Source: Zwartia panacis (GTDB lineage Bacteria; Pseudomonadota; Gammaproteobacteria; Burkholderiales; Burkholderiaceae_B). From it: a stretch of 64,000 nucleotides of DNA. This document shows positions 1 through 64,000 of the stretch, one piece after another (the first letter of the stretch is position 1; every line of letters begins with the position of its first letter). The notes beneath the pieces were generated by a model. It did not search any database, had not been told where the DNA came from, and was given only the letters and a program-made list of their open reading frames with translations. The stretch covers positions 310,001 through 374,000 of the forward strand of contig NZ_JAUHHF010000001.1 in the NCBI RefSeq assembly GCF_030410395.1, in the 5' to 3' direction. The position numbers and the translations under genes were made by a program.

Positions 1-598
1 TATCTGTTCCCTCGCAGATCTCGGCGATCGAGCGGCGCGAGTCCTCGGTCGAACCAAAACACATGTCGCCGACTTGAGCGAGTACCTCTTTGGGATACTT
101 GACGGCATCACCGGCTAGAACGACTCGGCGACCGTCCTCTTGGGTAAATCGCAGCGCCTGGCAGCCTGTCGTGTGACCCGGAACCTCGAAGTGTTCAATG
201 CCAGGTGCGATCACACCCCGCTTGGGCAGCGTGCGCAAATCAAAATCGGCCAGTAATTCATGGATTTTCCAGGGGATAAACAGATCATCCGGATGCGGGT
301 TGCGCGCATAGCCGAGCTCGGTTTCACCGACCGCGACGGGTACGCCCTTAAATAAGTCCAGATTCTGACAATGATCGAAATGCAGGTGCGAGAGAAACAC
401 CAGATCAATGTCCGTGGGTGCAAGACCGCGTTCTTTCAAACCGTTGATGAGACCTTTTCTGACACAGTAATGTCCCGTGTCAAAGAGAATGCGCGTACCG
501 TCCTCTGCCGTCACCAGTGCGACATTGCACAGACCAAAAAAACCACCTCGAAAACTCAGGCTGTTGCCTTTGATGAGTAACTCGTAACGCGCATGCAT
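1..598 (-). CDS. Metallo-beta-lactamase-fold hydrolase (C-terminus beyond window)
   Basis: The N-terminal 199 residues are visible and the gene runs off the left edge. The zinc-binding signature H71-x-H73-x-D75-H76 (HLHFDH), H142 in PGHTTG and D164 in AGDAV give the metallo-beta-lactamase fold as used by lactonases, glyoxalase II-like enzymes and other hydrolases. The early 'GGFFGLCNVALV' strand and the long insert before PGHTTG resemble N-acyl-homoserine-lactonase-like members, but substrate cannot be read from sequence. It is the last visible gene of a minus-strand operon (dehydrogenase, lyase, amidase, ModA-like protein), 34 bp behind the dehydrogenase stop, so a role opening a lactone or ester intermediate of the same catabolic route is a reasonable inference. 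Confidence 0.85.
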   Translation of the reverse strand, partial: MHARYELLIKGNSLSFRGGFFGLCNVALVTAEDGTRILFDTGHYCVRKGLINGLKERGLAPTDIDLVFLSHLHFDHCQNLDLFKGVPVAVGETELGYARNPHPDDLFIPWKIHELLADFDLRTLPKRGVIAPGIEHFEVPGHTTGCQALRFTQEDGRRVVLAGDAVKYPKEVLAQVGDMCFGSTEDSRRSIAEICEGTD

Positions 599-632
599 GA
601 TATTTTCCTTGGAACCGACAAACTCTGAGGTG

Positions 633-1697
633 TTAGTTCAGCTGCTCGCAAATCGCGGCTGTGACTTGGGCGGTCGTGGCCAGACCACCGAGGTCGCGCG
701 TGTGCAGACGAGGATTGGCTGTTACGGCTTCGATGGCCTTCATCAGGCGCTTGGCCGCAGCCTCTTCGCCCAGGTGTTCGAGCATCATCACAACGGACCA
801 GAAGGTGCCGATTGGATTGGCCAGGCCCTTGCCCATAATGTCGAAGGCCGAACCGTGGATCGGCTCGAACATGGAGGGGTAGCGGCGCTCGGGATCAATG
901 TTGCCAGTCGGTGCAATCCCCAGGCTGCCTGCAAGTGCGGCAGCCAGGTCGCTCAGGATGTCGGCATGCAGATTCGTGGCCACAATCGTGTCTAGCGTGG
1001 CGGGGCGGTTGACCATGCGCGCGGTGGCCGCATCAACCAATTCCTTGTCCCACTTCACATCAGGAAACTCTTTGCTGATCTGAACGGCGATTTCATCCCA
1101 CATGACCATGGCGTGACGTTGCGCATTGGACTTTGTGACGACGGTTAAGAGCTTGCGTGGACGTGACTGCGCGAGCTTGAAGGCATAGCGCATGATGCGC
1201 TCGACGCCCGCACGGGTCATCATGCTGACATCGGTCGCGACTTCGATCGGGTGACTTTGATGCGCGCGACCACCCACGCCGGAGTACTCGCCCTCCGAGT
1301 TTTCACGCACAATGACCCAGTCGAGCTGTTCAGGTGTGCAGCGCTTGAGCGGAGCATCGATGCCGGGCAAAATCCGTGTCGGACGCACGTTGGCGTACTG
1401 GTCGAAACCCTGACAGATTTTCAGGCGCAATCCCCAAAGCGTGATGTGGTCCGGGATATGCGGATCGCCCGCCGAACCAAACAAAATCGCGTCTTTATTG
1501 CGCAAAGCATCCAGCCCGTCTTCCGGCATCATCACGCCGTGCTGTCGATAATAGTCACCACCCCAGTCGAAACTCTCGAACTCAAATTTCAGCGACTGAT
1601 CTTTAGCCGCGATGGCTTGGAGCACTTTTTGGCCCTCGGGGATCACTTCTTTGCCGATGCCATCACCTGGAATCGCGGCGATACGATATGTCTTCAT
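633..1697 (-). CDS. Tartrate/D-malate dehydrogenase-like (isopropylmalate dehydrogenase family)
   Basis: A 354-residue NAD-dependent beta-decarboxylating dehydrogenase. Seen are IPGDGIGKEV near the N-terminus, the substrate-loop signature VRENSEGEYSGVGGR, the TKSNAQRH stretch with catalytic Lys, and DILSDLAAAL with metal-binding Asp residues. The TKSNAQRH wording and length match tartrate dehydrogenase/D-malate dehydrogenase (TtuC/DmlA type) better than LeuB, since no leucine genes are nearby. The start at 1697 is preferred over an in-frame upstream codon at 1745 because AAGGA lies 7 nt before it and MKTYRIAAIPGDGIG is the normal N-terminus. It lies 44 bp behind the isocitrate-lyase-family gene in the same operon. 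The exact hydroxy-acid substrate is inference. Confidence 0.85.
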   Translation of the reverse strand: MKTYRIAAIPGDGIGKEVIPEGQKVLQAIAAKDQSLKFEFESFDWGGDYYRQHGVMMPEDGLDALRNKDAILFGSAGDPHIPDHITLWGLRLKICQGFDQYANVRPTRILPGIDAPLKRCTPEQLDWVIVRENSEGEYSGVGGRAHQSHPIEVATDVSMMTRAGVERIMRYAFKLAQSRPRKLLTVVTKSNAQRHAMVMWDEIAVQISKEFPDVKWDKELVDAATARMVNRPATLDTIVATNLHADILSDLAAALAGSLGIAPTGNIDPERRYPSMFEPIHGSAFDIMGKGLANPIGTFWSVVMMLEHLGEEAAAKRLMKAIEAVTANPRLHTRDLGGLATTAQVTAAICEQLN

Positions 1698-1741
1698 GGA
1701 TGAGTCCTTAGTTTGATCTGAGTAAGAGTGTGGAAGAGGCG

Positions 1742-2614
1742 TCAAGGCTTGTCGCCGGTTTCGTAGCGTTTACCCCGCGCGAGCAGCTCTGGAGTGCCAA
1801 TGACAGCATTTAAACCGTCAAAATCAAGCATTGCGCTTTGAAAAGCGCGTGTGCTGCCGGTCGCCTTGAGGCTGGCGTAATAGTTTTGCAGCAGGTGCGC
1901 GACTGCCCGGACTGTTCCGCCCGGAAAAATCGCAATCGAATATCCGATGGCCTGAAGTTCTTCGGCGGACTTCACGGGTGTCTTGCCGCCCTCAACCATA
2001 TTGGCGAGCAAGGGGACGCGGCCCGCGAAACGTTTGTTGACGATTTGCATCTGCTCGTCGCTACGCACCGCTTCGATAAAAAGAATGTCAGCGCCTGCTT
2101 CAAGATAGCGCTCTGCGCGCTCAATCGCGGCATCGAAACCTTCGACCGCCACAGCATCGGTACGGGCCATGATAAGGGTATCGGTAGAGTGCCTTGCATC
2201 GGTCGCGGCTTTGATTTTTCCGACCATTTCCTGAGTGGAGACCAGACTTTTCCCATCAAGATGGCCGCAGCGCTTGGGAAAAGATTGATCCTCAAGCTGG
2301 ATGATGTTGGCACCACAACGCTCAAAGCCGCGCACAGTGCGCTCAGTATTCAGCGCGTTTCCAAATCCAGTATCGGCATCCACAATTAACGGGACTTGAA
2401 CCCGGTCCCTGAGTTGTGCGACCTTTTCACTGACTTCTGTAAAAGTCGTTAAACCCACATCTGAGCGTCCGAGCGCGGTGTAGGCAATCGATGCTCCCGA
2501 TAGGTACAGCGCTTCGAAGCCAGCTTGTTCGGCTAGCGCAGCGGAGAGTGCGTCATACACACCGGGTGCCAGCAAAATTTCAGGGCGTGCGAGTCTAGCC
2601 TTGAGTGCGTGCAT
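1742..2614 (-). CDS. Isocitrate lyase/PEP mutase family lyase
   Basis: A 290-residue (beta/alpha)8 enzyme of the ICL/PEP-mutase superfamily. The Mg-binding segment DADTGFGN lies at about 79-86, with D79 and D81, followed by QLEDQSFPKRCGH at about 106-118. C116 sits in the flexible active-site loop; true methylisocitrate lyases have KKCGH, so KRCGH indicates a C-C bond lyase rather than the Cys-less oxaloacetate decarboxylases. Candidates are 2-methylisocitrate lyase-like or dimethylmalate lyase-like activity. It lies in the minus operon between amidase and dehydrogenase, and the divergent MmgE/PrpD gene belongs to the family of 2-methylcitrate dehydratase, so the locus may run a methylcitrate-like side path. 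The specific substrate is not determinable. Confidence 0.85.
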   Translation of the reverse strand: MHALKARLARPEILLAPGVYDALSAALAEQAGFEALYLSGASIAYTALGRSDVGLTTFTEVSEKVAQLRDRVQVPLIVDADTGFGNALNTERTVRGFERCGANIIQLEDQSFPKRCGHLDGKSLVSTQEMVGKIKAATDARHSTDTLIMARTDAVAVEGFDAAIERAERYLEAGADILFIEAVRSDEQMQIVNKRFAGRVPLLANMVEGGKTPVKSAEELQAIGYSIAIFPGGTVRAVAHLLQNYYASLKATGSTRAFQSAMLDFDGLNAVIGTPELLARGKRYETGDKP

Positions 2615-2634
2615 GATTGATTCCTGTCGAAAAC

Positions 2635-4266
2635 TTATTGGCCGGAGCGAAAAACGTTGGCGGGTTCATCGAACCAGTTTCTGTTTTTGCGCAGGCGACT
2701 GGTCATTTCGAGTGCATGGGGTGCGGCTTCGCAGAGGACTTCCATCAGTGCATCGTCCAGTTTGAGCCCGGCGTTTGCGGCCATGCGTGCCGCAAAGTCG
2801 CGTGTGCGCGCGTCGCAGTGGGAAGTGTCGGGCGTGAGATCTGGGGCGACAAGCGGCGGTGCAGGTTGACCAGGTTTGAGAGTGGGGCGCTTGTGCCGCA
2901 AACCAATCGCTTGTTCAAACGCATGACCGGCTTTTAATACGAGCGCATCGGTTTGAGGTGCCCCGACGATTTGCAAGCCCATGGGCAGACCCGAAGCGTT
3001 AAACCCACAATTGACCGAGACGGCTGGTCCGCCAGTAATGTTGGCCAGCACCTGTGTATTGGCTTTGCGCCAAAAAGTGATGGGCCGATGCGAAGTGATG
3101 GGCTGAGCAGGTCCAAAGCCTGGCATTAAAAGCAAATCAAATTTTTCATAGATTGGCTTCATTTCCTCGAGCATGCGTTTGTGCTCGCGTGTGGCTGCGA
3201 GGAAATCAAGCGACTGGAACATCACGGCCGGCAAGATACGCGTCAGGAAATCGCGTCCATAATCATGGGGACGTTCGGTGAGTCCCTGTTGCTGAACGGC
3301 AAAAATTTCCGTTTCAGCAATGACCACTTTGACATCCATATAGTCTTGCATGGGGCGCAAACGGCAATCCTGTACCGATGCACCCAGATTTTTGAAAATT
3401 GTGACCGCATTATCGAGCGCCTGACGGTGTTCTTCGCTGGCGACAAGATCTTCTTCCCATACATAGCGCAACACACCTACACGCAAGCCTTTCAGGTCTT
3501 GTCCAATACTGGCCGCATAGTTAGGAATAGGCTGCTCAAAGCTATTGCCGTCGGCGGGGTCGTGCCCAGCCATTGCCTGTAACATCAATGCACAGTCCTC
3601 AACGGTCCAAGCCATAGGTCCGCAGTGATCGAGGGTAAAAGAGTTGGGCATGACGCCGACACGACTGACCAGGCCTGAGCTCGGCATAAAGCCTGCGATG
3701 CCGCACAGAGAGGCTGGCCCCCTGATCGAGCCTCCAGTATCCGTACCCAAGGCCGCACCCACAAAGCCGGCAGCGACCGCAGCACCCGAACCACTGGAAG
3801 ACCCACCTGAGAAACGCGTGAGATCCCAGGGGTTTCGCACAGGTGGCCAGGGGAGGTCCAAAGAAGGACCGCCATGCGCAAACTCATGGGTATTTAACTT
3901 GCCCAGCAGAACCGCACCGGCTTCGTAAAGCTTTGAGACGACCTGACAATCTTGAGCAGGAACGTGTTGTTGAGCAATCCGCGAGCCGCCTGTGGTCAGG
4001 ATCCCCGCTGTCTCATAGATGTCCTTTGCGCCAAAGGGGATGCCATGCATCGGACCGAGGTAGCGACCGGCCATGATCTCGCTTTCAGCGGCTTTAGCCT
4101 GTTGGCGGGCGAGACCGAAAGTGGGTGTGATGAAAGCGCTAATCTGGTCATCCAGTGATTCAATCCTGGTACTGAGATGGTCGACGTACTCCACAGGCGA
4201 GAGTTTTTTGGCTTTGATCTGCCGTCCTGCCTCGGCGATCGTCAGGAAATGCAAGTCTGCGTTCAT
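2635..4266 (-). CDS. Amidase signature family hydrolase
   Basis: A 543-residue amidase-signature enzyme. The Ser-cisSer-Lys machinery is visible: Lys81 in GIPFGAKDIYET, the Gly/Ser-rich motif GGSSSGSGAAVAAG at about 154-167, and the nucleophile region GTDTGGSIRGPA with Ser180. The family includes aryl/acyl amidases, GatA and ureide hydrolases; GatA is excluded because no gatB/C genes adjoin. At 543 residues it is longer than the common 460-500, with a C-terminal helical extension. Its start overlaps the stop of the upstream ModA-like gene by 4 nt (ATGA), implying translational coupling. It presumably releases the acid that the following lyase and dehydrogenase process (inference). Confidence 0.88.
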   Translation of the reverse strand: MNADLHFLTIAEAGRQIKAKKLSPVEYVDHLSTRIESLDDQISAFITPTFGLARQQAKAAESEIMAGRYLGPMHGIPFGAKDIYETAGILTTGGSRIAQQHVPAQDCQVVSKLYEAGAVLLGKLNTHEFAHGGPSLDLPWPPVRNPWDLTRFSGGSSSGSGAAVAAGFVGAALGTDTGGSIRGPASLCGIAGFMPSSGLVSRVGVMPNSFTLDHCGPMAWTVEDCALMLQAMAGHDPADGNSFEQPIPNYAASIGQDLKGLRVGVLRYVWEEDLVASEEHRQALDNAVTIFKNLGASVQDCRLRPMQDYMDVKVVIAETEIFAVQQQGLTERPHDYGRDFLTRILPAVMFQSLDFLAATREHKRMLEEMKPIYEKFDLLLMPGFGPAQPITSHRPITFWRKANTQVLANITGGPAVSVNCGFNASGLPMGLQIVGAPQTDALVLKAGHAFEQAIGLRHKRPTLKPGQPAPPLVAPDLTPDTSHCDARTRDFAARMAANAGLKLDDALMEVLCEAAPHALEMTSRLRKNRNWFDEPANVFRSGQ

Positions 4267-4985
4267 ACTGGATCTAGTCCTTGTTGTGCAAAGGCGCGCT
4301 TGGCGTCAGGGGTCTGCAAGAACGCAACGAAAGTCTGCATGGCATTGAGTTGCGGGCTTTCATTAAAAATACCCGCCGAAAAGATGGTGGATTGCTGCAC
4401 GGCAGGCGGAAGTTTGGCAAAAATGTTAATGCCGGGAACTTGCATCAGCTCGCTCATTTGCTGCACGGCAATCTCGACTTCGCCTTTTGCCACCAGTTCA
4501 CCTGTCAAGCCTTCGGCAAGCACGATTGCTTTGGCGCGGACTTCTTCATCGAGTCCCAGGCGCTTGATGAGGCTGGCGAAATACATACCGCTCGCACCTT
4601 GTTTGGAAAAGGCGATCGAACGCGCGGCGCGTAATGTGGAGACAAAAGCCTCTTGTGTAGAAATGTCGGGCACGGGGGAGGAGAGTGCTACTGCCATCGC
4701 GACATCCGAACTGACAAGATCCACTCTGGTGCCCGGTTTCAAAATATTTTCACCGATGAGGTCGTCGATTGAGCCCCCCACTGCCAACAGCATGTCAGCG
4801 CGTCTGCCTGCGCGTATTTTTTCAAGGAGCTGTGCAGTGGCACCATATTTGATGGAAATATTGATACCAGTCGCCTGGGTAAACACCGGAATCAGTTCTT
4901 TCAAGGCGTTGCGTAACGCCATGGTCGAAAGAACGTTCAGAGAAGGGGCGGTCGAAGCGGAGGACTGGGACTGAGAGAGTGTCAT
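4263..4985 (-). CDS. ModA-like substrate-binding-fold protein without signal peptide
   Basis: A 240-residue protein of the bacterial extracellular solute-binding class 11 type (molybdate-binding ModA relatives). It has the opening 'LNVLSTMALRNALKELIPVFTQATG', the 'ADMLLAVGGSIDDL' segment and 'VEIAVQQMSEL' near the C-terminus, typical of this fold. The N-terminus (MTLSQSQSSASTAPS) is polar and carries no hydrophobic signal sequence or lipobox, so it looks cytoplasmic. No permease or ATPase gene adjoins, so it is probably not a transporter component. It heads the amidase-lyase-dehydrogenase operon and is coupled to the amidase by an ATGA overlap. It may bind a pathway intermediate or be an uncharacterised accessory. 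Confidence 0.75.
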   Translation of the reverse strand: MTLSQSQSSASTAPSLNVLSTMALRNALKELIPVFTQATGINISIKYGATAQLLEKIRAGRRADMLLAVGGSIDDLIGENILKPGTRVDLVSSDVAMAVALSSPVPDISTQEAFVSTLRAARSIAFSKQGASGMYFASLIKRLGLDEEVRAKAIVLAEGLTGELVAKGEVEIAVQQMSELMQVPGINIFAKLPPAVQQSTIFSAGIFNESPQLNAMQTFVAFLQTPDAKRAFAQQGLDPV

Positions 4986-5067
4986 GGATGAGTTGTCTCG
5001 TTTGTGATGAACGCTAAAGTCGTTGCGTGTTTTTTATCGTAAAAACTTCACTCAGAATCTTATATCT

Positions 5068-5098
5068 TTTAATGCTCCGTTATCTGTTAATGCTCCGT
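5068..5098. repeat. 18-bp-period tandem duplication at LysR gene 3' end
   Basis: TTAATGCTCCGTT occurs at 5068-5080 and again at 5086-5098 with an exact 18-bp period. The second copy contains the last codons and stop region of the adjacent minus-strand LysR gene. It looks like a small slippage duplication and has no recognised function. Confidence 0.6.
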
Positions 5099-6028
5099 TT
5101 TACTCAGTGCCTGAGGATCAATATCCTCAATGATCGATTTCAAGTAGTCCACGAGCACTCTGACCTTGGCCGCCAGAGTGCTGCGCGGGAGGTGCACGAC
5201 AGAGACCTCCGGACCGGCGACCACATACTCTGACAGAATGCGCTGAATCTTGCCGGAACGCAGGGCGTTTCCCGCGATAAAGTCGCTCACCATCACAATC
5301 CCGGCGCCGGCGATTGCCGCCTCGAGCAGTGATTCTGCATTGTTGATGTTCAATGCGCCCGACACCACTTTTGTGAAATCCTGACCATTTTTGCTGAAAC
5401 GCCACTCCCTGTGATCTCCGGACATTGGAAGCAAATAAGCGAGGCAGTGGTGGTGATCCAAGTCATCTGGCGAGAGCGGCGTACCATGCCGAGCCAGATA
5501 TTCTGGAGAGGCGTAGGCAGCGAAGCTCAGATTGCACAGCCTGTGTGCCACGACCCGCTCGTCTGTGATCGGGCCGATCTGAATGACCGCATCGACAGCC
5601 TCATAGGTCAGATCAACCTGACGATCACTGAGTTCGATATCGATGCTCAGTTCTGGGTAGCGCTGGGTGAACTCCCACATTTTTGGGACGATGACGCGCC
5701 GTCCAAACCCGACAGGCATTTGCAGGCGCAAGCGCCCTTTAGGGGTGGCGGTCGTGGCGGTGACTGCGCTTTCAGCGTCTTCGATCTCTGTGAGGATTTG
5801 TCTGCAGCGCTCAAAAAAACTTGCTCCCTCTCCTGTTAAGTTCACAAGCCGGGTCGAGCGAGTCAGCAACTTGACCCCAAGTTCTTGTTCCAGACGGGCA
5901 ATGGATTTACTGATTGCGGAGGAAGTCAGGCCAAGTCTCTGGGCCGCCAGAGTAAAGCTACGTGTTTCTGCAACTTTGACAAAAACGAGGAGAGCATTCA
6001 AATTTCGCATGGACGACAGTGTACTCAT
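5087..6028 (-). CDS. LysR-family transcriptional regulator
   Basis: A 313-residue LysR-type regulator. It has an N-terminal winged helix-turn-helix (about residues 8-66, with AAQRLGLTSSAISKSIARLE as recognition region) followed by a periplasmic-binding-protein-like effector domain to the C-terminus. The sequence (RSFTLAAQRLGL, LLTRSTRLVNLTGEG) resembles the DmlR/AaeR-type group. It is on the same strand as the amidase operon and divergent from the MmgE/PrpD gene with a 102-bp gap, the usual layout for a LysR controlling one or both neighbours. An ATG six codons downstream is an alternative start. The effector is unknown but probably a hydroxy-acid intermediate (inference). Confidence 0.92.
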   Translation of the reverse strand: MSTLSSMRNLNALLVFVKVAETRSFTLAAQRLGLTSSAISKSIARLEQELGVKLLTRSTRLVNLTGEGASFFERCRQILTEIEDAESAVTATTATPKGRLRLQMPVGFGRRVIVPKMWEFTQRYPELSIDIELSDRQVDLTYEAVDAVIQIGPITDERVVAHRLCNLSFAAYASPEYLARHGTPLSPDDLDHHHCLAYLLPMSGDHREWRFSKNGQDFTKVVSGALNINNAESLLEAAIAGAGIVMVSDFIAGNALRSGKIQRILSEYVVAGPEVSVVHLPRSTLAAKVRVLVDYLKSIIEDIDPQALSKTEH

Positions 6029-6037
6029 GAATCAAAT
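6028..6037. repeat. Left arm of inverted repeat in LysR/PrpD divergent region
   Basis: TGAATCAAAT here is the exact reverse complement of ATTTGATTCA at 6116-6125. This arm overlaps the A of the LysR start codon. The arms bracket the whole divergent intergenic region, so each gene has the same sequence just before or at its start. Confidence 0.5.
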
Positions 6038-6115
6038 TCAGCAATAGCATTTTATTCTAGCGAATTGACCGTGGAAACATCAGTCGTTAGCATCGGGAAT
6101 TCAACATTAAGCTGC

Positions 6116-6125
6116 ATTTGATTCA
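6116..6125. repeat. Right arm of inverted repeat in LysR/PrpD divergent region
   Basis: ATTTGATTCA here mirrors the left arm at 6028-6037, with 78 bp between them. It ends 5 bp before the MmgE/PrpD start codon, in the usual ribosome-binding position. It could be a regulator half-site; this is not established. Confidence 0.5.
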
Positions 6126-6130
6126 AAACC

Positions 6131-7537
6131 ATGGAAAATCATCCCGCCTCCCTTTTGCCCGGCGCGACCCAAGCTCTGGCAGAGTTCGCCTCTTCTATTG
6201 AATATGGTGACATTCCCGCCGAGGTGATTCATCGGATGAAGACAAGCTTTCTGGATAGCGTCGGATGCTGCCTGTTTGGTGCGACACTTCCCTGGACGCA
6301 GCGTGTCCAGGCCATGATCGAAGAGGAGGGTGCCCGTCCGGTCGCCTCCATTTTTGGCGCGGGCGTTAAAACCTCGGTTGCGGGCGCTGTGCTGGTCAAC
6401 GCCACTGCCGGCCACGCATTTGAGCTGGATGACATCCATAAAGAGTCCATCGTCCATGCCGGTTCTATCGCAACCCCCGTTGTCGTCGCGCTGGCCGAAC
6501 AGATGGGCTGCAAAAGTGGCCAGAAATTATTAACCGCTATGACAACGGGCTATGAAATCGGGACGCGTGTCGGAAATGCCGCCACGATGGGACTGTTTTT
6601 CAGGGGCTTTCATCCTCAAGGTGCCTCGGGTGTGTTTGTCGCCGCAGCGAGCGCCGGCAAGATGCTGGAACTCGACGCTTTGCGCATGCAACATGCACTG
6701 GGTATCGTAGGATCTCAAGCCGGTGGTTTGATGGCCGCTCAGGAGGGAGCCATGGTCAAGCGATTCCACTCCGGACGTGCCGCCCAAAGCGGGGTCTATT
6801 CAGCCTATTTGGCCAAGCGTGACTTTACGGGGATCACCGATGTGCTGGAGGCGGGCTATGGCGGCTACCTGAGTTCTTATTCAAATACGCCGAACGCCGT
6901 CAGATTGACCGAGGACCTTGGACGTGTCTGGGAAACGGCTAAAGTGGGCTACAAACCCCATGCCTGCGTCACAAGTATTCACTCCGCGCTTGATGCCTTT
7001 GCTCATTTGTTGCGCGTGAATCAACTGACGCCCGATGATGTGAGTCAGGTCGATATTGGCATGAGTCCAATGACCTACACGCACTGCGCCTGGGAGTACA
7101 AGGCGCAGGGCGTCACAGCCGCGCAGATGAATCTTTATTATGGAATCGCTGTCATCGGTTTTGACGGAATGGCCTTTGTCGCGCAATACGCAGAAGATCG
7201 GCTGGCAGACCCCAAAATCATGGATTTCATTAAAAGAATCCATGCGCGGATTGATCCTGAAATCGAGGCGATGGGACCGGCTTATCGGCATGCGGCGCGC
7301 GTGACCATCACCGCACGGGATGGTCGACAATACAAGCATGAGATCTTGAATCGTAGGGGGAGTCCGGAAAACCCTCTGTCGCATGACGAAGTGGTATACA
7401 AGTTTCGTAATGTGGTCGCGTCTTGTTTATCCGGCAAAGATATTGATCGTGTGATTGCACTCACCGAGCAACTCGACACCACAACGGACACCTCGGAGCT
7501 CTTTGGTTTGCTGGCCGCTGCACGCAAGAGTGACTGA
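6131..7537 (+). CDS. MmgE/PrpD family protein
   Basis: A 468-residue member of the MmgE/PrpD family, which includes 2-methylcitrate dehydratase, cis-aconitate decarboxylase and iminodisuccinate epimerase. Characteristic segments are 'SFLDSVGCCLFGATLPW', 'GHAFELDDIHKESIVHAGS', 'GYEIGTRVGNAA', 'FHPQGASGVFVAAASAGKML' and 'KRFHSGRAAQSGVYSAYLA'. The HAFELDD and HPQG elements correspond to the usual active-site regions. It is divergently transcribed from the LysR gene and is a lone plus-strand catabolic gene before the zinc block. Because a methylisocitrate-lyase-like gene lies in the opposite operon, dehydration of a citrate-like tricarboxylate is plausible, but this family is too diverse to assign a substrate. 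Confidence 0.88.
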   Translation: MENHPASLLPGATQALAEFASSIEYGDIPAEVIHRMKTSFLDSVGCCLFGATLPWTQRVQAMIEEEGARPVASIFGAGVKTSVAGAVLVNATAGHAFELDDIHKESIVHAGSIATPVVVALAEQMGCKSGQKLLTAMTTGYEIGTRVGNAATMGLFFRGFHPQGASGVFVAAASAGKMLELDALRMQHALGIVGSQAGGLMAAQEGAMVKRFHSGRAAQSGVYSAYLAKRDFTGITDVLEAGYGGYLSSYSNTPNAVRLTEDLGRVWETAKVGYKPHACVTSIHSALDAFAHLLRVNQLTPDDVSQVDIGMSPMTYTHCAWEYKAQGVTAAQMNLYYGIAVIGFDGMAFVAQYAEDRLADPKIMDFIKRIHARIDPEIEAMGPAYRHAARVTITARDGRQYKHEILNRRGSPENPLSHDEVVYKFRNVVASCLSGKDIDRVIALTEQLDTTTDTSELFGLLAAARKSD

Positions 7538-7590
7538 TATTCCAAGTGTTTAACCGGTGTCCTGATGATGAATAGGTAAATATATTGAAA

Positions 7591-8271
7591 ATGATGAAGC
7601 TGAAAAAAATATTCGCCGGATTGATTTTTGTTTTAGCGCAATCTTTCATGGTTCCTGCCGCACAGGCGCATCCACATATCTGGATTGAGGGCGGGATAGA
7701 GCTTGTCTTCAATAGTCAGGGCTACGCCTCCGGGGTGCGTCAATCTTGGCTTTTCGACGAACTTTTCTCTACGTACGCGTTGCAAGGCATGCCTCGAGAC
7801 AAGGCAGGTCAAGTGCCCAGCGCAGAGCTCGAAAAGATCACAAGCGAGTGGATGGCTGCGCTGGCAGACCCCGAATCTCACTTCTTTACAAAAATCACGC
7901 TCGCTGGAAAACCACTCACTTTTGGTGCGCCTCGCGATGCGCGTTCGACGTGGGATCCCAAAGCCAGTCAACTCGTGCTTTCTTTTGAGTTGCCGATCGA
8001 TCCCCCTGTCAAGATCGATGCCAAAGGGATCGAGGTTGATATTCAGGACCCCAGTTATTTTGTAGCTTTTGATTACAAGGGTGGGGTACGCGCATTCAAA
8101 GGAATCGGTGCACCTGCGCAATGCAAATTTGGATACATGCCGCCCAGACCGCTGGACCCCAAGACTGAGCGCTTGCTTTGGTCCATTCCTCCAACCCAAA
8201 AAGAGTTGCCAGAGAATCTTCGTGAAGCAGTCCGTCAACTTTCTCACCAATTCACTGTGAAATGCCCGTGA
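7591..8271 (+). CDS. DUF1007 family periplasmic protein
   Basis: A 226-residue protein with an N-terminal signal sequence (KKIFAGLIFVLAQSFMVPAAQA) directly followed by HPHIWIE, the hallmark of DUF1007 proteins. These are exported or membrane-anchored proteins that usually sit beside NicO/RcnA-type nickel/cobalt transporters, as here. The His-x-His just after the cleavage site may bind metal. The start is uncertain: ATG 7591 is used, an ATG follows at 7594, and an in-frame TTG at 7585 has a better spaced AGG. The stop overlaps the next gene's start by 10 nt, so the pair is translationally coupled. The biochemical role of the family is not known; in this zinc context it may aid zinc rather than nickel handling (inference). 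Confidence 0.8.
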   Translation: MMKLKKIFAGLIFVLAQSFMVPAAQAHPHIWIEGGIELVFNSQGYASGVRQSWLFDELFSTYALQGMPRDKAGQVPSAELEKITSEWMAALADPESHFFTKITLAGKPLTFGAPRDARSTWDPKASQLVLSFELPIDPPVKIDAKGIEVDIQDPSYFVAFDYKGGVRAFKGIGAPAQCKFGYMPPRPLDPKTERLLWSIPPTQKELPENLREAVRQLSHQFTVKCP

Positions 8272-9389
8272 CCAACCATATCTCCATGCGAACTCGTTTT
8301 CTTCAAGCAGGTCTGTTCATTTTTCTCGTGCTTCTAGGCATGGGACTCTCAGACCTCGCGCTTGCACAATCTGCGCATCCTTTTGCGACTCCAGAGCAAC
8401 GCCTGAATGTCCCCGCCACCGGCTGGTTCGCCGAGTTCAGTGGTCAGATGGCGGCTTGGCAGGGACAGTTTTATCGCCAACTGACGGGTGCCGTCCGCGC
8501 GTGGAAACAAGATGGCTGGGCTGCATGGCTGTTGCTCGGACTTTCGTTTGGCTATGGTGTCTTTCACGCACTCGGTCCTGGCCACGGAAAAGCTGTATTG
8601 ACGGCCTATGTTCTGGCCAACAAAGAAACGATTCGCAATGGTGCGTTGCTGGCGATGCTTTCCGCCTTTCTCCAGGCGTTCGTTGCGATTGGATTGGTCG
8701 CGATCGCAGCCGGTCTCCTTCAGGTCTCGGGTGTCGCGATGAATCGCGCGACCTGGTGGCTTGAGCTTGCGTCTTACGCCATGATGGTGGCGTTGGGTGT
8801 CTGGCTTGTTTTTAAACATATCCTTAGACCTTTAGCCTATTCGTTGACTAAAAAATCCGAGCATTCAACTCATGCGAGCCATAGCTGTGACCATGATCAC
8901 GGTCATGGTCATCAGCACGTGCATGATCATGCACATGCACATGCTCATACTCATTCTCATGCTCATGGACACGAACACGGGCACGCGCATGTTCACGATG
9001 AAAGCTGTGGGCATGTGCATGTGCCCGATCCCGCCCTGATTGCCGGTCCAATGAATTGGTCCAAAGCAGTTTCAGCGATTTTGGCTGTGGGTCTTCGCCC
9101 GTGCTCGGGGGCGGTTTTTGTGCTGGTGTTTTCTTTAGCGCAGGGATTTTTTGTTGCGGGTATCGCCGCCGCACTCGCAATGGGGCTTGGCACCGGCTTG
9201 ACGGTGGCCGCGTTGGCTTGTTCCTCTTTATGGATCAGTCAGCTCGCCATTCACACATCTGGGGGGCCTCAGCGAGTGCTTGGGCGAATCATCATGCTGT
9301 TGCTCCAGGCGCTTGCTTCTCTGGCTGTATTGGCGTTTGGCCTGCTCTTGCTGAGTGCCGCGCTTGGCTCGGGGACGACAGGCAACTAA
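8262..9389 (+). CDS. NicO/RcnA-type metal transporter with His-rich loop
   Basis: A 375-residue polytopic inner-membrane protein of the NicO family. It has an N-terminal signal or first TM segment (about 10-35), the family motif GPGHGKAVLTAYVLAN at about 107-122, a cytosolic loop of about 50 residues almost entirely His alternating with Asp, Gly, Ala and Thr (8878-9030), and the second conserved segment GLRPCSGAVFVLVF followed by TM helices. Family members export or import Ni/Co. Here the neighbours are DUF1007, Zur and ZnuABC-like genes, suggesting zinc as a possible cargo. An ATG at 8286 is an alternative start. Its stop codon abuts that of the convergent zur gene with no gap. Confidence 0.88.
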   Translation: MPVTNHISMRTRFLQAGLFIFLVLLGMGLSDLALAQSAHPFATPEQRLNVPATGWFAEFSGQMAAWQGQFYRQLTGAVRAWKQDGWAAWLLLGLSFGYGVFHALGPGHGKAVLTAYVLANKETIRNGALLAMLSAFLQAFVAIGLVAIAAGLLQVSGVAMNRATWWLELASYAMMVALGVWLVFKHILRPLAYSLTKKSEHSTHASHSCDHDHGHGHQHVHDHAHAHAHTHSHAHGHEHGHAHVHDESCGHVHVPDPALIAGPMNWSKAVSAILAVGLRPCSGAVFVLVFSLAQGFFVAGIAAALAMGLGTGLTVAALACSSLWISQLAIHTSGGPQRVLGRIIMLLLQALASLAVLAFGLLLLSAALGSGTTGN

Positions 9390-9800
9390 TCAGCAGTCTT
9401 TGCATCGCCCGTAAAGCGTCAGATCATGGTCTTCAACTCTAAAACCTTTTGGAGCCAGCATCGCCAAATCAGACGGGCATGAGTGGATATCAAACACTCT
9501 TTGACATTGAGTGCATTGAAAATGATGGTGATGTCCATGACTGCCCATCTCAAAGCGTGGGTTTTCACCGGGTAAAACGACCTGCCGCAATGTGCCGTCC
9601 TCCACCATGGCTTTGAGGTTTCGATAGACCGTCGCGATTCCAAGGTTAGGAACATGACGCGCAGCAAGGTCGAGTACCTCTTGGGCAAGCAAAGGACGAG
9701 CCGCAGTTTGCAGGGCTTCTTTGATCGCAGAGCGTTGACGGGTGGCGCGTTCCATATTCGTTAATGATAGTGTATTATCATTATCATTGCTAGTGATCAT
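9390..9800 (-). CDS. zur: Fur-family regulator, Zur-like
   Basis: A 136-residue Fur-superfamily repressor. It has an N-terminal winged helix (RQRSAIKEALQTAARPLLAQEVL; NLGIATVYRNLKAMVEDGTL) and a C-terminal dimerisation domain with HGHHHHFQCTQC and C-terminal GRCKDC cysteine pairs that hold structural zinc. Zur assignment rests on divergence from znu-like ABC genes and the operator between them. Start choice is open. The ATG at 9800 has a weak purine-rich site but puts the operator palindrome (9763-9782) inside the coding sequence. ATG at 9755 (MERATRQRSA, 121 residues) leaves the operator in the leader but lacks a clear ribosome site. Zinc-loaded Zur would repress the divergent uptake operon and itself. 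Confidence 0.85.
   Translation of the reverse strand: MITSNDNDNTLSLTNMERATRQRSAIKEALQTAARPLLAQEVLDLAARHVPNLGIATVYRNLKAMVEDGTLRQVVLPGENPRFEMGSHGHHHHFQCTQCQRVFDIHSCPSDLAMLAPKGFRVEDHDLTLYGRCKDC
9763..9782. promoter_or_regulatory. Probable Zur operator (Fur-family palindrome)
   Basis: AATGATAGTGTATTATCATT is a palindrome with 7-bp arms AATGATA/TATCATT and a 6-bp centre, followed by a further TATCATT repeat (9782-9788). Read on the minus strand it includes GATAATGATAAT, the first two hexamers of the Fur-type consensus. It lies between zur and the zinc-uptake genes, 69 bp before the small His-rich gene at 9851. Confidence 0.7.
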
Positions 9801-9850
9801 GCTGATCTCTTTATTCCCTTTTTCCCTTTCAATTTATTAAAGTACTTTGG

Positions 9851-10090
9851 ATGCCACACGACTCAAAGTCTGCTCAGTCGCCCACGCATACACATGCACA
9901 TGGTCATGATCATTCACATGGTCAATCGCATGGTCATACGCATTCGCACGTCTCAACCAGTCCCCCTCAATCAGTTACAGACTTGAAAAGTCCTGTTTTA
10001 ATGGGGCTGGCAGAAAGGTTCGTTTGGGTGTCTTCGTTGATCGCTGTATTGTGGCTGTTTGTTCTCTGGGCGTTGCACACAAATGGCTGA
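9851..10090 (+). CDS. Small His-rich single-span membrane protein
   Basis: A 79-residue protein I do not recognise as a named family. Residues about 13-35 are a His-x tract (THTHAHGHDHSHGQSHGHTH), then a polar linker and one hydrophobic helix (about 56-75, FVWVSSLIAVLWLFVLWAL), ending HTNG. It is the first gene after the Zur-type operator and its stop overlaps the znuC-like start by 8 nt, so it is translationally coupled to the zinc importer. The His tract closely resembles the loop of the NicO transporter upstream. A zinc-buffering or delivery role at the membrane is a reasonable inference; whether the tail faces cytosol or periplasm is not clear. Confidence 0.75.
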   Translation: MPHDSKSAQSPTHTHAHGHDHSHGQSHGHTHSHVSTSPPQSVTDLKSPVLMGLAERFVWVSSLIAVLWLFVLWALHTNG

Positions 10091-10889
10091 CGCGCAGGCC
10101 CTCGCAACACACTCAAATGCGATTGAAATTCGTAATTTGACACTTGCCTACCAAGGGCACCCGGCCGTGCACCATTTAAGCGGCGCATTCGAGTCTGGCT
10201 CGTTGACTGCAATCGTTGGGCCCAATGGCGCCGGTAAAAGCACATTGCTGTCAGCTCTGTCAGGTCAAAAAACAGGCATAGAAGGCACGATTGCCTTCAC
10301 CTCGGCGATTCATTCCAAGCAGGGACGGCCTTCAAAGCTGGCATATCTCCCCCAACAGTCTGCGATCGATCGCGAGTTCCCCGTGCGGGTGCTGGACGTT
10401 GTCGCGCTCGGTGCCTGGCGCGAACTTGGAAGTTTTCGTCCTGTCTCGACTGAAATTCGCGCCCGAGCTTCTGAAGTGCTTGCGGCGGTTGGACTGATCG
10501 GATTTGAACGTCGTTATATTGGCGAACTTTCCGTTGGTCAACTCCAACGCGTTCTGTTCGCCAGATTGCTGATGCAGGATGCAGAGATTATTTTGCTCGA
10601 CGAGCCTTTTAACGCCCTCGATACCCGCACGGCCGAGGATTTACTTGGGGTTGTGCTGAACTGGCATCGACAATCGCGCACTGTGATCGCGGTGCTTCAC
10701 GATCTGGAAATGGTGCGTCAGTATTTCCCACAGACTTTATTACTCGCACGTGAAGTGATTGCTTGGGGTGAAAGTACGGAAGTGTTGACGCCTGAAAACT
10801 TGAAACGTGCGCGTCAAACAGCCGAATACTGGGATGACCGCGCGCCTTGGTGCGTACGTCCCCCGGAAAATGGGAGCCGAGGCGGATGA
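10083..10889 (+). CDS. znuC: Zinc ABC transporter ATP-binding protein, ZnuC-like
   Basis: A 268-residue ABC ATPase. It has Walker A GPNGAGKST at about 47-55, signature LSVGQLQRVLFARL (LSVGQ in place of LSGGQ), Walker B IILLDEPFNALD and the H-loop VLHDLEMV. The ATG at 10083 is chosen because it overlaps the upstream gene's stop and gives the normal length; the frame also opens 24 bp earlier. Coupled to the permease by an ATGA overlap. It energises import of Zn(II), possibly Mn(II), through ZnuB from ZnuA. The metal is inferred from the Zur-like regulator and the His-rich binding protein loop. Confidence 0.88.
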   Translation: MADAQALATHSNAIEIRNLTLAYQGHPAVHHLSGAFESGSLTAIVGPNGAGKSTLLSALSGQKTGIEGTIAFTSAIHSKQGRPSKLAYLPQQSAIDREFPVRVLDVVALGAWRELGSFRPVSTEIRARASEVLAAVGLIGFERRYIGELSVGQLQRVLFARLLMQDAEIILLDEPFNALDTRTAEDLLGVVLNWHRQSRTVIAVLHDLEMVRQYFPQTLLLAREVIAWGESTEVLTPENLKRARQTAEYWDDRAPWCVRPPENGSRGG

Positions 10890-11779
10890 TGCTCGAGTGG
10901 ATAACAATACTTCACAGCTGGTTCATCGCACCGTTTGCCGAGTTTGGATTCATGAAGCGGGCATTGATCGCTTGTGTGTCGATTGGACTGGCCTGTGGAC
11001 CGATCGGTACGATTCTTGTGCTTCGCCGTATGAGCCTTGCGGGTGATGCGATTGCGCACGCGGTATTGCCGGGCGCGGCGGTAGGTTTCATATTTTTTGG
11101 TTTGTCATTGCCTGCCATGACGATTGGAAGTTTCGTCGCGGCTGCGCTGATGGCGCTCGTGGCGAGTCTGGTTTCCAGGTGGACCAGTCAAAAAGAAGAC
11201 GCCAGTTTCGCTTCTTTTTACCTGATCGCTCTTGCGCTTGGCGTATTGTTGATTTCGACCTCAGGCAGCAAGGTTGACCTGTTGCATTTCTTGTTTGGGA
11301 GTGTGTTGGCGATTGACGCCGAGTCGCTGCTGATGATCGCTGGTGCATCGACTTTCTCACTGTTGCTATTAAGTGTGATCTGGCGTCCGCTCATGCTCGA
11401 ATGTTTCGATCCAGGTTTTCTGCGTTCAGTGGGCGGTCGAGGAGCGATCGTCCATCAGCTCTTCATGTTGATGGTGGTGCTGAATTTAGTCTCGGCCTTT
11501 CAAGCGCTCGGGACACTGATGGCAGTGGGCTTGCTGATGTTGCCCGCAACGGCTGCGCGATTCTGGTGTTATGGCGTTGTGGCTCGGTCATTGCTCGCCG
11601 CAGCTTTTGGCGCCTTCAGTGGTGTGTTTGGTTTGCTTGTTTCCTATCACGCCAACTTTCCCTCTGGCCCATCCATTGTGCTGGTCGCAGGTGTTTTTTA
11701 CCTCGCCTCGCTATGTCTTGGCACGCGTGACAGCTTTAGATTAATTCTATTTCCTACTCCTCAACATAAGGAATCGTGA
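10886..11779 (+). CDS. znuB: Zinc ABC transporter permease, ZnuB-like
   Basis: A 297-residue ABC-3 family permease with about eight or nine hydrophobic helices. It carries the conserved block GPIGTILVLRRMSLAGDAIAHAVLPG near the N-terminus, which contacts the ATPase, and a second 'LVSAFQALGTLMAVGLLMLPAATA' region. The ATG at 10886 overlaps the znuC stop (ATGA) and follows a GAGGCGG ribosome site; an in-frame opening 39 bp earlier lies inside znuC and is unlikely. It is adjacent to the binding-protein gene with a 1-nt stop/start overlap (TGATG). Confidence 0.9.
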   Translation: MMLEWITILHSWFIAPFAEFGFMKRALIACVSIGLACGPIGTILVLRRMSLAGDAIAHAVLPGAAVGFIFFGLSLPAMTIGSFVAAALMALVASLVSRWTSQKEDASFASFYLIALALGVLLISTSGSKVDLLHFLFGSVLAIDAESLLMIAGASTFSLLLLSVIWRPLMLECFDPGFLRSVGGRGAIVHQLFMLMVVLNLVSAFQALGTLMAVGLLMLPATAARFWCYGVVARSLLAAAFGAFSGVFGLLVSYHANFPSGPSIVLVAGVFYLASLCLGTRDSFRLILFPTPQHKES

Positions 11780-12714
11780 TGTTCCAAAGATTCTTGATCA
11801 GAGCCCGAATTATTGTCTTAATGCTTTTAGTTTCAGGCGCTGCACCCGTATTCGCGAATGAGCCTCTGCCCGTTGTGACGAGTTTCTCTATTCTTGCAGA
11901 CATGGTCAAACAAGTAGGCGGACCGCACGTGGCGGTCACCAGTCTGGTGGGTCCGAACTCCGACGCCCATGTGTTTGACCCAACCCCTGCAGACGCCAGA
12001 CGCCTCGCTGCGGCAAAGCTTGTGGTTGTCAATGGTTTTGGATTTGAAGGATGGATGAACCGTCTCGTCAAGTCCTCTGGATATCAAGGACCTGTGGTGA
12101 CTGCCACCAAAGGTGTTAAGTCCATTCCTATGGCGAAAAGTGATCATGATCACGGTCATAACCATGCGCATGCCGCCCCGGATCCTCACGCCTGGCAGAG
12201 TTTGCTGAATGCTCGCCAATATGTCGAGAACATCAAAGTCGCACTGGTTGCTGCGATACCTTCTCAGGCAGCTGATATTCAGGCCCGCGCCGCGGAGTAT
12301 TTAAAACAAATCGATAGTCTTCAAAAAAGCACACAGGAACGCATGGCTGCCGTGCCGATTGAGCGACGTCGCGTGATTACGTCTCATGATGCATTTGGAT
12401 ATTTTGGGCGTGCGTACAAGATCAGCTTTTATCCATTGCAGGGTTTGTCCACTGGCAGTGAACCCTCAGCAGCGGATGTCGCACGCATCATTAATGAAAT
12501 CAAAAAAAATAAAGTCACCGCGATTTTTGCAGAAAATATCTCTGATCCACGTGTGCTTGAGCGCGTCGCCAAAGATACGGGTGCCAAGATTGGTGGCACG
12601 TTGTTTGCAGACGCCTTATCCGAACCCGGTCAGGGCGCAGATACATATTTGAAGATGTTCGAACACAATGTGAATACGATTTTGGTCGGCATTTCTGCTT
12701 CTGCCCAACCTTGA
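11779..12714 (+). CDS. znuA: Zinc ABC transporter substrate-binding protein, ZnuA-like
   Basis: A 311-residue periplasmic binding protein of the metal-binding cluster A-I. It has a signal peptide (about 1-27, ending PVFANEP), NSDAHVFDPTPADARRLAAA with the first metal His, a short His-rich loop (SDHDHGHNHAHAAPDPHAW) containing the second conserved His, VITSHDAFGYFGRAY with the third, and a C-terminal Asp-containing segment. Three conserved His plus the His-rich loop are typical of zinc-specific ZnuA. ATG 11779 is selected over GTG 11776 because AAGGAA is spaced 5 nt from it. It is the last gene of the Zur-type operon. Confidence 0.9.
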   Translation: MFQRFLIRARIIVLMLLVSGAAPVFANEPLPVVTSFSILADMVKQVGGPHVAVTSLVGPNSDAHVFDPTPADARRLAAAKLVVVNGFGFEGWMNRLVKSSGYQGPVVTATKGVKSIPMAKSDHDHGHNHAHAAPDPHAWQSLLNARQYVENIKVALVAAIPSQAADIQARAAEYLKQIDSLQKSTQERMAAVPIERRRVITSHDAFGYFGRAYKISFYPLQGLSTGSEPSAADVARIINEIKKNKVTAIFAENISDPRVLERVAKDTGAKIGGTLFADALSEPGQGADTYLKMFEHNVNTILVGISASAQP

Positions 12715-12756
12715 TCGCGGAGAATCTTCGTTAGCATTTTGTTGCAATTAATTTCA

Positions 12757-12775
12757 TTAGATGAGAATCATTATC
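12757..12775. promoter_or_regulatory. Fur box upstream of hemP
   Basis: TTAGATGAGAATCATTATC matches 14 of 19 positions of the classical Fur consensus, with the right half (AATCATTATC) perfect. It ends 15 bp before the hemP start, overlapping the likely promoter, so iron-loaded Fur should repress the heme uptake operon. Confidence 0.75.
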
Positions 12776-12790
12776 GTTTAGAATCCTCTC

Positions 12791-13006
12791 ATGGATAAAC
12801 GTATCGCTCATCTTTATCACGCTACTGAATCACCGCATCATCCCTTAACAGGCCACTCAGGCCCGGATAAAGTTCCTAGCGGGACTGTTTTGCGGATCAC
12901 GAGTCAAAAGCTGTTCGCGGGCGCCCTTGAGTTGGAAATCACGCATCAGGGTGCTCAGTATCGGTTACGTCAGACGGCTCTAGGCAAGCTTATTCTGACC
13001 AAATAG
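12791..13006 (+). CDS. hemP: Hemin uptake protein HemP
   Basis: A 71-residue HemP/HmuP family protein. The conserved C-terminal part is visible (VLRITSQKLFAGALELEITHQGAQYRLRQTALGKLILTK), preceded by a poorly conserved polar N-terminus with several His. HemP proteins are small cytosolic factors needed for full expression or use of heme uptake genes in alpha- and betaproteobacteria. The gene follows the Fur box by 15 bp and precedes the TonB receptor by 62 bp, the usual arrangement for bhu/hmu clusters. Confidence 0.9.
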   Translation: MDKRIAHLYHATESPHHPLTGHSGPDKVPSGTVLRITSQKLFAGALELEITHQGAQYRLRQTALGKLILTK

Positions 13007-13044
13007 TTTTCTCTGTTGCACAAGCCAGCCATCGCCAGCCAGTG

Positions 13045-13060
13045 CCTAAATTCATTTAGG
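13045..13060. promoter_or_regulatory. Palindrome overlapping the heme-receptor ribosome binding site
   Basis: CCTAAATTCATTTAGG has perfect 7-bp arms around TC. Its right arm supplies the AGG of the Shine-Dalgarno AGGA, 8 nt before the receptor ATG at 13069. It could be a DNA operator or an mRNA hairpin hiding the ribosome site. No known motif assigned. Confidence 0.5.
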
Positions 13061-13068
13061 ACACCCCT

Positions 13069-15366
13069 ATGCTGCGCAATCATCATGCTGGACCATTACA
13101 GGCACGTCATCTCTTATCTAAGCGAAGTCTCACCTCAGGTTTTATTACAGGCCTGACTTGCAGTATTACCGCTGGTTTATACGCAAGTCCTGCAATCGCT
13201 CAAGTCCCCGGTCACTCCATCACTCAACTTAAAGAAATGACGGTGAGTGCTTCGCGCGGAGAACGTCGCATAGAGGAAGTGCCAGCTTCTGTCACCGTTA
13301 TTAGCGCTGAAACCATAGAAAAAGAGGGCGCTCGTGACTTAAAAGACATCTTTCGCAATGAGCTCGATGTCACCGTACCTTCGGGTCCGACCCGTTTCAG
13401 TCATGCAGGGACCTCGACTGGTAGATCGGGTAACCAGGGGATCAATATTCGCGGTCTCGGTGGAAATCAAGTGTTGATGCTGATCGACGGGATTCGAGTA
13501 CCCAATGGTTTTTCTTTTGGTTCGTTTAATACAGGTCGCGGAGATTACCTGGACATCGATGGAATCAAGTCTATCGAGGTGCTGCGAGGACCCGCATCGA
13601 CACAGTATGGCAGCGATGGTATTGCAGGTGCTGTCAGTTTTCGCACACTCGATCCCGCTGATTTATACAAAAAAGATAAAAGCCAAGGCGATGTCAGCAA
13701 TAGGGGTAGCATGGGTGGATTTGCGAGAACAGGTTACGCCAGTATCGATCGTTCCTGGTCCAGTTCGCTTGGGTTCGCAGGGGAACGAGGTCCTTGGCAA
13801 GGCATGATTCTCGGTAGTTTCCGCCTTGGCCACGAAATCATCAATCAAGGGACGAACAACGCACTCAACATTGATCGGACTGCTCCGAATCCCGTTGATT
13901 ACAACAGCCGGTATTTATTGGCAAAAGCGATACTTTCCATCGATACCCATCAGCAGTTAGGGCTCACACTCGAGTCCCAGCGACGCACACAAGCCACTGA
14001 TGTTTTTTCTGCCAGAGCGGCTCAACCGCTCAGACCTCTGGGCACCTTGAGTTTTTCTACATTGGATCGAATCAATCGCGACCGCGTATCACTTGAACAT
14101 CGTTACAGCGATATGAGTGCGGCTTTTATCCAAAAGGCAGAAACCCGTGTTTATTGGCAGGATGCACAAATCAATCAGTTTGCGACAGAGGAGCGCTACC
14201 GTGCACGCGAACGGACACGTGACAATACATATCAAACAACAGTATTAGGTGCCGCAACACAGTTTGAAAGCAACATCACGAAATTTCTCGATCAGCGACT
14301 TACTTACGGCTTGGACTGGAGTCAGGCCAATATCCAAGGTGTACGGGACGGCACAGTCCCTCCCTATGGCGGCGTATTCCCTGATAAACCCTTTCCCGAC
14401 ACGACCTACACGCTGAGTGGTGCGTTTGTGCAAAGTGAAGTCGAGTTGGGAGATTTCAGCATCACACCCGGGCTACGTTTTGACTATTACCGTATTGCAC
14501 CCTCTACGAATTTCAATGGTCCACACACCCCAAAAGGTAGGCACAACAACGCACCCGCAACAACGGATGGATACGCCTTGACACCGCGTTTAGGCATTGT
14601 CTGGTCCATGCATCCGATGTTCGCACCCTATGCTCAGTATGCCCAGGGATTTCGCGCACCGACGCCTGATCAGGTCAACAATGGTTTCAGGAATCTCGCC
14701 TCAGGCTATACGAGTATTGGTAATCCTGACTTAAAGCCTGAGTACGCGGATAGTTTTGAAATTGGAGTGAGGGGGTTTGACCAAAAAGTCAGTTATTCAC
14801 TCTCCGTTTTTGACAATTACTACAAAAATTTCATTAGTCAGCAAATTGTCGGCGGAGCAGGTCGACCATCGAATCCTACGGTTTACCAGTACGTCAATCT
14901 GACAAATGCGCATATTCAGGGGCTGGTTGCCAGAGCTGACTGGAGATTTGAAAAAAACTGGAGTCTCGAGTCAGGTTTGGCATATATGAAGGGAGACTCA
15001 ACAATTCGAGGGCGTAAACAACCTCTCGACTCTATTCAGCCTTTCAAGATCTTGTTGGGTCTTCGATATGACCAGGCAGAGTGGGGGGCTCGAGCAGATT
15101 GGATCTGGAATGCGGCCAAGAGTCCTTCACAAATCGCACAGTCATCGCCAGAACAGTATGCCACGCCATCCTATGGCACGCTGGATCTGGGGTTCTTTTG
15201 GAAACCAGCGCCAAACTTCACGCTCAACGCCAACGTAAACAATGTGTTTGATACCAAATACTGGCGCTGGTCCGATGTAAGCGGTTTATCCAATCACAGT
15301 GCGATCAAAGACGCGTACACAGCACCTGGTCGCAATATCCAATTGTCTCTGCGGTTCGACTTTTGA
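13069..15366 (+). CDS. TonB-dependent heme/hemoglobin receptor
   Basis: A 765-residue outer-membrane receptor of the hemoglobin/transferrin/lactoferrin-type TonB family (BhuR/HmuR class). A long signal region ends near AIAQ (about 44), followed by a TonB-box-like stretch (EMTVSASR), the plug domain (VTVISAETIEKEGARDLKDIF ... VLMLIDGIRVP ... IEVLRGPASTQYGSDGIAG) and a 22-strand barrel ending in a C-terminal aromatic (SLRFDF). The FRAP motif (YAQGFRAPTPDQ) and NPDLKPEYADSFEIG, which flank the heme-binding His region in heme receptors, are present. It imports heme to the periplasm for the downstream ABC system. No hurIR-type sigma/anti-sigma genes are present, unlike Bordetella bhu. Confidence 0.92.
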   Translation: MLRNHHAGPLQARHLLSKRSLTSGFITGLTCSITAGLYASPAIAQVPGHSITQLKEMTVSASRGERRIEEVPASVTVISAETIEKEGARDLKDIFRNELDVTVPSGPTRFSHAGTSTGRSGNQGINIRGLGGNQVLMLIDGIRVPNGFSFGSFNTGRGDYLDIDGIKSIEVLRGPASTQYGSDGIAGAVSFRTLDPADLYKKDKSQGDVSNRGSMGGFARTGYASIDRSWSSSLGFAGERGPWQGMILGSFRLGHEIINQGTNNALNIDRTAPNPVDYNSRYLLAKAILSIDTHQQLGLTLESQRRTQATDVFSARAAQPLRPLGTLSFSTLDRINRDRVSLEHRYSDMSAAFIQKAETRVYWQDAQINQFATEERYRARERTRDNTYQTTVLGAATQFESNITKFLDQRLTYGLDWSQANIQGVRDGTVPPYGGVFPDKPFPDTTYTLSGAFVQSEVELGDFSITPGLRFDYYRIAPSTNFNGPHTPKGRHNNAPATTDGYALTPRLGIVWSMHPMFAPYAQYAQGFRAPTPDQVNNGFRNLASGYTSIGNPDLKPEYADSFEIGVRGFDQKVSYSLSVFDNYYKNFISQQIVGGAGRPSNPTVYQYVNLTNAHIQGLVARADWRFEKNWSLESGLAYMKGDSTIRGRKQPLDSIQPFKILLGLRYDQAEWGARADWIWNAAKSPSQIAQSSPEQYATPSYGTLDLGFFWKPAPNFTLNANVNNVFDTKYWRWSDVSGLSNHSAIKDAYTAPGRNIQLSLRFDF

Positions 15367-15411
15367 TCTCAGAGACTCATTTCCATTCACGATCTATAGC
15401 AGGAGTACATC

Positions 15412-16494
15412 ATGACTCAAACCCATGAGACGATACGCGCAGCTTTTGCAGCAATGCGCCGGGACGGACCACGCAGACATCGCGATATTGCAAAAATATT
15501 GATGATTTCAGAGGCTGAATTACTGGCCGCACATTGCGGTCAGTGTGCTCACGAGGAGAGCGTCACACTCCATGCAATTCGTTTGAGTGAACAATGGGCG
15601 GAGCACATCTCGAGCATGGAGACCTTAGGTGCAGTCATGGCTCTGACCAGAAACGCATCATGCGTGCATGAAAAAATGGGTGTCTACACTCCGGTGAGTC
15701 AAACAGGGGATATAGGGCTGGTACTTGGGACTGCCATTGATCTGCGTATTTTCTATAAAAAATGGCATGTTGGCTTTGCTGTCATTGAAAAAACTGCGCG
15801 CGGTGTACAGAAAAGTCTTCAGTACTTTGATCAAGCTGGCGTTGCGATTCACAAGATATTTTTACTTCCTGAGAGCCAAAGCGACGCTTTTGAATCTTTA
15901 ATAGATCGATTCATTGACCCTGAACAGTCACCCGGTGTGTCTATTTGTTCCCAATCACCCAGCAAGCCAGAGTGTAGCGACCAGGAGATCGATGTTCCGG
16001 CTTTACAAAAAGATTGGATCGGTATGCGTGACACACATGATTTCTTTTTGTTATTGAAAAAACATGTCGTATCGAGATTACAGGCGTTTCGTCTGATTGG
16101 CGCAGACTATGCGTTTTCTGTCAGGCCAGGTGAGTGCCGACGGGTGTTAAGCGTTTGTTCAGATAAAAAAATACCTGTCATGGTATTTGTCTCCAATCCA
16201 GGTGTGATTCAGATTCATACCGGAGCGATTCGTAATATTTCTGTGTCCAATGGATGGTTAAACATCCTGGACGATGATTTCAATCTGCATCTTCGCCAAG
16301 ATCAAATCGCCAGTGTTTGGGTTGTTCGCAAGCCGACAGTCGATGGTGTAGTCACTTCCATGGAACTGTTTGATCATTCGGGAGAAGTCATCGCAATGCT
16401 CTTTGGTCAGCGTAAACCTGGCTTTCCAGAAAATATTCAGTGGCGTGCGTTGCTGGATGGGCTGTCGACTTCGAGCAGATTATGCGCCGCATGA
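15412..16494 (+). CDS. hmuS: Hemin-degrading factor, HmuS/BhuS-like
   Basis: A 360-residue cytoplasmic heme-binding protein of the HemS/HmuS/ChuX superfamily, built of two homologous halves (about 1-180 and 190-350). Each half begins with a segment like 'LGAVMALTRNASCVHEKMGVY' or 'FRLIGADYAFSVRPGECRR'. The EKMGVY region carries residues around the heme. It receives imported heme and stores or degrades it to release iron. It sits 45 bp after the receptor with a GCAGGAGT ribosome site, and its stop overlaps the following binding-protein gene (ATGA). Confidence 0.88.
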   Translation: MTQTHETIRAAFAAMRRDGPRRHRDIAKILMISEAELLAAHCGQCAHEESVTLHAIRLSEQWAEHISSMETLGAVMALTRNASCVHEKMGVYTPVSQTGDIGLVLGTAIDLRIFYKKWHVGFAVIEKTARGVQKSLQYFDQAGVAIHKIFLLPESQSDAFESLIDRFIDPEQSPGVSICSQSPSKPECSDQEIDVPALQKDWIGMRDTHDFFLLLKKHVVSRLQAFRLIGADYAFSVRPGECRRVLSVCSDKKIPVMVFVSNPGVIQIHTGAIRNISVSNGWLNILDDDFNLHLRQDQIASVWVVRKPTVDGVVTSMELFDHSGEVIAMLFGQRKPGFPENIQWRALLDGLSTSSRLCAA

Positions 16495-17393
16495 CACCTT
16501 CCCGATTTCCAGAAACATTGGCATTTTTGATGAGGAGAAGGGCTCTCAGCCGTCTGGGTACGATTGGTGCGTTGGCGCTTAGCCCACAATTGCATGCCGG
16601 ACATTCGAACGATAGAGTCCTCCGTATCGTCTGCGCTGGAGGGGCGTTAACCGAGATTATTTATGCGCTGAAAGCAGAACATTGTCTTGTTGGCGTGGAC
16701 GCAACGTCTACCTATCCTGTGGAGGCGCTATCCTTGCCGCAGATTGGTTATGCACGCAGCCTTTCAGCAGAGGGTGTGTTGGCGCTCAATCCAACGCATG
16801 TGTTTGCAACCGAAGAGGCAGGACCAACGTCTGTTTTGCGCCAGATCGCTTCTGCCGGTGTGTCTATCGAGCAAATGGACTCTGGATACCGATTTGAAGG
16901 TCTTATCGAACGTATTACGCGTATTGGAAAGTTGCTCAGTCGGGAGTCGCAGTCTAGCCTGGTGAGTCAGCATCTACAGCTTGAATGGGAGCGAGTTCTC
17001 GCATCGTTCGCCATGACTGAGTTGCCTCCTCCGAGAGCGATATTTCTCTTTGCTCATAGTACCAATCGCTTGCTGGCAGCAGGGACGCATACGGGAGCGC
17101 ATGCCATGATGACGTATACAGGTGCGATCAATGCCGTATCAGGATTTTCTGGGTACAAGCCTCTTACCCCAGAGTCACTGGTAGCCGCCCAACCAGAGGT
17201 GTTAATGCTCACGGAGCAAAGTGTGCGTGCCTTGGGTGGTCTTGCGAATGTTTTTAAACTTCCTGGCGTCAGTCAAACACCTGCAGGTCGAAATCGACGT
17301 ATCGCTTCAATGGATGCAAGTTTATTGCTTGGCTTTGGTCCGCGTCTACCTGCTGCAGTGCAGATGCTGCACTCAAAATTGATTGGATCATGA
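16491..17393 (+). CDS. hmuT: Heme ABC transporter substrate-binding protein, HmuT-like
   Basis: A 300-residue periplasmic heme-binding protein (helical-backbone class, BtuF-like fold). It starts with a signal sequence ending near LHAGHS, then RIVCAGGALTEIIYALKAEHCLVGVDATSTYP, and later MDSGYRFEGLIERITRIGKLL. A Tyr following MDSG is compatible with the axial heme ligand of HmuT/ShuT. The ATG at 16491 forms the ATGA overlap with hmuS; an ATG at 16482 is also possible. It hands heme to the permease encoded immediately downstream (ATGA overlap at 17390). Confidence 0.88.
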   Translation: MTPSRFPETLAFLMRRRALSRLGTIGALALSPQLHAGHSNDRVLRIVCAGGALTEIIYALKAEHCLVGVDATSTYPVEALSLPQIGYARSLSAEGVLALNPTHVFATEEAGPTSVLRQIASAGVSIEQMDSGYRFEGLIERITRIGKLLSRESQSSLVSQHLQLEWERVLASFAMTELPPPRAIFLFAHSTNRLLAAGTHTGAHAMMTYTGAINAVSGFSGYKPLTPESLVAAQPEVLMLTEQSVRALGGLANVFKLPGVSQTPAGRNRRIASMDASLLLGFGPRLPAAVQMLHSKLIGS

Positions 17394-18463
17394 GAACAAC
17401 CAACTCAAGGGTAGTCCACCCAAAGATCGTTCACTTAACGATCTCGTTTGCGGTAGTGTTGGTGAGTCTGTTGTTTGCATTACAAACCGGTGCCGTCAGC
17501 GTCGATTGGAACGATTGGCTCAACTTAAGGACGATTGCGTTTTCTTTTGTTGGTGGGGATCTTGCCCACGTTCTAATAGATGGAGATTCGTATGTACTCT
17601 GGTATCTGCGAATGCCACGTGTGTTGTTAGCCGTGCTGATAGGGGCTTGCCTGGGACTGTCAGGGGCACTTGTACAAGGTTTGTTTCGCAATCCCTTGTC
17701 AGATCCAAGTTTGCTGGGGGTGACAACGGGAGCTGCTTGTGCGGCTGCCATCACAATCGTTGTGTTCTCTGAACTCACTACTTCTGTATCTGCGAACGTT
17801 AGATTTTGGCTATTACCCATTGTTTCTTTTTCAGGCGCTTTTTTGACCTGCATGTTTTTAAATGTCAGTTCTAGATGGTTGACGCCAGGTTCTATCGCGG
17901 GGCTTCTATTGCTAGGGATTGCATTGAATGCTCTCGGAGTGGCCATTATTGGTTTGTGTACCTATCTTGCGACAGATGAACAATTGCGTAGCCTGTCTTT
18001 CTGGACACTTGGGTCATTGGCTGGCGCGAGTTGGACAATGGTTTTAGTAGCAGGGTTTTTACTTACTGGCGCTTTTCTTTGGGCCCGCTCATTGGCATAC
18101 CGTCTCAACGCGCTGAGCCTAGGTGATGTCACCGCCTCTCATCTGGGCGTGGTAGTGACGCGCTTGCGCTGGACTGTATCAGTTTTGGTCGCATTATTGG
18201 CGGGGCTGGCTGTTGCATTTTGTGGGGTGATTGGTTTCGTAGGTTTAATCGCGCCTCATCTGGCGCGTTCGCTTGTCGGATCCGATCAGCGTGCGCTTTT
18301 ACCCTTTTCGCTACTATTCGGATCGTTACTTATGCTAGCTGCAGATACGATGGCTCGAACGGTAGCGATACCCGCCGAGATACCTGTCGGAATTTTTACT
18401 GCACTGTTGGGTGGTCCGTTTCTAATGCTTCTATTGCGCACTAAGCGTCATCAAGTTGGGTGA
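17390..18463 (+). CDS. hmuU: Heme ABC transporter permease, HmuU-like
   Basis: A 357-residue FecCD/BtuC-family permease with about ten transmembrane helices. Diagnostic pieces are 'YLRMPRVLLAVLIGACLGLSGALVQGLFRNPLSDPSLLGVTTGAA' near residue 65-110, and 'GVIGFVGLIAPHLARSLVGSD' with 'GTALLGGPFFL'-type C-terminal GIFTALLGGPFLMLLL. It is coupled by ATGA to hmuT and by GTGA to hmuV, so HmuT-U-V form one importer moving heme from periplasm to cytoplasm. Confidence 0.92.
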   Translation: MRTTNSRVVHPKIVHLTISFAVVLVSLLFALQTGAVSVDWNDWLNLRTIAFSFVGGDLAHVLIDGDSYVLWYLRMPRVLLAVLIGACLGLSGALVQGLFRNPLSDPSLLGVTTGAACAAAITIVVFSELTTSVSANVRFWLLPIVSFSGAFLTCMFLNVSSRWLTPGSIAGLLLLGIALNALGVAIIGLCTYLATDEQLRSLSFWTLGSLAGASWTMVLVAGFLLTGAFLWARSLAYRLNALSLGDVTASHLGVVVTRLRWTVSVLVALLAGLAVAFCGVIGFVGLIAPHLARSLVGSDQRALLPFSLLFGSLLMLAADTMARTVAIPAEIPVGIFTALLGGPFLMLLLRTKRHQVG

Positions 18464-19248
18464 TTGCAATGCTAGTGATGGAAAATGTACATAAAAAATA
18501 TGGCCAGCATTCTTTTGGACCCTTCACGCTTCGAATTCGCAGTGGCGAGAGCATGGCGATCCTGGGACCTAACGGCGCTGGAAAATCAACACTTCTCAAG
18601 CTTCTTTCGGGTTCGACCTCGCCCACTTCAGGTCAGATCAGATTCAATGATCGTCCCTTAAGCGCCTGGGATCCTCATCAACTGAGTCAACATCGCGCAG
18701 TGTTGACTCAATTCCACGAGATGGCTTTTGCACTTTCAGTGCATGTCGTGATTGGTCTTGGACGTGTCTCCAGAGTGAGGAGCGCAAGTTGTGATCAGAT
18801 TGTTGCGCGAGCAGGTGAGATGCTGGGTGTGACACATCTGATGGCTCGGACAGTGGACACTCTGTCTGGAGGCGAGTTGGCTCGCGTGCATTTGGCACGC
18901 ATATTTGCCCAGCTCTGGGATGTCGAAGACGGGTATATTTTGATGGATGAACCGATTGCTGCAGTGGATCCCGGCTTGCAGGATCTTTTACTCGAGACAC
19001 TCATGAGGTTTGCAAGGATTCGCCGACATGCAGTGATTGCAGTGATGCATGATGTCAATCATGCTCTCAGATACTTTAGTCGCCTGACGCTCGTTCACCC
19101 TGGATCAGAACTTGAATGCGTCGAAAGTGGTGTGGATGCAAAACAGTCGCTAGAGCAGTTGTATGGTGTTCGTTTGGCATGTCTCACGGACGAGCAGGGT
19201 GATCTCGTCATGATGCCACTTCGAAATTTATCGAAAAACATTCCTTAA
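18460..19248 (+). CDS. hmuV: Heme ABC transporter ATP-binding protein, HmuV-like
   Basis: A 262-residue ABC ATPase. It has Walker A GPNGAGKST at about 36-44, signature TLSGGELARVHLARIFAQL, Walker B YILMDEPIAAVDP and the H-loop VMHDVNHALRYF. The phrase following LSGGE is characteristic of heme-importer ATPases. GTG at 18460 overlaps the hmuU stop (GTGA); ATG codons at 18469 and 18478 are alternatives. It is the last gene of the heme operon, and its last 21 bp overlap the 3' end of the convergent CigR-like gene. Confidence 0.88.
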   Translation: MIAMLVMENVHKKYGQHSFGPFTLRIRSGESMAILGPNGAGKSTLLKLLSGSTSPTSGQIRFNDRPLSAWDPHQLSQHRAVLTQFHEMAFALSVHVVIGLGRVSRVRSASCDQIVARAGEMLGVTHLMARTVDTLSGGELARVHLARIFAQLWDVEDGYILMDEPIAAVDPGLQDLLLETLMRFARIRRHAVIAVMHDVNHALRYFSRLTLVHPGSELECVESGVDAKQSLEQLYGVRLACLTDEQGDLVMMPLRNLSKNIP

Positions 19249-19710
19249 AATATCTGCCACAATCGCCGTTCCAATTGCGACTAAGATTAAATCAGACCCT
19301 GCGACTCGCCACTCATAACCTGGGTGGTATGGGAGTTGACCGAGCATGGCATTCGGGGGGTATTTTTTGGCGATACCAGGTGGAAGTGGTTTACCTCGAA
19401 CCAGATTTTTAGCGATTCCGGGAGGCAGTGGTGCATAGCCAACCATGCCGTAATTTGTAGCGAGGTTTTGAGCGGCTATCGCAGTGATGCCCGCTATGAC
19501 CAGACCCGTGGCAAGGTCAGAGGAGTTGTCCTGAGCATTACCCTGACTCTGCCCCTGGTCACTATTGCCTTTATTTCCATTATTGCCGTTGTTTCCCTGG
19601 CTTCCCTTGTTAGGGTTACCTTTGCCGGGGGGAGGGTCGGCCATTACGGGCTGGATCGCTACAATACTGCTCAGCAGTAAAGCGATCGAGATGCGTTGGA
19701 AGCTTTTCAT
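19228..19710 (-). CDS. CigR-family (RcnB-like) exported protein
   Basis: A 160-residue secreted or membrane-associated protein. It has a signal peptide (about 1-25, ending VMADPPP), then a low-complexity Asn/Gly/Lys/Gln-rich stretch (GNPNKGSQGNNGNNGNKGN), a hydrophobic helix (about 66-85), duplicated PLPPGIAKNL / PLPPGIAKKYPP motifs, a YEWRVAGSDLILVAIGTAIVADIL segment and a basic C-terminus. The doubled PPGIAK motif and final domain are those of the anti-virulence regulator CigR/RcnB-related family. Its function outside Salmonella is not known. It lies tail-to-tail with hmuV and, on the same strand as the nar genes, 144 bp after the small gene at 19855, so it probably has its own promoter. 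Confidence 0.75.
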   Translation of the reverse strand: MKSFQRISIALLLSSIVAIQPVMADPPPGKGNPNKGSQGNNGNNGNKGNSDQGQSQGNAQDNSSDLATGLVIAGITAIAAQNLATNYGMVGYAPLPPGIAKNLVRGKPLPPGIAKKYPPNAMLGQLPYHPGYEWRVAGSDLILVAIGTAIVADILRNVFR

Positions 19711-19854
19711 ATCACGGTCTCCCTGTCGATGTTCAAAGCATGAATATCAATACTTATTAAGCTCAGGGTACACCAGATGCTCAACTAAGTGGATGACCTT
19801 GGTCAGTATGAATATAGTTGTGCAGTTAGTTAGAAAAATGATTGATTGATGACA

Positions 19855-20265
19855 TTAATTTATTAACTTAACGGCATGACCCATGCGGTTGAAAGTAGCA
19901 AATTGGCTAATTTGTTCAATCTTAATAGACTCAACCATTATGCCAATTTTTTTGTCGATTTCTTGATCTAGGAGGTTTTGACCGGGCTTTGCACCCAATG
20001 CTCCTGCAAAGACAATGTCCCAGTCCTGAACAAACTCATTGGCTTCTTGGCATAATTCTGTGAATGATTTGATTTCGTCGGCTCGTTTGTCGACACAAGC
20101 AACAGGCATAAGCGCTCCGCCGTGACCGGCAGCGAAACCAGCGCGTTGTTCATCGCTGCAATCGTCCGGAATTTCAGCTTTAGTAAACACAAGCAAAAGC
20201 TGCTGTTGAGTACTTTGAGATTGAGCTGCGTTCAGCAAATCGTCAAATGAGGTGATTTCCATCAT
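19855..20265 (-). CDS. Conserved small protein of nar cluster, function unknown
   Basis: A 136-residue soluble protein without signal sequence or membrane segment. It starts MMEITSFDDLLNAAQ, contains LLLVFTKAEIPDDC, then GGALMPVACVDK, and 'DWDIVFAGALG'. Homologues next to betaproteobacterial nar genes are, to my memory, often labelled ribonucleotide reductase subunit alpha in databases. Nothing here resembles a reductase catalytic domain, so that label should not be trusted. It follows the parvulin gene by 15 bp at the end of the narGHJI operon, suggesting a role in nitrate respiration or in enzyme maturation (inference). Confidence 0.65.
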   Translation of the reverse strand: MMEITSFDDLLNAAQSQSTQQQLLLVFTKAEIPDDCSDEQRAGFAAGHGGALMPVACVDKRADEIKSFTELCQEANEFVQDWDIVFAGALGAKPGQNLLDQEIDKKIGIMVESIKIEQISQFATFNRMGHAVKLIN

Positions 20266-20280
20266 GCATGCCTTGTCATA

Positions 20281-21072
20281 TTAATTTTGAACGAGAGGTG
20301 TGTCGGCGCTTTCAAGTTCTATTCCTTCTATTTCAGACCCACCTACGAGTAGCATCATGAACTGACGTAATGCAGTCGCACGTGATTGCATGGAAAGATG
20401 CATCTCAATTTTATCCTTGACTTCGTCAAAACTCAGTTGAGTCCCTGTTCGTCTTTCTAATACTTCAATAATATGAAGTCCGTGTCGAGAGTGAATCAAT
20501 CTGGGATGAAGACCTTGACCCAGTTGAGCCTCGCCATCAAAAAAGAGCGCCCTTGCGAGCTCAGGCGCGCATTCATGGGGTTCCAACCAACCTAGTTGTC
20601 CACCCTCTCTTCCCGACGGACAGTTAGAGAGCTCTTTCGCTTTTTGATCAAATAAGCCAGCGCCCGCATTTTTATGCATGAGTTCAAGAAGAGCAGTTTC
20701 AGCATGTCCCGCCAATGCCTGAACAGGAACGCCTTCGGTTACGGCAAACAAAATATGTCGTAGATTGATCGCTTGTCCAACGACATATTTAGCTTTGTTG
20801 GCTTCGTAATACCTGGAACATTCGTTTAATTCAGGCTCAGGAGTGAGTACCTGTTTTTCAAGCATGTTTTCAATGATTACCTGCTCTTCCTCAGTTAGTG
20901 GGAGCCAACAGGATGTTTGACGAGGTGAAACAAGCTTCAGGCGGGCGGCCTCTTGACGCAACAGTTCAGCATAGGCACGTTCACGCAAATCATCGTCAGA
21001 GAGTTCTTCTCCGTCTTGAGCCAGTGAGATCCCATTCACTTTTGGGGATGAAACGATCAATGTTGCAGACAT
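20281..21072 (-). CDS. Parvulin-type peptidyl-prolyl isomerase of the nar operon
   Basis: A 263-residue cytoplasmic protein with a central PpiC/parvulin domain (about 112-220). Typical strands are seen: 'LRHILFAV' with the active-site His, 'LSNCPSGREGGQLGWLEP', and 'VHSRHGLHIIEVLERR'-like HSRHGLHIIEVLERRTG. The N-terminal half is helical (NifM-like arrangement). No signal peptide, which fits action on cytoplasmic NarGH rather than outer-membrane proteins. It lies 11 bp behind narI, and a parvulin at this position is a known feature of several betaproteobacterial narGHJI operons. It probably assists folding or maturation of the reductase. Confidence 0.85.
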   Translation of the reverse strand: MSATLIVSSPKVNGISLAQDGEELSDDDLRERAYAELLRQEAARLKLVSPRQTSCWLPLTEEEQVIIENMLEKQVLTPEPELNECSRYYEANKAKYVVGQAINLRHILFAVTEGVPVQALAGHAETALLELMHKNAGAGLFDQKAKELSNCPSGREGGQLGWLEPHECAPELARALFFDGEAQLGQGLHPRLIHSRHGLHIIEVLERRTGTQLSFDEVKDKIEMHLSMQSRATALRQFMMLLVGGSEIEGIELESADTPLVQN

Positions 21073-21083
21073 GGAAGTTTCTC

Positions 21084-21830
21084 CTAAGTCGAGCGAGTCG
21101 TTGAGTGCGTGGAAGATTGTGACTGACTCAAGGAGGTTTTTTTCAATCCGAGTCGTCTGCTGCGAACGAGTTGAGGAGGCCTAAAGACATAGGCGACTGT
21201 CGCAAAGCCACTCCAGACATGCACCAGCCTGGAAAATGGAAACAAGAGGAAAATTGTCATGCCTAATACAAGGTGGACTTTATAAGGCCAGTCAAGATTA
21301 ACAATGCCGCTTGCATCCGGTCTGAACGTCAGGATACGTTGAGCCCAGTCTGAAAGGGATAGCATGACAGAGCCATCTGAGTGACTGAGTGAAAACGGTA
21401 GGGTGACGAGTCCTATAACCAACTGGACCCACAAAATCAGCAAGATAAACAAGTCAGTACGATGGCTGGTGAGTCGGATTCGTGGATCGAACATCCGTCG
21501 ATGGAGTAAAAGACTCAGTCCGATAAAACAGATAAAGCCCGCAATTCCCCCTGCGTAGATTGCCAAGAGCTGTTTTTGAGCCGGAGTGATAAAAGGCTCG
21601 TAGATAAAATGGGGGGTGAGCAGCCCAACGGTGTGACCCACGAACAGGAACAAAATGCCTGCGTGAAACAGGTTGCTTCCCCAGCGCAATTGTTTTGCGC
21701 GCAAGATCTGAGATGAGTCACTTTTCCAGGTGTACTGATCGCGATCAAAACGCGCCAGACTGCCCATCAAAAAGACTGTCAGACAGATATATGGATAAAC
21801 ATTGAAGAGAAAGTTATGCAGCGTGCTCAT
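21084..21830 (-). CDS. narI: Respiratory nitrate reductase gamma subunit (cytochrome b) NarI
   Basis: A 248-residue membrane cytochrome b with five hydrophobic helices. The opening STLHNFLFNVYPYICLTVFL and 'RWGSNLFHAGILFLFVGHTVGLL' carry the first heme His ligands, and 'WPYKVHLVLGMTIFLLFPFSRLVHVWSG' carries the later ones. NarI oxidises quinol and passes electrons to NarH. Start at 21830 was chosen because it sits 2 nt after the narJ stop and gives the family N-terminus; the frame is open further upstream inside narJ. The C-terminus is a Ser/Thr-rich tail of about 25 residues beyond the last helix. Confidence 0.93.
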   Translation of the reverse strand: MSTLHNFLFNVYPYICLTVFLMGSLARFDRDQYTWKSDSSQILRAKQLRWGSNLFHAGILFLFVGHTVGLLTPHFIYEPFITPAQKQLLAIYAGGIAGFICFIGLSLLLHRRMFDPRIRLTSHRTDLFILLILWVQLVIGLVTLPFSLSHSDGSVMLSLSDWAQRILTFRPDASGIVNLDWPYKVHLVLGMTIFLLFPFSRLVHVWSGFATVAYVFRPPQLVRSRRLGLKKTSLSQSQSSTHSTTRST

Positions 21831-21832
21831 GC

Positions 21833-22540
21833 TTACGCTCCTTGATGATTCAACTTTGTTTCGGTCGCGGTACGTTTCACAATACGGATGAGTTGTGGTT
21901 GTCCGGGTTTGTTTTGACCTTCTGTCGAGCAACCTCCAAAGACTTCGGGCTCTTGCCAGCTTTCATCCATATCGGGATCTTGCTGGATGGTGACTCGTTC
22001 AGCCTTTTCACCTGAGAGTTCGATGATGGCAGCTAAAACGCTTGCATAGTCGCTTTCTCTTTCGAGGAGTGCCGTGAAAATCGCACGTGAGATGTGCGCG
22101 GTTTCGCTTAAAAACGCTCGAGCTTGAACAGCCGGTTGGGTCGATGCAAATTCCAGTAATACGGGCAAATAATCCGGTAACTCGTCAGGATCAAGATACA
22201 AACCCGCTTTTTCGTAAGTTTGTATCAGGTCAACCATGGCTGGGCCACGGTCTCTCGAATCGCCGTGCACATGCTCGAACATCAGTAACGAGGTTCTGCG
22301 ACCACGGTCAAAGATATCCACATACTCTGACTCGACTTCCAAGGTTGGACGTTTGGTTAGTTTGTGAATCATAATGACAAGTTCGTTGGTTCTGGACGGA
22401 CTCAGAGCGGACTCGTTTTCAAGCGCTTCGATCAGTTCTGGTCCATGCGCTCTGAAAGATGCGTCCGGGTAACGGAGCAAATAGGCGAGCGCCCGCAAAG
22501 TCAGGCTCGCGTTGACGGGAGGGGTGTCAAATAGGTTCAT
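21833..22540 (-). CDS. narJ: Nitrate reductase assembly chaperone NarJ
   Basis: A 235-residue soluble chaperone of the NarJ/TorD family. It opens with 'LRALAYLLRYPD' and contains the family signature 'DIFDRGRRTSLLMFEHVHGDSRDRGPAMVDL', followed by 'LPDYLPVLLEFAS'. It binds the NarG N-terminus and guards molybdenum cofactor insertion. Separated from narH by one nucleotide and from narI by two. The C-terminal 30 residues (GGCSTEGQNKPGQPQL...) are a charged tail of low conservation. Confidence 0.93.
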   Translation of the reverse strand: MNLFDTPPVNASLTLRALAYLLRYPDASFRAHGPELIEALENESALSPSRTNELVIMIHKLTKRPTLEVESEYVDIFDRGRRTSLLMFEHVHGDSRDRGPAMVDLIQTYEKAGLYLDPDELPDYLPVLLEFASTQPAVQARAFLSETAHISRAIFTALLERESDYASVLAAIIELSGEKAERVTIQQDPDMDESWQEPEVFGGCSTEGQNKPGQPQLIRIVKRTATETKLNHQGA

Positions 22541-22541
22541 C

Positions 22542-24074
22542 TCAGGCCTCTACCTTGATAGGGATCGTGCGTTTTTTCTCGCTACCAAACAAGCTTGTTT
22601 CGGAGACGCCCTCTGAACAGCCGTTTCCGAAACTAAATCCGCAACCACCCCGCACGTTGAACGTATTTTCGGCATATTCGCGATGTGTCGTCGGGATGAC
22701 AAAGCGATCTTCATAGTTGGCGATGGCCATGTAGCGGTACATCTCCTCGACTTCTTTCTGAGAGATCCCCACTTGCTTCAATACATTTGTATCGATGACT
22801 CCATCTACATGTTTTGCCCGTTGATACGTCCGCATTGCAAGCATTCTCTCGAGCGCGCGGACGACCGGGGCTGTATCGCCTGCGGTCAGCAGGTTGGCCA
22901 GATACTTCAGTGGGATGCGCAGTTGACTGACATCGGGGATCGCGCCTTTCGCTTCGACATGTCCGGCTTGTGCGGCTGCCGTGATGGGTGAAAGAGGAGG
23001 GACGTACCACACCATCGGCAAGGTGCGGTATTCGGGGTGCAGTGGAAGTGCGACTTTCCATTCAACCGCCATTTTGTAAACGGGACTTTGTCGTGCGGCA
23101 TTCATCCATGCGTCAGGAATCCCGTCCGCGCGTGCCTGTTCGATCACCTTAGGATCATTCGGATCTAAAAAGATATCGAGCTGAGCCTGATAGAGATCTT
23201 TTTCGTCCTTGACGCTGGCTGCCTCGGCGATTCGGTCGGCATCGTACAGCAATACGCCAAGATAACGGATACGGCCTACACAAGTTTCCGAGCACACAGT
23301 GGGCTGACCTGCTTCAATCCTGGGGTAGCAGAAAATGCATTTTTCAGCTTTTCCGCTTTTCCAGTTGTAGTAGATTTTTTTGTAAGGACATCCACTGACG
23401 CACATGCGCCAACCTCGGCATTTGTCCTGATCGATCAGGACGATTCCGTCTTCTTCGCGTTTGTAAATTGAACCAGATGGACAGGACGCCACACATGCGG
23501 GATTCAGGCAGTGTTCACACAGACGTGGCAAATACATCATGAAGGTATTTTCAAATTGCCCCATCATCTCTTTTTGAGCCGCTTCAAAACCCGCCAGATT
23601 GGCGTCTTTGCTTCGCTTGCTAAACTCGCCGCCCAGGATCTCTTCCCAGTTCGGTCCCCATTCGATTTTTTCCATTCTGAGGCCCGTGATGAGCGAGCGC
23701 GGACGCGCGGTCGGCGCATGCTTCATTTCGGGCGCACTTTGCAAGTGGTCGTAGTCGAAGGTGAATGGTTCGTAATAGTCGTCTATCTCGGGAAGGTGCG
23801 GATTGGCAAAGATTTTCATCAATAGTTGCCATTTTCCGCCTTGCTTGGGCGCAATGCTTCCGTTTGATTTTCGGACCCACCCACCTTTCCATTTTTCCTG
23901 GTTCTCCCACTCTTTGGGATAGCCGATACCTGGTTTAGTTTCGACGTTGTTAAACCAGGCGTATTCGACACCAGGTCGACTCGTCCAGACGTTCTTGCAA
24001 GTGACTGAACAAGTATGGCAACCAATGCATTTGTCCAGGTTGAGCACCATTCCGATCTGTGCGCGTACTTTCAT
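22542..24074 (-). CDS. narH: Respiratory nitrate reductase beta subunit NarH
   Basis: A 510-residue iron-sulfur subunit. Four cysteine clusters are seen: CIGCHTCSVTCKNVW at about 16-30, CEHCLNPACVASCPSG near 185, CRGWRMCVSGCPYKKIYYNW (Trp in place of the second Cys, making the [3Fe-4S] centre, as in known NarH) and CIFCYPRIEAG with CSETCVGRIRYLG. It shuttles electrons from NarI heme to NarG at the cytoplasmic face. An AGGAG site precedes the start. It lies 27 bp after narG. Confidence 0.95.
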   Translation of the reverse strand: MKVRAQIGMVLNLDKCIGCHTCSVTCKNVWTSRPGVEYAWFNNVETKPGIGYPKEWENQEKWKGGWVRKSNGSIAPKQGGKWQLLMKIFANPHLPEIDDYYEPFTFDYDHLQSAPEMKHAPTARPRSLITGLRMEKIEWGPNWEEILGGEFSKRSKDANLAGFEAAQKEMMGQFENTFMMYLPRLCEHCLNPACVASCPSGSIYKREEDGIVLIDQDKCRGWRMCVSGCPYKKIYYNWKSGKAEKCIFCYPRIEAGQPTVCSETCVGRIRYLGVLLYDADRIAEAASVKDEKDLYQAQLDIFLDPNDPKVIEQARADGIPDAWMNAARQSPVYKMAVEWKVALPLHPEYRTLPMVWYVPPLSPITAAAQAGHVEAKGAIPDVSQLRIPLKYLANLLTAGDTAPVVRALERMLAMRTYQRAKHVDGVIDTNVLKQVGISQKEVEEMYRYMAIANYEDRFVIPTTHREYAENTFNVRGGCGFSFGNGCSEGVSETSLFGSEKKRTIPIKVEA

Positions 24075-24101
24075 TTCTGACTCCTTTGATCTGGCGTGGG
24101 C

Positions 24102-27100
24102 TCAGGGGTTTTCGCCCTGTGACTGATAGACGGCTGCGAGATGGTCGTCTCGTGGCGTGTCGAGCCAGTCAACGTTCTTCATCTTGCGCACGACAACAAA
24201 CTCGTCACGATTCGTTCCGATCGTGCCGTAGTAGTTAAAGCCGTAGCTGTACTGAGCGTATCCGCCAATCATATGGGTGGGCTTGGTCACGATGCGGGTG
24301 ACCGAGTTGTGGATACCTCCCCGCACGCCCGTAATTTCAGATCCCGGTGTGTTGATCGTTTTCTCTTGTGCGTGGTACATCATGACCATGCCTGGATTGA
24401 CGCGTTGACTGACGACAGCACGCGCGGCGATCGCTCCGTTGATATTGAACAGTTCGACCCAGTCGTTATCGACGATGCCTGCTGACTTGGCATCATCTTC
24501 GCTCAGCCAGATCACCGGGCCGCCCCGATTCAGCGTCAACATCATGAGGTTGTCGCTATAGGTCGAGTGGATTCCCCACTTTTGGTGAGGCGTAATAAAG
24601 TTCAACAGGATTTCAGTGTTTCCGTTGGACTTGATTCCGTGAATGCCTTCTGTTGTTTTCAAGTCGACGGGTGGACGGTACGAGGTAAAGCCCTCGCCAA
24701 ACGCCCGCATCCAGGGGTGATCCTGATAAAACTGCTGGCGGCCTGTCAGCGTTCTCCAGGGAATGAGCTCATGGACGTTGGTGTAGCCTGCGTTGTAACT
24801 GACGGTTTCACTTTCGATACCACTCCAGGTGGGCGAGCTGATGATTTTTCTGGGCTGAGCCTGAATATCCCGGTAGCGGATTTTTTCATCCTCACGATAA
24901 AGTGCCAGGTGAGTATGGTCACGGCCAGTTTGTTTACCAAGCGCTTCCCAAGCTTTGACGGCAACATGTCCATTTGTCTCGGGCGCAAGCTGAAGCACGA
25001 CCTCACAGGCATCGATGTCGCTGACGATGCGTGGCATACCTTCGGTCACGCCGGGCTCCTGAGTCAGCCCGTTGAGCTGACCCAGTTGTGTCACTTCCAG
25101 ATCCGTTTTCCAGCCGATTCCCTTGCCGCCGTTACCCACTTTATTCATCAGTGGACCAAGGGCCGTGAAACGTTTGAAGAGATTGGGGTAGTCCCGTTCG
25201 ACCACGGCGATTTGAGGGGCTGTTTTACCGGGGATCAGTTCGCATTCGCCTTTTTTCCATTCTTTCACTTCGAAAGGTTGTGCGAGTTCGGCAGGGGTGT
25301 CGTGCATGAGAGGTGTCAAGACGACTTCTTTTTCGACACCGAGATGTCCGACACACACTTCGCTAAAGGCTTTGGCAAATCCTTTGTAGATCTCCCAGTC
25401 AGACCGCGACTGAAAAACAGGATCTACCGCAGCTGACAGAGGGTGGATAAAGGGATGCATGTCGCTGGTGTTGAGATCATTTTTTTCATACCAGCTCGCT
25501 GTGGGTAGAACAATGTCTGAGTACAGACAAGTGGTCGACATTCTGAAGTCCAGCGTGACCAGGAGGTCCAGTTTCCCTTCGGGTGCTTCCTTGTGCCATT
25601 TGACTTCAGTCGGTTTCGCGTCATCGACACCCAGATCCTTGCCCTGAACGCCACTCTCAGTTCCGAGTAAATGCTTGCAAAAGTACTCGTGTCCCTTACC
25701 GCTGGAACCCAGAATATTGGAGCGCCAGACAAACATGTTGCGTGGCCAGTTCTCGACGGCATCAGGATCTTCGCAGCTGAGTTCGAGTGAACCGTCTTTG
25801 AGACCTTTGACGACAAAGTCTTTAGGATCGACTCCGACGGCCTGTGCTTTCTTCACAACTTCCAGAGGGTTCGTTTTGAGCTGGGGGGCACTAGGTAGCC
25901 AGCCCATTCTCTCGGCGCGAATGTTGTAGTCGATCATGCTCCCGCCATAGATTTTTTTATCGGCCAGGGGGGACACGATTTCTTCCATCGTCAGTTTTTC
26001 GTATCGCCACTGATCCGTGTGAGCATAGAAAAAGCTCGTGCTGTTCATCTGGCGAGGCGGACGTATCCAGTCAAGCGCAAAGGCCAAGGCGGTCCAGCCG
26101 GTCTGTGGCCGCAGTTTTTCCTGACCGACATAGTGTGCCCAACCACCTCCGCTCTTACCAATACAGCCACACATCATGAGCAGGTTGATGACACCGCGAT
26201 AGTTCATGTCCGAGTGATACCAGTGGTTCATCGCGGCGCCAATGATCACCATGGATCGACCCTCGGTTTTGTGCGCATTGTCCGCAAATTCTCGGGCGAC
26301 GGTGATGACTTGCTGACGTGGGACGCCCGTGATGCTTTCTTGCCAGGCTGGTGTGTATGCGGCCTGATCGTCAAAGCTCTTCGCGCCACTGCCCAGACCA
26401 CGGTCGATGCCGTATTGCGCGACCTGCAGATCAAAAACGGTTGCGACCAGCGCTTCTTGTCCATTGGCTAATGTGAGTTTGGTGGCTGGTACTTTTGCGT
26501 GATTGATTTCATTGGTGGTTTTGTTGTGGGAAAAGTGAGGTGTCGCATTGCCTCCAAAGTACGGAAAGCTGACCTGAACGACATCGTGTGCTTGTGCTTC
26601 CTCTTCAAGGACAGAGAGCTTGAGTGTCAGGTCCTGGCCTGTTCGTGCGTCTTTTGACTCCAGGTTCCATTTACCTTCATCCTTGCGCCCCTCCGCACCC
26701 CAGCGAAAGCCGATCGAACCGTTTGGTAAAACGACGTTCCCCTGCGTATCGAAGGCGAGTGTTTTCCAATCTGGATTGTTGTCTTGCTCAAGACCATTTT
26801 GAAGGTCGCTTGCACGCATATAGCGATCAGGCACCAGAGTGACTGAACCATCCTCTAGTGTCTTTTCTTTCAGCAAGACCAGCAGTGGCAAGTCCGTATA
26901 GCGTCTTGCGTAGTTGTCAAAATAAGGACTACGCGTTTTTCCGTTGCCAGGGAAGTAAAACTCTTTCAGAACGACATGCCCCATGGCCATCGCCAGAGCG
27001 GCATCAGTTCCCTGCTTGGGATGCAGCCAAAGGTCGGCAAGCTTGGCGACTTCTGAATAGTCAGGTGTGACGGCAACAGTTTTAGTGCCCTTGTAGCGAA

Positions 27101-27911
27101 CTTCAGTAAAAAAGTGCGCATCGGGTGTGCGAGTCTGGGGAACGTTTGAGCCCCAGGCGATGATGTAGTTGCTGTTGTACCAGTCCGCGGACTCGGGCAC
27201 GTCTGTTTGTTCGCCCCAAACTTGGGGGCTGGACGGCGGGAGATCGCAATACCAGTCGTAAAAACTCATGCAGACGCCGCCAATGAGTGACAGGTAACGG
27301 CTACCTGCTGCATAGCTGATCATGGACATGGCGGGAATGGGTGAAAAACCAATAATCCTGTCAGGTCCGTATTTTTTAATGGTGTATACGTTGGCACTGG
27401 CGATGAGTTGATTGACTTCGTCCCAAGTGCTTCTGACAAAGCCGCCCATGCCCCGCAGTTGCTGATAGTCGCGTCGCGCCTCTTGGTCGTCGGCAATCAG
27501 TGCCCAGGCATCGACAGGTGTCTTGGCGACTTTAAGCGCCGAGCGCCAGCGTTCCAAGAGGCGTCCCCGGACCATGGGATGTTTGACACGGTTCGCGCTA
27601 TAGAGGTACCAGGAGTAGGAGGCGCCGCGTGCGCAACCTCTGGGTTCGTGGTTGGGCATATCCCAGCGCGTCCGAGGATAGTCCGTCTGCTGGGTCTCCC
27701 AAGTGACAATGCCGCCTTTGACATAGATTTTCCATGAGCAGGAGCCCGTACAGTTCACGCCGTGCGTGCTACGTACGATCTTGTCATGCGCCCAGCGGTT
27801 TCGGTAGGCATCTTCCCAGGTGCGATCCTCATTGGTCGTGCGACCGTGTTCACCAGAAAATTTTTCTGTGGGAAGTGAAAAGTGGGTTAACCGATCTAGA
27901 AAATGACTCAT
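24102..27911 (-). CDS. narG: Respiratory nitrate reductase alpha subunit NarG
   Basis: A 1269-residue molybdopterin oxidoreductase, full length for the membrane-bound enzyme. Near the N-terminus THGVNCTGSCSWKIYVKGG supplies the His/Cys ligands of the FS0 [4Fe-4S] centre. 'SFYDWYCDLPPSSPQVWGEQTDVPE' contains the Mo region, and the C-terminal dinucleotide-binding domain (TTNEI..., 'HSTYSDNLMMLTLNRGGP', 'NDWVELFNINGAI') is intact. There is no twin-arginine leader, so it is the cytoplasm-facing type that makes nitrite and contributes to proton motive force with NarI. Start 27911 has GGAG spaced 8 nt; an earlier in-frame codon at 28010 would include a region holding strong palindromes and is unlikely. 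Confidence 0.96.
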   Translation of the reverse strand: MSHFLDRLTHFSLPTEKFSGEHGRTTNEDRTWEDAYRNRWAHDKIVRSTHGVNCTGSCSWKIYVKGGIVTWETQQTDYPRTRWDMPNHEPRGCARGASYSWYLYSANRVKHPMVRGRLLERWRSALKVAKTPVDAWALIADDQEARRDYQQLRGMGGFVRSTWDEVNQLIASANVYTIKKYGPDRIIGFSPIPAMSMISYAAGSRYLSLIGGVCMSFYDWYCDLPPSSPQVWGEQTDVPESADWYNSNYIIAWGSNVPQTRTPDAHFFTEVRYKGTKTVAVTPDYSEVAKLADLWLHPKQGTDAALAMAMGHVVLKEFYFPGNGKTRSPYFDNYARRYTDLPLLVLLKEKTLEDGSVTLVPDRYMRASDLQNGLEQDNNPDWKTLAFDTQGNVVLPNGSIGFRWGAEGRKDEGKWNLESKDARTGQDLTLKLSVLEEEAQAHDVVQVSFPYFGGNATPHFSHNKTTNEINHAKVPATKLTLANGQEALVATVFDLQVAQYGIDRGLGSGAKSFDDQAAYTPAWQESITGVPRQQVITVAREFADNAHKTEGRSMVIIGAAMNHWYHSDMNYRGVINLLMMCGCIGKSGGGWAHYVGQEKLRPQTGWTALAFALDWIRPPRQMNSTSFFYAHTDQWRYEKLTMEEIVSPLADKKIYGGSMIDYNIRAERMGWLPSAPQLKTNPLEVVKKAQAVGVDPKDFVVKGLKDGSLELSCEDPDAVENWPRNMFVWRSNILGSSGKGHEYFCKHLLGTESGVQGKDLGVDDAKPTEVKWHKEAPEGKLDLLVTLDFRMSTTCLYSDIVLPTASWYEKNDLNTSDMHPFIHPLSAAVDPVFQSRSDWEIYKGFAKAFSEVCVGHLGVEKEVVLTPLMHDTPAELAQPFEVKEWKKGECELIPGKTAPQIAVVERDYPNLFKRFTALGPLMNKVGNGGKGIGWKTDLEVTQLGQLNGLTQEPGVTEGMPRIVSDIDACEVVLQLAPETNGHVAVKAWEALGKQTGRDHTHLALYREDEKIRYRDIQAQPRKIISSPTWSGIESETVSYNAGYTNVHELIPWRTLTGRQQFYQDHPWMRAFGEGFTSYRPPVDLKTTEGIHGIKSNGNTEILLNFITPHQKWGIHSTYSDNLMMLTLNRGGPVIWLSEDDAKSAGIVDNDWVELFNINGAIAARAVVSQRVNPGMVMMYHAQEKTINTPGSEITGVRGGIHNSVTRIVTKPTHMIGGYAQYSYGFNYYGTIGTNRDEFVVVRKMKNVDWLDTPRDDHLAAVYQSQGENP

Positions 27912-27954
27912 TACTCTTTCTCCAATTCTGCTTGCCTCGAAAGGCCAGAGTCCT

Positions 27955-27984
27955 GACGACATCCTACGGGTGTAGGGTGTCGTC
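27955..27984. promoter_or_regulatory. Hairpin in the narG 5' leader
   Basis: GACGACA (27955-27961) pairs with TGTCGTC (27978-27984), and inside it CCTAC (27963-27967) pairs with GTAGG (27972-27976) around a 4-nt loop; one mismatch separates the two stems. The structure ends 44 nt upstream of the narG start and has no T-run, so it is not an ordinary terminator. It could be an mRNA control element or an operator. Confidence 0.55.
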
Positions 27985-27999
27985 GCCAATTCTCCAAAC

Positions 28000-28017
28000 G
28001 AACTGATCAATCAGTTC
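28000..28017. promoter_or_regulatory. Perfect palindrome upstream of narG
   Basis: GAACTGATCAATCAGTTC has 8-bp arms and a 2-bp centre. It lies between narK2 and narG, 89 bp upstream of the narG start. The half site CTGAT resembles an Fnr/Dnr half-site (TTGAT), but the 2-bp centre is too short for the usual 4-bp spacing, so the binding protein is unknown. Confidence 0.5.
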
Positions 28018-28029
28018 ATTGTGGGGAGG

Positions 28030-28039
28030 GGACTAGTCC
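28030..28039. promoter_or_regulatory. GGACTAGTCC palindrome upstream of narG
   Basis: A perfect 10-bp palindrome preceded by a G-rich tract (GTGGGGAGG, 28021-28029). A closely similar G-tract plus ACTAGGTCC arrangement is found upstream of narK1/moaA (30838-30865), so both nar promoters share it. It is a candidate site for NarL or the Crp/Fnr-family regulator; not a recognised consensus. Confidence 0.4.
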
Positions 28040-28064
28040 TTTGTGATTAGTTTGTGTGTACTGG

Positions 28065-29453
28065 TCAGCATGGCATCGGTGCGTGACGACGGGAGTACCA
28101 CCACCACGTGACGAAAAGACAGCTCAGATAAAACGCGATAAAGACTGCGAGAGCCGCGTGAGGAGTTCCCGTCATGTCAATGGAGGTTCCAAAGCTCTTA
28201 GGGATAAAAAAGCCTCCGTATGCACCTACAGCACCTGAAAAGCCCAGGACGGCAGCGGCTTCTTTTGCACCGTCGAGGGTGGCGCGTCGCTGCGAGGCTT
28301 CGTCTTTTTCGGCGGCATGCTGGCGTTCTTGCAGAAAAATCACGGGAATCATTCTGAACGTTGAGCCGTTGCCGATTCCTGTCAGTGCGAACAGGATGAT
28401 GAACATCGTCAAAAAGCCGTAAAAATTTCCTGTGTTTCCATTGCTGGGAAGGAAGTACATCACACCCATCACAGAGAGGATCATCAAGAGGAACGTCCAG
28501 AATGTGACGCATGCCCCGCCAAGTTTGTCTGAAATCCAGCCGCCAATTGGACGGACTGCGGCACCGACGAGCGGCCCTAAAAATGCATACTGAGTTGGGT
28601 TGACATTCGGAAACTGCGACTGGGTGAGCAAGGCCAGCCCTGCCGAAAACCCAATAAAAGAGCCGAATGTTCCAAGGTACAGCCAGCACATCAGCCAGTT
28701 ATGCTTGCGTCGAAAAATGACAGCCTGATCCGCGAATGATGCCTTCGCATCGGCGATATCGTTCATGCCGAACCACGCGGCAATGGATGCGATCAGGATA
28801 AATGGGACCCAGATAAAGCCTGCATTTTGTAGCCAGATCGTTTGTGTACCGCCTGCAGCTGTCGTGGACGAGTGACCGTCCCCGCCCAAGGCGCCGAACA
28901 TGCCCACGGAGATGACCAAGGGCGTAACAAATTGGACAACGGACACACCAAGATTGCCGACGCCCGCATTCAGACCGGTTGCCAGACCTTTTCTGGCCTT
29001 GGGAAAGAAAAAGCTGATGTTCGACATCGAGGAGCTAAAGTTTCCTCCGCCAAAACCGCAAAGCAGAGCGAGCATCAGTAATGTCGGGTAGCTTGTGCTG
29101 GTATCCCTGAGGGCAAAGCCCATGCCAAAGGCTGGAATCAGCAAACTCGCAGTCGAAATGGCAGTCCATCTGCGACCGCCGAAAATCGGGACGAGAAATG
29201 AATAAAAGATGCGTAAGGTAGCTCCGGACAAGGCGGGCAACGCAGTCAACCAGAACATTTGGTTTTTGGTAAAGCTAAAACCGGCTTTATTCAGATTGAC
29301 CACAACAACGGACCAGAGCATCCAGACGCTGAAGGCAAGCATCAGCGCCGGGATGGAGATCAGCAGATTTCTATTTGCAATCCTGCTGCCTTCTGAGCGC
29401 CAAAAGTCTGGTTGTTCAGGTTCCCAGCGCTTAAGTACATAAGGTGTCGACAT
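28065..29453 (-). CDS. narK2: Nitrate/nitrite transporter, NarK2-type
   Basis: A 462-residue major-facilitator protein with 12 predicted helices. Nitrate-signature regions are 'GNFSSSMSNISFFFPKARKGLATGLNAGVGNLGVS' and 'GIGNGSTFRMIPVIF'. The longer C-terminal half insert (EKDEASQRRATLDGAKEAAAVLGF) is typical of the NarK2 (nitrate/nitrite exchange) group. Start 29453 follows the narK1 stop by 22 bp; an in-frame codon at 29492 overlaps narK1. A 150-bp gap then separates it from narG, where regulatory palindromes lie, so narG may have its own promoter. Confidence 0.9.
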   Translation of the reverse strand: MSTPYVLKRWEPEQPDFWRSEGSRIANRNLLISIPALMLAFSVWMLWSVVVVNLNKAGFSFTKNQMFWLTALPALSGATLRIFYSFLVPIFGGRRWTAISTASLLIPAFGMGFALRDTSTSYPTLLMLALLCGFGGGNFSSSMSNISFFFPKARKGLATGLNAGVGNLGVSVVQFVTPLVISVGMFGALGGDGHSSTTAAGGTQTIWLQNAGFIWVPFILIASIAAWFGMNDIADAKASFADQAVIFRRKHNWLMCWLYLGTFGSFIGFSAGLALLTQSQFPNVNPTQYAFLGPLVGAAVRPIGGWISDKLGGACVTFWTFLLMILSVMGVMYFLPSNGNTGNFYGFLTMFIILFALTGIGNGSTFRMIPVIFLQERQHAAEKDEASQRRATLDGAKEAAAVLGFSGAVGAYGGFFIPKSFGTSIDMTGTPHAALAVFIAFYLSCLFVTWWWYSRRHAPMPC

Positions 29454-29475
29454 GATGTGTGCTCCGGGTGATCGA

Positions 29476-30735
29476 TCAATGTTGCAAGGCAAGCGCTGCT
29501 TGACCTTTGGCGACTGTTTCCTTTCTGAAACTGAAATGCATCCAGATCAGAGAGATACAGACTGTTCCGTACAAAAGCATGAAAGCAGAGGTTCTGACGC
29601 CAGTAATGTCGACGAGCGCGCCAAACATGATGGGTAGCACGAAGCCTCCTAAACCTCCTGCCAAGCCCACAATGCCGGATACAGCGCCGATATTGCCGCT
29701 AAAGTCATCGGAGATGAACTTGAAGACCGAGGCCTTTCCGATGGCTGTGGCAATGCCCACCACGAAGAGCAAAATGGTGAAAATGGTTGGGGAAAGCGCA
29801 ATACGGAACGTGCGAGGTCCTTCAACGGTCAGGACAGTAAAGTCAGTCTGTGGGTAGCTCAGGAGAAAGAACGCGACCCAGCACACCCACATCACCCACC
29901 AGGTTGTTTGATAAGCGCCGTATTTATCTGAAATCCAGCCTCCGAGAGCACGTAACACTCCGCCCGGCAATGAAAAGCAGGCTGCCAAAAGTGCCGCAGT
30001 CTGAATGCTAAAACCATATTCGCCAACGTAATAACGTGTCATCCAGAGCGCGAGTGCGACATAGCCTCCAAACACAACCGAGTAGTACTGACAGTAGCGC
30101 CACACCCTCGGATCTTTGAGCATCTTGACTTGCTCTTTCAGACTGACCGAATTCGAAGCATTGTGCGAGGGATTGGTCGCCGAAAATATCCAGAAAAGAA
30201 TCGCGGTGACAAGCATGGCGATGGAATAAACCTGCGGAACTATTGTCCATGAACCACCCGCCATCACGATGAGTCCCGGGGCTACAAATTTAGTCAGTGC
30301 CGATCCTGAGTTGCCTGCTCCAAAAATACCCATGGCCAGACCTTGTCGGTTTTTAGGAAACCAGCGTGCGACATAAGGCGTACCCACAGAAAATGAGCCT
30401 CCTGCCAGCCCGACGAACATCCCGATGACCAAAAAATGCCAGTACTGTGTCGCGTACGACATCAACCAGATCGGTAGGACAGTGCTGAGCATCAGCAAAA
30501 AGAAAACGATCCTGCCACCGAAGCGGTCGGTCCATAATCCCAAAGGTACCCGTACCAGTGATCCTGTAAGAACAGGCATCGCGGCAAGCAGGCCAAACTG
30601 AGTTTCGCTGAGATCCAGTTGTTTTTTGATAGGGATGCCGATCACGGCAAACATCATCCAGACTGCAAAGCAGATTGTGAAAGCCAGGGTACTGGAGGTC
30701 AGAACCATGACGGATTTTCTTTGGTTTGGTTCCAC
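29476..30735 (-). CDS. narK1: Nitrate transporter, NarK1-type
   Basis: A 419-residue 12-helix major-facilitator nitrate carrier. The signature 'GGSFSVGTPYVARWFPKNRQGLAMGIFGAGNSGSA' and 'ISDDFSGNIGAVSGIVGLAGGLGGFVLPI' are typical of NarK1, a nitrate/proton symporter. The start codon is GTG at 30735, with AGGAG spaced 9 nt. First gene of the narK1K2GHJI operon. The 180-bp divergent region towards moaA holds inverted repeats that are probable regulator sites. Confidence 0.9.
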   Translation of the reverse strand: MEPNQRKSVMVLTSSTLAFTICFAVWMMFAVIGIPIKKQLDLSETQFGLLAAMPVLTGSLVRVPLGLWTDRFGGRIVFFLLMLSTVLPIWLMSYATQYWHFLVIGMFVGLAGGSFSVGTPYVARWFPKNRQGLAMGIFGAGNSGSALTKFVAPGLIVMAGGSWTIVPQVYSIAMLVTAILFWIFSATNPSHNASNSVSLKEQVKMLKDPRVWRYCQYYSVVFGGYVALALWMTRYYVGEYGFSIQTAALLAACFSLPGGVLRALGGWISDKYGAYQTTWWVMWVCWVAFFLLSYPQTDFTVLTVEGPRTFRIALSPTIFTILLFVVGIATAIGKASVFKFISDDFSGNIGAVSGIVGLAGGLGGFVLPIMFGALVDITGVRTSAFMLLYGTVCISLIWMHFSFRKETVAKGQAALALQH

Positions 30736-30837
30736 GGTAGTGGTCTCCTGAGTCGTTCGTGTTTGATAGTGAACAGACTACGAGACTGGTGATGCTTTGC
30801 CCATTCTCCGTTGGCGGGAGACGGGCGAAGCAATGGA

Positions 30838-30865
30838 CCTAGTTCCCCCCTACTTTAGGACTAGG
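30838..30865. promoter_or_regulatory. Nested inverted repeat in narK1/moaA divergent region
   Basis: CCTAGT (30838-30843) and ACTAGG (30860-30865) form outer arms, and CCTA (30849-30852) and TAGG (30856-30859) inner arms separated by CTT. It resembles the G-tract/GGACTAGTCC element before narG when read on the other strand. Probable binding region for the nitrate or oxygen regulator (inference). Confidence 0.4.
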
Positions 30866-30915
30866 CCCTTTTAGCCGAATGACGCATGGCTAAATTCAGC
30901 ACTGAGGGCGAGAAT

Positions 30916-31914
30916 ATGTGTATGGATAATCATCTCGCTCCACTTGTTGACCGGTTTGGTCGAAAAATCGACTATTTGCGCTTAAGCGTGACAGATCGTT
31001 GTGATTTGCGTTGCAGCTATTGCATGCCTAAAAGTTTCAAAGGGTTTGAAGAGCCGGGAGACTGGCTCACTTTTGATGAAATTGAACGTGTGGTGGGTAT
31101 TTTTGTGCGCATGGGGACGACCCGGGTTCGTTTAACGGGAGGAGAGCCCCTGTTGCGTCGTCACCTGCCGAGACTGGCGGGACGTTTGAGTCAACTGCCG
31201 GGCTTGTCCGACCTGTCGCTCTCCACCAATGGAACACAATTGGTCAAACATGCCGAGGCTTTATACGAAGCAGGTGTCAGGCGCCTCAATATCAGCATGG
31301 ATACCTTATCGAGAGATTGCATGATCCAGATTACCGGGCGAGATTCGATGAGTGCGGTGATGTCCGGTCTGGATATTGCGCAAGCTATTGGTTTTGCACC
31401 GATCAAACTGAATATGGTGGTGATGCCTGGTATTAATTTATCGGAAGTGCAGGCAATGGCCGAGTTTTGTATCAACCGCGGACTGATTCTCAGGCTCATT
31501 GAAACCATGCCCGTAGGCAGTACGGGTTTGAAGAGCGGCTTTACCCCGCTTGGTCCGATCGTTGAGTCGTTGCGTCAACGTCTGGATTTGATTCCTGAAA
31601 TCAAGGTGATGGGAGGAGGGCCGGCGCGTTATTGGCGGACAAGGGATGGAAAAGGTCAAATCGGACTGATTACGCCGATGAGTCAGCATTTTTGTGAAAC
31701 ATGCAATCGTCTGCGGATGTCAGTGGATGGCACGATTTATCTTTGTCTGGGTGAAGATGAAAAGGTCGAGCTTAGACCCTATCTGCGCGGCGGTGCGACA
31801 GATGCCGACATCGAGCACGTATTGCGTGAGGCAATTGAGCTCAAGCCAGAGCGTCATCACTTTAATGAAACACCCGAAAAAATTGTGCGGTTCATGTCGC
31901 AAACGGGTGGCTAG
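30916..31914 (+). CDS. moaA: GTP 3',8-cyclase MoaA (molybdenum cofactor)
   Basis: A 332-residue radical SAM enzyme that starts molybdopterin biosynthesis from GTP. The N-terminal cluster is CDLRCSYCMP (CxxxCxxC), followed by 'TRVRLTGGEPLLRRHLPRL'. The C-terminal second [4Fe-4S] cluster is supplied by the Cys in FCETCNRLRMSVDGTIYLCLG. The C-terminal GG (QTGG) is retained. Start 30916 follows GAGG with 8-nt spacing; ATG 30922 and an earlier ATG 30886 without a ribosome site are alternatives. A copy divergent from narK1 suggests co-induction to supply cofactor to NarG; other moa genes are not in the window. Confidence 0.93.
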   Translation: MCMDNHLAPLVDRFGRKIDYLRLSVTDRCDLRCSYCMPKSFKGFEEPGDWLTFDEIERVVGIFVRMGTTRVRLTGGEPLLRRHLPRLAGRLSQLPGLSDLSLSTNGTQLVKHAEALYEAGVRRLNISMDTLSRDCMIQITGRDSMSAVMSGLDIAQAIGFAPIKLNMVVMPGINLSEVQAMAEFCINRGLILRLIETMPVGSTGLKSGFTPLGPIVESLRQRLDLIPEIKVMGGGPARYWRTRDGKGQIGLITPMSQHFCETCNRLRMSVDGTIYLCLGEDEKVELRPYLRGGATDADIEHVLREAIELKPERHHFNETPEKIVRFMSQTGG

Positions 31915-31929
31915 ATCCTGGAAATTGCT

Positions 31930-32595
31930 ATGCCAAAACATGATTTGGAAAAATTCATCAATGGTTTTGAACGTTTTCAAAAAACCTACTACGGTGACGA
32001 TCACGAGCTCATCGAGGAGCTTACTCAGGCTCAACACCCCCGTACTTTTTTGATTGGTTGCTGTGATTCACGGGTCGATCCCGCGCATTTGATGGGGGCA
32101 GAACTCGGTGAGTTGTTTGTGTCCAGAAATGTTGCAAATTTAGTACCACCATGCGAGGCGAGCGAGGGGAGTCATCATGGCGTCAGTGCTGCAATTCAGT
32201 TTGCAGTCCAGAATCTCCAAGTGGAACGAATTATTGTGCTGGGTCACGCTAGATGTGGTGGTATCCGCGCTTTGATGGACGACACTCGGATCAAAGAGCC
32301 AGTTGATTTCATTTCATTGTGGGTCAACATTGCCGAATCTGCTAAACGTGAGACCTTAGCGGCGTTTGGCGAGGCACCTTTCGAGGTCAAGTGCAAAGTC
32401 TGCGAACAATCGTCTATCCTGAATTCCCTGAACAATCTGATGAGCTTTCCCTGGATACAGCAGGCGTTGGAGGAAAAGCGCTTGACCTTGCATGGCTGGT
32501 ACTTTGATCTTGAGGCAGGAGAGTTGCTCGCTTACTCCAAGCGCGCAGGCACTTTTTTACCAATGGTATGCGCCTTGAATCCCTCCCTTGAATAA
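31930..32595 (+). CDS. Beta-class carbonic anhydrase
   Basis: A 221-residue beta-carbonic anhydrase. Zinc ligands are seen in CCDSRVDPAHLMGAELGELFVSRNVANLVPP (Cys, with the Asp-Arg dyad) and GHARCGGIRALMDD (His and Cys). It interconverts CO2 and bicarbonate in the cytoplasm. It lies 15 bp after moaA and 41 bp before narX, embedded among nitrate-respiration genes, so it is probably transcribed with them. It may supply bicarbonate for carboxylation or help pH balance under denitrifying growth (inference). Confidence 0.93.
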   Translation: MPKHDLEKFINGFERFQKTYYGDDHELIEELTQAQHPRTFLIGCCDSRVDPAHLMGAELGELFVSRNVANLVPPCEASEGSHHGVSAAIQFAVQNLQVERIIVLGHARCGGIRALMDDTRIKEPVDFISLWVNIAESAKRETLAAFGEAPFEVKCKVCEQSSILNSLNNLMSFPWIQQALEEKRLTLHGWYFDLEAGELLAYSKRAGTFLPMVCALNPSLE

Positions 32596-32636
32596 GAAAG
32601 ACTAAACTACGGTGTCTATTGCAAAAAGTTCAAACG

Positions 32637-34625
32637 ATGACCGCGACCGCGAATCAAACGAACCTGCGGAATATAGTGGAGTCCATTCGGGAGCCTGAGT
32701 CTGCTGGCGCCCGGATGTCAATCGGCCGTAATTACCGGCTCGGTGTCAGGCTGGTGTCTGTAGCCTTGACCACGCTTGTATTTGGACTGACCATGGTGAT
32801 GGTCACGCTTTGGCTATCATGGGCACTCGAAGGCGCTGCCGCGGCGATTAACGACACGGGGAGTCTACGCATGCAGTCTTTGCGCGTGGGCTTGCTGATG
32901 ACCGAACAGCCGGTTTCCCAAAAAGAAATTGTCGAACGCGCAAGTTTTTTTAATAACACCTTGCTCGCACTGCGCGAGGGGGATCCGCAGCGACCGATGC
33001 GCCTGCCAAAGTCCGATGCTGTTCAAGAGCAGTTTGAGCGCGTACGCTACATGTGGATTGAACAGTTACAACCTGCACTCATGCGTGTTGAATCAAGTCT
33101 GGGGCAGGATCGCGCATCGATTCAATCTTATCTCGAGGATTTGCCAGAGTTCGTCAAGCAATCCGATACGCTGGTTTCCTTGATTGAAGCGCAAAATGCC
33201 AGGGATACAGCATTGTTGCGTGGCTCTCAGATGGCCGTGATTGTTTTGATGATTGCGGGCTGTGTGGGTATTGTTTATTTACTGTACGGATGGGTCATCA
33301 GACCTGTCGAATCACTTCGTCTGGGTATTGCTCAAATGTCCACTCGAAACTTCGCTTACAGAGTGCCTGTGGAGGGAGGTGACGAGCTTGGGGAGCTTGC
33401 GCGGGGATTCAATGATATGGCCTCTCAGCTCAGCCATTTGTATCGTGATCTGGAACAGAGAGTTGAGGAAAAAACGCAGCAACTGGCCCAGCAAAATCGC
33501 GAAATTTCGACCTTGTACGAATTTTCCGCCTACTTGAGTCAGGCAGGGGATCTTGAGCAGCGGTGCCAAGGATTTCTGGCGCGTTTGATCGAATATTTCT
33601 CAGCTGATGGTGGAACTGTCAGGATTTTGGATCCGCGTCAAAAGAACTTGCATTTGACTGTCCATCAGGGACTTTCGCTTGATTTCGTCAAACAAGAACA
33701 GTGTTTACATGCAGGCGATTGTTTATGTGGAGAGGCTTCTGAAAAAGGTGTCATGGTCTTGCACGATTTTCGCAAATTGCCACAGGAGTTTAGTTTGCGA
33801 TGCCGCGAGGAAGGTTTTACGGCGATTGCCATTGCGCAGATTATTCATGCAGGACAGCAGTTAGGTAGCTATACCTTGCACTTTCAGGAACCTCGGGATT
33901 TTTCCGCAGACGATAGGCGTCTGTTCAATACTTTGGGTCAGCATTTGGGTGTCGCGATCGAAAACCAGCGACTGCTCGCCCGAACGCGTGAGCTTGCGAT
34001 CGCCGAGGAGCGTAACCTCATGGCTCAAGGATTGCACGACTCGATTGCTCAAGGATTGAATTTTCTGAAGCTACAGGTTCAGATGCTGGAGGATTCAATC
34101 GCGAGAGGTAAAGATGATGAGGTGAAGGAGGTCATTCAGTTGATTGAGCTTGGCGTGCGCGAAAGTTATGATGATGTGCGCGAGCTCTTGACGAATTTTC
34201 GAATCAAACTCGATGAGGGCGATATCGTCGAGGCGTTACGAGCATCAGCCGAGCGCTTTAAAAAACAAACCGGCATTGCCGTTTCCGTCCAGGTGGTGCA
34301 TCAGGGTCCTCCCTTGCCGCCAGAGCAGCAGCTACAAATCCTTTTCATTGTTCAAGAGGCACTTTCAAACATTCGTAAACACGCGAATGCGCATCAAGTC
34401 AAAATCATTCTGGATGATCATGACGACTTCAATTTGACGGTTTCTGATGACGGACAGGGCTTTGACATAAAATCTTCGAACGCAAATGAAGAACAGCACG
34501 TGGGTTTAAAGATTATGCGTGAACGAGCCTTGAGGCTACAAGCCATTCTGTCCGTCGTATCTGAGCCAGCATCGGGAACATCCATTTCCCTGAGTCTCCC
34601 TAAAGAAAATCGTACCACCGGTTAG
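32637..34625 (+). CDS. narX: Nitrate/nitrite sensor histidine kinase NarX
   Basis: A 662-residue sensor kinase. It has TM1 (about 35-60), a periplasmic domain whose P-box (AAAAINDTGSLRMQSLRVGL) closely matches the nitrate-binding P-box of NarX/NarQ, TM2 (about 190-210), HAMP, a coiled coil (EEKTQQLAQQNREI), a GAF-like central module, and a HisKA_3 core with His in GLHDSIAQGLNFLK. The ATPase domain follows (DDGQGFDIKS). The central module has a Cys group (QCLHAGDCLCGEA plus a later Cys), as in E. coli NarX. ATG 32637 is used; TTG 32619 and ATG 32715 are alternatives. Two bases separate narX from the GTG preceding narL. Confidence 0.93.
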   Translation: MTATANQTNLRNIVESIREPESAGARMSIGRNYRLGVRLVSVALTTLVFGLTMVMVTLWLSWALEGAAAAINDTGSLRMQSLRVGLLMTEQPVSQKEIVERASFFNNTLLALREGDPQRPMRLPKSDAVQEQFERVRYMWIEQLQPALMRVESSLGQDRASIQSYLEDLPEFVKQSDTLVSLIEAQNARDTALLRGSQMAVIVLMIAGCVGIVYLLYGWVIRPVESLRLGIAQMSTRNFAYRVPVEGGDELGELARGFNDMASQLSHLYRDLEQRVEEKTQQLAQQNREISTLYEFSAYLSQAGDLEQRCQGFLARLIEYFSADGGTVRILDPRQKNLHLTVHQGLSLDFVKQEQCLHAGDCLCGEASEKGVMVLHDFRKLPQEFSLRCREEGFTAIAIAQIIHAGQQLGSYTLHFQEPRDFSADDRRLFNTLGQHLGVAIENQRLLARTRELAIAEERNLMAQGLHDSIAQGLNFLKLQVQMLEDSIARGKDDEVKEVIQLIELGVRESYDDVRELLTNFRIKLDEGDIVEALRASAERFKKQTGIAVSVQVVHQGPPLPPEQQLQILFIVQEALSNIRKHANAHQVKIILDDHDDFNLTVSDDGQGFDIKSSNANEEQHVGLKIMRERALRLQAILSVVSEPASGTSISLSLPKENRTTG

Positions 34626-34629
34626 CGTG

Positions 34630-35283
34630 ATGACTTCTCCCATAAAAGTTTTACTTGTCGATGACCATGCTCTTTTTCGCAGCGGCATCAAGTTATTGTT
34701 ACAGCGAAACCATGATTTCGAAGTCGTGGGCGAGGCGTCTGACGGCATTGAGGGCGTCAAGCGTGCGAAAGCATTGCAGCCTGATGTGGTCTTGCTCGAT
34801 TTGCATATGCCTGGACTTTCTGGTCTGGACGCGATCAAGTTGATTCAAGAAGAGGTCCCTGCTTGCCGTATTATTCTGTTGACAGTTTCAGAAGAGGGCG
34901 AGGATCTCACGACAGCGTTGAAAAATGGGGCGGTTGGCTATCTGCTCAAGAACATTGATGCAGACTTTTTTCTCGATGCGATTCGGCGCGCCATGCAAGG
35001 TGACTCAGTTATTTCCAATGAAATGACAGCTAAACTCGTCGCGAATTTGCGTCGAGGCCATGAACCGATCCCCACCGAAATCAGCAAACTCACCCCGCGA
35101 GAGGGTGACATTCTTTCTCAGCTTGCTTCTGGTTTGAGTAACAAGGAAATTGCCCGAGAACTGAACTTGGCCGAGAGTACCGTCAAAATTCATATTCAGA
35201 GTATTTTGAAGAAGCTGGGGCTATCCAATCGCGTGCAGGCGGCGATTTATGCTGTTGAGAGAGGTTTTGGCATTCAGCACTGA
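34630..35283 (+). CDS. narL: Nitrate response regulator NarL
   Basis: A 217-residue NarL/FixJ-type regulator. The receiver has the acidic pair VDDHALFRSG, phospho-acceptor Asp in VVLLDLHMPG, and conserved Thr/Lys further on. The C-terminal HTH is LTPREGDILSQLASGLSNKEIA plus the recognition helix around AESTVKIHIQSILKKLGL. It is activated by NarX and controls nar operon transcription. ATG 34630 is preferred to the GTG at 34627. Its last 101 bp overlap, on the opposite strand, the 3' end of the convergent Crp/Fnr-family gene. Confidence 0.94.
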   Translation: MTSPIKVLLVDDHALFRSGIKLLLQRNHDFEVVGEASDGIEGVKRAKALQPDVVLLDLHMPGLSGLDAIKLIQEEVPACRIILLTVSEEGEDLTTALKNGAVGYLLKNIDADFFLDAIRRAMQGDSVISNEMTAKLVANLRRGHEPIPTEISKLTPREGDILSQLASGLSNKEIARELNLAESTVKIHIQSILKKLGLSNRVQAAIYAVERGFGIQH

Positions 35284-35977
35284 GTGTTTCAAACGTCACA
35301 TCAAGCTGGGGAGCATGGCGCTTCAGAGCTTCGCCGTCAATGATGGTGATTTTTGTTTTATCTACGATGATACATTTCTCATCGATGAGCTGATGCAACG
35401 CACGGGAAAATGTCTCGGGTTGTAATCCAAGTTTGGATGCTATCGTGCGTTTAGGAAGTGACAGATCGATTTCATGTCCCAGAGTCGAGTTTTGAAGTAA
35501 ATAATCCGCGACTCTGGCGGCGGCGGAGGGTAGATTCACGACCTCGATATCGTGCAGGAGGGTTTCGAATCTTAGGGCCAGACCATTCACTATCTTTTTC
35601 ATAAATAGTGGGTTTGAGGTCATGATACTGAGGAGTGCATCGCGTTCGATATGCACGAGCAACGTGTCTTCGAGCGCCTGGGCATCGATCAGGTACGGAT
35701 GCTCCAGAAACATCACCGCTTCGCCGAAGTGTTGGCCGGTTCCGAAAAATTCAATCACTTTGTCGTGTTCATGGACGCCAGGAATTGAGATTTTGACTTT
35801 CCCAGTCATGACGACGTAAAGACCTGTTGCGCGATCGCCTCGCTTGATGACATAACCGCCCTTTGCCAGTCGCACAATTTTGGAGGCTTGCGCCAGATAT
35901 TCTCTTTCTTTGCAACTGATGTCATCAACAAGTGGTATGTGTTTCAGCAGTTGACTGAGTGATATCTGATGCCCCAT
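35183..35977 (-). CDS. Crp/Fnr-family regulator, Dnr-like
   Basis: A 264-residue regulator with a cyclic-nucleotide-binding-like sensor domain (about 15-130; 'KGGYVIKRGDRATGLYVVMTGKVKI', 'FGEAVMFLEHPY') and a winged HTH ('DLSLPKRTIASKLGLQPETFSRALHQL'). It lacks the N-terminal cysteine cluster of Fnr; only one Cys is near residue 22. It is thus not an oxygen-sensing iron-sulfur Fnr but belongs with Dnr-type heme/NO regulators. The recognition helix contains E-x-x-S-R as in Fnr/Dnr. ATG 35977 is chosen over GTG 35986. About 40 residues beyond the normal end are encoded, mostly opposite the NarL gene. It lies 5 bp after the nrdG stop. Confidence 0.85.
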   Translation of the reverse strand: MGHQISLSQLLKHIPLVDDISCKEREYLAQASKIVRLAKGGYVIKRGDRATGLYVVMTGKVKISIPGVHEHDKVIEFFGTGQHFGEAVMFLEHPYLIDAQALEDTLLVHIERDALLSIMTSNPLFMKKIVNGLALRFETLLHDIEVVNLPSAAARVADYLLQNSTLGHEIDLSLPKRTIASKLGLQPETFSRALHQLIDEKCIIVDKTKITIIDGEALKRHAPQLDVTFETLSAECQNLSQQHKSPPARDWIAPASSKYSEYEF

Positions 35978-35982
35978 TTCTC

Positions 35983-36687
35983 TCACCTATAAGAAAAGGT
36001 TTCAAACAGATCCTTTAAATGACTGAGTGCGAGAGGACTGAGTGAAACATTGCTAGTGTGCGTCCCTGGAGATCTGAAACGCTGTAAGGCATATTCCCTC
36101 ACACCTTGCTGGGACAAGCTTTGCGCTAAATCAATTAATTCGCTTTCAGACAGCCAGTCGGGTGACCAGGTTGTCCTGCACTCAAAATTTCCGCCCCAGT
36201 CCAGTAATATCTCGAGAGACTGTGCTGTTTGCTCGAAGCTTTTGGCCTGTCCAGTCAATTTTTCATAATGGCGTTCAGTCGTTTTAATATCCAATGCGAC
36301 CCATTGAAGTTCTGGAAGGATCTTTTTCAGACGTCCCGGATACATGCCTGCCGTGTGAAGCGCAAGCCCAAAACCTTGTTGTCGGATGTCAAGTGTCATC
36401 TGCTCAAAAAATGGATCACTCAGGGGCTCTCCGCCTGACAATACAACGCCGTCTAATAAAGCAGCACGAGATTTTAAAAAAGAAAGTATTTGTGACCAGC
36501 TTTCAGCTTTCTGACGTGTTTGGAGGTGAGGGTTATGGCAGTAGTGACACCGCCACGGACAGCCTGAGATAAAGACGGTGCTTGCAAGTTTTCCTGGCCA
36601 GTCTACAGTTGAAAAGGGCGTGAACCCTCCAACGGAAGGTCCATCATTTTTACGCTTTGTTTGATTCAGTAAAGAACTGACGCTCAT
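35983..36687 (-). CDS. nrdG: Anaerobic RNR activating protein NrdG
   Basis: A 234-residue radical SAM activase. The cluster motif CPWRCHYCHNPHL (CxxxCxxC) is at about 40-52, followed by VVLSGGEPLSDPFF. The domain resembles PflA/NrdG-type activases. It generates the glycyl radical on NrdD under anoxia. Start ATG 36687 follows AAGGGTG with 9-nt spacing; a GTG at 36696 is in frame. Its 5' end overlaps the small glycyl-radical ORF by 38 nt, consistent with coupled expression. Confidence 0.92.
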   Translation of the reverse strand: MSVSSLLNQTKRKNDGPSVGGFTPFSTVDWPGKLASTVFISGCPWRCHYCHNPHLQTRQKAESWSQILSFLKSRAALLDGVVLSGGEPLSDPFFEQMTLDIRQQGFGLALHTAGMYPGRLKKILPELQWVALDIKTTERHYEKLTGQAKSFEQTAQSLEILLDWGGNFECRTTWSPDWLSESELIDLAQSLSQQGVREYALQRFRSPGTHTSNVSLSPLALSHLKDLFETFSYR

Positions 36688-36832
36688 TGAATTCACCCTT
36701 TTTGCCGATATTGAACGAGCTCACCGGACGGTGATAGCCCATCACTCGTGTCCAGACTTCGCAGCGGGTTCTTAGGTGGTCTGGCGGTAAGTGACTGTTG
36801 TTGATGTTTGATTGGCTTGTGCTGTTTGCCAT
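36650..36832 (-). CDS. Stand-alone glycyl-radical C-terminal segment of class III RNR (split NrdD)
   Basis: A 60-residue ORF whose second half, RCEVWTRVMGYHRP followed by VSSFNIGKKGEFNER, corresponds to the C-terminal glycyl-radical tail of NrdD (the RVxGY motif surrounds the radical Gly, about residue 32). The main nrdD chain stops 18 nt upstream and lacks this tail. The two are in the same reading frame, separated by one TAA and six sense codons, and this ORF has its own ribosome site GAGGAG 9 nt before the ATG. Either the reductase works as two polypeptides, analogous to the GrcA/YfiD spare part of pyruvate formate-lyase, or a nonsense change or sequencing error split it. The intact frame and good ribosome site favour the former. 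Confidence 0.8.
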   Translation of the reverse strand: MANSTSQSNINNSHLPPDHLRTRCEVWTRVMGYHRPVSSFNIGKKGEFNERQFFTESNKA

Positions 36833-36850
36833 GATTGAATGCTCCTCGGG

Positions 36851-38623
36851 TTAGGTGATTTGAGTTTGGTTGCTTGGGTTAGACTGTTTGAGTGATACTG
36901 CTTGACCAAGTTTTTCCTGGGCGATGATTTCAGCATCGCATTTTGGACAAAACTCGTGATGACCGGATAGATATCCGTGTCTTGGACAGATTGAAAATGT
37001 GGGGGTGATGGTCAGGTAAGGCACTCTAAAGTTGCTTAGGGCGCGTCTGACGAGTTGCTTACAGGCTTGTGCACCCGATATCGCCTCACTCATATAGAGG
37101 TGAAGCACGGTTCCGCCGGTGTACTTCGATTGCAACGTTTCTTGCAGGCTCAGTGCTTCAAAGGGATCATCTGTATAGCCCACGGGGAGTTGACTCGAGT
37201 TGGTGTAGTAGGGCTGATCATCGGTACCCGCTTGCAAAATATCTGGCCAACGCTTCTTGTCTTCTTTTGCGAAACGATAGGTTGTTCCCTCTGCGGGTGT
37301 GGCCTCGAGGTTGTAAAGATGTCCGGTCTTTTCTTGAAATTCAGTCATCCGCATTCTGACATGATCAAGAAAGCGTAGGGCAAACTCATGGCCTTGTGGC
37401 GAGGATATATCAAAAGTGTCGTGACTGAAGTTTCTGAGCATCTCGTTGATACCGTTGACCCCGAGCGTACTGAAATGGTTTCTCAGCGTACCCAGATAGC
37501 GCTTGGTATAGGGGTACAGTCCTTCGTCGATGTATTTTTGAATCGTTGTTCTTTTGCGCTCCAAAACATCGCATCCCAAGTTCAAGAGTTCGTCCAGGCG
37601 ATCCATCAGCGCGCCTTCGTTGCCTGCATAGAGATATCCCAGTCTTGCGCAGTTGATCGTGACAACGCCCACACTACCTGTTTGCTCGGCTGAACCAAAG
37701 AGTCCATTGCCTCGCTTGAGCAGTTCGCGCAGATCGAGTTGAAGGCGGCAGCACATTGAACGCACCATATGTGGTTCAAGATCTGAATTGAGAAAGTTTT
37801 GAAAGTATGGCAAACCATACTTGGCCGTCATTTCAAACAATGGCGACGTATTAGGGTGTTCCCAGGGAAAGTCTTTCGTGATGTTGTAGGTGGGGATGGG
37901 AAAGGTAAAGGCGCGACCCAGCGCATCTCCAGCCATCATCACATCAATGTAGGCACGGTTGATCATATCCATTTCTTTTTGCAAATCACCATAAGAAAAT
38001 GGCATCTCAATACCACCGACGTAGGGGATTTGCTCTTTGAGATCTGCGGGACACGTCCAGTCAAAGGTGAGGTTGGTGAAAGGTGTTTGTGTACCCCAGC
38101 GACTCGGGACATTCAGGTTGTAGATCAGTTCCTGCATGCATTGCCGGACTTGTTGATACGTCATTTCATCTTTGCGGATAAACGGCGCCATATAGGTGTC
38201 AAAGGAACTGAAGGCTTGCGCGCCAGCCCATTCGTTTTGAAGGGTTCCCAAAAAATTAACGATCTGACCGATCGCGGCAGACATGTGTTTCGCGGGTGAG
38301 GCCTCCACTTTTCCGGGAACACCGTTAAAGCCTTCCCTGAGGAGTTGACGCAGCGACCAACCTGCGCAGTACCCTGAAAGCATATCCAGATCGTGTATGT
38401 GGAGATCTCCATTGCGGTGTGCATCACCCGATTCGGGACTGTATATGTGGGATAGCCAGTAGTTCGCCGTGACTTTGCCCGCTACATTGAGAATCAGACC
38501 GCCCAGGCTGTATCCCTGGTTGGCGTTGGCATTGACGCGCCAGTCACGTTGCTCGAGATACTCTTCCATCGCTTGTTCAACGTTGACGCTGACGGGAAAT
38601 TGTGTGGTGATTGAAGGATTCAT
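36851..38623 (-). CDS. nrdD: Anaerobic ribonucleoside-triphosphate reductase NrdD, main chain lacking glycyl-radical tail
   Basis: A 590-residue class III reductase chain. Catalytic barrel segments are visible: 'HRNGDLHIHDLDMLSGYCAGWSL', 'ANEWAGAQAFSSFDTYMAPFIR'-type QNEWAGAQAFSSFDTY, and 'VVTINCARLGYL'. Near the C-terminus is the zinc motif CPRHGYLSGHHEFCPKCD. There is no N-terminal ATP-cone. The chain ends about 25 residues after the zinc motif, before the RVxGY glycyl-radical tail, which is instead in the next ORF (36650-36832). ATG 38623 is used because an upstream GTG (38665) lies within a putative NrdR operator. Makes dNTPs from NTPs with formate during anoxic growth; two NrdR-box-like sites precede the gene. 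Confidence 0.9.
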   Translation of the reverse strand: MNPSITTQFPVSVNVEQAMEEYLEQRDWRVNANANQGYSLGGLILNVAGKVTANYWLSHIYSPESGDAHRNGDLHIHDLDMLSGYCAGWSLRQLLREGFNGVPGKVEASPAKHMSAAIGQIVNFLGTLQNEWAGAQAFSSFDTYMAPFIRKDEMTYQQVRQCMQELIYNLNVPSRWGTQTPFTNLTFDWTCPADLKEQIPYVGGIEMPFSYGDLQKEMDMINRAYIDVMMAGDALGRAFTFPIPTYNITKDFPWEHPNTSPLFEMTAKYGLPYFQNFLNSDLEPHMVRSMCCRLQLDLRELLKRGNGLFGSAEQTGSVGVVTINCARLGYLYAGNEGALMDRLDELLNLGCDVLERKRTTIQKYIDEGLYPYTKRYLGTLRNHFSTLGVNGINEMLRNFSHDTFDISSPQGHEFALRFLDHVRMRMTEFQEKTGHLYNLEATPAEGTTYRFAKEDKKRWPDILQAGTDDQPYYTNSSQLPVGYTDDPFEALSLQETLQSKYTGGTVLHLYMSEAISGAQACKQLVRRALSNFRVPYLTITPTFSICPRHGYLSGHHEFCPKCDAEIIAQEKLGQAVSLKQSNPSNQTQIT

Positions 38624-38626
38624 TTG

Positions 38627-38642
38627 ACACTCTATGTTGTGT
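38627..38642. promoter_or_regulatory. NrdR box, proximal to nrdD
   Basis: ACACTCTATGTTGTGT (read on minus ACACAACATAGAGTGT) matches 14 of 16 positions of the NrdR consensus acaCwAtATaTwGtgt. It ends 3 nt before the nrdD start codon. The partner box begins exactly 32 bp further upstream. Confidence 0.75.
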
Positions 38643-38658
38643 TGTTTGATGAATCCTA

Positions 38659-38674
38659 ACACCACATGTTGTGT
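38659..38674. promoter_or_regulatory. NrdR box, distal to nrdD
   Basis: ACACCACATGTTGTGT is a near-perfect palindrome matching the NrdR consensus at about 13 of 16 positions. The box-to-box distance of 32 bp (three helical turns) is the spacing typical of paired NrdR boxes. Confidence 0.75.
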
Positions 38675-38700
38675 TTCAATGAAAAATCATTCGACTTCTT

Positions 38701-39264
38701 TCAAATCGCTTGATTGAGGTCAAGCGTCCTGTGGCCTCTGCGTAACGCCATGTTCATGCCAATCGTGCGAAGCGTTTCTGGGGGAAGAAACTGGGCGTGG
38801 GGATAGATGGACTTTTCTTCCCGATCTGCATGATGCACGTATTTTGTAGCAAACTCATCCAGACACATTGGCGTTGTACCCGGTTTGTTTTCAACAATGT
38901 CTCTGAGCCAATTTTCAATTTCGCTCCACAGCACGCCGAGTGCGACGTGCTCTGTTTCAAGCTCTTGAATAGTGATGTTCAAATTTTTATATGACTCTTC
39001 ACCAAGCGTTGCTGGAGATAAATGCATGAGCGCTGGAAAAAGATCATCTTCTTCGTCCTGGTGATGAAGCGGAGCTGCGATCGTGAAATATCTGAGTACA
39101 GACTCGGCGGCTTCTTGTGCTTTCCTATCGATTCCCTTTTTCTCGATGTGATGCGCGATTCGCTGGGTCAGTGTCGCGAATCGTCTGATTTTTTCATGGC
39201 AGGCTTCGAGTAGTTCGATGGGTGAATCGAAGCCTGCACTGTGAAGGGAAAAAAAATCAGTCAC
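38701..39264 (-). CDS. Hemerythrin-domain protein
   Basis: A 187-residue four-helix-bundle protein of the hemerythrin HHE family. Di-iron ligands are expected in HHQDEEDDLFPALMHL (helix 2), ETEHVALGVLW (helix 3) and YVHHADREEKSIYPHAQF (helix 4), with a further His in LLEACHEKIRRF (helix 1). It may bind O2 or NO. Its start overlaps the stop of the YtfE/NorA-type gene by 4 nt, so it is translated with it, probably under the NorR-controlled promoter. The 3' end of the gene carries an Fnr-box-like sequence near nrdD. Confidence 0.88.
   Translation of the reverse strand: MTDFFSLHSAGFDSPIELLEACHEKIRRFATLTQRIAHHIEKKGIDRKAQEAAESVLRYFTIAAPLHHQDEEDDLFPALMHLSPATLGEESYKNLNITIQELETEHVALGVLWSEIENWLRDIVENKPGTTPMCLDEFATKYVHHADREEKSIYPHAQFLPPETLRTIGMNMALRRGHRTLDLNQAI
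38710..38723. promoter_or_regulatory. Fnr/Dnr-box-like site upstream of nrdD
   Basis: TTGATTGAGGTCAA matches TTGAT-N4-ATCAA at 9 of the 10 defined positions. It lies in the last codons of the hemerythrin gene, 87 bp upstream of the nrdD start, a position suited to activation by the nearby Crp/Fnr-family regulator. Coincidence with coding constraint (Leu-Asp-Leu-Asn-Gln) cannot be excluded. Confidence 0.5.
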
Positions 39265-39959
39265 GCTATGTGGGCCTGTGTCGGAGCCGCTGATCGATCA
39301 GCCATGAAAAGAATATTGTTTTCAAGATGAATGTGTTGCATCAGATCCTCCCTGAGTTGACGTAAACCTGCGTATAGCGCGCGCCAAGTATTGCAGGCAT
39401 CAGCTGGCGCGATGATGTCGTTGGTCAATTGTTCGAGATGCGCGAGCGCCTCACCATGTTGATCATGCTCAAAGCGCATCATTGAGATCGGTGCGGACAC
39501 TTGCGCGGCGCTGGCTCGACGCAGCATTGGAAATAAGATCTGTTCTTCTTTCATCATATGACTTTCAAGCTCTTGCTGCATATCTGAGAGATGATCGGCG
39601 AGACCTTTCGGACAATCGGCGCGCTCTCCGTGCACTTGTTCGACTCGACGCGCAAGTCGAATGAGTTCGGGCAAACCCTCCCTGTGTTGCTGGTGGTACC
39701 TCACCAGAATGTGATCGATTAAGGCGTCGTTGCTCTTCTCATGCCAGGGAGAGTGTGTGGTTTCAGTTTGGGTCGCCATGAGTTTGGCGAGCCGATCGAA
39801 GATCGGTTGAGGGTTGTTTATTTTGCGTCGTTCGAGAGTTTCGCGCAGACTGCGATGACCACCGCAGCAAAAATCGAGTTTGTATTCATGAAAGATTTGT
39901 GTGGCGCCAGGAACGTCGCAGGCGATTGAGCCGATGGAGCGGTCGAGTAGATCAGTCAT
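39261..39959 (-). CDS. norA: Di-iron iron-sulfur-cluster repair protein, YtfE/NorA/ScdA-type
   Basis: A 232-residue RIC-family protein. The N-terminal ScdA domain shows DVPGATQIFHEYKLDFCCGGHRSL, with the paired Cys (CCGGH), and the C-terminal hemerythrin-like domain has HHQ..-type ligands in VRYHQQHREGLPELIR, ESHMMKEEQILFPML, MRFEHDQHGEAL and MQHIHLENNILF. Members repair NO-damaged clusters or bind NO in the cytosol. Start 39959 has AAGGA spaced 7 nt. Divergent from norR with a sigma-54 promoter and three NorR-type operators between them, the norA arrangement of Ralstonia eutropha; norB (NO reductase) is not adjacent here. Confidence 0.9.
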   Translation of the reverse strand: MTDLLDRSIGSIACDVPGATQIFHEYKLDFCCGGHRSLRETLERRKINNPQPIFDRLAKLMATQTETTHSPWHEKSNDALIDHILVRYHQQHREGLPELIRLARRVEQVHGERADCPKGLADHLSDMQQELESHMMKEEQILFPMLRRASAAQVSAPISMMRFEHDQHGEALAHLEQLTNDIIAPADACNTWRALYAGLRQLREDLMQHIHLENNILFMADRSAAPTQAHIA

Positions 39960-39993
39960 GTCATTTCCTTTTATGAGTGTGTATACCACTCAA

Positions 39994-40010
39994 AGCAAAT
40001 GCCATGCCAG
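39994..40010 (-). promoter_or_regulatory. Sigma-54 promoter of the norA/ytfE operon
   Basis: Minus-strand CTGGCATGGCATTTGCT matches the sigma-54 consensus YTGGCACGRNNNTTGCW at all but one position, with GG at -24 and GC at -12. The expected transcript start is near 39984, about 25 nt before the ATG at 39959. It fits NorR being a sigma-54 activator. Confidence 0.85.
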
Positions 40011-40049
40011 TTTGTAACTTATTGAATTAATTCGATTTAATTTTTAATT

Positions 40050-40062
40050 GGTTAAAAATACC
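40050..40062. promoter_or_regulatory. NorR operator 1
   Basis: GGTTAAAAATACC fits GGT-N7-ACC, the NorR core motif known from Ralstonia eutropha. Nearest of three copies to the sigma-54 promoter, 40 bp upstream of its -24 element. Confidence 0.8.
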
Positions 40063-40073
40063 TTTTAATATTT

Positions 40074-40086
40074 GGTTAAAAGTACC
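40074..40086. promoter_or_regulatory. NorR operator 2
   Basis: GGTTAAAAGTACC fits GGT-N7-ACC and differs from operator 1 at a single base. Starts 24 bp from operator 1. Confidence 0.8.
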
Positions 40087-40094
40087 ATTTTTAG

Positions 40095-40107
40095 GGTTAA
40101 TATAACC
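40095..40107. promoter_or_regulatory. NorR operator 3
   Basis: GGTTAATATAACC fits GGT-N7-ACC and is a near-perfect palindrome. Starts 21 bp from operator 2 and ends 49 bp before the norR start, so it may also influence norR itself. Confidence 0.8.
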
Positions 40108-40156
40108 TTATTCATGCGGTCTCTCGCTTTATTCTTACAAAAGCTCAATCACCACG

Positions 40157-41722
40157 ATGAATGCTGAACTGTCTTTAATTGCAGACATGATTGCAGACTT
40201 GCCACGCGCAGTCCGCGCACAGCGAATGGTACGTTCGATTCGCGATCAATTTAATTGTCACGCTGTCGGATTGTTAAGACTAGAAGGAGACACTCTTGCA
40301 CCGGTTGCATTTGAGGGACTGACGCGCGAGGCGATCGGTCGGCGGTTTGTGATCGCACAGCATCCCAGGCTAGTGAGCATTTTATCGACACGCACCCCTG
40401 TTCGTTTCCTCCCTGGTAATCCTTTGCCTGATCCTTATGATGGCTTGCTCGATGATCGCGTCGGCGAGCCTTTGCCAGTGCACGACTGCCTGGGGATGAG
40501 TCTTCATCTCGAAGGCCACCTGTGGGGCGCATTGACACTTGATGCGTTTGAAGGAAAGTCCTTCAAGGCAACAGATATTGAACGGTTAAGTGCTTTTGCT
40601 TTGGTGGTCGAGGCCGCCGTACGCGTGTCTCGCCTCGAAGAGGAAAATCGAAGTCTGCGTCTTTTCAGAGGAAGCGATTCGATCGATCGTTCGACGGTGA
40701 GTGTTCCAGATGAAATCCTGGGGCAAAGTGCTGTGATTCAAGCTGTGTTGCGTGAGCTTGACGTCGCCGCTGAGTCAGACCTGCCCATTTTGTTACTCGG
40801 TGAAACAGGCGTGGGTAAAGACCTGTTCGCGCAGCGGGTGCATCGTCAGTCTCTCAGACATCGGGGACCTCTGGTTCAGGTCAATTGTGCCGCCTTGCCT
40901 GAGTCGTTGGCTGAAAGCGAATTGTTCGGACATATCAAAGGGACATTTTCGGGCGCGACGGCGGACCGTGTTGGACGCATTGAGGCTGCAGAAGGGGGGA
41001 CATTGTTTATGGACGAGGTTGGTGAGTTGCCGCTCTCCATTCAGGCAAAACTGTTACGTACGCTTCAAAACGGAGAGATTCAGCGGTTGGGCGAAGATAC
41101 CCCCCGCAAGGTCAATGTTCGCTTTGTATCGGCCACCAATCGCCAGCTGCAGGAAAGTGTCAGAGCTGGACGCTTCCGGGCCGATCTATACCATCGACTC
41201 TCGGTATACCCAGTACATATTCCTCCTTTGCGTGAGCGCGGGACGGATGTGCTGATTCTTGCGGGACGCTTTCTCGAGATTAATCGCTCCCGTTTGGGAT
41301 TGCGTAGTATCAGATTATCGGAGCGTTCGGAGATTGCATTATGTCGTTACGACTGGCCTGGTAACGTCAGGGAGTTAGAGCACGTGATCAGTCGAGCCGC
41401 CTTGCGGGCAGTCAGCCGTGGTGCGGATCGCAACGATATTCTGACTCTTGAACCAGAGTTGCTATTGTTGGAAAACTCAGATCGAGTCATTGTTCATGCG
41501 TCTAGCAAACTCGAGTCTGACATATCAGATCAGGAACAGAAATTGAGTTCTCACGAAACGCTATCGATGCGTCAGGCTACCGAGTTGTTTCAACGCCAAC
41601 TCATACAGCGCGAGTTAGCGCGTTTTCAAGGTAATTGGGCCAAGGTATCTCGCAGTCTGGGGATTGATACGAGCAATTTGCATAAACTTGCGAAACGATT
41701 GGGGCTCAAGGATGCTTCGTAG
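40157..41722 (+). CDS. norR: Nitric-oxide-responsive sigma-54 activator NorR
   Basis: A 521-residue enhancer-binding protein. It has an N-terminal GAF domain (about 1-165) that in the family holds a mononuclear iron sensing NO, then an AAA+ domain (about 190-425) with Walker [13 protein letters not shown], the ESELFGH segment, Walker [14 protein letters not shown] and the arginine-finger region, then a C-terminal Fis-type HTH (about 480-521). The sigma-54 contact loop reads GTFSGA rather than canonical GAFTGA. It activates the divergent norA/ytfE promoter through three GGT-N7-ACC sites. The last 17 bp overlap the convergent LysR gene. Confidence 0.93.
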
Positions 41723-42662
41723 TCGCTGAGACTTCAGTCAGCATTTTCCATACCGATTCTGCTGGTTGACTCATCTGGGCTTTTTGTCTGTACAGTTTGA
41801 TGTCAATGGGAATTTGCCACTGTACCCCACCAGCCAGAACGAGTTCTTTATTATCGAGTTCCTGTTGAATCAAGTACGCAGGTATCCATGCGACCCCACG
41901 TCCACTCATTGCCATGGTTTTCAGTAACATCGCGTTGTGAGCTGAAAATACAACCGAGATATTTAACTGTTTTCCTGATTGATTTTGATCGTAGATCAAA
42001 GGTTTGAGTTTGGTTCCGGCAATCAACCCAAGCGCCGAACTTTGATTGTATTCAAGCAAAGGAATGACTGAAGTTGAGTCCAGAGAGTATTGGGGAGTCT
42101 GGTCTTGCTTGATCGCAGAAATCGGTACGAGTCTATCGCGACCTAACGTCAGTACAGGATAGTTTTCTTGATCCAGACGAGAGGGAATATCGGGATGCCC
42201 ATACGAAAGCATGAACTGAACTTTCCGCATGCTCATCATCTCGGCGCATGCTTGAAAAGTATCAGAAAATGTCTGGATCGCACTGAAACGATAAGTATTT
42301 TCCAAAGATGCCAGCCAGCTCGGGAAAAAAGTTAAAGAAAGGGAATGCGTCACAGCAAAGCGCAAACTTGCAGACTCGGCATCGTGAGCAGCACGCGCTT
42401 TAATTCTTGACGCCTCAAGCGCTGCCAGGATGGTTTCGACCTGGGTTTTGAAAGCTGCTCCAGCAGCGGTAGGTTGAACCGGATGCGCTGCTCGGTCTAT
42501 CAGCTCCACGCCCACCCATTCTTCCAGGGATCGAATATGTCGACTCAGTGCGGGTTGTGCAATGCAGCGAATAGCCGCAGCACGCGAAAAATTCTCTGTT
42601 TCGCAGAGCACGGCAAAGTCTTCTAGCCAGTCCAGGTCGAGCGGGCGGTTGCCGGGTCCCAT
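41706..42662 (-). CDS. LysR-family transcriptional regulator
   Basis: A 318-residue LysR-type protein. It has an N-terminal HTH (DWLEDFAVLCETENFSRAA; ALSRHIRSLEEWVGVELIDR) at about 10-68 and an effector-binding domain with two Rossmann-like lobes. It is divergent from the DHDPS-family/Bug/SDR/enolase-superfamily operon starting at 42783 and most likely regulates it in response to its sugar-acid substrate (inference). Its 3' end overlaps that of norR. Confidence 0.9.
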   Translation of the reverse strand: MGPGNRPLDLDWLEDFAVLCETENFSRAAAIRCIAQPALSRHIRSLEEWVGVELIDRAAHPVQPTAAGAAFKTQVETILAALEASRIKARAAHDAESASLRFAVTHSLSLTFFPSWLASLENTYRFSAIQTFSDTFQACAEMMSMRKVQFMLSYGHPDIPSRLDQENYPVLTLGRDRLVPISAIKQDQTPQYSLDSTSVIPLLEYNQSSALGLIAGTKLKPLIYDQNQSGKQLNISVVFSAHNAMLLKTMAMSGRGVAWIPAYLIQQELDNKELVLAGGVQWQIPIDIKLYRQKAQMSQPAESVWKMLTEVSATTKHP

Positions 42663-42782
42663 ATTGATCTTTGCCTAGAGTAATTCGGACAATGAATAGT
42701 TTTATGCGTTTTTAGTATTGGATTGAATGCGCCACACGCAGCAGAATTGAACGGTCTCAATCTTTCAAAGTGTATAACGACT

Positions 42783-43721
42783 ATGCCACAAATCAAGAAT
42801 TACAAAGGAATCATTCCTGCAATTTCCTGTCCATTTACACCGGATTTTAGAATTGATGAGCCAGCATTAAGAAAGCTGGCTTCCTGGCTCGCGAGCCATG
42901 ATGGTGTAGTCGCAGTCATGACCAACGGTCATACGGGAGAGGTTTTTTCGCTCACGCCAGAGGAACGCGTCGAAGTCACCCGCATCGTCGCAGACGAGCT
43001 GAAAGGAAAAACTCCTGTTATTTCGTCAATTGTCTGCGAAGGTCTTGCAGATGCAGCGTCACATGCAAAGGCTGCCCGCGCCGCGGGAGCTGTCGCTCTT
43101 GACGTCATGCCTCCGCATCATTGGTTGCGTTTTGGATTCACGAGAGATCATGCGCTGCAGTATTTTGACGCCATCCATAAAGCGACACCTGATCTTGACT
43201 TGGTGTGCCATGTTTACCCAGCATGGACGCGTGCATCGTATTCGTCACAATTATTGGCTGAATTAGCTCAGTTACCCTATTTGCAGGCTTTTAAAGTCGG
43301 ACAAAGGGATATGAATAAATATGCCCGTGATATTCAGGCCATTCGTGAGGCAGATGCGAGCAAAGCCATCTTGACGTGTCATGACGAATACTTGCTTGCG
43401 TCAATGGTGCAGGGAGTCGATGGCGCACTAGTAGGATTTGCAACATTTATTCCGCAGCTCATTATCGATCTCTGGAACGCAGTCAAGGCAGGTGATCTCA
43501 ATAAAGCAATCGCCATTCAAGCTGTCATCACACCTCTTAAAGATGCAGTCTATGGTGGAGGTGAGCCAACTGGAGAGGCGCATGCCCGCATGAAAGGCGG
43601 CATGTATCTTGCTGGTGTCCTGGATAGTCATACGGTACGACCACCGACAGAATTGCCAAGCGCTCAAGAGATGAGTGTTTTGCGCGCAGCTGTTTCGCAG
43701 GCGGGTTTGTTAAAGCGCTAA
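42783..43721 (+). CDS. Dihydrodipicolinate synthase/N-acetylneuraminate lyase family protein
   Basis: A 312-residue class I aldolase-fold enzyme. It has the N-terminal strand GIIPAISCPFT, TNGHTGEVFSLTPEER (GHTGE in place of GTTGE), CHVYPAW with the active-site Tyr, and LQAFKVGQRD with the Schiff-base Lys. Not DapA: it lies in a sugar-acid-type cluster with an SDR and an enolase-superfamily dehydratase, so a keto-deoxy-sugar-acid aldolase or dehydratase is likelier (inference). ATG 42783 gives the normal N-terminus (MPQIKNYKGIIPA); a TTG at 42723 is in frame but adds an unusual leader. Confidence 0.85.
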   Translation: MPQIKNYKGIIPAISCPFTPDFRIDEPALRKLASWLASHDGVVAVMTNGHTGEVFSLTPEERVEVTRIVADELKGKTPVISSIVCEGLADAASHAKAARAAGAVALDVMPPHHWLRFGFTRDHALQYFDAIHKATPDLDLVCHVYPAWTRASYSSQLLAELAQLPYLQAFKVGQRDMNKYARDIQAIREADASKAILTCHDEYLLASMVQGVDGALVGFATFIPQLIIDLWNAVKAGDLNKAIAIQAVITPLKDAVYGGGEPTGEAHARMKGGMYLAGVLDSHTVRPPTELPSAQEMSVLRAAVSQAGLLKR

Positions 43722-43762
43722 GTTTTAAATAATTTGCTTAACAAGATTGAAATTGGAGACTG

Positions 43763-44731
43763 ATGATGAAAGTGCGTAATATTATTTTTAATGGTTTAAC
43801 GGCTCTTATAGCGATGACTTCAATCACCGCGTCGGCGCAATCTTATCCAACCAAAGCTGTGCGCGTCATTATTCCATTTCCTCCTGGAGGAACTTTGGAC
43901 TCTGTCGGTAGAACACTGGCTAATAAACTCAGTGAACAAACTGGGCAACAGTTTGTTGTCGAAAATAGGCCGGGTGGAAATGGAACCATTGGTGCCGATG
44001 CCGTTGCGAAGGCACCTGCAGATGGTTACACGTTGTTATTCAATGCATCGACATTCACGACTGCACCGATGACGATGCCTAAAGTGCCATATTCGGTCGT
44101 CAATGATTTTGCCCCTGTCGCTTTAGTTGCAAAAGCACCGCTGTCCGTGGCGATCAACAAAGATTTGCCTGTTAAAGACATTAAATCTTTGGCTGCTTAC
44201 GCAAAATCAAAATCAGATAAAGTGAATTTTGCGGTGGGATCGATCGGCTCTGCAGGGCATTTAGCCACTGAGCAGTTAAAAAAAGCAGGAGGCTTTGATG
44301 TCAATATTGTTCCTTACAAAGGAACAGCGCCCGCACTCAACGATTTAGTCGGGGGCCGTATCGATGGCTTTATTGATCCGATTTTGGGTTCCTTGCAATT
44401 CCACAACAACGGTATGGTTCGAGTCATTGCGGTGACATCGGCGAGCCGTACACCGAATCTTCCCGATGTGCCCACTGTAGCTGAATCGATTCCCGGGTTC
44501 GAAGCTTATAGCTGGTATGGATTGTGGGCCCCTATTAAAACGCCCAGAGCCATTCAGGAACGTTTAAATGCTGAAGTCAATAAAGCACTTTCTTCCAATA
44601 TCCGTGAGAATTTGATTAAACAGGGTTTATTGGTCACTGATGGTTCGATCGAGGATTTCATCAAGTTTCAAACAGAAGATATGGCTCGATCACAAAAAAT
44701 TGTCACTGAAGGAAATATTCGTGTCGAGTGA
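43763..44731 (+). CDS. Bug-family (TctC) periplasmic substrate-binding protein
   Basis: A 322-residue Bug protein of the tripartite tricarboxylate transporter receptor family. It has a signal peptide (about 1-25, ending ASA), then YPTKAVRVIIPFPPGGTLD, FVVENRPGGNGTIGADAVAKAPADGYT and 'PYKGTAPALNDLVGGRIDG', all family hallmarks. These bind carboxylates and similar ligands in the periplasm. No TctA/TctB membrane genes adjoin, as is normal for the large Bug families of Alcaligenaceae. GGAG precedes the start. Confidence 0.93.
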   Translation: MMKVRNIIFNGLTALIAMTSITASAQSYPTKAVRVIIPFPPGGTLDSVGRTLANKLSEQTGQQFVVENRPGGNGTIGADAVAKAPADGYTLLFNASTFTTAPMTMPKVPYSVVNDFAPVALVAKAPLSVAINKDLPVKDIKSLAAYAKSKSDKVNFAVGSIGSAGHLATEQLKKAGGFDVNIVPYKGTAPALNDLVGGRIDGFIDPILGSLQFHNNGMVRVIAVTSASRTPNLPDVPTVAESIPGFEAYSWYGLWAPIKTPRAIQERLNAEVNKALSSNIRENLIKQGLLVTDGSIEDFIKFQTEDMARSQKIVTEGNIRVE

Positions 44732-45419
44732 GCAAGGTCAGGTTGTACTTGTATCAGGAAGTAGCTCAGGTATAGGGCGAGCTATTTCTGAGCATTTGTT
44801 AGCAGGGGGATGGTCTGTGCTCGGTTGGGATAAAGCCCAATCCAGTATTGAGCATCCTTCTTATCAGCACACTCAAATTGACCTCATGAATGTTGAAGCT
44901 GTCCAGCGTGCACTGGTCGATGTCAAAAGCTATGGATTTATCCATGCCGCTGGCATCATGCGCGTGGGTCGGCTTGGAGAGCTTGATTTGTCAGCAGGCA
45001 GTCTGATGTGGTCCATTCATGACCAATGTGCTGCAGTCATGACAAACGCCTTGATTCCTCATATGGTGAGTATGGGAGAGGGCAGGGTGATTTTTATCGG
45101 GAGCCGGGTTTCCCAAGGAATGCCCGGTCGAGGGCAGTATGCCGCGACCAAAGCTGCTCTCGTGGCGATGGCTCGCAGCTGGGCGGCCGAGCTTGCGCCA
45201 ACAGGGGTGACTGTCAATGTGGTTTCTCCTGCGGCGACAGCGACGGCGATGCTTTCAGATCCTGATCGAGCGGGTAGTCAGCCACGATTACCACCCATCG
45301 GGCGACTGATTGAGCCTAGTGAGATTGCCGCACTCGTCGGCTTTTTATTAACCAAACCCGCTGCAGCCATGACCGGACAGGAATTGATAATCTGCGGTGG
45401 TTCTTCCCTTCATTTATAA
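44721..45419 (+). CDS. Short-chain dehydrogenase/reductase
   Basis: A 232-residue classical SDR. The cofactor motif VSGSSSGIGRAI lies near the N-terminus (about 12-23), the catalytic Ser is in IFIGSRVSQG, and YAATKAALVAMARSW holds Tyr-x3-Lys. The start is GTG at 44721 with AAGGAA spaced 6 nt, overlapping the Bug gene by 11 nt. It probably oxidises a hydroxyl of the operon's sugar-acid-like substrate. Specificity is unknown. Confidence 0.88.
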   Translation: MSSEQGQVVLVSGSSSGIGRAISEHLLAGGWSVLGWDKAQSSIEHPSYQHTQIDLMNVEAVQRALVDVKSYGFIHAAGIMRVGRLGELDLSAGSLMWSIHDQCAAVMTNALIPHMVSMGEGRVIFIGSRVSQGMPGRGQYAATKAALVAMARSWAAELAPTGVTVNVVSPAATATAMLSDPDRAGSQPRLPPIGRLIEPSEIAALVGFLLTKPAAAMTGQELIICGGSSLHL

Positions 45420-45432
45420 AGTTTTTTGCATC

Positions 45433-46599
45433 ATGAAAATCGTTAGCATCTTAGAGTCCACCCGTCCGATCAAATCAGATATTCGTAATGCATATATCGA
45501 TTTCTCAAAAATGACATTAAGTTTGGTTGCCGTTGTAACCGATGTCATCCGTGAGGGCAGACCTGTCGTGGGTTACGGATTCAACTCAAATGGTCGTTAC
45601 GGGCAGGGCGGACTCATTCGAGAGCGCTTTGTGCCGCGCGTGCTTGAAGCGGATCCCGCCAGCTTGATCAACGATCATGGGAATAATTTAGATCCCCATA
45701 AAATTTGGGCTCGGATGATGACGAATGAAAAACCTGGCGGTCATGGTGAGCGTTCTGTTGCCGTGGGTACGATTGATATGGCGGTCTGGGATGCCGTTGC
45801 CAAAATTGCCGAGAAACCTCTTTATCAGCTTTTAGCTGAGCAATACGGAAACGGAATTGCTCAGCCCCACGTGTTTGTATATGCCGCGGGTGGTTACTAT
45901 TATCCGGGTAAAGGCCTCGATCAACTTGGCAAGGAAATGCAGAGTTATTTAGATCGGGGGTATTCGGTCGTCAAAATGAAGATCGGAGGCGCATCGCTCG
46001 CCGAAGATTGTCAGCGTATTGAATACGTTCTGAAGATGCTTCAACCGGGTCAACAGCTTGCCGTAGATGCAAATGGACGCTTTGATCTTGCTACGGCGGT
46101 CAGTTACGCCAAGGCCTTGTCCCAATACCCGCTTTTCTGGTACGAAGAGCCCGGTGATCCGCTTGATTATGAATTGCAGGCCAAGCTGTCCGAGGTTTAT
46201 CAGGGATCAATGGCGACCGGAGAAAATCTTTTTTCGATGCAGGATGCGCGTAACTTGATTCGTCATGGCGGCATGCGTAAAGATCGTGACTGGTTACAGT
46301 TTGATTGCGCACTGAGCTACGGGTTGGTTGAGTATCTACGCACCTTGGAAATGCTAAAAGAGTATGGATGGTCTCCGAGTCGCTGCATTCCGCACGGAGG
46401 TCATCAGATGTCACTCGCCATTGCGGCGGGCTTGGGTCTTGGAGGTAATGAGAGCTATCCAGATTTGTTCCAGCCGTATGGTGGATTTCCGGATGGCGTC
46501 AAGGTAAAGAACGGATATGTTGATTTGCCACCACTGCCTGGTATCGGTTTTGAAGGCAAGTCTGATCTGATCACTGAGATGCGTGCATTGGCTCAGTAA
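45433..46599 (+). CDS. Enolase-superfamily (MR/MLE) dehydratase, D-tartrate-dehydratase-like
   Basis: A 388-residue mandelate-racemase-group enzyme. It has the Lys-x-Lys base segment VVKMKIGGAS, metal ligands in LAVDANGRF (Asp), WYEEPGDP (Glu) and TGENLFS (Glu), and C-terminal RCIPHGGHQMSLAIAAGLGLGGNESYP with the catalytic His. The HGGHQMS and GNESYP wording recalls D-tartrate dehydratase (TarD), which makes oxaloacetate. This assignment is from memory of the family and needs a tree. ATG 45433 is used; no strong ribosome site was seen. The last gene of the plus-strand operon; it ends one base before the convergent barrel gene. Confidence 0.82.
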   Translation: MKIVSILESTRPIKSDIRNAYIDFSKMTLSLVAVVTDVIREGRPVVGYGFNSNGRYGQGGLIRERFVPRVLEADPASLINDHGNNLDPHKIWARMMTNEKPGGHGERSVAVGTIDMAVWDAVAKIAEKPLYQLLAEQYGNGIAQPHVFVYAAGGYYYPGKGLDQLGKEMQSYLDRGYSVVKMKIGGASLAEDCQRIEYVLKMLQPGQQLAVDANGRFDLATAVSYAKALSQYPLFWYEEPGDPLDYELQAKLSEVYQGSMATGENLFSMQDARNLIRHGGMRKDRDWLQFDCALSYGLVEYLRTLEMLKEYGWSPSRCIPHGGHQMSLAIAAGLGLGGNESYPDLFQPYGGFPDGVKVKNGYVDLPPLPGIGFEGKSDLITEMRALAQ

Positions 46600-46600
46600 T

Positions 46601-47425
46601 TTAAAACTGCCAGGTTACACCCGACATCACGGACCAGTTGTATTCGCGGCTTGGGCTGCCAAGGGCCCGATTACCCATCAAGCCCAGGCCGATTTGCAGA
46701 TTTTTAACAGGTGCGTATACGGCACCGATCTGCGCATAGGCAACTTGGGCGCTTGTGGCATTCGGGTTCGTCTCCAGGCCCGCATCCACACCCAGTTTCC
46801 ATTGATGATTCAGCACCCAGACAGGCGCTACGGACACTCCCCAGAGATGTTGTGCCTGTTGCTCCTCTGAACCGCTGTAGGAGAGGTTGCTCGTGTAGCG
46901 CGCATTGACATGGACTTCATACTTAGGTTGCAGGTATGAGCTGATCAGCGAGACCGTGCCATTGGTTTTGCCGTTACCCAGTCCTGAGGCTTCCATGCTG
47001 CGGGACACGGGAGTAAGTAGAGCAGGTTTGATGGCAAAGCTCCAGCCTTCTTCCGCATCTCCGGCAAAGCGCCATTTAAAACCAATGGAAGAGTTCATCC
47101 AGCCGTTGGTGGGTGAGGTTTGACGGATGATGCCAACAAACACGTCGAGATCATCGGTCAGTCCTCGTGTGTAGGTCATTGGAAAAGAATTGCTCGTTCC
47201 GAATTCACCGGGGTAATAGGTGCCGTCCTCCGCCAGACCCACGCCGCGTTCTTTGATAAAGATGTAGTTGAGTTCAAGCTGATTGCCGCCTTGGCCTTGG
47301 GTGCCGGTGTCATCCGTGATAAAGGGGAAGTAGGCGTGTGCGGGTATTGAACTAAGTACTGAAAATGATGCGGTAAGCGACAAGATGATTGAACGCAAAC
47401 GCAGGCTTGTAGCACGGTGGGTCAC
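46601..47425 (-). CDS. Outer-membrane beta-barrel protein (phenol MetA-type transporter family)
   Basis: A 274-residue exported protein. It has a signal sequence (about 5-32, ending PAHAYFPFITDDTGTQGQGGNQLELNY) and then alternating strands rich in Trp, Tyr and Gly, ending in an aromatic residue (SGVTWQF), as in outer-membrane barrels. The ITDDTGTQGQGGNQLE opening is that of the MetA-pathway-of-phenol-degradation-type family. GTG 47425 with GGAG spaced 6 nt is chosen over a TTG at 47437. It follows the Bug gene in the monooxygenase operon and may be its uptake channel. Confidence 0.75.
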   Translation of the reverse strand: MTHRATSLRLRSIILSLTASFSVLSSIPAHAYFPFITDDTGTQGQGGNQLELNYIFIKERGVGLAEDGTYYPGEFGTSNSFPMTYTRGLTDDLDVFVGIIRQTSPTNGWMNSSIGFKWRFAGDAEEGWSFAIKPALLTPVSRSMEASGLGNGKTNGTVSLISSYLQPKYEVHVNARYTSNLSYSGSEEQQAQHLWGVSVAPVWVLNHQWKLGVDAGLETNPNATSAQVAYAQIGAVYAPVKNLQIGLGLMGNRALGSPSREYNWSVMSGVTWQF

Positions 47426-47494
47426 GAGCGACTCCAAATTTATTGTTTTGATAAAAGCAACATTCTAGATGATCGCTCGTTTGAGATGCAAAAA

Positions 47495-48475
47495 TTACTG
47501 CGCCTTGATTCCCGCTGCCTGAATCACGGCGCCCCATTTTTCAAGCTCGGCGTTCAGGTGGGCGGATAGCTTTTGCGATGTGCCACCCAGGGGTGTCGCA
47601 CCAATAGAGGCGAGTTTCTTTTGAAACTCAGGATCCTTCAGAACTTCATTAATTTCAGCATTCATCTTATCGACAATGGGCGCTGGGGTACCCTTTGGTG
47701 CCAGCATCGCGAACCAGGTAGATGACTGTAGCTTTGGAAACCCAAGCTCAGCAGTCGTGGGCACATCGGGCAGAGCTGGCGAGCGTGTGTCCGATAAGAT
47801 CGCCAAGGCTTTAACTTTTTCAGCTTTCACCTGACTGGCGATGCCGGGTACGAGCTGGAACATGAGCTGAATATCATTGGCGATCATGTTGGTGGTTGCT
47901 GTACCTGGTGCGTTATAGGGCACGTGAACCATTTTTGCGCCAGTCTGGGTCATGAATAATTCGCCGGCCAGATGCATCGAACTTCCGATTCCGGTTGAGC
48001 CAAAGTTGAGCTTGCCGGGATTATTTTTGGCATACTCAACGAACTCCTTGAGCGTTTTGACGGGTTGCCCATTGTTGACGACAAGAATATTGGGGACGTC
48101 GCAGATCAGCACAATCGGTGCGAAGTCCTTCTGCGAGTCAAAGCCGGGTGTGGTGTAAAGCTTTGGACTGACAGCCAAAGTACCCGCCCAGGAAAATAGA
48201 AAACGATAGCCATCAGGCGCGCTTTTCGCGGCGAAGGATGCGCCAATATTACCGTTGGCCCCAGGTTTGTTTTCGATGACAAAGCTTGTTTTGAGCCGAG
48301 TCGCTAATTGTTCGGCTAGCATACGTGCGATCGTGTCGCCCGTGCCACCACCACCGGGTGCGGGGACGACAATGTGTACAGGCTTGCCGGCTTCTGGCCA
48401 GGACTGCGCACAGGCAGGTGCGATCAAGGCAGTGAGCATCGCGACAGAGGAAAGGGTTTTAATGATCGAGTGCAT
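47495..48475 (-). CDS. Bug-family (TctC) periplasmic substrate-binding protein
   Basis: A 326-residue Bug protein with a signal peptide (about 1-25, ending APACAQ), PVHIVVPAPGGGGTGDTIARMLAEQL, and NKPGANGNIGASFAAKSAPDGY. PAPGGGG is a variant of the usual PFPPGG loop that contacts the ligand carboxylate. ATG 48475 has GGAG in front; an in-frame upstream codon at 48526 overlaps the neighbouring gene. Its position in the monooxygenase/CMD operon suggests binding that operon's substrate. Confidence 0.92.
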   Translation of the reverse strand: MHSIIKTLSSVAMLTALIAPACAQSWPEAGKPVHIVVPAPGGGGTGDTIARMLAEQLATRLKTSFVIENKPGANGNIGASFAAKSAPDGYRFLFSWAGTLAVSPKLYTTPGFDSQKDFAPIVLICDVPNILVVNNGQPVKTLKEFVEYAKNNPGKLNFGSTGIGSSMHLAGELFMTQTGAKMVHVPYNAPGTATTNMIANDIQLMFQLVPGIASQVKAEKVKALAILSDTRSPALPDVPTTAELGFPKLQSSTWFAMLAPKGTPAPIVDKMNAEINEVLKDPEFQKKLASIGATPLGGTSQKLSAHLNAELEKWGAVIQAAGIKAQ

Positions 48476-48497
48476 GTGCTTCTCCAGGTTGAGGCAG

Positions 48498-49085
48498 TCA
48501 AGCGGATGGAAATACGGGTTCGCCAAGATTGAGCATCAAGCGATTGGCCCAGGCGAAAATCGCGACAGAGTGAATCAGATCAAGAATTTCTGGTTCAGTC
48601 AGACCGACATCCTTGAGCGCTTGGATATGTTTGGCTGAAATGGCATCCGGGTGTTCAGTTAACTCAATACTGAATTGAACAATCGCTTTTTCCCTGTCAG
48701 TCGTACCTGCGGTGTACGGATCCGTAAAAACCTGCTTGATACTGTCGTTTCTCTTGGCAAGTTGCTCAAAACGCTGGGCATGCACGGAGGCGCAATAGAC
48801 GCAACCGTTGATGCGTGACACCACGGCGGTCGAGAGCTCACGCTCGGCGCGGGGCATGCCACCCGATGCGTACATGATGGCGTTGAATGCGGCTGAACGT
48901 TGTCGCAAAATTTCAGGCTGATGCGCGAGAAAGAGGTAATAGTCGGATTCTTTAGCCTTAGGGTGACTTTCCTCAAGGATGGCAATTTGTTCCGGAGTTG
49001 CCTTGTTGATATCGACGACATCGAGCCATGCTTTCCAATCCAACGTTTCATTGGTAAAGCCTTTGATACGAATGACTTCGCTCAT
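48498..49085 (-). CDS. Carboxymuconolactone-decarboxylase-fold (AhpD-like) protein with CxxC
   Basis: A 195-residue AhpD/CMD-fold protein. The redox motif CVYCASVHAQRF (CxxC-x3-H) is as in AhpD-type peroxidase-related enzymes, preceded by 'ELSTAVVSRING'. It resembles the subfamily whose members occur in pairs, one with and one without the CxxC. Its start overlaps the partner gene's stop by 4 nt (ATGA). It may reduce a peroxide or thiol intermediate of the operon's monooxygenase reaction (inference). Confidence 0.85.
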   Translation of the reverse strand: MSEVIRIKGFTNETLDWKAWLDVVDINKATPEQIAILEESHPKAKESDYYLFLAHQPEILRQRSAAFNAIMYASGGMPRAERELSTAVVSRINGCVYCASVHAQRFEQLAKRNDSIKQVFTDPYTAGTTDREKAIVQFSIELTEHPDAISAKHIQALKDVGLTEPEILDLIHSVAIFAWANRLMLNLGEPVFPSA

Positions 49086-49618
49086 GACTGCGCTCCTGAT
49101 GGATTGAGGGCTTTGAGGGCGTTGAGTCCGGCATAGACTCTGACTTGATAGGACACAAAAGCAATGAGCTGCGCCAGGGCAGTGATTTGAGGGGTGGTGA
49201 GGCCTGAGGCTTTCAAGGCCAGCAGAGCTTGTTTATCCGCCTTGACAGGGTCTGTAATCAGTGTCGCGGTAAAGATCAGCATTTGCTTGAGGCGAGGATC
49301 GTTGAGATGCTCGAATTGAGCATTTGCCACAGTTTGGATTGTTTGATCGGGTGCCCCTAAAGCTGAGAGCCTTTTTACGTACTCGTTTTTCAGAGTTTCG
49401 GACGGCGTCAGCGCGCATGCGAGCAAGGCGACATACAGGCGGTCAATGACTGAAAGTCCTTCGACTGGGGCGCCAAGGAGCAAGTCCTCGCTCCCCTGCG
49501 TCGCATCGACCACTTTGGTGCGCTGATGTCTGATCTCGTATGTGGGCGAGCCGGGGATAAGTTCGAGCAGTCTGTCGAGCGTATCCGGTTGTTGCTTCAC
49601 TGTTTCATGATTTGACAT
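49082..49618 (-). CDS. Carboxymuconolactone-decarboxylase-fold protein without CxxC
   Basis: A 178-residue CMD-domain protein. The helical CMD region is 'EGLSVIDRLYVALLACALTPSETLKNEYVKRL' and 'GLTTPQITALAQLIAFVSYQVRVYAGLNAL', but it has no CxxC, so it is presumably a non-redox partner. It is a coupled pair with the CxxC protein (48498-49085), a family pairing I recall seeing beside flavin monooxygenases and binding proteins. It sits 36 bp after the flavin monooxygenase. Confidence 0.8.
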   Translation of the reverse strand: MSNHETVKQQPDTLDRLLELIPGSPTYEIRHQRTKVVDATQGSEDLLLGAPVEGLSVIDRLYVALLACALTPSETLKNEYVKRLSALGAPDQTIQTVANAQFEHLNDPRLKQMLIFTATLITDPVKADKQALLALKASGLTTPQITALAQLIAFVSYQVRVYAGLNALKALNPSGAQS

Positions 49619-49654
49619 GTCTCTTCCTGATCAATAAATGTGTGTAGGCAAGTA

Positions 49655-51112
49655 TTAGATTTTTTCCAAAGCCTGTGGAGGAGGGGCGACAGACCATTCG
49701 TCGCCAATAATTTCAGGTTCAGAAAAGTTTTTAATATTTTCAAAATGATCGGCGATGTCTTCTCGATAAAACAAGCTAACGATGCCTTGAGCAAGTCTTT
49801 TTGCGCCATCGCTGATTGCCGGGATATCGCCTGAGACCGTGCCATGAGACAGTGCGGCGGGATAACAAAAGACGTGAATACGCTCTAGACCCGGGCATTG
49901 ACCTGGATTTTTTTCTTTTAATTCAAAGCTTGCTCCCAAATCAGGGGAGTCTTGTAGCTCTTTGTCCTGCAGGCCTATTTCATGTGTGTAGCGGTCACCC
50001 CAGGTGCGAAGATGTTTGGCAATCGCTGCATATTCAGGCCGAGCAAGCCAGTCGATTTTGAATCCTGTCGCAAAAATCAGAAAATCGAGTTCGAATATTC
50101 CTTTGGGTGTCTGGATCGCCAAACTGCCGTCTGTATTGATTGTGATTTCATCAATGGGGCAACCTAGGTTAAAACGCGCATTGGCATGCTTCGACACACG
50201 CAGAGTGCTGCCACGAGGTGGTGGAACTTGCTGAGCATTGATGTAATGCCGAATTCGCCATTTCCACTCGTCCGGCAAATCAATATGCCCGTGCGTCAGT
50301 CCTGGGTTACCCGCTCCCTTGCCTTTGTTGATGCGAGGTAAATCAGGGCGTCGGATCAGCATGTCGACACTTTTTGCGCCACATTCGAGAGCGGTTGCGG
50401 CGCTATCCATGGCCGATGCACCCGCGCCAATGACTCCTACGCGTTTTCCTTTAAGTGATTGATAGTCAAGCGCATCAGAGGAGTGTGCTCTGCGCTGTTG
50501 GGGGACCTTGCTCGCGAAATCAGGGAGTGAGGGGCCACCCAGGCCGTCTCTGCCCGAGGCAATGACAACACGTCGAGCAAAAATCTTTTCCAAGCCTTTT
50601 GGGGTTTGTACCTGAAGCTCGACAAGTTGATCCGCTCTGGGGAGAACTTCAAGGACCTGATGTTCATTTCTGATCTCGAGGTGAGTGACCTTGCGATACC
50701 AGCGTAAATACTCCATCCATTGCGTGCGTGGGATTTTGTCGAGCTCTGTCCAGGCTTGCTCACCAAATTGCGCTTCGAACCACGCACGAAAGGTGAGGGC
50801 GGGCAGCCCTAGGGCAGGTCCGGTGAGTTGCTTGGGGGATCGGAGTGTTTCCATCCGGGCCGTCGTGACCCAGGGACCCTCGTAGCCCTCTGGCGCACGA
50901 TCAAACAAGACTGGATGGAGTCCCAGAAGGCTGAGCGCTGTACCTGCTGTGAGCCCAGCCATACCGGCGCCAATGATCGCGACATCAATGACAGACTGGC
51001 CCTCATGGGACTTTTTGATCATCCAGGGCTTTGCAGGGAGTTCTAGCCAGGAAAGATCTTGCCTGAGTCGTGCTTCCAGTAAATCGAGGCCATTTGGGGT
51101 GTGTGTGTGCAT
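49655..51112 (-). CDS. FAD-dependent NAD(P)H monooxygenase-like protein
   Basis: A 485-residue two-dinucleotide-binding flavoprotein. The FAD Rossmann motif AIIGAGMAGLTAGTALSLLG lies at about 45-65, the NADPH motif GVIGAGASAMDSAATALE near 230, and 'DFLIFATGFKIDWLARPE' is the third conserved motif (ATGF). The order and 'RVVIASGRDGLGGP' place it with flavin-containing monooxygenase/Baeyer-Villiger-like enzymes. First gene of the minus operon with the CMD pair, Bug and barrel genes, presumably oxygenating the imported compound. Upstream (51136-51175) are 13-bp direct repeats. Confidence 0.88.
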   Translation of the reverse strand: MHTHTPNGLDLLEARLRQDLSWLELPAKPWMIKKSHEGQSVIDVAIIGAGMAGLTAGTALSLLGLHPVLFDRAPEGYEGPWVTTARMETLRSPKQLTGPALGLPALTFRAWFEAQFGEQAWTELDKIPRTQWMEYLRWYRKVTHLEIRNEHQVLEVLPRADQLVELQVQTPKGLEKIFARRVVIASGRDGLGGPSLPDFASKVPQQRRAHSSDALDYQSLKGKRVGVIGAGASAMDSAATALECGAKSVDMLIRRPDLPRINKGKGAGNPGLTHGHIDLPDEWKWRIRHYINAQQVPPPRGSTLRVSKHANARFNLGCPIDEITINTDGSLAIQTPKGIFELDFLIFATGFKIDWLARPEYAAIAKHLRTWGDRYTHEIGLQDKELQDSPDLGASFELKEKNPGQCPGLERIHVFCYPAALSHGTVSGDIPAISDGAKRLAQGIVSLFYREDIADHFENIKNFSEPEIIGDEWSVAPPPQALEKI

Positions 51113-51135
51113 GCGAAGAGTCGAACAATCAAAAG

Positions 51136-51175
51136 GTGCTTAAACAATGTGCTTAAACGAGGTGCTGAAAAGAAT
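51136..51175. repeat. Three 13-bp direct repeats upstream of the monooxygenase operon
   Basis: GTGCTTAAACAAT (51136), GTGCTTAAACGAG (51149) and the looser GTGCTGAAAAGAA (51162) follow with an exact 13-bp period, just upstream of the monooxygenase start at 51112. They may be binding repeats for a regulator; no regulator gene adjoins. Confidence 0.55.
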
Positions 51176-51249
51176 TGTTACTTTTGATTGTCTACTACTA
51201 GTGGATATAAAGGCAAATGTTTCTTCTTTATATGCAAATAAGCCCAGTT

Positions 51250-52539
51250 TTAAAGTCGATGAGCCTGGAGGGAGGCATTCCGTTCCCGTGCTCCAAGCCA
51301 GCCATCAATCAGCATTTTCGGCACAATCAGACCAAAAGTCATCGCCATGACGATCAGAAAGGTGGCTGTGCCGTTTGACACCACGTTTGTGAGCATTGGG
51401 AGTGTGGCTGAGCTGCCCGCTAAATACACATCGATCAGACCACTGGCTAGTTTGAAGACAAAAATCCCAGGCATCATCGAGACCACAGCACTAAAGGCGA
51501 GTGCGGCAAATGGTAGCTTTAAGTATCGTGCCAAGATCGCTGTGATGATCCCTGCGATCAGGCAGGCCACAAAGGCGCCAAGAACGACACCACCACCATT
51601 TTCCAGGATGAGCCAGCGGCTAGCATGACAAATCATGCCTACCAAGATCGGTGCGATCAGGACGCGCCAGGGTAGAGAGAAGAACGCTCCAAAAGCAGCG
51701 ACTGCGACGCCCGCAGACACGATATCAAGCCAGAGTGGCACTTGATCGGAAAGCATTCCGTCAGTCAGAGAGCCGTTGGTCATGGTGAGGCCCACTAATA
51801 GGCCCGCACAGATCGCTAATAAGATCATCATGCAATAGGTCAGGCGCGCGAGTCCCAAGCTCAAGCGACCTCTCGCCAGATCGAGTGAGGCGTTCAGGAT
51901 ATGCGCACCGGGCACAAGGATCATGCAGGGTGTGATGTCCACAAACTGAAGCTGCGCGTCAGCAAATAGGTGCTGGGAAGCGCCACCCACAAGTCCCGCG
52001 ACTGTTGCGGCGACAAGGGGTTGGACGAATAGATTTTCGCCAGCCAAGGCGCGTCGAACGATCGCACCGAGCGCTGCGGCAAAAAAAATCAATGCGAGCG
52101 TAAGGTGGCTGGTGACACCAAATATCAATCCGAGCGCCGAGGCGCCCAGACCTGCCATCAATATAAACCGCATATTGCTGCTGGGTTTGAGCGCCGCGAT
52201 TGCCCTGAGTTCTTGTTCGGAGCGTAAGACTTCTTCTTCGCTGAGTGGCAAGGGCAGGTCAGAGAGCCGATCGATCAAGTGCGTGGTTTTCGCCACCTTG
52301 TTCATATCCACGCCGGTGGGACGGACATGAACGGCTTCGTCTCGCCAAGGCGTATGCTCGTCTGCGCCGAGAGCACGAAAACGCAGAAGAATGAGATCCC
52401 ACTGCGGCAGTACGGCCGCTTCGTAACCGTAGGCGCGCGCCAGACGGGTCGTTGCTTCTATCACGCGTTGCGTCGTCTGGCCATTAGCGTGAAGCAGTGC
52501 CGCAGCCCGGACGACGTTCGCAATACGGTCAGTCACCAT
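51250..52539 (-). CDS. Threonine/serine exporter family protein (ThrE-like)
   Basis: A 429-residue inner-membrane protein. The N-terminal half (about 1-240) is a ThrE domain with a soluble start ('VRAAALLHANGQTTQRVIEATTRLARAYGY') and helices, and the C-terminal half (about 265-429) is a ThrE_2-type repeat of further helices. Members export threonine or serine or related metabolites. ATG 52539 is chosen because it overlaps the malic-enzyme stop by 11 nt, so both are made together; the frame extends upstream but inside that gene. The coupling to malic enzyme is unusual and suggests that the exported or imported solute may be a C4 acid or amino acid (inference). Confidence 0.82.
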   Translation of the reverse strand: MVTDRIANVVRAAALLHANGQTTQRVIEATTRLARAYGYEAAVLPQWDLILLRFRALGADEHTPWRDEAVHVRPTGVDMNKVAKTTHLIDRLSDLPLPLSEEEVLRSEQELRAIAALKPSSNMRFILMAGLGASALGLIFGVTSHLTLALIFFAAALGAIVRRALAGENLFVQPLVAATVAGLVGGASQHLFADAQLQFVDITPCMILVPGAHILNASLDLARGRLSLGLARLTYCMMILLAICAGLLVGLTMTNGSLTDGMLSDQVPLWLDIVSAGVAVAAFGAFFSLPWRVLIAPILVGMICHASRWLILENGGGVVLGAFVACLIAGIITAILARYLKLPFAALAFSAVVSMMPGIFVFKLASGLIDVYLAGSSATLPMLTNVVSNGTATFLIVMAMTFGLIVPKMLIDGWLGARERNASLQAHRL

Positions 52540-54157
52540 AAACAGGCTTGTAGGCCATTGCCCGGACGTGCGCCTCGATATCTTTAGGACGCTCGACGCG
52601 AGCCAGGTTGTTATCAAACACATATGTGGCGATTTTTGCTGCGGTGTGCAGCGAGGCATCCAGAATTTGTGACTGGGGAGGATAAATCAGGCCAGTGTTC
52701 AAATCCTCTTGCGTGACTTGCTCAGCGACAGCCTTGGCGGCGACGATGAACATTTGCTGCGTGACACGCTTGGCCTGAGTGGCCAGTACAGCCATTCCCA
52801 TTGCCGGGAAAATATAGACGTTATTGCCCTGGCCTGGAACGAAAGTTTTGGCACCTAGTGTGACGGGATCAAAAGGGCTGCCACTCGCGAAAATCGCCTT
52901 GCCATTCGACCATTTATAGGCTTCTTCGGCCGTACATTCCGAACGTGAAGTTGGGTTGGAGTAGGGGAAGATAATTGGCTGCGCGTTAACCTTGGACATC
53001 GCTTCGATGACTGGCTGATTAAAGAGCTTAGGTACAGTGCTGACACCCACGATGCCATTTGGTTTGATATCGTTGATTGCATCCACAAATGATTGACAGG
53101 GTGCGTGTTGGTGCGCAAAAGGCTTTTGAAAATCCGCTAAGTCAGTCCGGGTAGACTCGACCAGTCCATTGATATCAAACAGCCAGTTTCTTGCGCGCGC
53201 CTCTTCGATGGTGAGACCTTCCATCACCATAGCTTCACTAATCAGTTCGGCAATTCCGGTCGCAGCGGAACCTGCGCCCATAAACAGGAAGCGTTGATCA
53301 GTCAGTTTCTGACCCGTAATGCGTAGGGCTGCGTAAAGTCCCGCAAGCGCGACACCTGCAGTTCCCTGGATGTCGTCGTTATAGGTGCAAATCTTGTCTT
53401 TGTAGGTTTCAAGAATTGAGACGGCATTGAAATTCGCGAAGTCTTCCCACTGTAAACAGCATTTTGGATAAAGCGTTTGTACGGCATCGACAAACTCAGC
53501 AATGAACGCATGGTACTCATCGCCTCGCACACGTGGTTGGCGTAGGCCAAGGTAGAGTGGGTCGTCCAGAAGTGTCTGATTATTCGTGCCGACATCCAGC
53601 GTGATTGGCAAGGTGAGTTCCGGTGGTACGCCGGCGACTGCGGTGTAGAGTGCGAGTTTGCCGATCGGGATACCCATCCCGCCCACACCCAGATCACCCA
53701 GGCCGAGAATTCGTTCGCCATCTGTGACAACGATAAAACGGATGTCTTTCTGTGGCCAGTTCGACATGAGTTCTTTCAGTCTTCCCTTGGCGCTAATCGG
53801 TAGATAGAGACCGCGAGTGGAGCGGAAAATGTGATCGAATTTCTGACAGGCCTCGCCAACGGTAGGTGTATAGACCAGTGGCATGAATTTCGCCGCATCG
53901 GACATCAGCACCGCATAAAAAAGCGTCTGGTTTCGACTTTGCAAGTCCATGAGAAACAAATAGCGCTGCAAGTCAGTATCCAGCATGTCAAGCTGGGTAT
54001 GCACACGGGCGACTTGAAGCTCAAGGGTATCGACGCCAGGAGGTAAAAGCCCCTCCAGACCCGCCGCTTTTCTTTGCGCCTCTGTAAACGCAGTGCCACG
54101 GTTCATGAGTGAGTCGTGGAGGACGGTATAGCCTTTATTTTGAGTGGGGGTCGACAT
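52529..54157 (-). CDS. maeA: NAD-dependent malic enzyme
   Basis: A 542-residue malic enzyme of the long (SfcA/MaeA-type) form. It has YTPTVGEACQKF near residue 97 with the catalytic Tyr, 'RILGLGDLGVGGMGIPIGKLALY', 'NDDIQGTAGVALAGLYAALR' with metal-binding Asp, FLFMGAGSAATGIAELI as NAD fold, and 'PIIFPYSNPTSRSECTAEEAYKW'. It decarboxylates malate to pyruvate with NAD. The palindrome 54185-54205 lies just upstream of the start, a probable operator. C4 acids made by the tartrate-type pathways in this window could feed it. Confidence 0.95.
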   Translation of the reverse strand: MSTPTQNKGYTVLHDSLMNRGTAFTEAQRKAAGLEGLLPPGVDTLELQVARVHTQLDMLDTDLQRYLFLMDLQSRNQTLFYAVLMSDAAKFMPLVYTPTVGEACQKFDHIFRSTRGLYLPISAKGRLKELMSNWPQKDIRFIVVTDGERILGLGDLGVGGMGIPIGKLALYTAVAGVPPELTLPITLDVGTNNQTLLDDPLYLGLRQPRVRGDEYHAFIAEFVDAVQTLYPKCCLQWEDFANFNAVSILETYKDKICTYNDDIQGTAGVALAGLYAALRITGQKLTDQRFLFMGAGSAATGIAELISEAMVMEGLTIEEARARNWLFDINGLVESTRTDLADFQKPFAHQHAPCQSFVDAINDIKPNGIVGVSTVPKLFNQPVIEAMSKVNAQPIIFPYSNPTSRSECTAEEAYKWSNGKAIFASGSPFDPVTLGAKTFVPGQGNNVYIFPAMGMAVLATQAKRVTQQMFIVAAKAVAEQVTQEDLNTGLIYPPQSQILDASLHTAAKIATYVFDNNLARVERPKDIEAHVRAMAYKPVYGD

Positions 54158-54184
54158 CTGAAAGCTCCGAGCGAAAAGTATCTA

Positions 54185-54205
54185 TATTTAACAAAATGTT
54201 AAATA
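54185..54205. promoter_or_regulatory. Palindromic operator candidate upstream of maeA
   Basis: ATTTAACA and TGTTAAAT flank AAA (54186-54204), and one further T/A pair extends each arm to 9 bp. It is 28 bp upstream of the maeA start. AT-only arms and no T-run make a terminator unlikely; a dimeric repressor site is likelier. Confidence 0.55.
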
Positions 54206-54243
54206 AAATCCTCATCAATGCTAGCAGAGTTTGATGACGCTAT

Positions 54244-54921
54244 TTATCGAATAAACCCTAATGTTTCTTCGGTACTGGCAACCTGACAGTAAATCCAGTT
54301 GATTGTTTTGAGTTCATTGTCGTGCAGTTCTTCCGTTGCAGCGGCGCATGCGTCGTGGGCAACCACAACGTCAAAACTTTCGTCTGCCAGGCTGCGGACC
54401 GTGCTGGATACGCACTGGTCGGTGAAAATTCCTGCGCAAATGACGTGCTGGGTGCCTAAGTTATGAAGCATGAGCCGAAGATTGGTCCCCGTTAGCGCGC
54501 TATCGGTCGTTTTTAACACAACGATTTCATCAGGGTTGGGCGCTAGGACGTCAATGATCTGGCTTTCCCATTCATCTTTAGGTAATAACAGATTGTTGAA
54601 TCCTGGCTTGCGTTGAGAGAGCGAGCGTTCCCGCCCATCAGGTGTCTGACAGGCGATGCGAGCAAATAGTATATTCATCCCCTTTTTGCGACAAGCATCA
54701 ATCAGACGTTGAATATTTGGTATGACCTTTTCGTGCATGCGCGCCATGAAAGGTGCCCAGCGCCTGCGTTCAGCGAGATCTTGCGATTCAGTCAAATAAG
54801 TATTTTGAACATCAATGACGAGCAGAGCCGTTTTTGAAGCAGCTAGCTCAAGGTCATCCGGATGAGGCGCATGTTCGTAATAAAACGAGCGGTAAGCGGT
54901 TTTCCAACTTTCTTGAGCCAT
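54244..54921 (-). CDS. Isochorismatase-family cysteine hydrolase
   Basis: A 225-residue cysteine hydrolase. It has VIDVQNTYLTES with the catalytic Asp near residue 37, VVLKTTDSALTGTNL with Lys, and ICAGIFTDQCVSSTVRSLAD with the nucleophilic Cys; the order Asp-Lys-Cys is that of nicotinamidase, ureidoacrylate and N-carbamoylsarcosine amidohydrolases. It follows the Bug and SDR genes in a minus operon, 42 bp behind the Bug gene, so it probably hydrolyses an amide of the compound bound by that Bug protein. The exact substrate is unknown. Confidence 0.88.
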   Translation of the reverse strand: MAQESWKTAYRSFYYEHAPHPDDLELAASKTALLVIDVQNTYLTESQDLAERRRWAPFMARMHEKVIPNIQRLIDACRKKGMNILFARIACQTPDGRERSLSQRKPGFNNLLLPKDEWESQIIDVLAPNPDEIVVLKTTDSALTGTNLRLMLHNLGTQHVICAGIFTDQCVSSTVRSLADESFDVVVAHDACAAATEELHDNELKTINWIYCQVASTEETLGFIR

Positions 54922-54963
54922 GCTGTTTCCCAGGTATCAAATGAATGTTTCTAGAGATGTCAT

Positions 54964-55932
54964 TTACTCTGGTTGAATATTTTTGCTTCGAATGATCCTT
55001 TCCCATTTTGCTGTATCTTTGGCTAAGAGTTCAGACAACTGTTGGGGAGTGGACGCAGCGGGTTGAGCGCCAGAGTTCGAGAGTCGTGTTTTGACGGCAT
55101 CGTCAGCGAGTACGCGCGCGATCGCTTTGTTAATTCTTTCGATATCTGCTGGAGGTGTGTTTTTGGATGTGAAAATCGCATACCAGTTGTCAGAGTCCAC
55201 CCCCTTGATACCCATTTCTTCAAAGGTTTTGACATCCGGCAGGAGTGGATGGCGCTCTTTGGCAGCGAGTCCGACGGGCTTGAGCTTGCCGGCTTTGACG
55301 TTATTAATCAATCCCGGAATGTCTCCAAAAAATCCGTCGACATGACCTGCCATCACATCAGTAATCGCGGGTGCTGCACCTTTGTAAGGGACATGGACCA
55401 GATTGGCGCCGGTCGCGTCGGCGACTTGCTCCATCGCCAAATGTGGCACGCTACCCGCACCGGATGAGGCCATCGTTGTGCGTTGTTTTTTTGCGTTTGC
55501 AACAAATTCTGCTGGATTGTTGGCAGGGTTTTTTGGGTTGACGACAAGAAGTTCGACGTTATTGACGACAAGTGAAACCGGGGCAAGATCTTTTTGTGGA
55601 TTGTATGATAGCTTGGGATATAGGCTGGGATTGATAGCAACTGCACCAACACTGGTGAGCCAGAGTGTATTCCCATCAGGGGGTGATTTGATGACATAGT
55701 CGGCTGCGATCGCCCCGTTGGCACCCGCCTTGTTTTCAATAATTACGAGTTGCCCCAACTCTTTGGATAAAGCTTCGCTGATGCTCCGCGCGACAAAGTC
55801 CACAGGACCCCCGGGCGGGAAAGCGACGATCAGTTTCGTGGTTTTTGTTTGCGCAACCGAGAGGTGAGGCGTTGTAGCGAGTAGCACTGTGCCCAGTAAT
55901 GACAAGGCCATCTGTTTGATTTTTATGGTCAT
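54964..55932 (-). CDS. Bug-family (TctC) periplasmic substrate-binding protein
   Basis: A 322-residue Bug protein with a signal peptide (ending SVAQTKTTKL), LIVAFPPGGPVDFVARSI, VIIENKAGANGAIAADYVIKSPPDGNT, and 'PYKGAAPAITDVMAGHVDGF'. ATG 55932 has GGAG spaced 7 nt. Third Bug gene in the window. It is between the SDR and the isochorismatase-family gene, in one operon. Confidence 0.93.
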   Translation of the reverse strand: MTIKIKQMALSLLGTVLLATTPHLSVAQTKTTKLIVAFPPGGPVDFVARSISEALSKELGQLVIIENKAGANGAIAADYVIKSPPDGNTLWLTSVGAVAINPSLYPKLSYNPQKDLAPVSLVVNNVELLVVNPKNPANNPAEFVANAKKQRTTMASSGAGSVPHLAMEQVADATGANLVHVPYKGAAPAITDVMAGHVDGFFGDIPGLINNVKAGKLKPVGLAAKERHPLLPDVKTFEEMGIKGVDSDNWYAIFTSKNTPPADIERINKAIARVLADDAVKTRLSNSGAQPAASTPQQLSELLAKDTAKWERIIRSKNIQPE

Positions 55933-55960
55933 GAGAAATCTCCTGGAAATGATGAATGAT

Positions 55961-56761
55961 TTAACCGCACCGTACCGACATGCCGCCATCTACGACGATT
56001 TCAGTACCGGTGATGAAACGCGCTTCATCAGAGGCGAGAAATACGGCCGCATTGGCAGTGTCGCGTCCGTCACCCATAAAGGGGAGGGGAATGCGGGCTT
56101 GTCGTTGTTCGAGGAGCTTTTCCACATCTCCCCCTGACCGCTGGCCAGCCAGTCTGACTTCGACCATGGGGGTATGGAGCTGCCCGGGTACGATCGTATT
56201 GACCCGAATGCCTTTCTTGGCATACTGAATCGCGACAACTTTGGAAAGCTGGATCACACCGGCCTTGGTCGCGGCATAAGCGACTTGGGCAGAACCCGTC
56301 CAGCGAATGCCTGAGGTGGAGGACATGTTGATGATGGCACCGCTACCTTGTTTCTCCATAATCGGTAAAACATGCTTGCAGCTTAGAAAAACACTTTTGA
56401 GGTTGCTGTCCACTTGTGCATCCCAGACGTCCTCTTCGAGCTCAACCGGACCACCTGCCGCCGAGCCCCCTACGTTATTGATCAAAATATCGATTCGTCC
56501 CCACTTTTCCATGCACTGGCGAACAACGTCCGCGATTTGAGTGCTTTGGGTGACGTCGCAGTGAGCAGTTTCGATTTCTCCGCCGATCTCCTTGATGCGC
56601 TCAACCGTCTCGGCCATTCGGGCCAAGTCCTTGTCCACGCCAAATACTTTTGCACCCTCTTCGGCGAAACGAACGGCCATTGCGCGACCATTTCCCCAGC
56701 CAGGGCCAACCGATCCTGCACCAAGAATCAGGGCGATTTTTCCTTTAAGTCGAGCTGTCAT
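55961..56761 (-). CDS. Short-chain dehydrogenase/reductase
   Basis: A 266-residue SDR. The cofactor loop reads GAGSVGPGWGNGRAMAVRFAEEG, longer than the usual TGxxxGIG, followed by NNVGGSAAGGP and VAYAATKAGVIQLS with Tyr-x3-Lys, and a C-terminal TGTEIVVDGGMSVRCG as normal for the classical family. ATG 56761 follows GGAGAC. First gene of the SDR-Bug-isochorismatase operon and divergent from the deacetylase-like gene; a TGTCA-N5-TGACA palindrome lies in front. Confidence 0.88.
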   Translation of the reverse strand: MTARLKGKIALILGAGSVGPGWGNGRAMAVRFAEEGAKVFGVDKDLARMAETVERIKEIGGEIETAHCDVTQSTQIADVVRQCMEKWGRIDILINNVGGSAAGGPVELEEDVWDAQVDSNLKSVFLSCKHVLPIMEKQGSGAIINMSSTSGIRWTGSAQVAYAATKAGVIQLSKVVAIQYAKKGIRVNTIVPGQLHTPMVEVRLAGQRSGGDVEKLLEQRQARIPLPFMGDGRDTANAAVFLASDEARFITGTEIVVDGGMSVRCG

Positions 56762-56790
56762 GCTGTCTCCAGTTAATTGATGTGTCTTTT

Positions 56791-56805
56791 TGTCACAAAC
56801 TGACA
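56791..56805. promoter_or_regulatory. TGTCA-N5-TGACA palindrome in divergent promoter region
   Basis: An inverted repeat with 5-bp arms TGTCA/TGACA and 5-bp centre, 30 bp upstream of the SDR start (56761). A GTC-containing direct repeat (TTTTTGTC) overlaps it. A regulator site is possible; the short arms make this weak. Confidence 0.4.
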
Positions 56806-56936
56806 TTTTTGTCTAAAAAAGCAATATACCCAACAAAAAATTGATCATGCGATACTGAGGCTTAAAATTTGATGGTAATTGCTCCACATAAAAAGTATCG
56901 ACGTCAAATTCATTAAAAATCTAAGGTGAGTGCTTC

Positions 56937-57956
56937 ATGAAGTCTTTTTTCCATCCTGATGTCAAACTTCATTTCCCTCAGACTTATTTGTCGCGTGGCC
57001 AGATGCGTAAGCCACAGGAAATACCTGATCGAGTCGATGGGATTTTGGCGGGTTTGGCGCGTATGAATATCAAGGTCATTCAGCCTGACGATTTCGGCAA
57101 GAAACCCTTGCTCGCCGTACATGACGCGGACTACCTTGAATTTTTGGAAAATGCACATCGTCGCTGGAAAGAAATCCCCCAGGATTGGGGCGACGAAGTG
57201 ATGTCCAACGTCTACATTCGTCATCCTAATCCGATGCGCGGAATACTGGCTCAGGCTGCGCGTTACCTTGCTGACGGCAGTTGTCCGATTGGGCCTCACA
57301 CCTGGACTTCTTCGTATTGGGCCGCTCAGTCTGCTGTTGCCGCAGCGCAGGCCATCCTCGAGGGAGATGCGCAAGCTTATGCCCTATGTCGCCCTCCAGG
57401 TCATCACGCGCGTCGAGATGCCGCGGGTGGATTTTGTTACATCAATAATGCAGCCGTTGCGGCGCAGTACCTCAAGAAAAGATTCGGCAAAGTTGCGGTT
57501 CTTGATACCGATGTCCATCATGGCCAAGGTGTACAGGAAATCTTTTATGGCCGAGATGATGTGCTCTACGTTTCCGTTCATGGCGATCCGACGAATTTTT
57601 ATCCAGTCGTTGCAGGGTTCGATGATGAGCAAGGCGAAGGAGCGGGGAAAGGCTTTAATCTGAATTTACCAATGCCCCATGGTTCTTCGGAGCAGGTTTT
57701 TTTCGATAACGTTCAAGCTGCGATTGAAAAAGTGAATGTATTCAAACCCGAGGTCTTAGTGTTGGCGCTTGGTTTTGATGTCTATGAAAATGATCCGCAA
57801 ACAAAAGTTGCAGTGACGACAGAGGGTTTTAAACGCTTAGGCAAGCTAGTTGCGGGCTTGAATCTCCCAACGGTTGTCGTGCAAGAGGGTGGTTACCATC
57901 TAGAAGCCATGGCCGACAATACTGAAAGTTTTTTTACGGGATTGATCAAAAGTTAG
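56937..57956 (+). CDS. Histone-deacetylase-family amidohydrolase (acetylpolyamine amidohydrolase-like)
   Basis: A 339-residue arginase/deacetylase-fold enzyme. It has CRPPGHHARRDAAGGFCYINNAAVAAQYL with the His-His pair and Tyr, VLDTDVHHGQGVQEIFY with the zinc Asp and His, and LGFDVYENDPQTKV with the second Asp. Bacterial members deacetylate acetylpolyamines or other N-acetyl compounds. Divergent from the SDR operon. Downstream there is a 46-bp gap to the end of the TPR remnant. Confidence 0.9.
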   Translation: MKSFFHPDVKLHFPQTYLSRGQMRKPQEIPDRVDGILAGLARMNIKVIQPDDFGKKPLLAVHDADYLEFLENAHRRWKEIPQDWGDEVMSNVYIRHPNPMRGILAQAARYLADGSCPIGPHTWTSSYWAAQSAVAAAQAILEGDAQAYALCRPPGHHARRDAAGGFCYINNAAVAAQYLKKRFGKVAVLDTDVHHGQGVQEIFYGRDDVLYVSVHGDPTNFYPVVAGFDDEQGEGAGKGFNLNLPMPHGSSEQVFFDNVQAAIEKVNVFKPEVLVLALGFDVYENDPQTKVAVTTEGFKRLGKLVAGLNLPTVVVQEGGYHLEAMADNTESFFTGLIKS

Positions 57957-58002
57957 ATTGAGTTTTGGTTGGCTGGTATACGCTGATCTTCAAAAAAACG
58001 TA

Positions 58003-58877
58003 TTACTCTGGCAAAAAGCGAAAGTTCTTTAACAGCTCGCTTTCGTCAGAAAAAATATAGGGCGCAAGTTTGACGGCTTTTTGACTGTACTCTTGGGCCA
58101 TCACTTGGTTGCCCTGTGCCTGAGCAAGCCAGGCTATTCTGGCGAGTACATCTGGTGCATTTGAGTTTAGCTTGTTCGATTGTTCATACAGTTTCATGGC
58201 AGAGTCTTCATCGCCTCGCAGCAAAGCGAGATCACCTTGAAACTTATAGGTATCCCACCATCGGAGTGTCCCTGCAAGATTCGCATAAATTCTAGATAAG
58301 TTCGGTTTGATATCGAACGCTAGGCGGTAATGTTTGACAGCAAGATCGAGCTGCCGAATTCTGCGGTAATGATCTGCTAGATTTAAATGACCGATTTCAT
58401 TATCAGGTTCGACGGCAATCGCCTTTTCAAACCAAACCTGAGCTTCATCGACTCTTTTGAGCTCAATCAGCGACCATGCCTTATTCAAATAGCCGCGAGC
58501 GCGAGTGGGTTCGACTTCGATCGCTTTTTCAGCTTCAATTAGAGCGTTGTCCATTTCACCTTTGCGTCGCAGAACCTGACTCAGGTTGCTGTGCGCCCGA
58601 GGAAATGTAGGATTGCGATCCAGCACAAATCGAAGTTCTTCCTCAGCCAGGTCCCAGCGTCCTTGATCAATTTCGATGAGACCTCGAACAAAATGTGCCC
58701 AAATAATATCGCCCGATCATTTCTTTAGAATGGCTTTTTCAGTCATACGATATGCATCATCGTATTTTTTTAATCCGCGGTAGTAATAAGCCATTGTGAT
58801 CGGCTCATACTCTTCCATAATTCCGATGGCGGCATTTTCCGCGATTGTGTCGACCTCACTAGAGGGTTCTTTATTGG
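58003..58877 (-). pseudogene. Decayed TPR-repeat protein gene
   Basis: A TPR protein in one reading frame broken by a TGA at 58717-58719. Downstream of the stop, repeats of the type DIIWAHFVRGLIEIDQGRW and then 'AHSNLSQVLRRKGEMDNALIEAEKAIEVEP' run to 58003. Upstream of it a 53-residue fragment with EPITMAYYYRGLKKYDDAYR continues in the same frame to another stop beside the hydrolase gene, without a credible start. The longest downstream part could start at GTG 58626 (207 residues) but cuts through a repeat unit and has poor ribosome binding. So the original gene has lost its 5' end and taken a nonsense mutation. A truncated product is possible but doubtful. Confidence 0.65.
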
Positions 58878-59620
58878 ATCAGCAAAACAAGTTGTTCGAT
58901 TGCCGACTTAGAAACTTGACCACTGAAATTGTGTCCCTGCCCTTGAAGCGTAATCAATTGACTCGAGAGGCCAGCATTTCTTGCTTTTTTATCGTATGCG
59001 ATAGATTGTGCGATTGGCACATCACGGTCTGCGTCTCCATGCACAAGAACAATCTTGGTTTCTTTACTGATCTTTGAGACGAGATCAATACCTTGAATTC
59101 CACTTTGCCCACGATTCCTATACGCTGCGAGCGCATGCAGATCATACACACCAGCGACCAGAACTGCCGCGGTGATTAATCCTGGTTTTTTACCAAGAAT
59201 ACCCGCCATGTTCATGGCTCCTTTGGAGTGACCAAGAACATAAATCTTTTGGGTCTTGTATTGAGTGCTGAAATACTCCAACGCGCCGATGATCGGATCA
59301 GTATCATCCGCTAGCCTGCGATTAGCATCGGAGCCTTGACTTCGTTTGCCGTCTCGATCGAAATAGCCAGGCCCGAGAAGTGCGATGGCAACCACATCGG
59401 GATGGTTGATCGCAAATCGCCTGGCATAGCTATACATGTAATCCGCCGGACCTCCCGATGAAACGGCCCCATGCATAAACACGACGATAGATTTTGGATT
59501 CTCAGTGTTGCCGTAGGCTTGATACGCTAGAGTTCCAGCGCACTCAGGTTGGCAGGCATACACGTATGTATTAAAAAAGAGCATGGCGGCCAAGCTGGCC
59601 ATGCGTAAAAGCCTGTTCAT
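58871..59620 (-). CDS. Secreted alpha/beta hydrolase
   Basis: A 249-residue hydrolase with a signal peptide (about 1-22, MASLAAMLFFNTYVYA) and Cys pair CQPEC just after. It has an oxyanion strand VVFMHGAVSSGGP, the nucleophile elbow VLGHSKGAMNMAG with Ser in G-H-S-K-G, and C-terminal VHGDADRDVPIAQS and GQGHNFSG with Asp and His of the triad. The family resembles dienelactone hydrolase/PHB-depolymerase-like esterases acting in the periplasm. It is separate from the upstream MFS gene (115-bp AT-rich gap). Confidence 0.85.
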   Translation of the reverse strand: MNRLLRMASLAAMLFFNTYVYACQPECAGTLAYQAYGNTENPKSIVVFMHGAVSSGGPADYMYSYARRFAINHPDVVAIALLGPGYFDRDGKRSQGSDANRRLADDTDPIIGALEYFSTQYKTQKIYVLGHSKGAMNMAGILGKKPGLITAAVLVAGVYDLHALAAYRNRGQSGIQGIDLVSKISKETKIVLVHGDADRDVPIAQSIAYDKKARNAGLSSQLITLQGQGHNFSGQVSKSAIEQLVLLIQ

Positions 59621-59735
59621 GGATGTCTGCCTAGAGAGCTGATTGCGCTTCTGAAACTTTAGCAGACAAGTACTCTTGAATATAGACTAAACCTACTGAT
59701 AAAAAATCATAGGCTATTCAGTTATTAAATTGAAA

Positions 59736-61025
59736 TTAAATTTGTTTTAGATTTTGATGATCTTCGGGAAATGCACCATTGTTGTGTCGCCACAAAGGAT
59801 CAAGCATCAATGCGAGGAGAGAAACTCCGGCAGCCGCCATGATGACAATCGCTGGTGCCATCACGAAGTGGAGTTTGCCCACGAGATATTCGGTGAGCAT
59901 GGGTGCGAGTCCGCCAACAATGCCAACCGAGAAGCTATATCCAAAAGCGATCACGGTGACACGAACCTTTTTCGGAACAATGCTCGCCATACTTGCGCAA
60001 AACGGTCCACAAAAAAGGCCGTGAGCAGTGCCGATGATGAGTGAACCGAGAAACATCAATGGCAGTAAGCCAGTTTTGAACAATAAAAATGCGGGCCATG
60101 CGCCACAGAGCGCGACAAGGGCTCCGATCTTGACAGTTCTGACTCGTCCGATTTTGTCACCAATGATTCCACCCATCATCGTCATCGCACAGCACAGGGC
60201 TAAGCTAACAATATTGATGCTAAAGGCAAGTGTGCTGTGAATACCTCCCTGATCAATCATCCAGGGGACGGCATACATAAAGCCAATAAATGACATGGCA
60301 CCCGTCATGGTGTTCCCAAGCCCGATCGATAGCATTTGTCTCCAGTACGTTTTGAATGCATCCAAAACAGGTGAGTTGGCGGACTCGGCTTGTTTGATGG
60401 AATCAGGTGCGATTTTTGATCTGAGCCAAATGCCGAAAAACATCAGCAAAACGCTGCCGATAAAAGGCAAGCGCCATCCCCACTCTTTCATGATTTCCTG
60501 ACCTAGACCCAGAGTGCAGAGGAAAGTCACCAGTGAGCCGATTAACAAACCAAAAAATGCACCCAGGGGACTAAAGCTTCCGAAGAAACCACGTTCTTGA
60601 GGAGCCGCTCGTTCAACTAGAAAAACGATTGCAGCGGAATACTCGCCGCCCACCGAGAGTCCTTGAACCAGTCGCATCAATAACAACAGGATTGGCGCCC
60701 ACAACCCAATCATGTCATACGTTGGGAGAAAACCGATCACAAATGTCGGCAGTGAAATCATGAGCACTGAAATTTGCAGTGCCATTTTCCTGCCAATCTT
60801 GTCTCCAATAGAACCAATGATGACCCCGCCCAAAGGACGCATCAGCATGCCAGCGGCAAAACCTCCGTAGCTCGCGATCAATCCCGTCACAGGATCGTCT
60901 AATGGGAAAAACTGTGAAGCGAAATAATGTGCCAGATAGGCGTATACGATAAAGTCGTAAAACTCGATTGCATTACCGATGGCACCGGCGATCATGGTAC
61001 GCCGGTCGTGAGGTGAAAGTGACAT
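59736..61025 (-). CDS. MFS transporter, metabolite:H+ symporter (MHS) family
   Basis: A 429-residue 12-helix transporter. It opens MIAGAIGNAIEFYDFIVYAY, has RPLGGVIIGSIGDKIGRK between TM2 and TM3, LLMRLVQGLSVGGEYSAA in TM4 region, and RGFFGSFSPLGAFFG, all typical of the MHS family (alpha-ketoglutarate/shikimate/citrate-type proton symporters). It sits 6 bp behind the keto-acid decarboxylase and is co-transcribed with it and the amidohydrolase; it probably imports the carboxylate or amide substrate of that pathway. Confidence 0.9.
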   Translation of the reverse strand: MSLSPHDRRTMIAGAIGNAIEFYDFIVYAYLAHYFASQFFPLDDPVTGLIASYGGFAAGMLMRPLGGVIIGSIGDKIGRKMALQISVLMISLPTFVIGFLPTYDMIGLWAPILLLLMRLVQGLSVGGEYSAAIVFLVERAAPQERGFFGSFSPLGAFFGLLIGSLVTFLCTLGLGQEIMKEWGWRLPFIGSVLLMFFGIWLRSKIAPDSIKQAESANSPVLDAFKTYWRQMLSIGLGNTMTGAMSFIGFMYAVPWMIDQGGIHSTLAFSINIVSLALCCAMTMMGGIIGDKIGRVRTVKIGALVALCGAWPAFLLFKTGLLPLMFLGSLIIGTAHGLFCGPFCASMASIVPKKVRVTVIAFGYSFSVGIVGGLAPMLTEYLVGKLHFVMAPAIVIMAAAGVSLLALMLDPLWRHNNGAFPEDHQNLKQI

Positions 61026-61031
61026 GGTGAG

Positions 61032-62666
61032 TTAGATACGTTTTTTTAAGGCATCAGTCAGTCTGAGCAAAGCAGGACTATAGCCGTCCTTCGGTACACA
61101 AGCACGGATAATGTGAAGATCTTCGTGATTGATCGCTAAACTGAGGGCTTCGGAAAACTCAGATTCATATTCACATAACGTACCTGTTCCGACGCCAAAT
61201 GGCTTGATCAACTCTTCAGCTTTAAGTAGGGGAATATCATTGAACGGACCATCCATCATGGGGCGCTGGGTTCCATACCCTTTATTATCAACAACGATAA
61301 TGATCGGATTGACGCCATGAAATTTCGCACTCAGTGCCTCCAAAGCAGTCATCAGTAAAGCCCCATCCCCGACAAGTACGACTGGTCGACAATCTGGCGT
61401 AGCGCGTCCGGCCCCAAGCGAGGCGGGTACCGCGTAACCCATGGTTGCGTAATATGCGCTGGAAAGACTGAAATTGGGTGCAGGTAAATCGACAGAGCCA
61501 AACAGACAATCGCCTGGATCAATCAGCAAACGATGACGATCATCGATGACTGAGGCTAGGCACGCCATGATGCGCTCTACGGAGAGTGGCTGCTTGTCTT
61601 TGAGGATAAAACGAGGTTTCGCCAATAATTGTTTTGGATGTTCGCGATATTTTCTTAATTTTGCAGCTTCAATGAGAGCCGGTAAAAATGCCCAAAGGGG
61701 CACATCTTGATAAGTACGATACCCAATATTGACGTGGGTATCCGTACATTCGATCACTTGACCTCTATCCAGGTGATCGGTGAAACCACCCATCACGAGA
61801 TCGGCATACAGCACACCAAAGGAAATCAGGGGTTTCGCCTTTTCTACTCTGTCAACGACCTGTTGGGAGCTCACTGCGCCCATATAAACACCGAGGGCAA
61901 GTGGATGTGTTTCCGGAATGACGCCTTTTGACAAGGAGGTAGATGCCATCGGTACGCCGAAATGTTCGACAAAGTCCAGCAACTCACCACTCAAGCCTCT
62001 CCTCACAGCCATGACGCCAGCGATCGCGACAGAGTCTCCTGCGCCGTCTAGCCACTGCAACGCATCTTCAACAGCGAGTTCCAGTCTTTTTTCATGAACC
62101 TTGGGCAATTCAATCGCGAGAGGTTGTTCCTCATCCAAAATATCGATATCCACCATGTCCCGTGGCACCTCGATATAGCCCGGCCTCTGCTGGGTAATCA
62201 TTTCACGGATAACCCGGTCAATTTCCTTTGCTGCGGTAAGAGGATTGTTGAGTACAGCTTGAGCAACTGTAATATCGGTAAAAACTTCAAGCTGTGTGTT
62301 GAAATTTTTGACCCGATGATGCAGGAGTGGATCGTTTTTTCTTTCGGCAATGCCGGGAGAACCACTTAAGATTAAAAGGGGGACATTTTCTGCCCAGGCG
62401 CCCGCTGTAGCATTGGCTACTTTTAACCCTCCTACGGAATAGGTGACTGCACATACGCCAAAGTGACGCAGACGAGCGTAGGCATCCGCGGCAAACGCGG
62501 CGCCTTGCTCATCTGCAGTGACAAGGATTGGAAAATCAAGTTGATGGAGTCTGTCGAACAGTTTGAGCGCAAAATCGCCAACGATTCCAAATCCTTCGTC
62601 AGCTCCGCATTCCTTAAAGCGTCGAACTAAATGATTGGCAATGGTTGTTGTACTGTTAGACTTCAA
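61032..62666 (-). CDS. TPP-dependent 2-keto-acid decarboxylase (indolepyruvate/phenylpyruvate decarboxylase family)
   Basis: A 544-residue thiamine-diphosphate enzyme with the usual three domains: Pyr (about 1-170, with catalytic Glu in TADEQGAAFAADAYAR), central (about 190-320) and PP (about 370-530, VGDGALLMTALEAL and VVDNKGYGTQ). The GDG-N motif is degenerate at its end (DNKGYGTQ), as in several indolepyruvate or benzoylformate decarboxylases. It would turn a 2-keto acid into an aldehyde. Between the amidohydrolase and the transporter, it suggests breakdown of an N-acyl amino acid via keto acid, though no transaminase or oxidase gene is seen. Confidence 0.85.
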   Translation of the reverse strand: MKSNSTTTIANHLVRRFKECGADEGFGIVGDFALKLFDRLHQLDFPILVTADEQGAAFAADAYARLRHFGVCAVTYSVGGLKVANATAGAWAENVPLLILSGSPGIAERKNDPLLHHRVKNFNTQLEVFTDITVAQAVLNNPLTAAKEIDRVIREMITQQRPGYIEVPRDMVDIDILDEEQPLAIELPKVHEKRLELAVEDALQWLDGAGDSVAIAGVMAVRRGLSGELLDFVEHFGVPMASTSLSKGVIPETHPLALGVYMGAVSSQQVVDRVEKAKPLISFGVLYADLVMGGFTDHLDRGQVIECTDTHVNIGYRTYQDVPLWAFLPALIEAAKLRKYREHPKQLLAKPRFILKDKQPLSVERIMACLASVIDDRHRLLIDPGDCLFGSVDLPAPNFSLSSAYYATMGYAVPASLGAGRATPDCRPVVLVGDGALLMTALEALSAKFHGVNPIIIVVDNKGYGTQRPMMDGPFNDIPLLKAEELIKPFGVGTGTLCEYESEFSEALSLAINHEDLHIIRACVPKDGYSPALLRLTDALKKRI

Positions 62667-62692
62667 AACATACTCCAGTTTTAAGATTTAAA

Positions 62693-64000
62693 TTAGTTCG
62701 GTTTTGTATTCAGTGTGCTCATCAATGCTTCGCCAGGACGAGAATCCTTGAGCAAGTTCCCTTCGCGAATCACAAACTGACCATTCACCATCACATAATC
62801 CATACCTTGTGAGGGTTGTCTTGGATTTTCATAATCTGCACGGGGTTCCACCTTGTTGAGATCAAAGACGATGATATCGGCGTCCATGCCCGGCTGAATC
62901 CTGCCTTTGAATTTAGCCTGATTCGATGCGGTTGCCACGAGATTGGCAGGGAGCAAACTACCGCGCCTGAATACATCGATGAGACTCATGGATTGTTGAT
63001 CTCGGACATAGCGGGCAAGTACAGTTGTAAAAGTTGCGGCGGTTCTTGGATGAGAGTACGCAAGCTCAGGCAGTGGCCATTGCTCGTCTTTAATTTCCTT
63101 TCCGTTGATAGCATAGGGCATTGCGTCTGAGGCAATCATCGTGTCCTGGAACAAAATCGCTGAATCGATGTATTTCATTTCCTCAGGTTTTTTCTCGTCC
63201 AGATAGTGCACCACGATCGTTCCACCTGGATCTTGTTTGCGCAATTCATTCAAGCGCGCGTCATTTGCGACATATTCTTTTGTTTTCAAATAATAGATAT
63301 TTGAAGATGTGATACCGACTTGGGGTAAGTTTTCAGGGCGTAAAAACGGAGCTCCAATCACAGTTGAACCTGCTCCAAAGGGATAAGCTTCGGTTGTGAC
63401 AAGCAGTTTTTTTCCTTGCGCTTTCTCAATTAATGGAATGACATCAACAATTTTTTTCAATGAGGTGCTGTTGATATGGCAGATGTGCATTCTGGCCCCG
63501 GTTCCTGCCGCAACACCGAGCAACTCCACAAAACCTTCAACCGCGCCGCTTGGCTCATAGGTGTTTTTTGCGCGCAAGTGGGTATAGGTCGGAACATCGT
63601 ATTTAGCCGCTAGATTCGCTAAGGCCACATACTCTTCTCTGTTGGTTTCAGGGGCATAGCCCGTTACAACCCCGATGCCAATCCCTCCGTCAAGCATTTC
63701 CTGTTCGACAAGTTTGACAACTTCAGCTGATTGATTAGGCGGTAATAATTTTGACCATTTTGGCCAGCCAAAATATTTAGTGGCTGTTTCCAGCGTTCCA
63801 TCCATGTCTTTGATTCCATCTGCGACAGAAAGTCTGGCGCCAACCCAAGAGGCACTAAATCCATAGTTCAATGGTAGTCGCAGCTTCGCTGCATTGGCGT
63901 ATGCCTTTTTGATTGGAAATCCGCCTGCTTCGAGTTCAAGAGCCGTTGTGACCCCATCGAAGGCCTGTATCCAGAAAGTGGGGACATTGACGCCATGCAC
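62693..64000 (-). CDS. D-aminoacylase-type amidohydrolase (5' end beyond window)
   Basis: At least 435 residues of a metal-dependent amidohydrolase; the N-terminus with the first HxH metal motif is outside the window. Seen are 'YTHLRAKNTYEPSGAVEGF', the metal-ligand His in GARMHICHINSTSLKK, the substrate segment 'AYPFGAGSTVIGAPFL', catalytic Asp in TMIASDAMPYAINGKEI, and the C-terminal 'GRIQPGMDADIIVFDLNKVEP' that returns to the composite beta-sandwich. It belongs to the N-acyl-D-amino-acid deacylase/dihydroorotase-like group. First gene of the operon with the decarboxylase and MHS transporter; a 26-bp gap separates it from the decarboxylase. Confidence 0.85.
   Translation of the reverse strand: MHGVNVPTFWIQAFDGVTTALELEAGGFPIKKAYANAAKLRLPLNYGFSASWVGARLSVADGIKDMDGTLETATKYFGWPKWSKLLPPNQSAEVVKLVEQEMLDGGIGIGVVTGYAPETNREEYVALANLAAKYDVPTYTHLRAKNTYEPSGAVEGFVELLGVAAGTGARMHICHINSTSLKKIVDVIPLIEKAQGKKLLVTTEAYPFGAGSTVIGAPFLRPENLPQVGITSSNIYYLKTKEYVANDARLNELRKQDPGGTIVVHYLDEKKPEEMKYIDSAILFQDTMIASDAMPYAINGKEIKDEQWPLPELAYSHPRTAATFTTVLARYVRDQQSMSLIDVFRRGSLLPANLVATASNQAKFKGRIQPGMDADIIVFDLNKVEPRADYENPRQPSQGMDYVMVNGQFVIREGNLLKDSRPGEALMSTLNTKPN

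Follow-up and report, generated by a model that had tools for sequence, protein, structure and literature searches.

The nrdD locus of Zwartia panacis

The window analyzed here, a 64,000-nt stretch of Zwartia panacis DNA (assembly GCF_030410395.1, contig NZ_JAUHHF010000001.1, positions 310,001-374,000; coordinates below are counted within it), encodes NrdD, the large catalytic chain of a class III ribonucleotide reductase (RNR), followed by a short open reading frame, hereafter the tail, and by the activase gene nrdG (Table 1). The RVMGY glycyl-radical loop is absent from the large chain and is encoded by the separate tail ORF. A first-pass annotation of this DNA had described an NrdD without the loop, the loop in a 60-residue ORF lying 18 nt further on in the same frame, and a GAGGAG ribosome site at 9 nt, all of which is borne out by the sequence; its statement that NrdD stops after the zinc motif holds for the order of the two only, since the chain runs 28 residues past that motif. 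The NrdD TAA is separated from the tail ATG by six sense codons, which read P E E H S I. The nrdG ATG (36687) falls inside the tail ORF, so that these genes overlap (the nrdG ORF as listed opens at GTG 36696), and a gene for a Crp-like regulator (PF00027, PF13545) comes after nrdG.

Table 1. Features of the nrdD-tail-nrdG locus, in window coordinates
Feature	Position	Strand	Details
nrdD, class III RNR large catalytic chain	36851..38623	-	590 aa; ATG 38623, stop TAA 36853-36851
Finger-loop motif MCCR, thiyl-radical site region, NrdD residues 290-293	37745..37756	-	from sequence
Predicted zinc motif CPRHGYLSGHHEFCPKC, NrdD residues 546-562	36938..36988	-	from sequence
Ribosome-binding site GAGGAG of the tail gene	36842..36847	-	9 nt before the tail ATG
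Separate glycyl-radical subunit (tail)	36650..36832	-	60 aa; ATG 36832, TAA 36652-36650
Codon of the predicted radical glycine, tail residue 32	36737..36739	-	from sequence and profile match
nrdG, radical-SAM activase (NrdG2)	35983..36687	-	TIGR02495, E 3.6e-54

Features of a class III RNR that are present at the locus are the NRDD domain, the finger-loop cysteines (a motif class of NrdD described in section 9 of PMC9669993), the zinc motif, recognized by sequence, and NrdG in the operon. Reading the two ORFs as pieces of a full-length NrdD agrees with the way in which the family profile PF13597 (NRDD) is shared out between them, residues 33-563 of NrdD covering profile positions 2-528 (E 6.9e-175) and tail residues 23-54 covering positions 532-562 (E 1.4e-7). 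Among NCBIfam models the large chain scores best with PRK08270 (E 0), aligned from profile position 98, and an N-terminal ATP-cone region is absent. A profile search gave no further PF13597 match elsewhere in the Zwartia genome, which thus has one such pair only. The neighbourhood is of the nitrate/NO respiration type, with NorR, YtfE and MoaA scoring over their family cut-offs and NarK-, NarX/NarQ- and NarL-like proteins scoring below theirs. A candidate FNR/DNR-like box upstream of nrdD (38723-38710) was rejected as not significant, the window containing 6 one-mismatch matches versus 3.5 expected and 16 of 100 shuffles reaching 6.

Frame, distribution and history of the separate tail

NRDD matches occur in 23 of 61 genomes (Z. 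panacis and its relatives), 22 of which have a separate tail match, a proportion that argues against a chance split; the remaining one (G039) has a fused chain of another type. One genome, whose assembly is rated 86% complete, yielded the tail only (G003), and two yielded the large chain in fragments (G018 and G027). Read from the table, the 38 genomes with matches among 369 drawn evenly from the class divide into 28 split, 7 fused and 3 undecided; among 398 genomes of the phylum sample, 57 have NRDD matches, mostly to fused NrdD of another subclass, so that the split is a property of a subfamily and not of the whole of class III. The surmise that the split might be lineage-wide proved well founded, as 76 of the best 80 of 521 relatives (species contigs) have the tail beside nrdD, the others being one fused chain (L092, Simkaniaceae), two loci cut by a contig end and one (L099) without a tail nearby; the genomes of these last three do contain a separate tail. 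Beyond Burkholderiales, the split occurs in Alphaproteobacteria, other Gammaproteobacteria, a Campylobacterota plasmid, a Coriobacteriia MAG and a Chlamydiae MAG.

Collapsing 200 subfamily sequences left a set of 173 unique ones. This set, which is biased towards relatives of the window because searches keep the best matches and from which loci below 400 bits or not reaching query residue 550 were dropped, comprises 145 split and 19 fused forms, 1 with the tail far away, 5 with no tail in the stretch and 3 truncated. Among the five, L223 has one open frame into the tail and is better called fused (giving 20 fused), and the other four have a tail elsewhere in the genome. With 19 of 173 sequences fused, the split is not obligatory. 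An uninterrupted frame in close relatives, which the first-pass annotation had held would count against a genuine split, is seen in these 19, and they are scattered on the tree with none among the window's nearest rows.

A quick tree of the large chain (167 rows), drawn with its root set manually at four distant fused chains, implies at least seven changes between split and fused forms. Fused chains make up the outgroup (L112, L113, L136, L187) and an alphaproteobacterial clade (L190, L235-L240), or stand singly or in small groups among split ones (L092, L114, L184/L189, L185, L217/L222); the nested fused chains L092, L217, L222 and L232 keep a linker of the split type and may be re-fusions. 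A single clade of all split forms was rejected: in a thinned quick tree of 61 rows (45 split, 16 fused), with two long outgroups left out, forcing the split forms into one group lowers the log-likelihood by 271.8 units (p-AU 9e-53). Oxygen exposure as the cause of the split was also tried and dropped, COX1 (PF00115) being present in 25 of 40 split or unlinked versus 9 of 15 fused genomes, which is no association in a test that is weak because PF00115 also takes in NO reductases.

Relative to NrdD, the tail is in the same frame in 36 of 145 loci and in the two shifted frames in 59 and 50, a distribution that excludes read-through as a general mechanism. Leaving out three bacterial tails with another motif, the tail starts with ATG in 142 of 143 cases; a strong (5-6 nt) ribosome-site match precedes 109 of the 143 starts versus 3% of 1382 control windows picked likewise, and the distance from the NrdD stop to the chosen tail start ranges from -38 to 287 nt (median 46, n=142). 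Moreover, the tail is apart from nrdD in four genomes: together with nrdG it lies about 9.5 kb away in G043, and in G1043, G1067 and G890 it is on another contig and absent from the 1.4-1.5 kb after nrdD, nrdG accompanying it in G1043 and being absent from the short stretches around it in G1067 and G890. The earlier proposal that the enzyme may be assembled from two polypeptides is supported. Production of one chain after all, through stop read-through, frameshifting or a sequencing error in the TAA, would suit the 36 loci with a shared frame, Z. panacis (18 nt between the parts) and Zwartia vadi among them, but it is extremely improbable in view of the 109 tails in another frame, the variable gap, the tails' own starts and ribosome sites, the tails apart from nrdD and the same split arrangement in Z. 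vadi, which is another species.

Counted from the glycine, R-11 is kept in 143 of 143 tails, C-8 in 139 of 143, and R+3, N+9, G+11, K+12, E+15 and R+19 in 143 each; columns -5 to +1 cannot be counted as independent evidence of conservation, having served to pick out the rows. Between Z. panacis and Z. vadi, change is mainly synonymous in both the tail core and NrdD, and the tail N-terminus is poorly conserved (3 same, 4 synonymous and 12 nonsynonymous codons).

Of the 33 split genomes tested, 16 gave no class I/II catalytic chain (PF02867), namely 15 of the 16 from the other class (alphaproteobacterial by place beside named rows in the tree) and G097; the other 17 have one, Z. panacis with a single chain included. 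A family-level NRDD search detected no NrdD besides the split one in G097, G588 and G619 (in the last, the two parts share a frame and the search returned them as a single match containing two TAA), and for the remaining genomes without PF02867 a strict search was used, so that a distant fused NrdD is possible there. Where the split enzyme is the sole RNR detected in a genome, it must work; in Z. panacis, which has a class I/II chain, its class III enzyme would matter in anoxia only. The view that the two-part enzyme is essential rather than back-up is only partly sustained, by those three other genomes, in which it is the only RNR detected, and not by Z. panacis itself. Decay of a split, non-functional gene might be tolerated in the 17 genomes with a class I/II chain, but is scarcely credible given the strong conservation of the tail core, the mostly synonymous change, the breadth over many groups and the genomes with this sole RNR; the split is instead old and looks functional.

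Tail genes on mobile elements and viral contigs

One genome (G327) has a second tail on a contig of 61 kb, along with genes for RecE-like and RecT-like proteins, a ribonucleotide reductase large chain, a primase, a replication initiator, a helicase, RtcB and an HNH protein; PHROG matches suggest that this contig is phage-like, and it may be a plasmid, no structural genes being present among the 20 ORFs tested. The tails of element and host are identical at 146 of 165 nt and at 36 of 37 core residues (43 same, 6 synonymous and 6 nonsynonymous codons), and the 60 nt on either side of the two differ by eye, a combination that indicates recent transfer in either direction. In another genome (G1152), the neighbour of a second tail, which reads RVMGD, is a phage head-maturation protease (phrog_976, E 3.7e-79). 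The Z. panacis tail and the G327 element tail both fall in PHROG 4132, a family of unknown function.

A scan of IMG/VR with two tails as queries returned 140 and 82 matching stretches, overlapping, of which the best 80 of each were kept. The resulting 149 loci include 17 missed by the pattern (10 of these were re-inspected and all carry a tail), and among the rest are 71 distinct tails, of which 70 remain after removal of a false one (L398); INPHARED phage genomes gave only two weak records. Up to 5 kb a side, only L275 among the 70 has an NrdD main chain in its stretch, and none has NrdG. Likewise, in 49 of 50 whole viral records (15-108 kb, possibly fragments) the NRDD match covers only the tail or the C-terminal end, the one with a large chain being that of L275, and a class I/II RNR is present in none. 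The occurrence of the tail alone on viral contigs appears to be new.

These viral tails retain R-11, N+9, K+12, E+15 and R+19 in 70 of 70, G+11 in 69 and C-8 in 66; the best identity to a bacterial tail, for 69 of them, is 26-37 of 37 core residues (median 30), the core of L289 being identical. Ten have at least three Cys before the core. Among the 67 with a usable start, this is ATG in 59 and is preceded by a strong ribosome-site match in 32 and by none in 15. Reasoning by analogy with T4 Y06I and pyruvate formate-lyase, we think it probable that the viral copies serve host NrdD as radical subunits. That they are instead misbinned bacterial fragments, NrdG decoys or genes of some other service is rather unlikely, even if neighbours were checked at 7 loci only, one of which (L316) had no PHROG match among its neighbours (0/6), the records may be fragments and the 15 tails without a ribosome-site match would fit such a reading. 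Against these readings stand the phage genes (structural, packaging, integrase or lysis) beside the tail at the other six loci (L263, L371, L274, L292, L285, L269), the five residues that are invariant in columns not used to find these tails, and the near identity of the tail on the phage-like G327 contig to that of its host.

The two-chain proposal and known systems

We consider it very likely that the locus encodes a class III RNR with its glycyl radical on a small subunit of its own. In the proposed mechanism, the NrdD chain would fold into a ten-stranded barrel that carries the cysteines of the finger loop as well as the zinc site, and the 60-aa tail, translated separately from its own start, would dock in trans so that its glycine lies beside a finger-loop cysteine; NrdG, whose gene adjoins and overlaps that of the tail, would install the radical on the tail. 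The split is old and has reverted or recurred several times. The tail gene can travel by itself, phages and other mobile elements included, and would there most likely supply fresh radical-bearing subunits to host NrdD, putatively to the benefit of the phage. The fold model, which is of a read-through chain, constitutes weak evidence for docking: its confidence is below 50 at the junction (584-609), the radical glycine (629-631) and residues 637-645, the best-scoring PDB rows, in a comparison whose rows are RNRs and glycyl radical enzymes, align with it only to about residue 541, and AlphaFold has seen NrdD structures.

The proposal bears on Cupriavidus necator H16. Siedow et al. in 1999 reportedly described a 76.2-kDa NrdD from this strain, then Alcaligenes eutrophus, took G650 as the radical site and found G650A inactivating. 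The NrdD in NC_005241 has 676 aa and a computed mass of 76.2 kDa, and its residue 650 is the glycine of CPTHGYLAG, in the zinc motif, to which the HGY glycine of the Zwartia zinc motif corresponds; the glycine of RVMGY belongs to another CDS of 66 aa, H16_RS32675, which starts 142 nt after the nrdD stop. If G650 was indeed the residue mutated, the G650A mutation most likely hit a predicted zinc site. The match is imperfect for the activase, reportedly of 30.9 kDa in the earlier work versus 25.4 kDa computed for the annotated one. Several plasmid records label both parts anaerobic RNR, others leave the tail without a feature or call it a hypothetical protein, and none of the annotations examined states that NrdD and tail form one enzyme. 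Full-text searching, whose coverage excludes most subscription journals, turned up no account of an NrdD split in this way or of NrdD tails in phages.

With the canonical enzymes (NrdD of E. coli, T4 and T. maritima) the Zwartia system has in common the barrel, finger loop, zinc motif, glycyl-radical loop sequence and NrdG, and the alignment of its fold proxy with NrdD of T4 and of T. maritima appears to extend into the tail; it differs in that the radical loop, on the same chain there, is a separate gene here. NrdJab of Pseudomonas aeruginosa is likewise an RNR catalytic subunit in two chains, according to the portions of PMC4520616 and PMC9669993 that treat it, but is a class II cobalamin enzyme, whereas the Zwartia chain is an NRDD protein of class III. 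The nrdD genes of the Aeromonas phage phiAS4 and the Lactococcus phage 949 are also broken into several ORFs; the account of them in PMC3653736 concerns introns, inteins or fragmentation in single phages, and that part of the paper describes no conserved separate radical-loop gene.

The nearest precedents are GrcA/YfiD of E. coli and Y06I of T4, small free-standing glycyl-radical proteins acting in trans, one of them phage-borne, which restore intact pyruvate formate-lyase after oxygen damage; as set out in the relevant part of a 2021 paper, such spare parts have been validated for pyruvate formate-lyase only and are a possibility for other glycyl radical enzymes (PMC8683613). The size of the tail, its supposed action in trans and its phage-borne copies would all accord with a spare part of this sort, for oxygen-cleaved NrdD or for another glycyl radical enzyme, in place of a stoichiometric subunit, and phage copies that meet a fused host NrdD may still act in this way. 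For the cellular enzyme this is nevertheless highly unlikely, since the large chain has no radical loop to repair, a PF13597 search of the Zwartia genome reveals no coexisting full-length NrdD with a loop of its own, and the tail, which lacks a PFL-type glycyl-radical domain, matches NRDD models only (Pfam at E up to 0.001, NCBIfam at E up to 1).

We lean slightly towards a broader picture in which an obligate two-polypeptide enzyme in cells is paired, in phages and phage-like elements, with a host-derived mobile radical subunit, sometimes with a Cys-rich N-terminal stretch, that would drive host anaerobic dNTP synthesis and possibly revive oxygen-cleaved NrdD, a third form being that of the archaeal virus ANMV-1. 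The tail would represent a natural separate radical subunit for an enzyme of DNA-precursor synthesis, encoded both by cultured bacteria, C. necator H16 among them, and by orphan genes on viral contigs, and would give PHROG 4132 a function to test. The two-chain enzyme further suggests that the radical glycine reportedly assigned by experiment in C. necator needs re-examination, and it would offer a natural two-piece system for studying how NrdG installs a radical on a small free protein.

Separate and combined forms in viral records

Only one of the viral records examined, locus L275 (IMG/VR record G1113), combines a main chain of NrdD with a separate glycyl-radical tail; its NrdD frame of 818 aa carries two matches to the Pfam family NRDD lying about 0.4 kb apart, a spacing that perhaps reflects an insertion between them. 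The tails themselves also vary in composition: in ten viral loci (L276, L286, L299, L302, L362, L366, L371, L373, L374 and L393) the radical core is preceded by a Cys-rich stretch that may bind zinc. A protein of the archaeal virus ANMV-1, annotated as anaerobic ribonucleotide reductase, has a Cys-containing stretch and an RIVGY loop, while its CDS encodes no barrel. In the faecal phage record MT835493 (L400) the NrdD-type C-terminus runs on in the same frame into a continuation that, by eye, looks like glutaredoxin. The tail gene of viral locus L292 lies close to a reverse transcriptase gene, which possibly belongs to a diversity-generating retroelement, with an integrase on the opposite side.

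Among the bacterial tails, the divergent ones of two related genomes (L191, L226) carry RSMGF in place of RVMGY.

Surroundings and N-terminus of the window NrdD

The window gene lies in a nitrate/NO gene neighbourhood, and about 90 nt 5' of it stands an FNR/DNR-like box with one mismatch to TTGATNNNNATCAA; the frequency of such boxes in the window is not significantly higher than expected by chance.

Coordinates of the features discussed
Record	Positions	Feature	Details
Window	36851-38623	NrdD	minus strand
Window	38710-38723	FNR/DNR-like box
Window	29476-41722	Nitrate/NO neighbourhood	NarK-like transporter, MoaA, carbonic anhydrase-like protein, NarX/NarQ-like kinase, NarL-like regulator, YtfE, second hemerythrin protein, NorR
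L399 (ANMV-1)	3686-4120	Cys/RIVGY protein	145 aa
L400 (MT835493)	~4001-4099	NrdD-type C-terminus with in-frame continuation
L292	1829-3061	Reverse transcriptase	RVT_1 match
L292	5156-6403	Integrase

The N-terminal region (ATP-cone) that is present in longer relatives, e.g. that of C. necator, is absent from the window NrdD, whose match to the NCBIfam profile PRK08270 begins only at profile position 98, so that overall activity regulation by dATP may have been lost in this enzyme.
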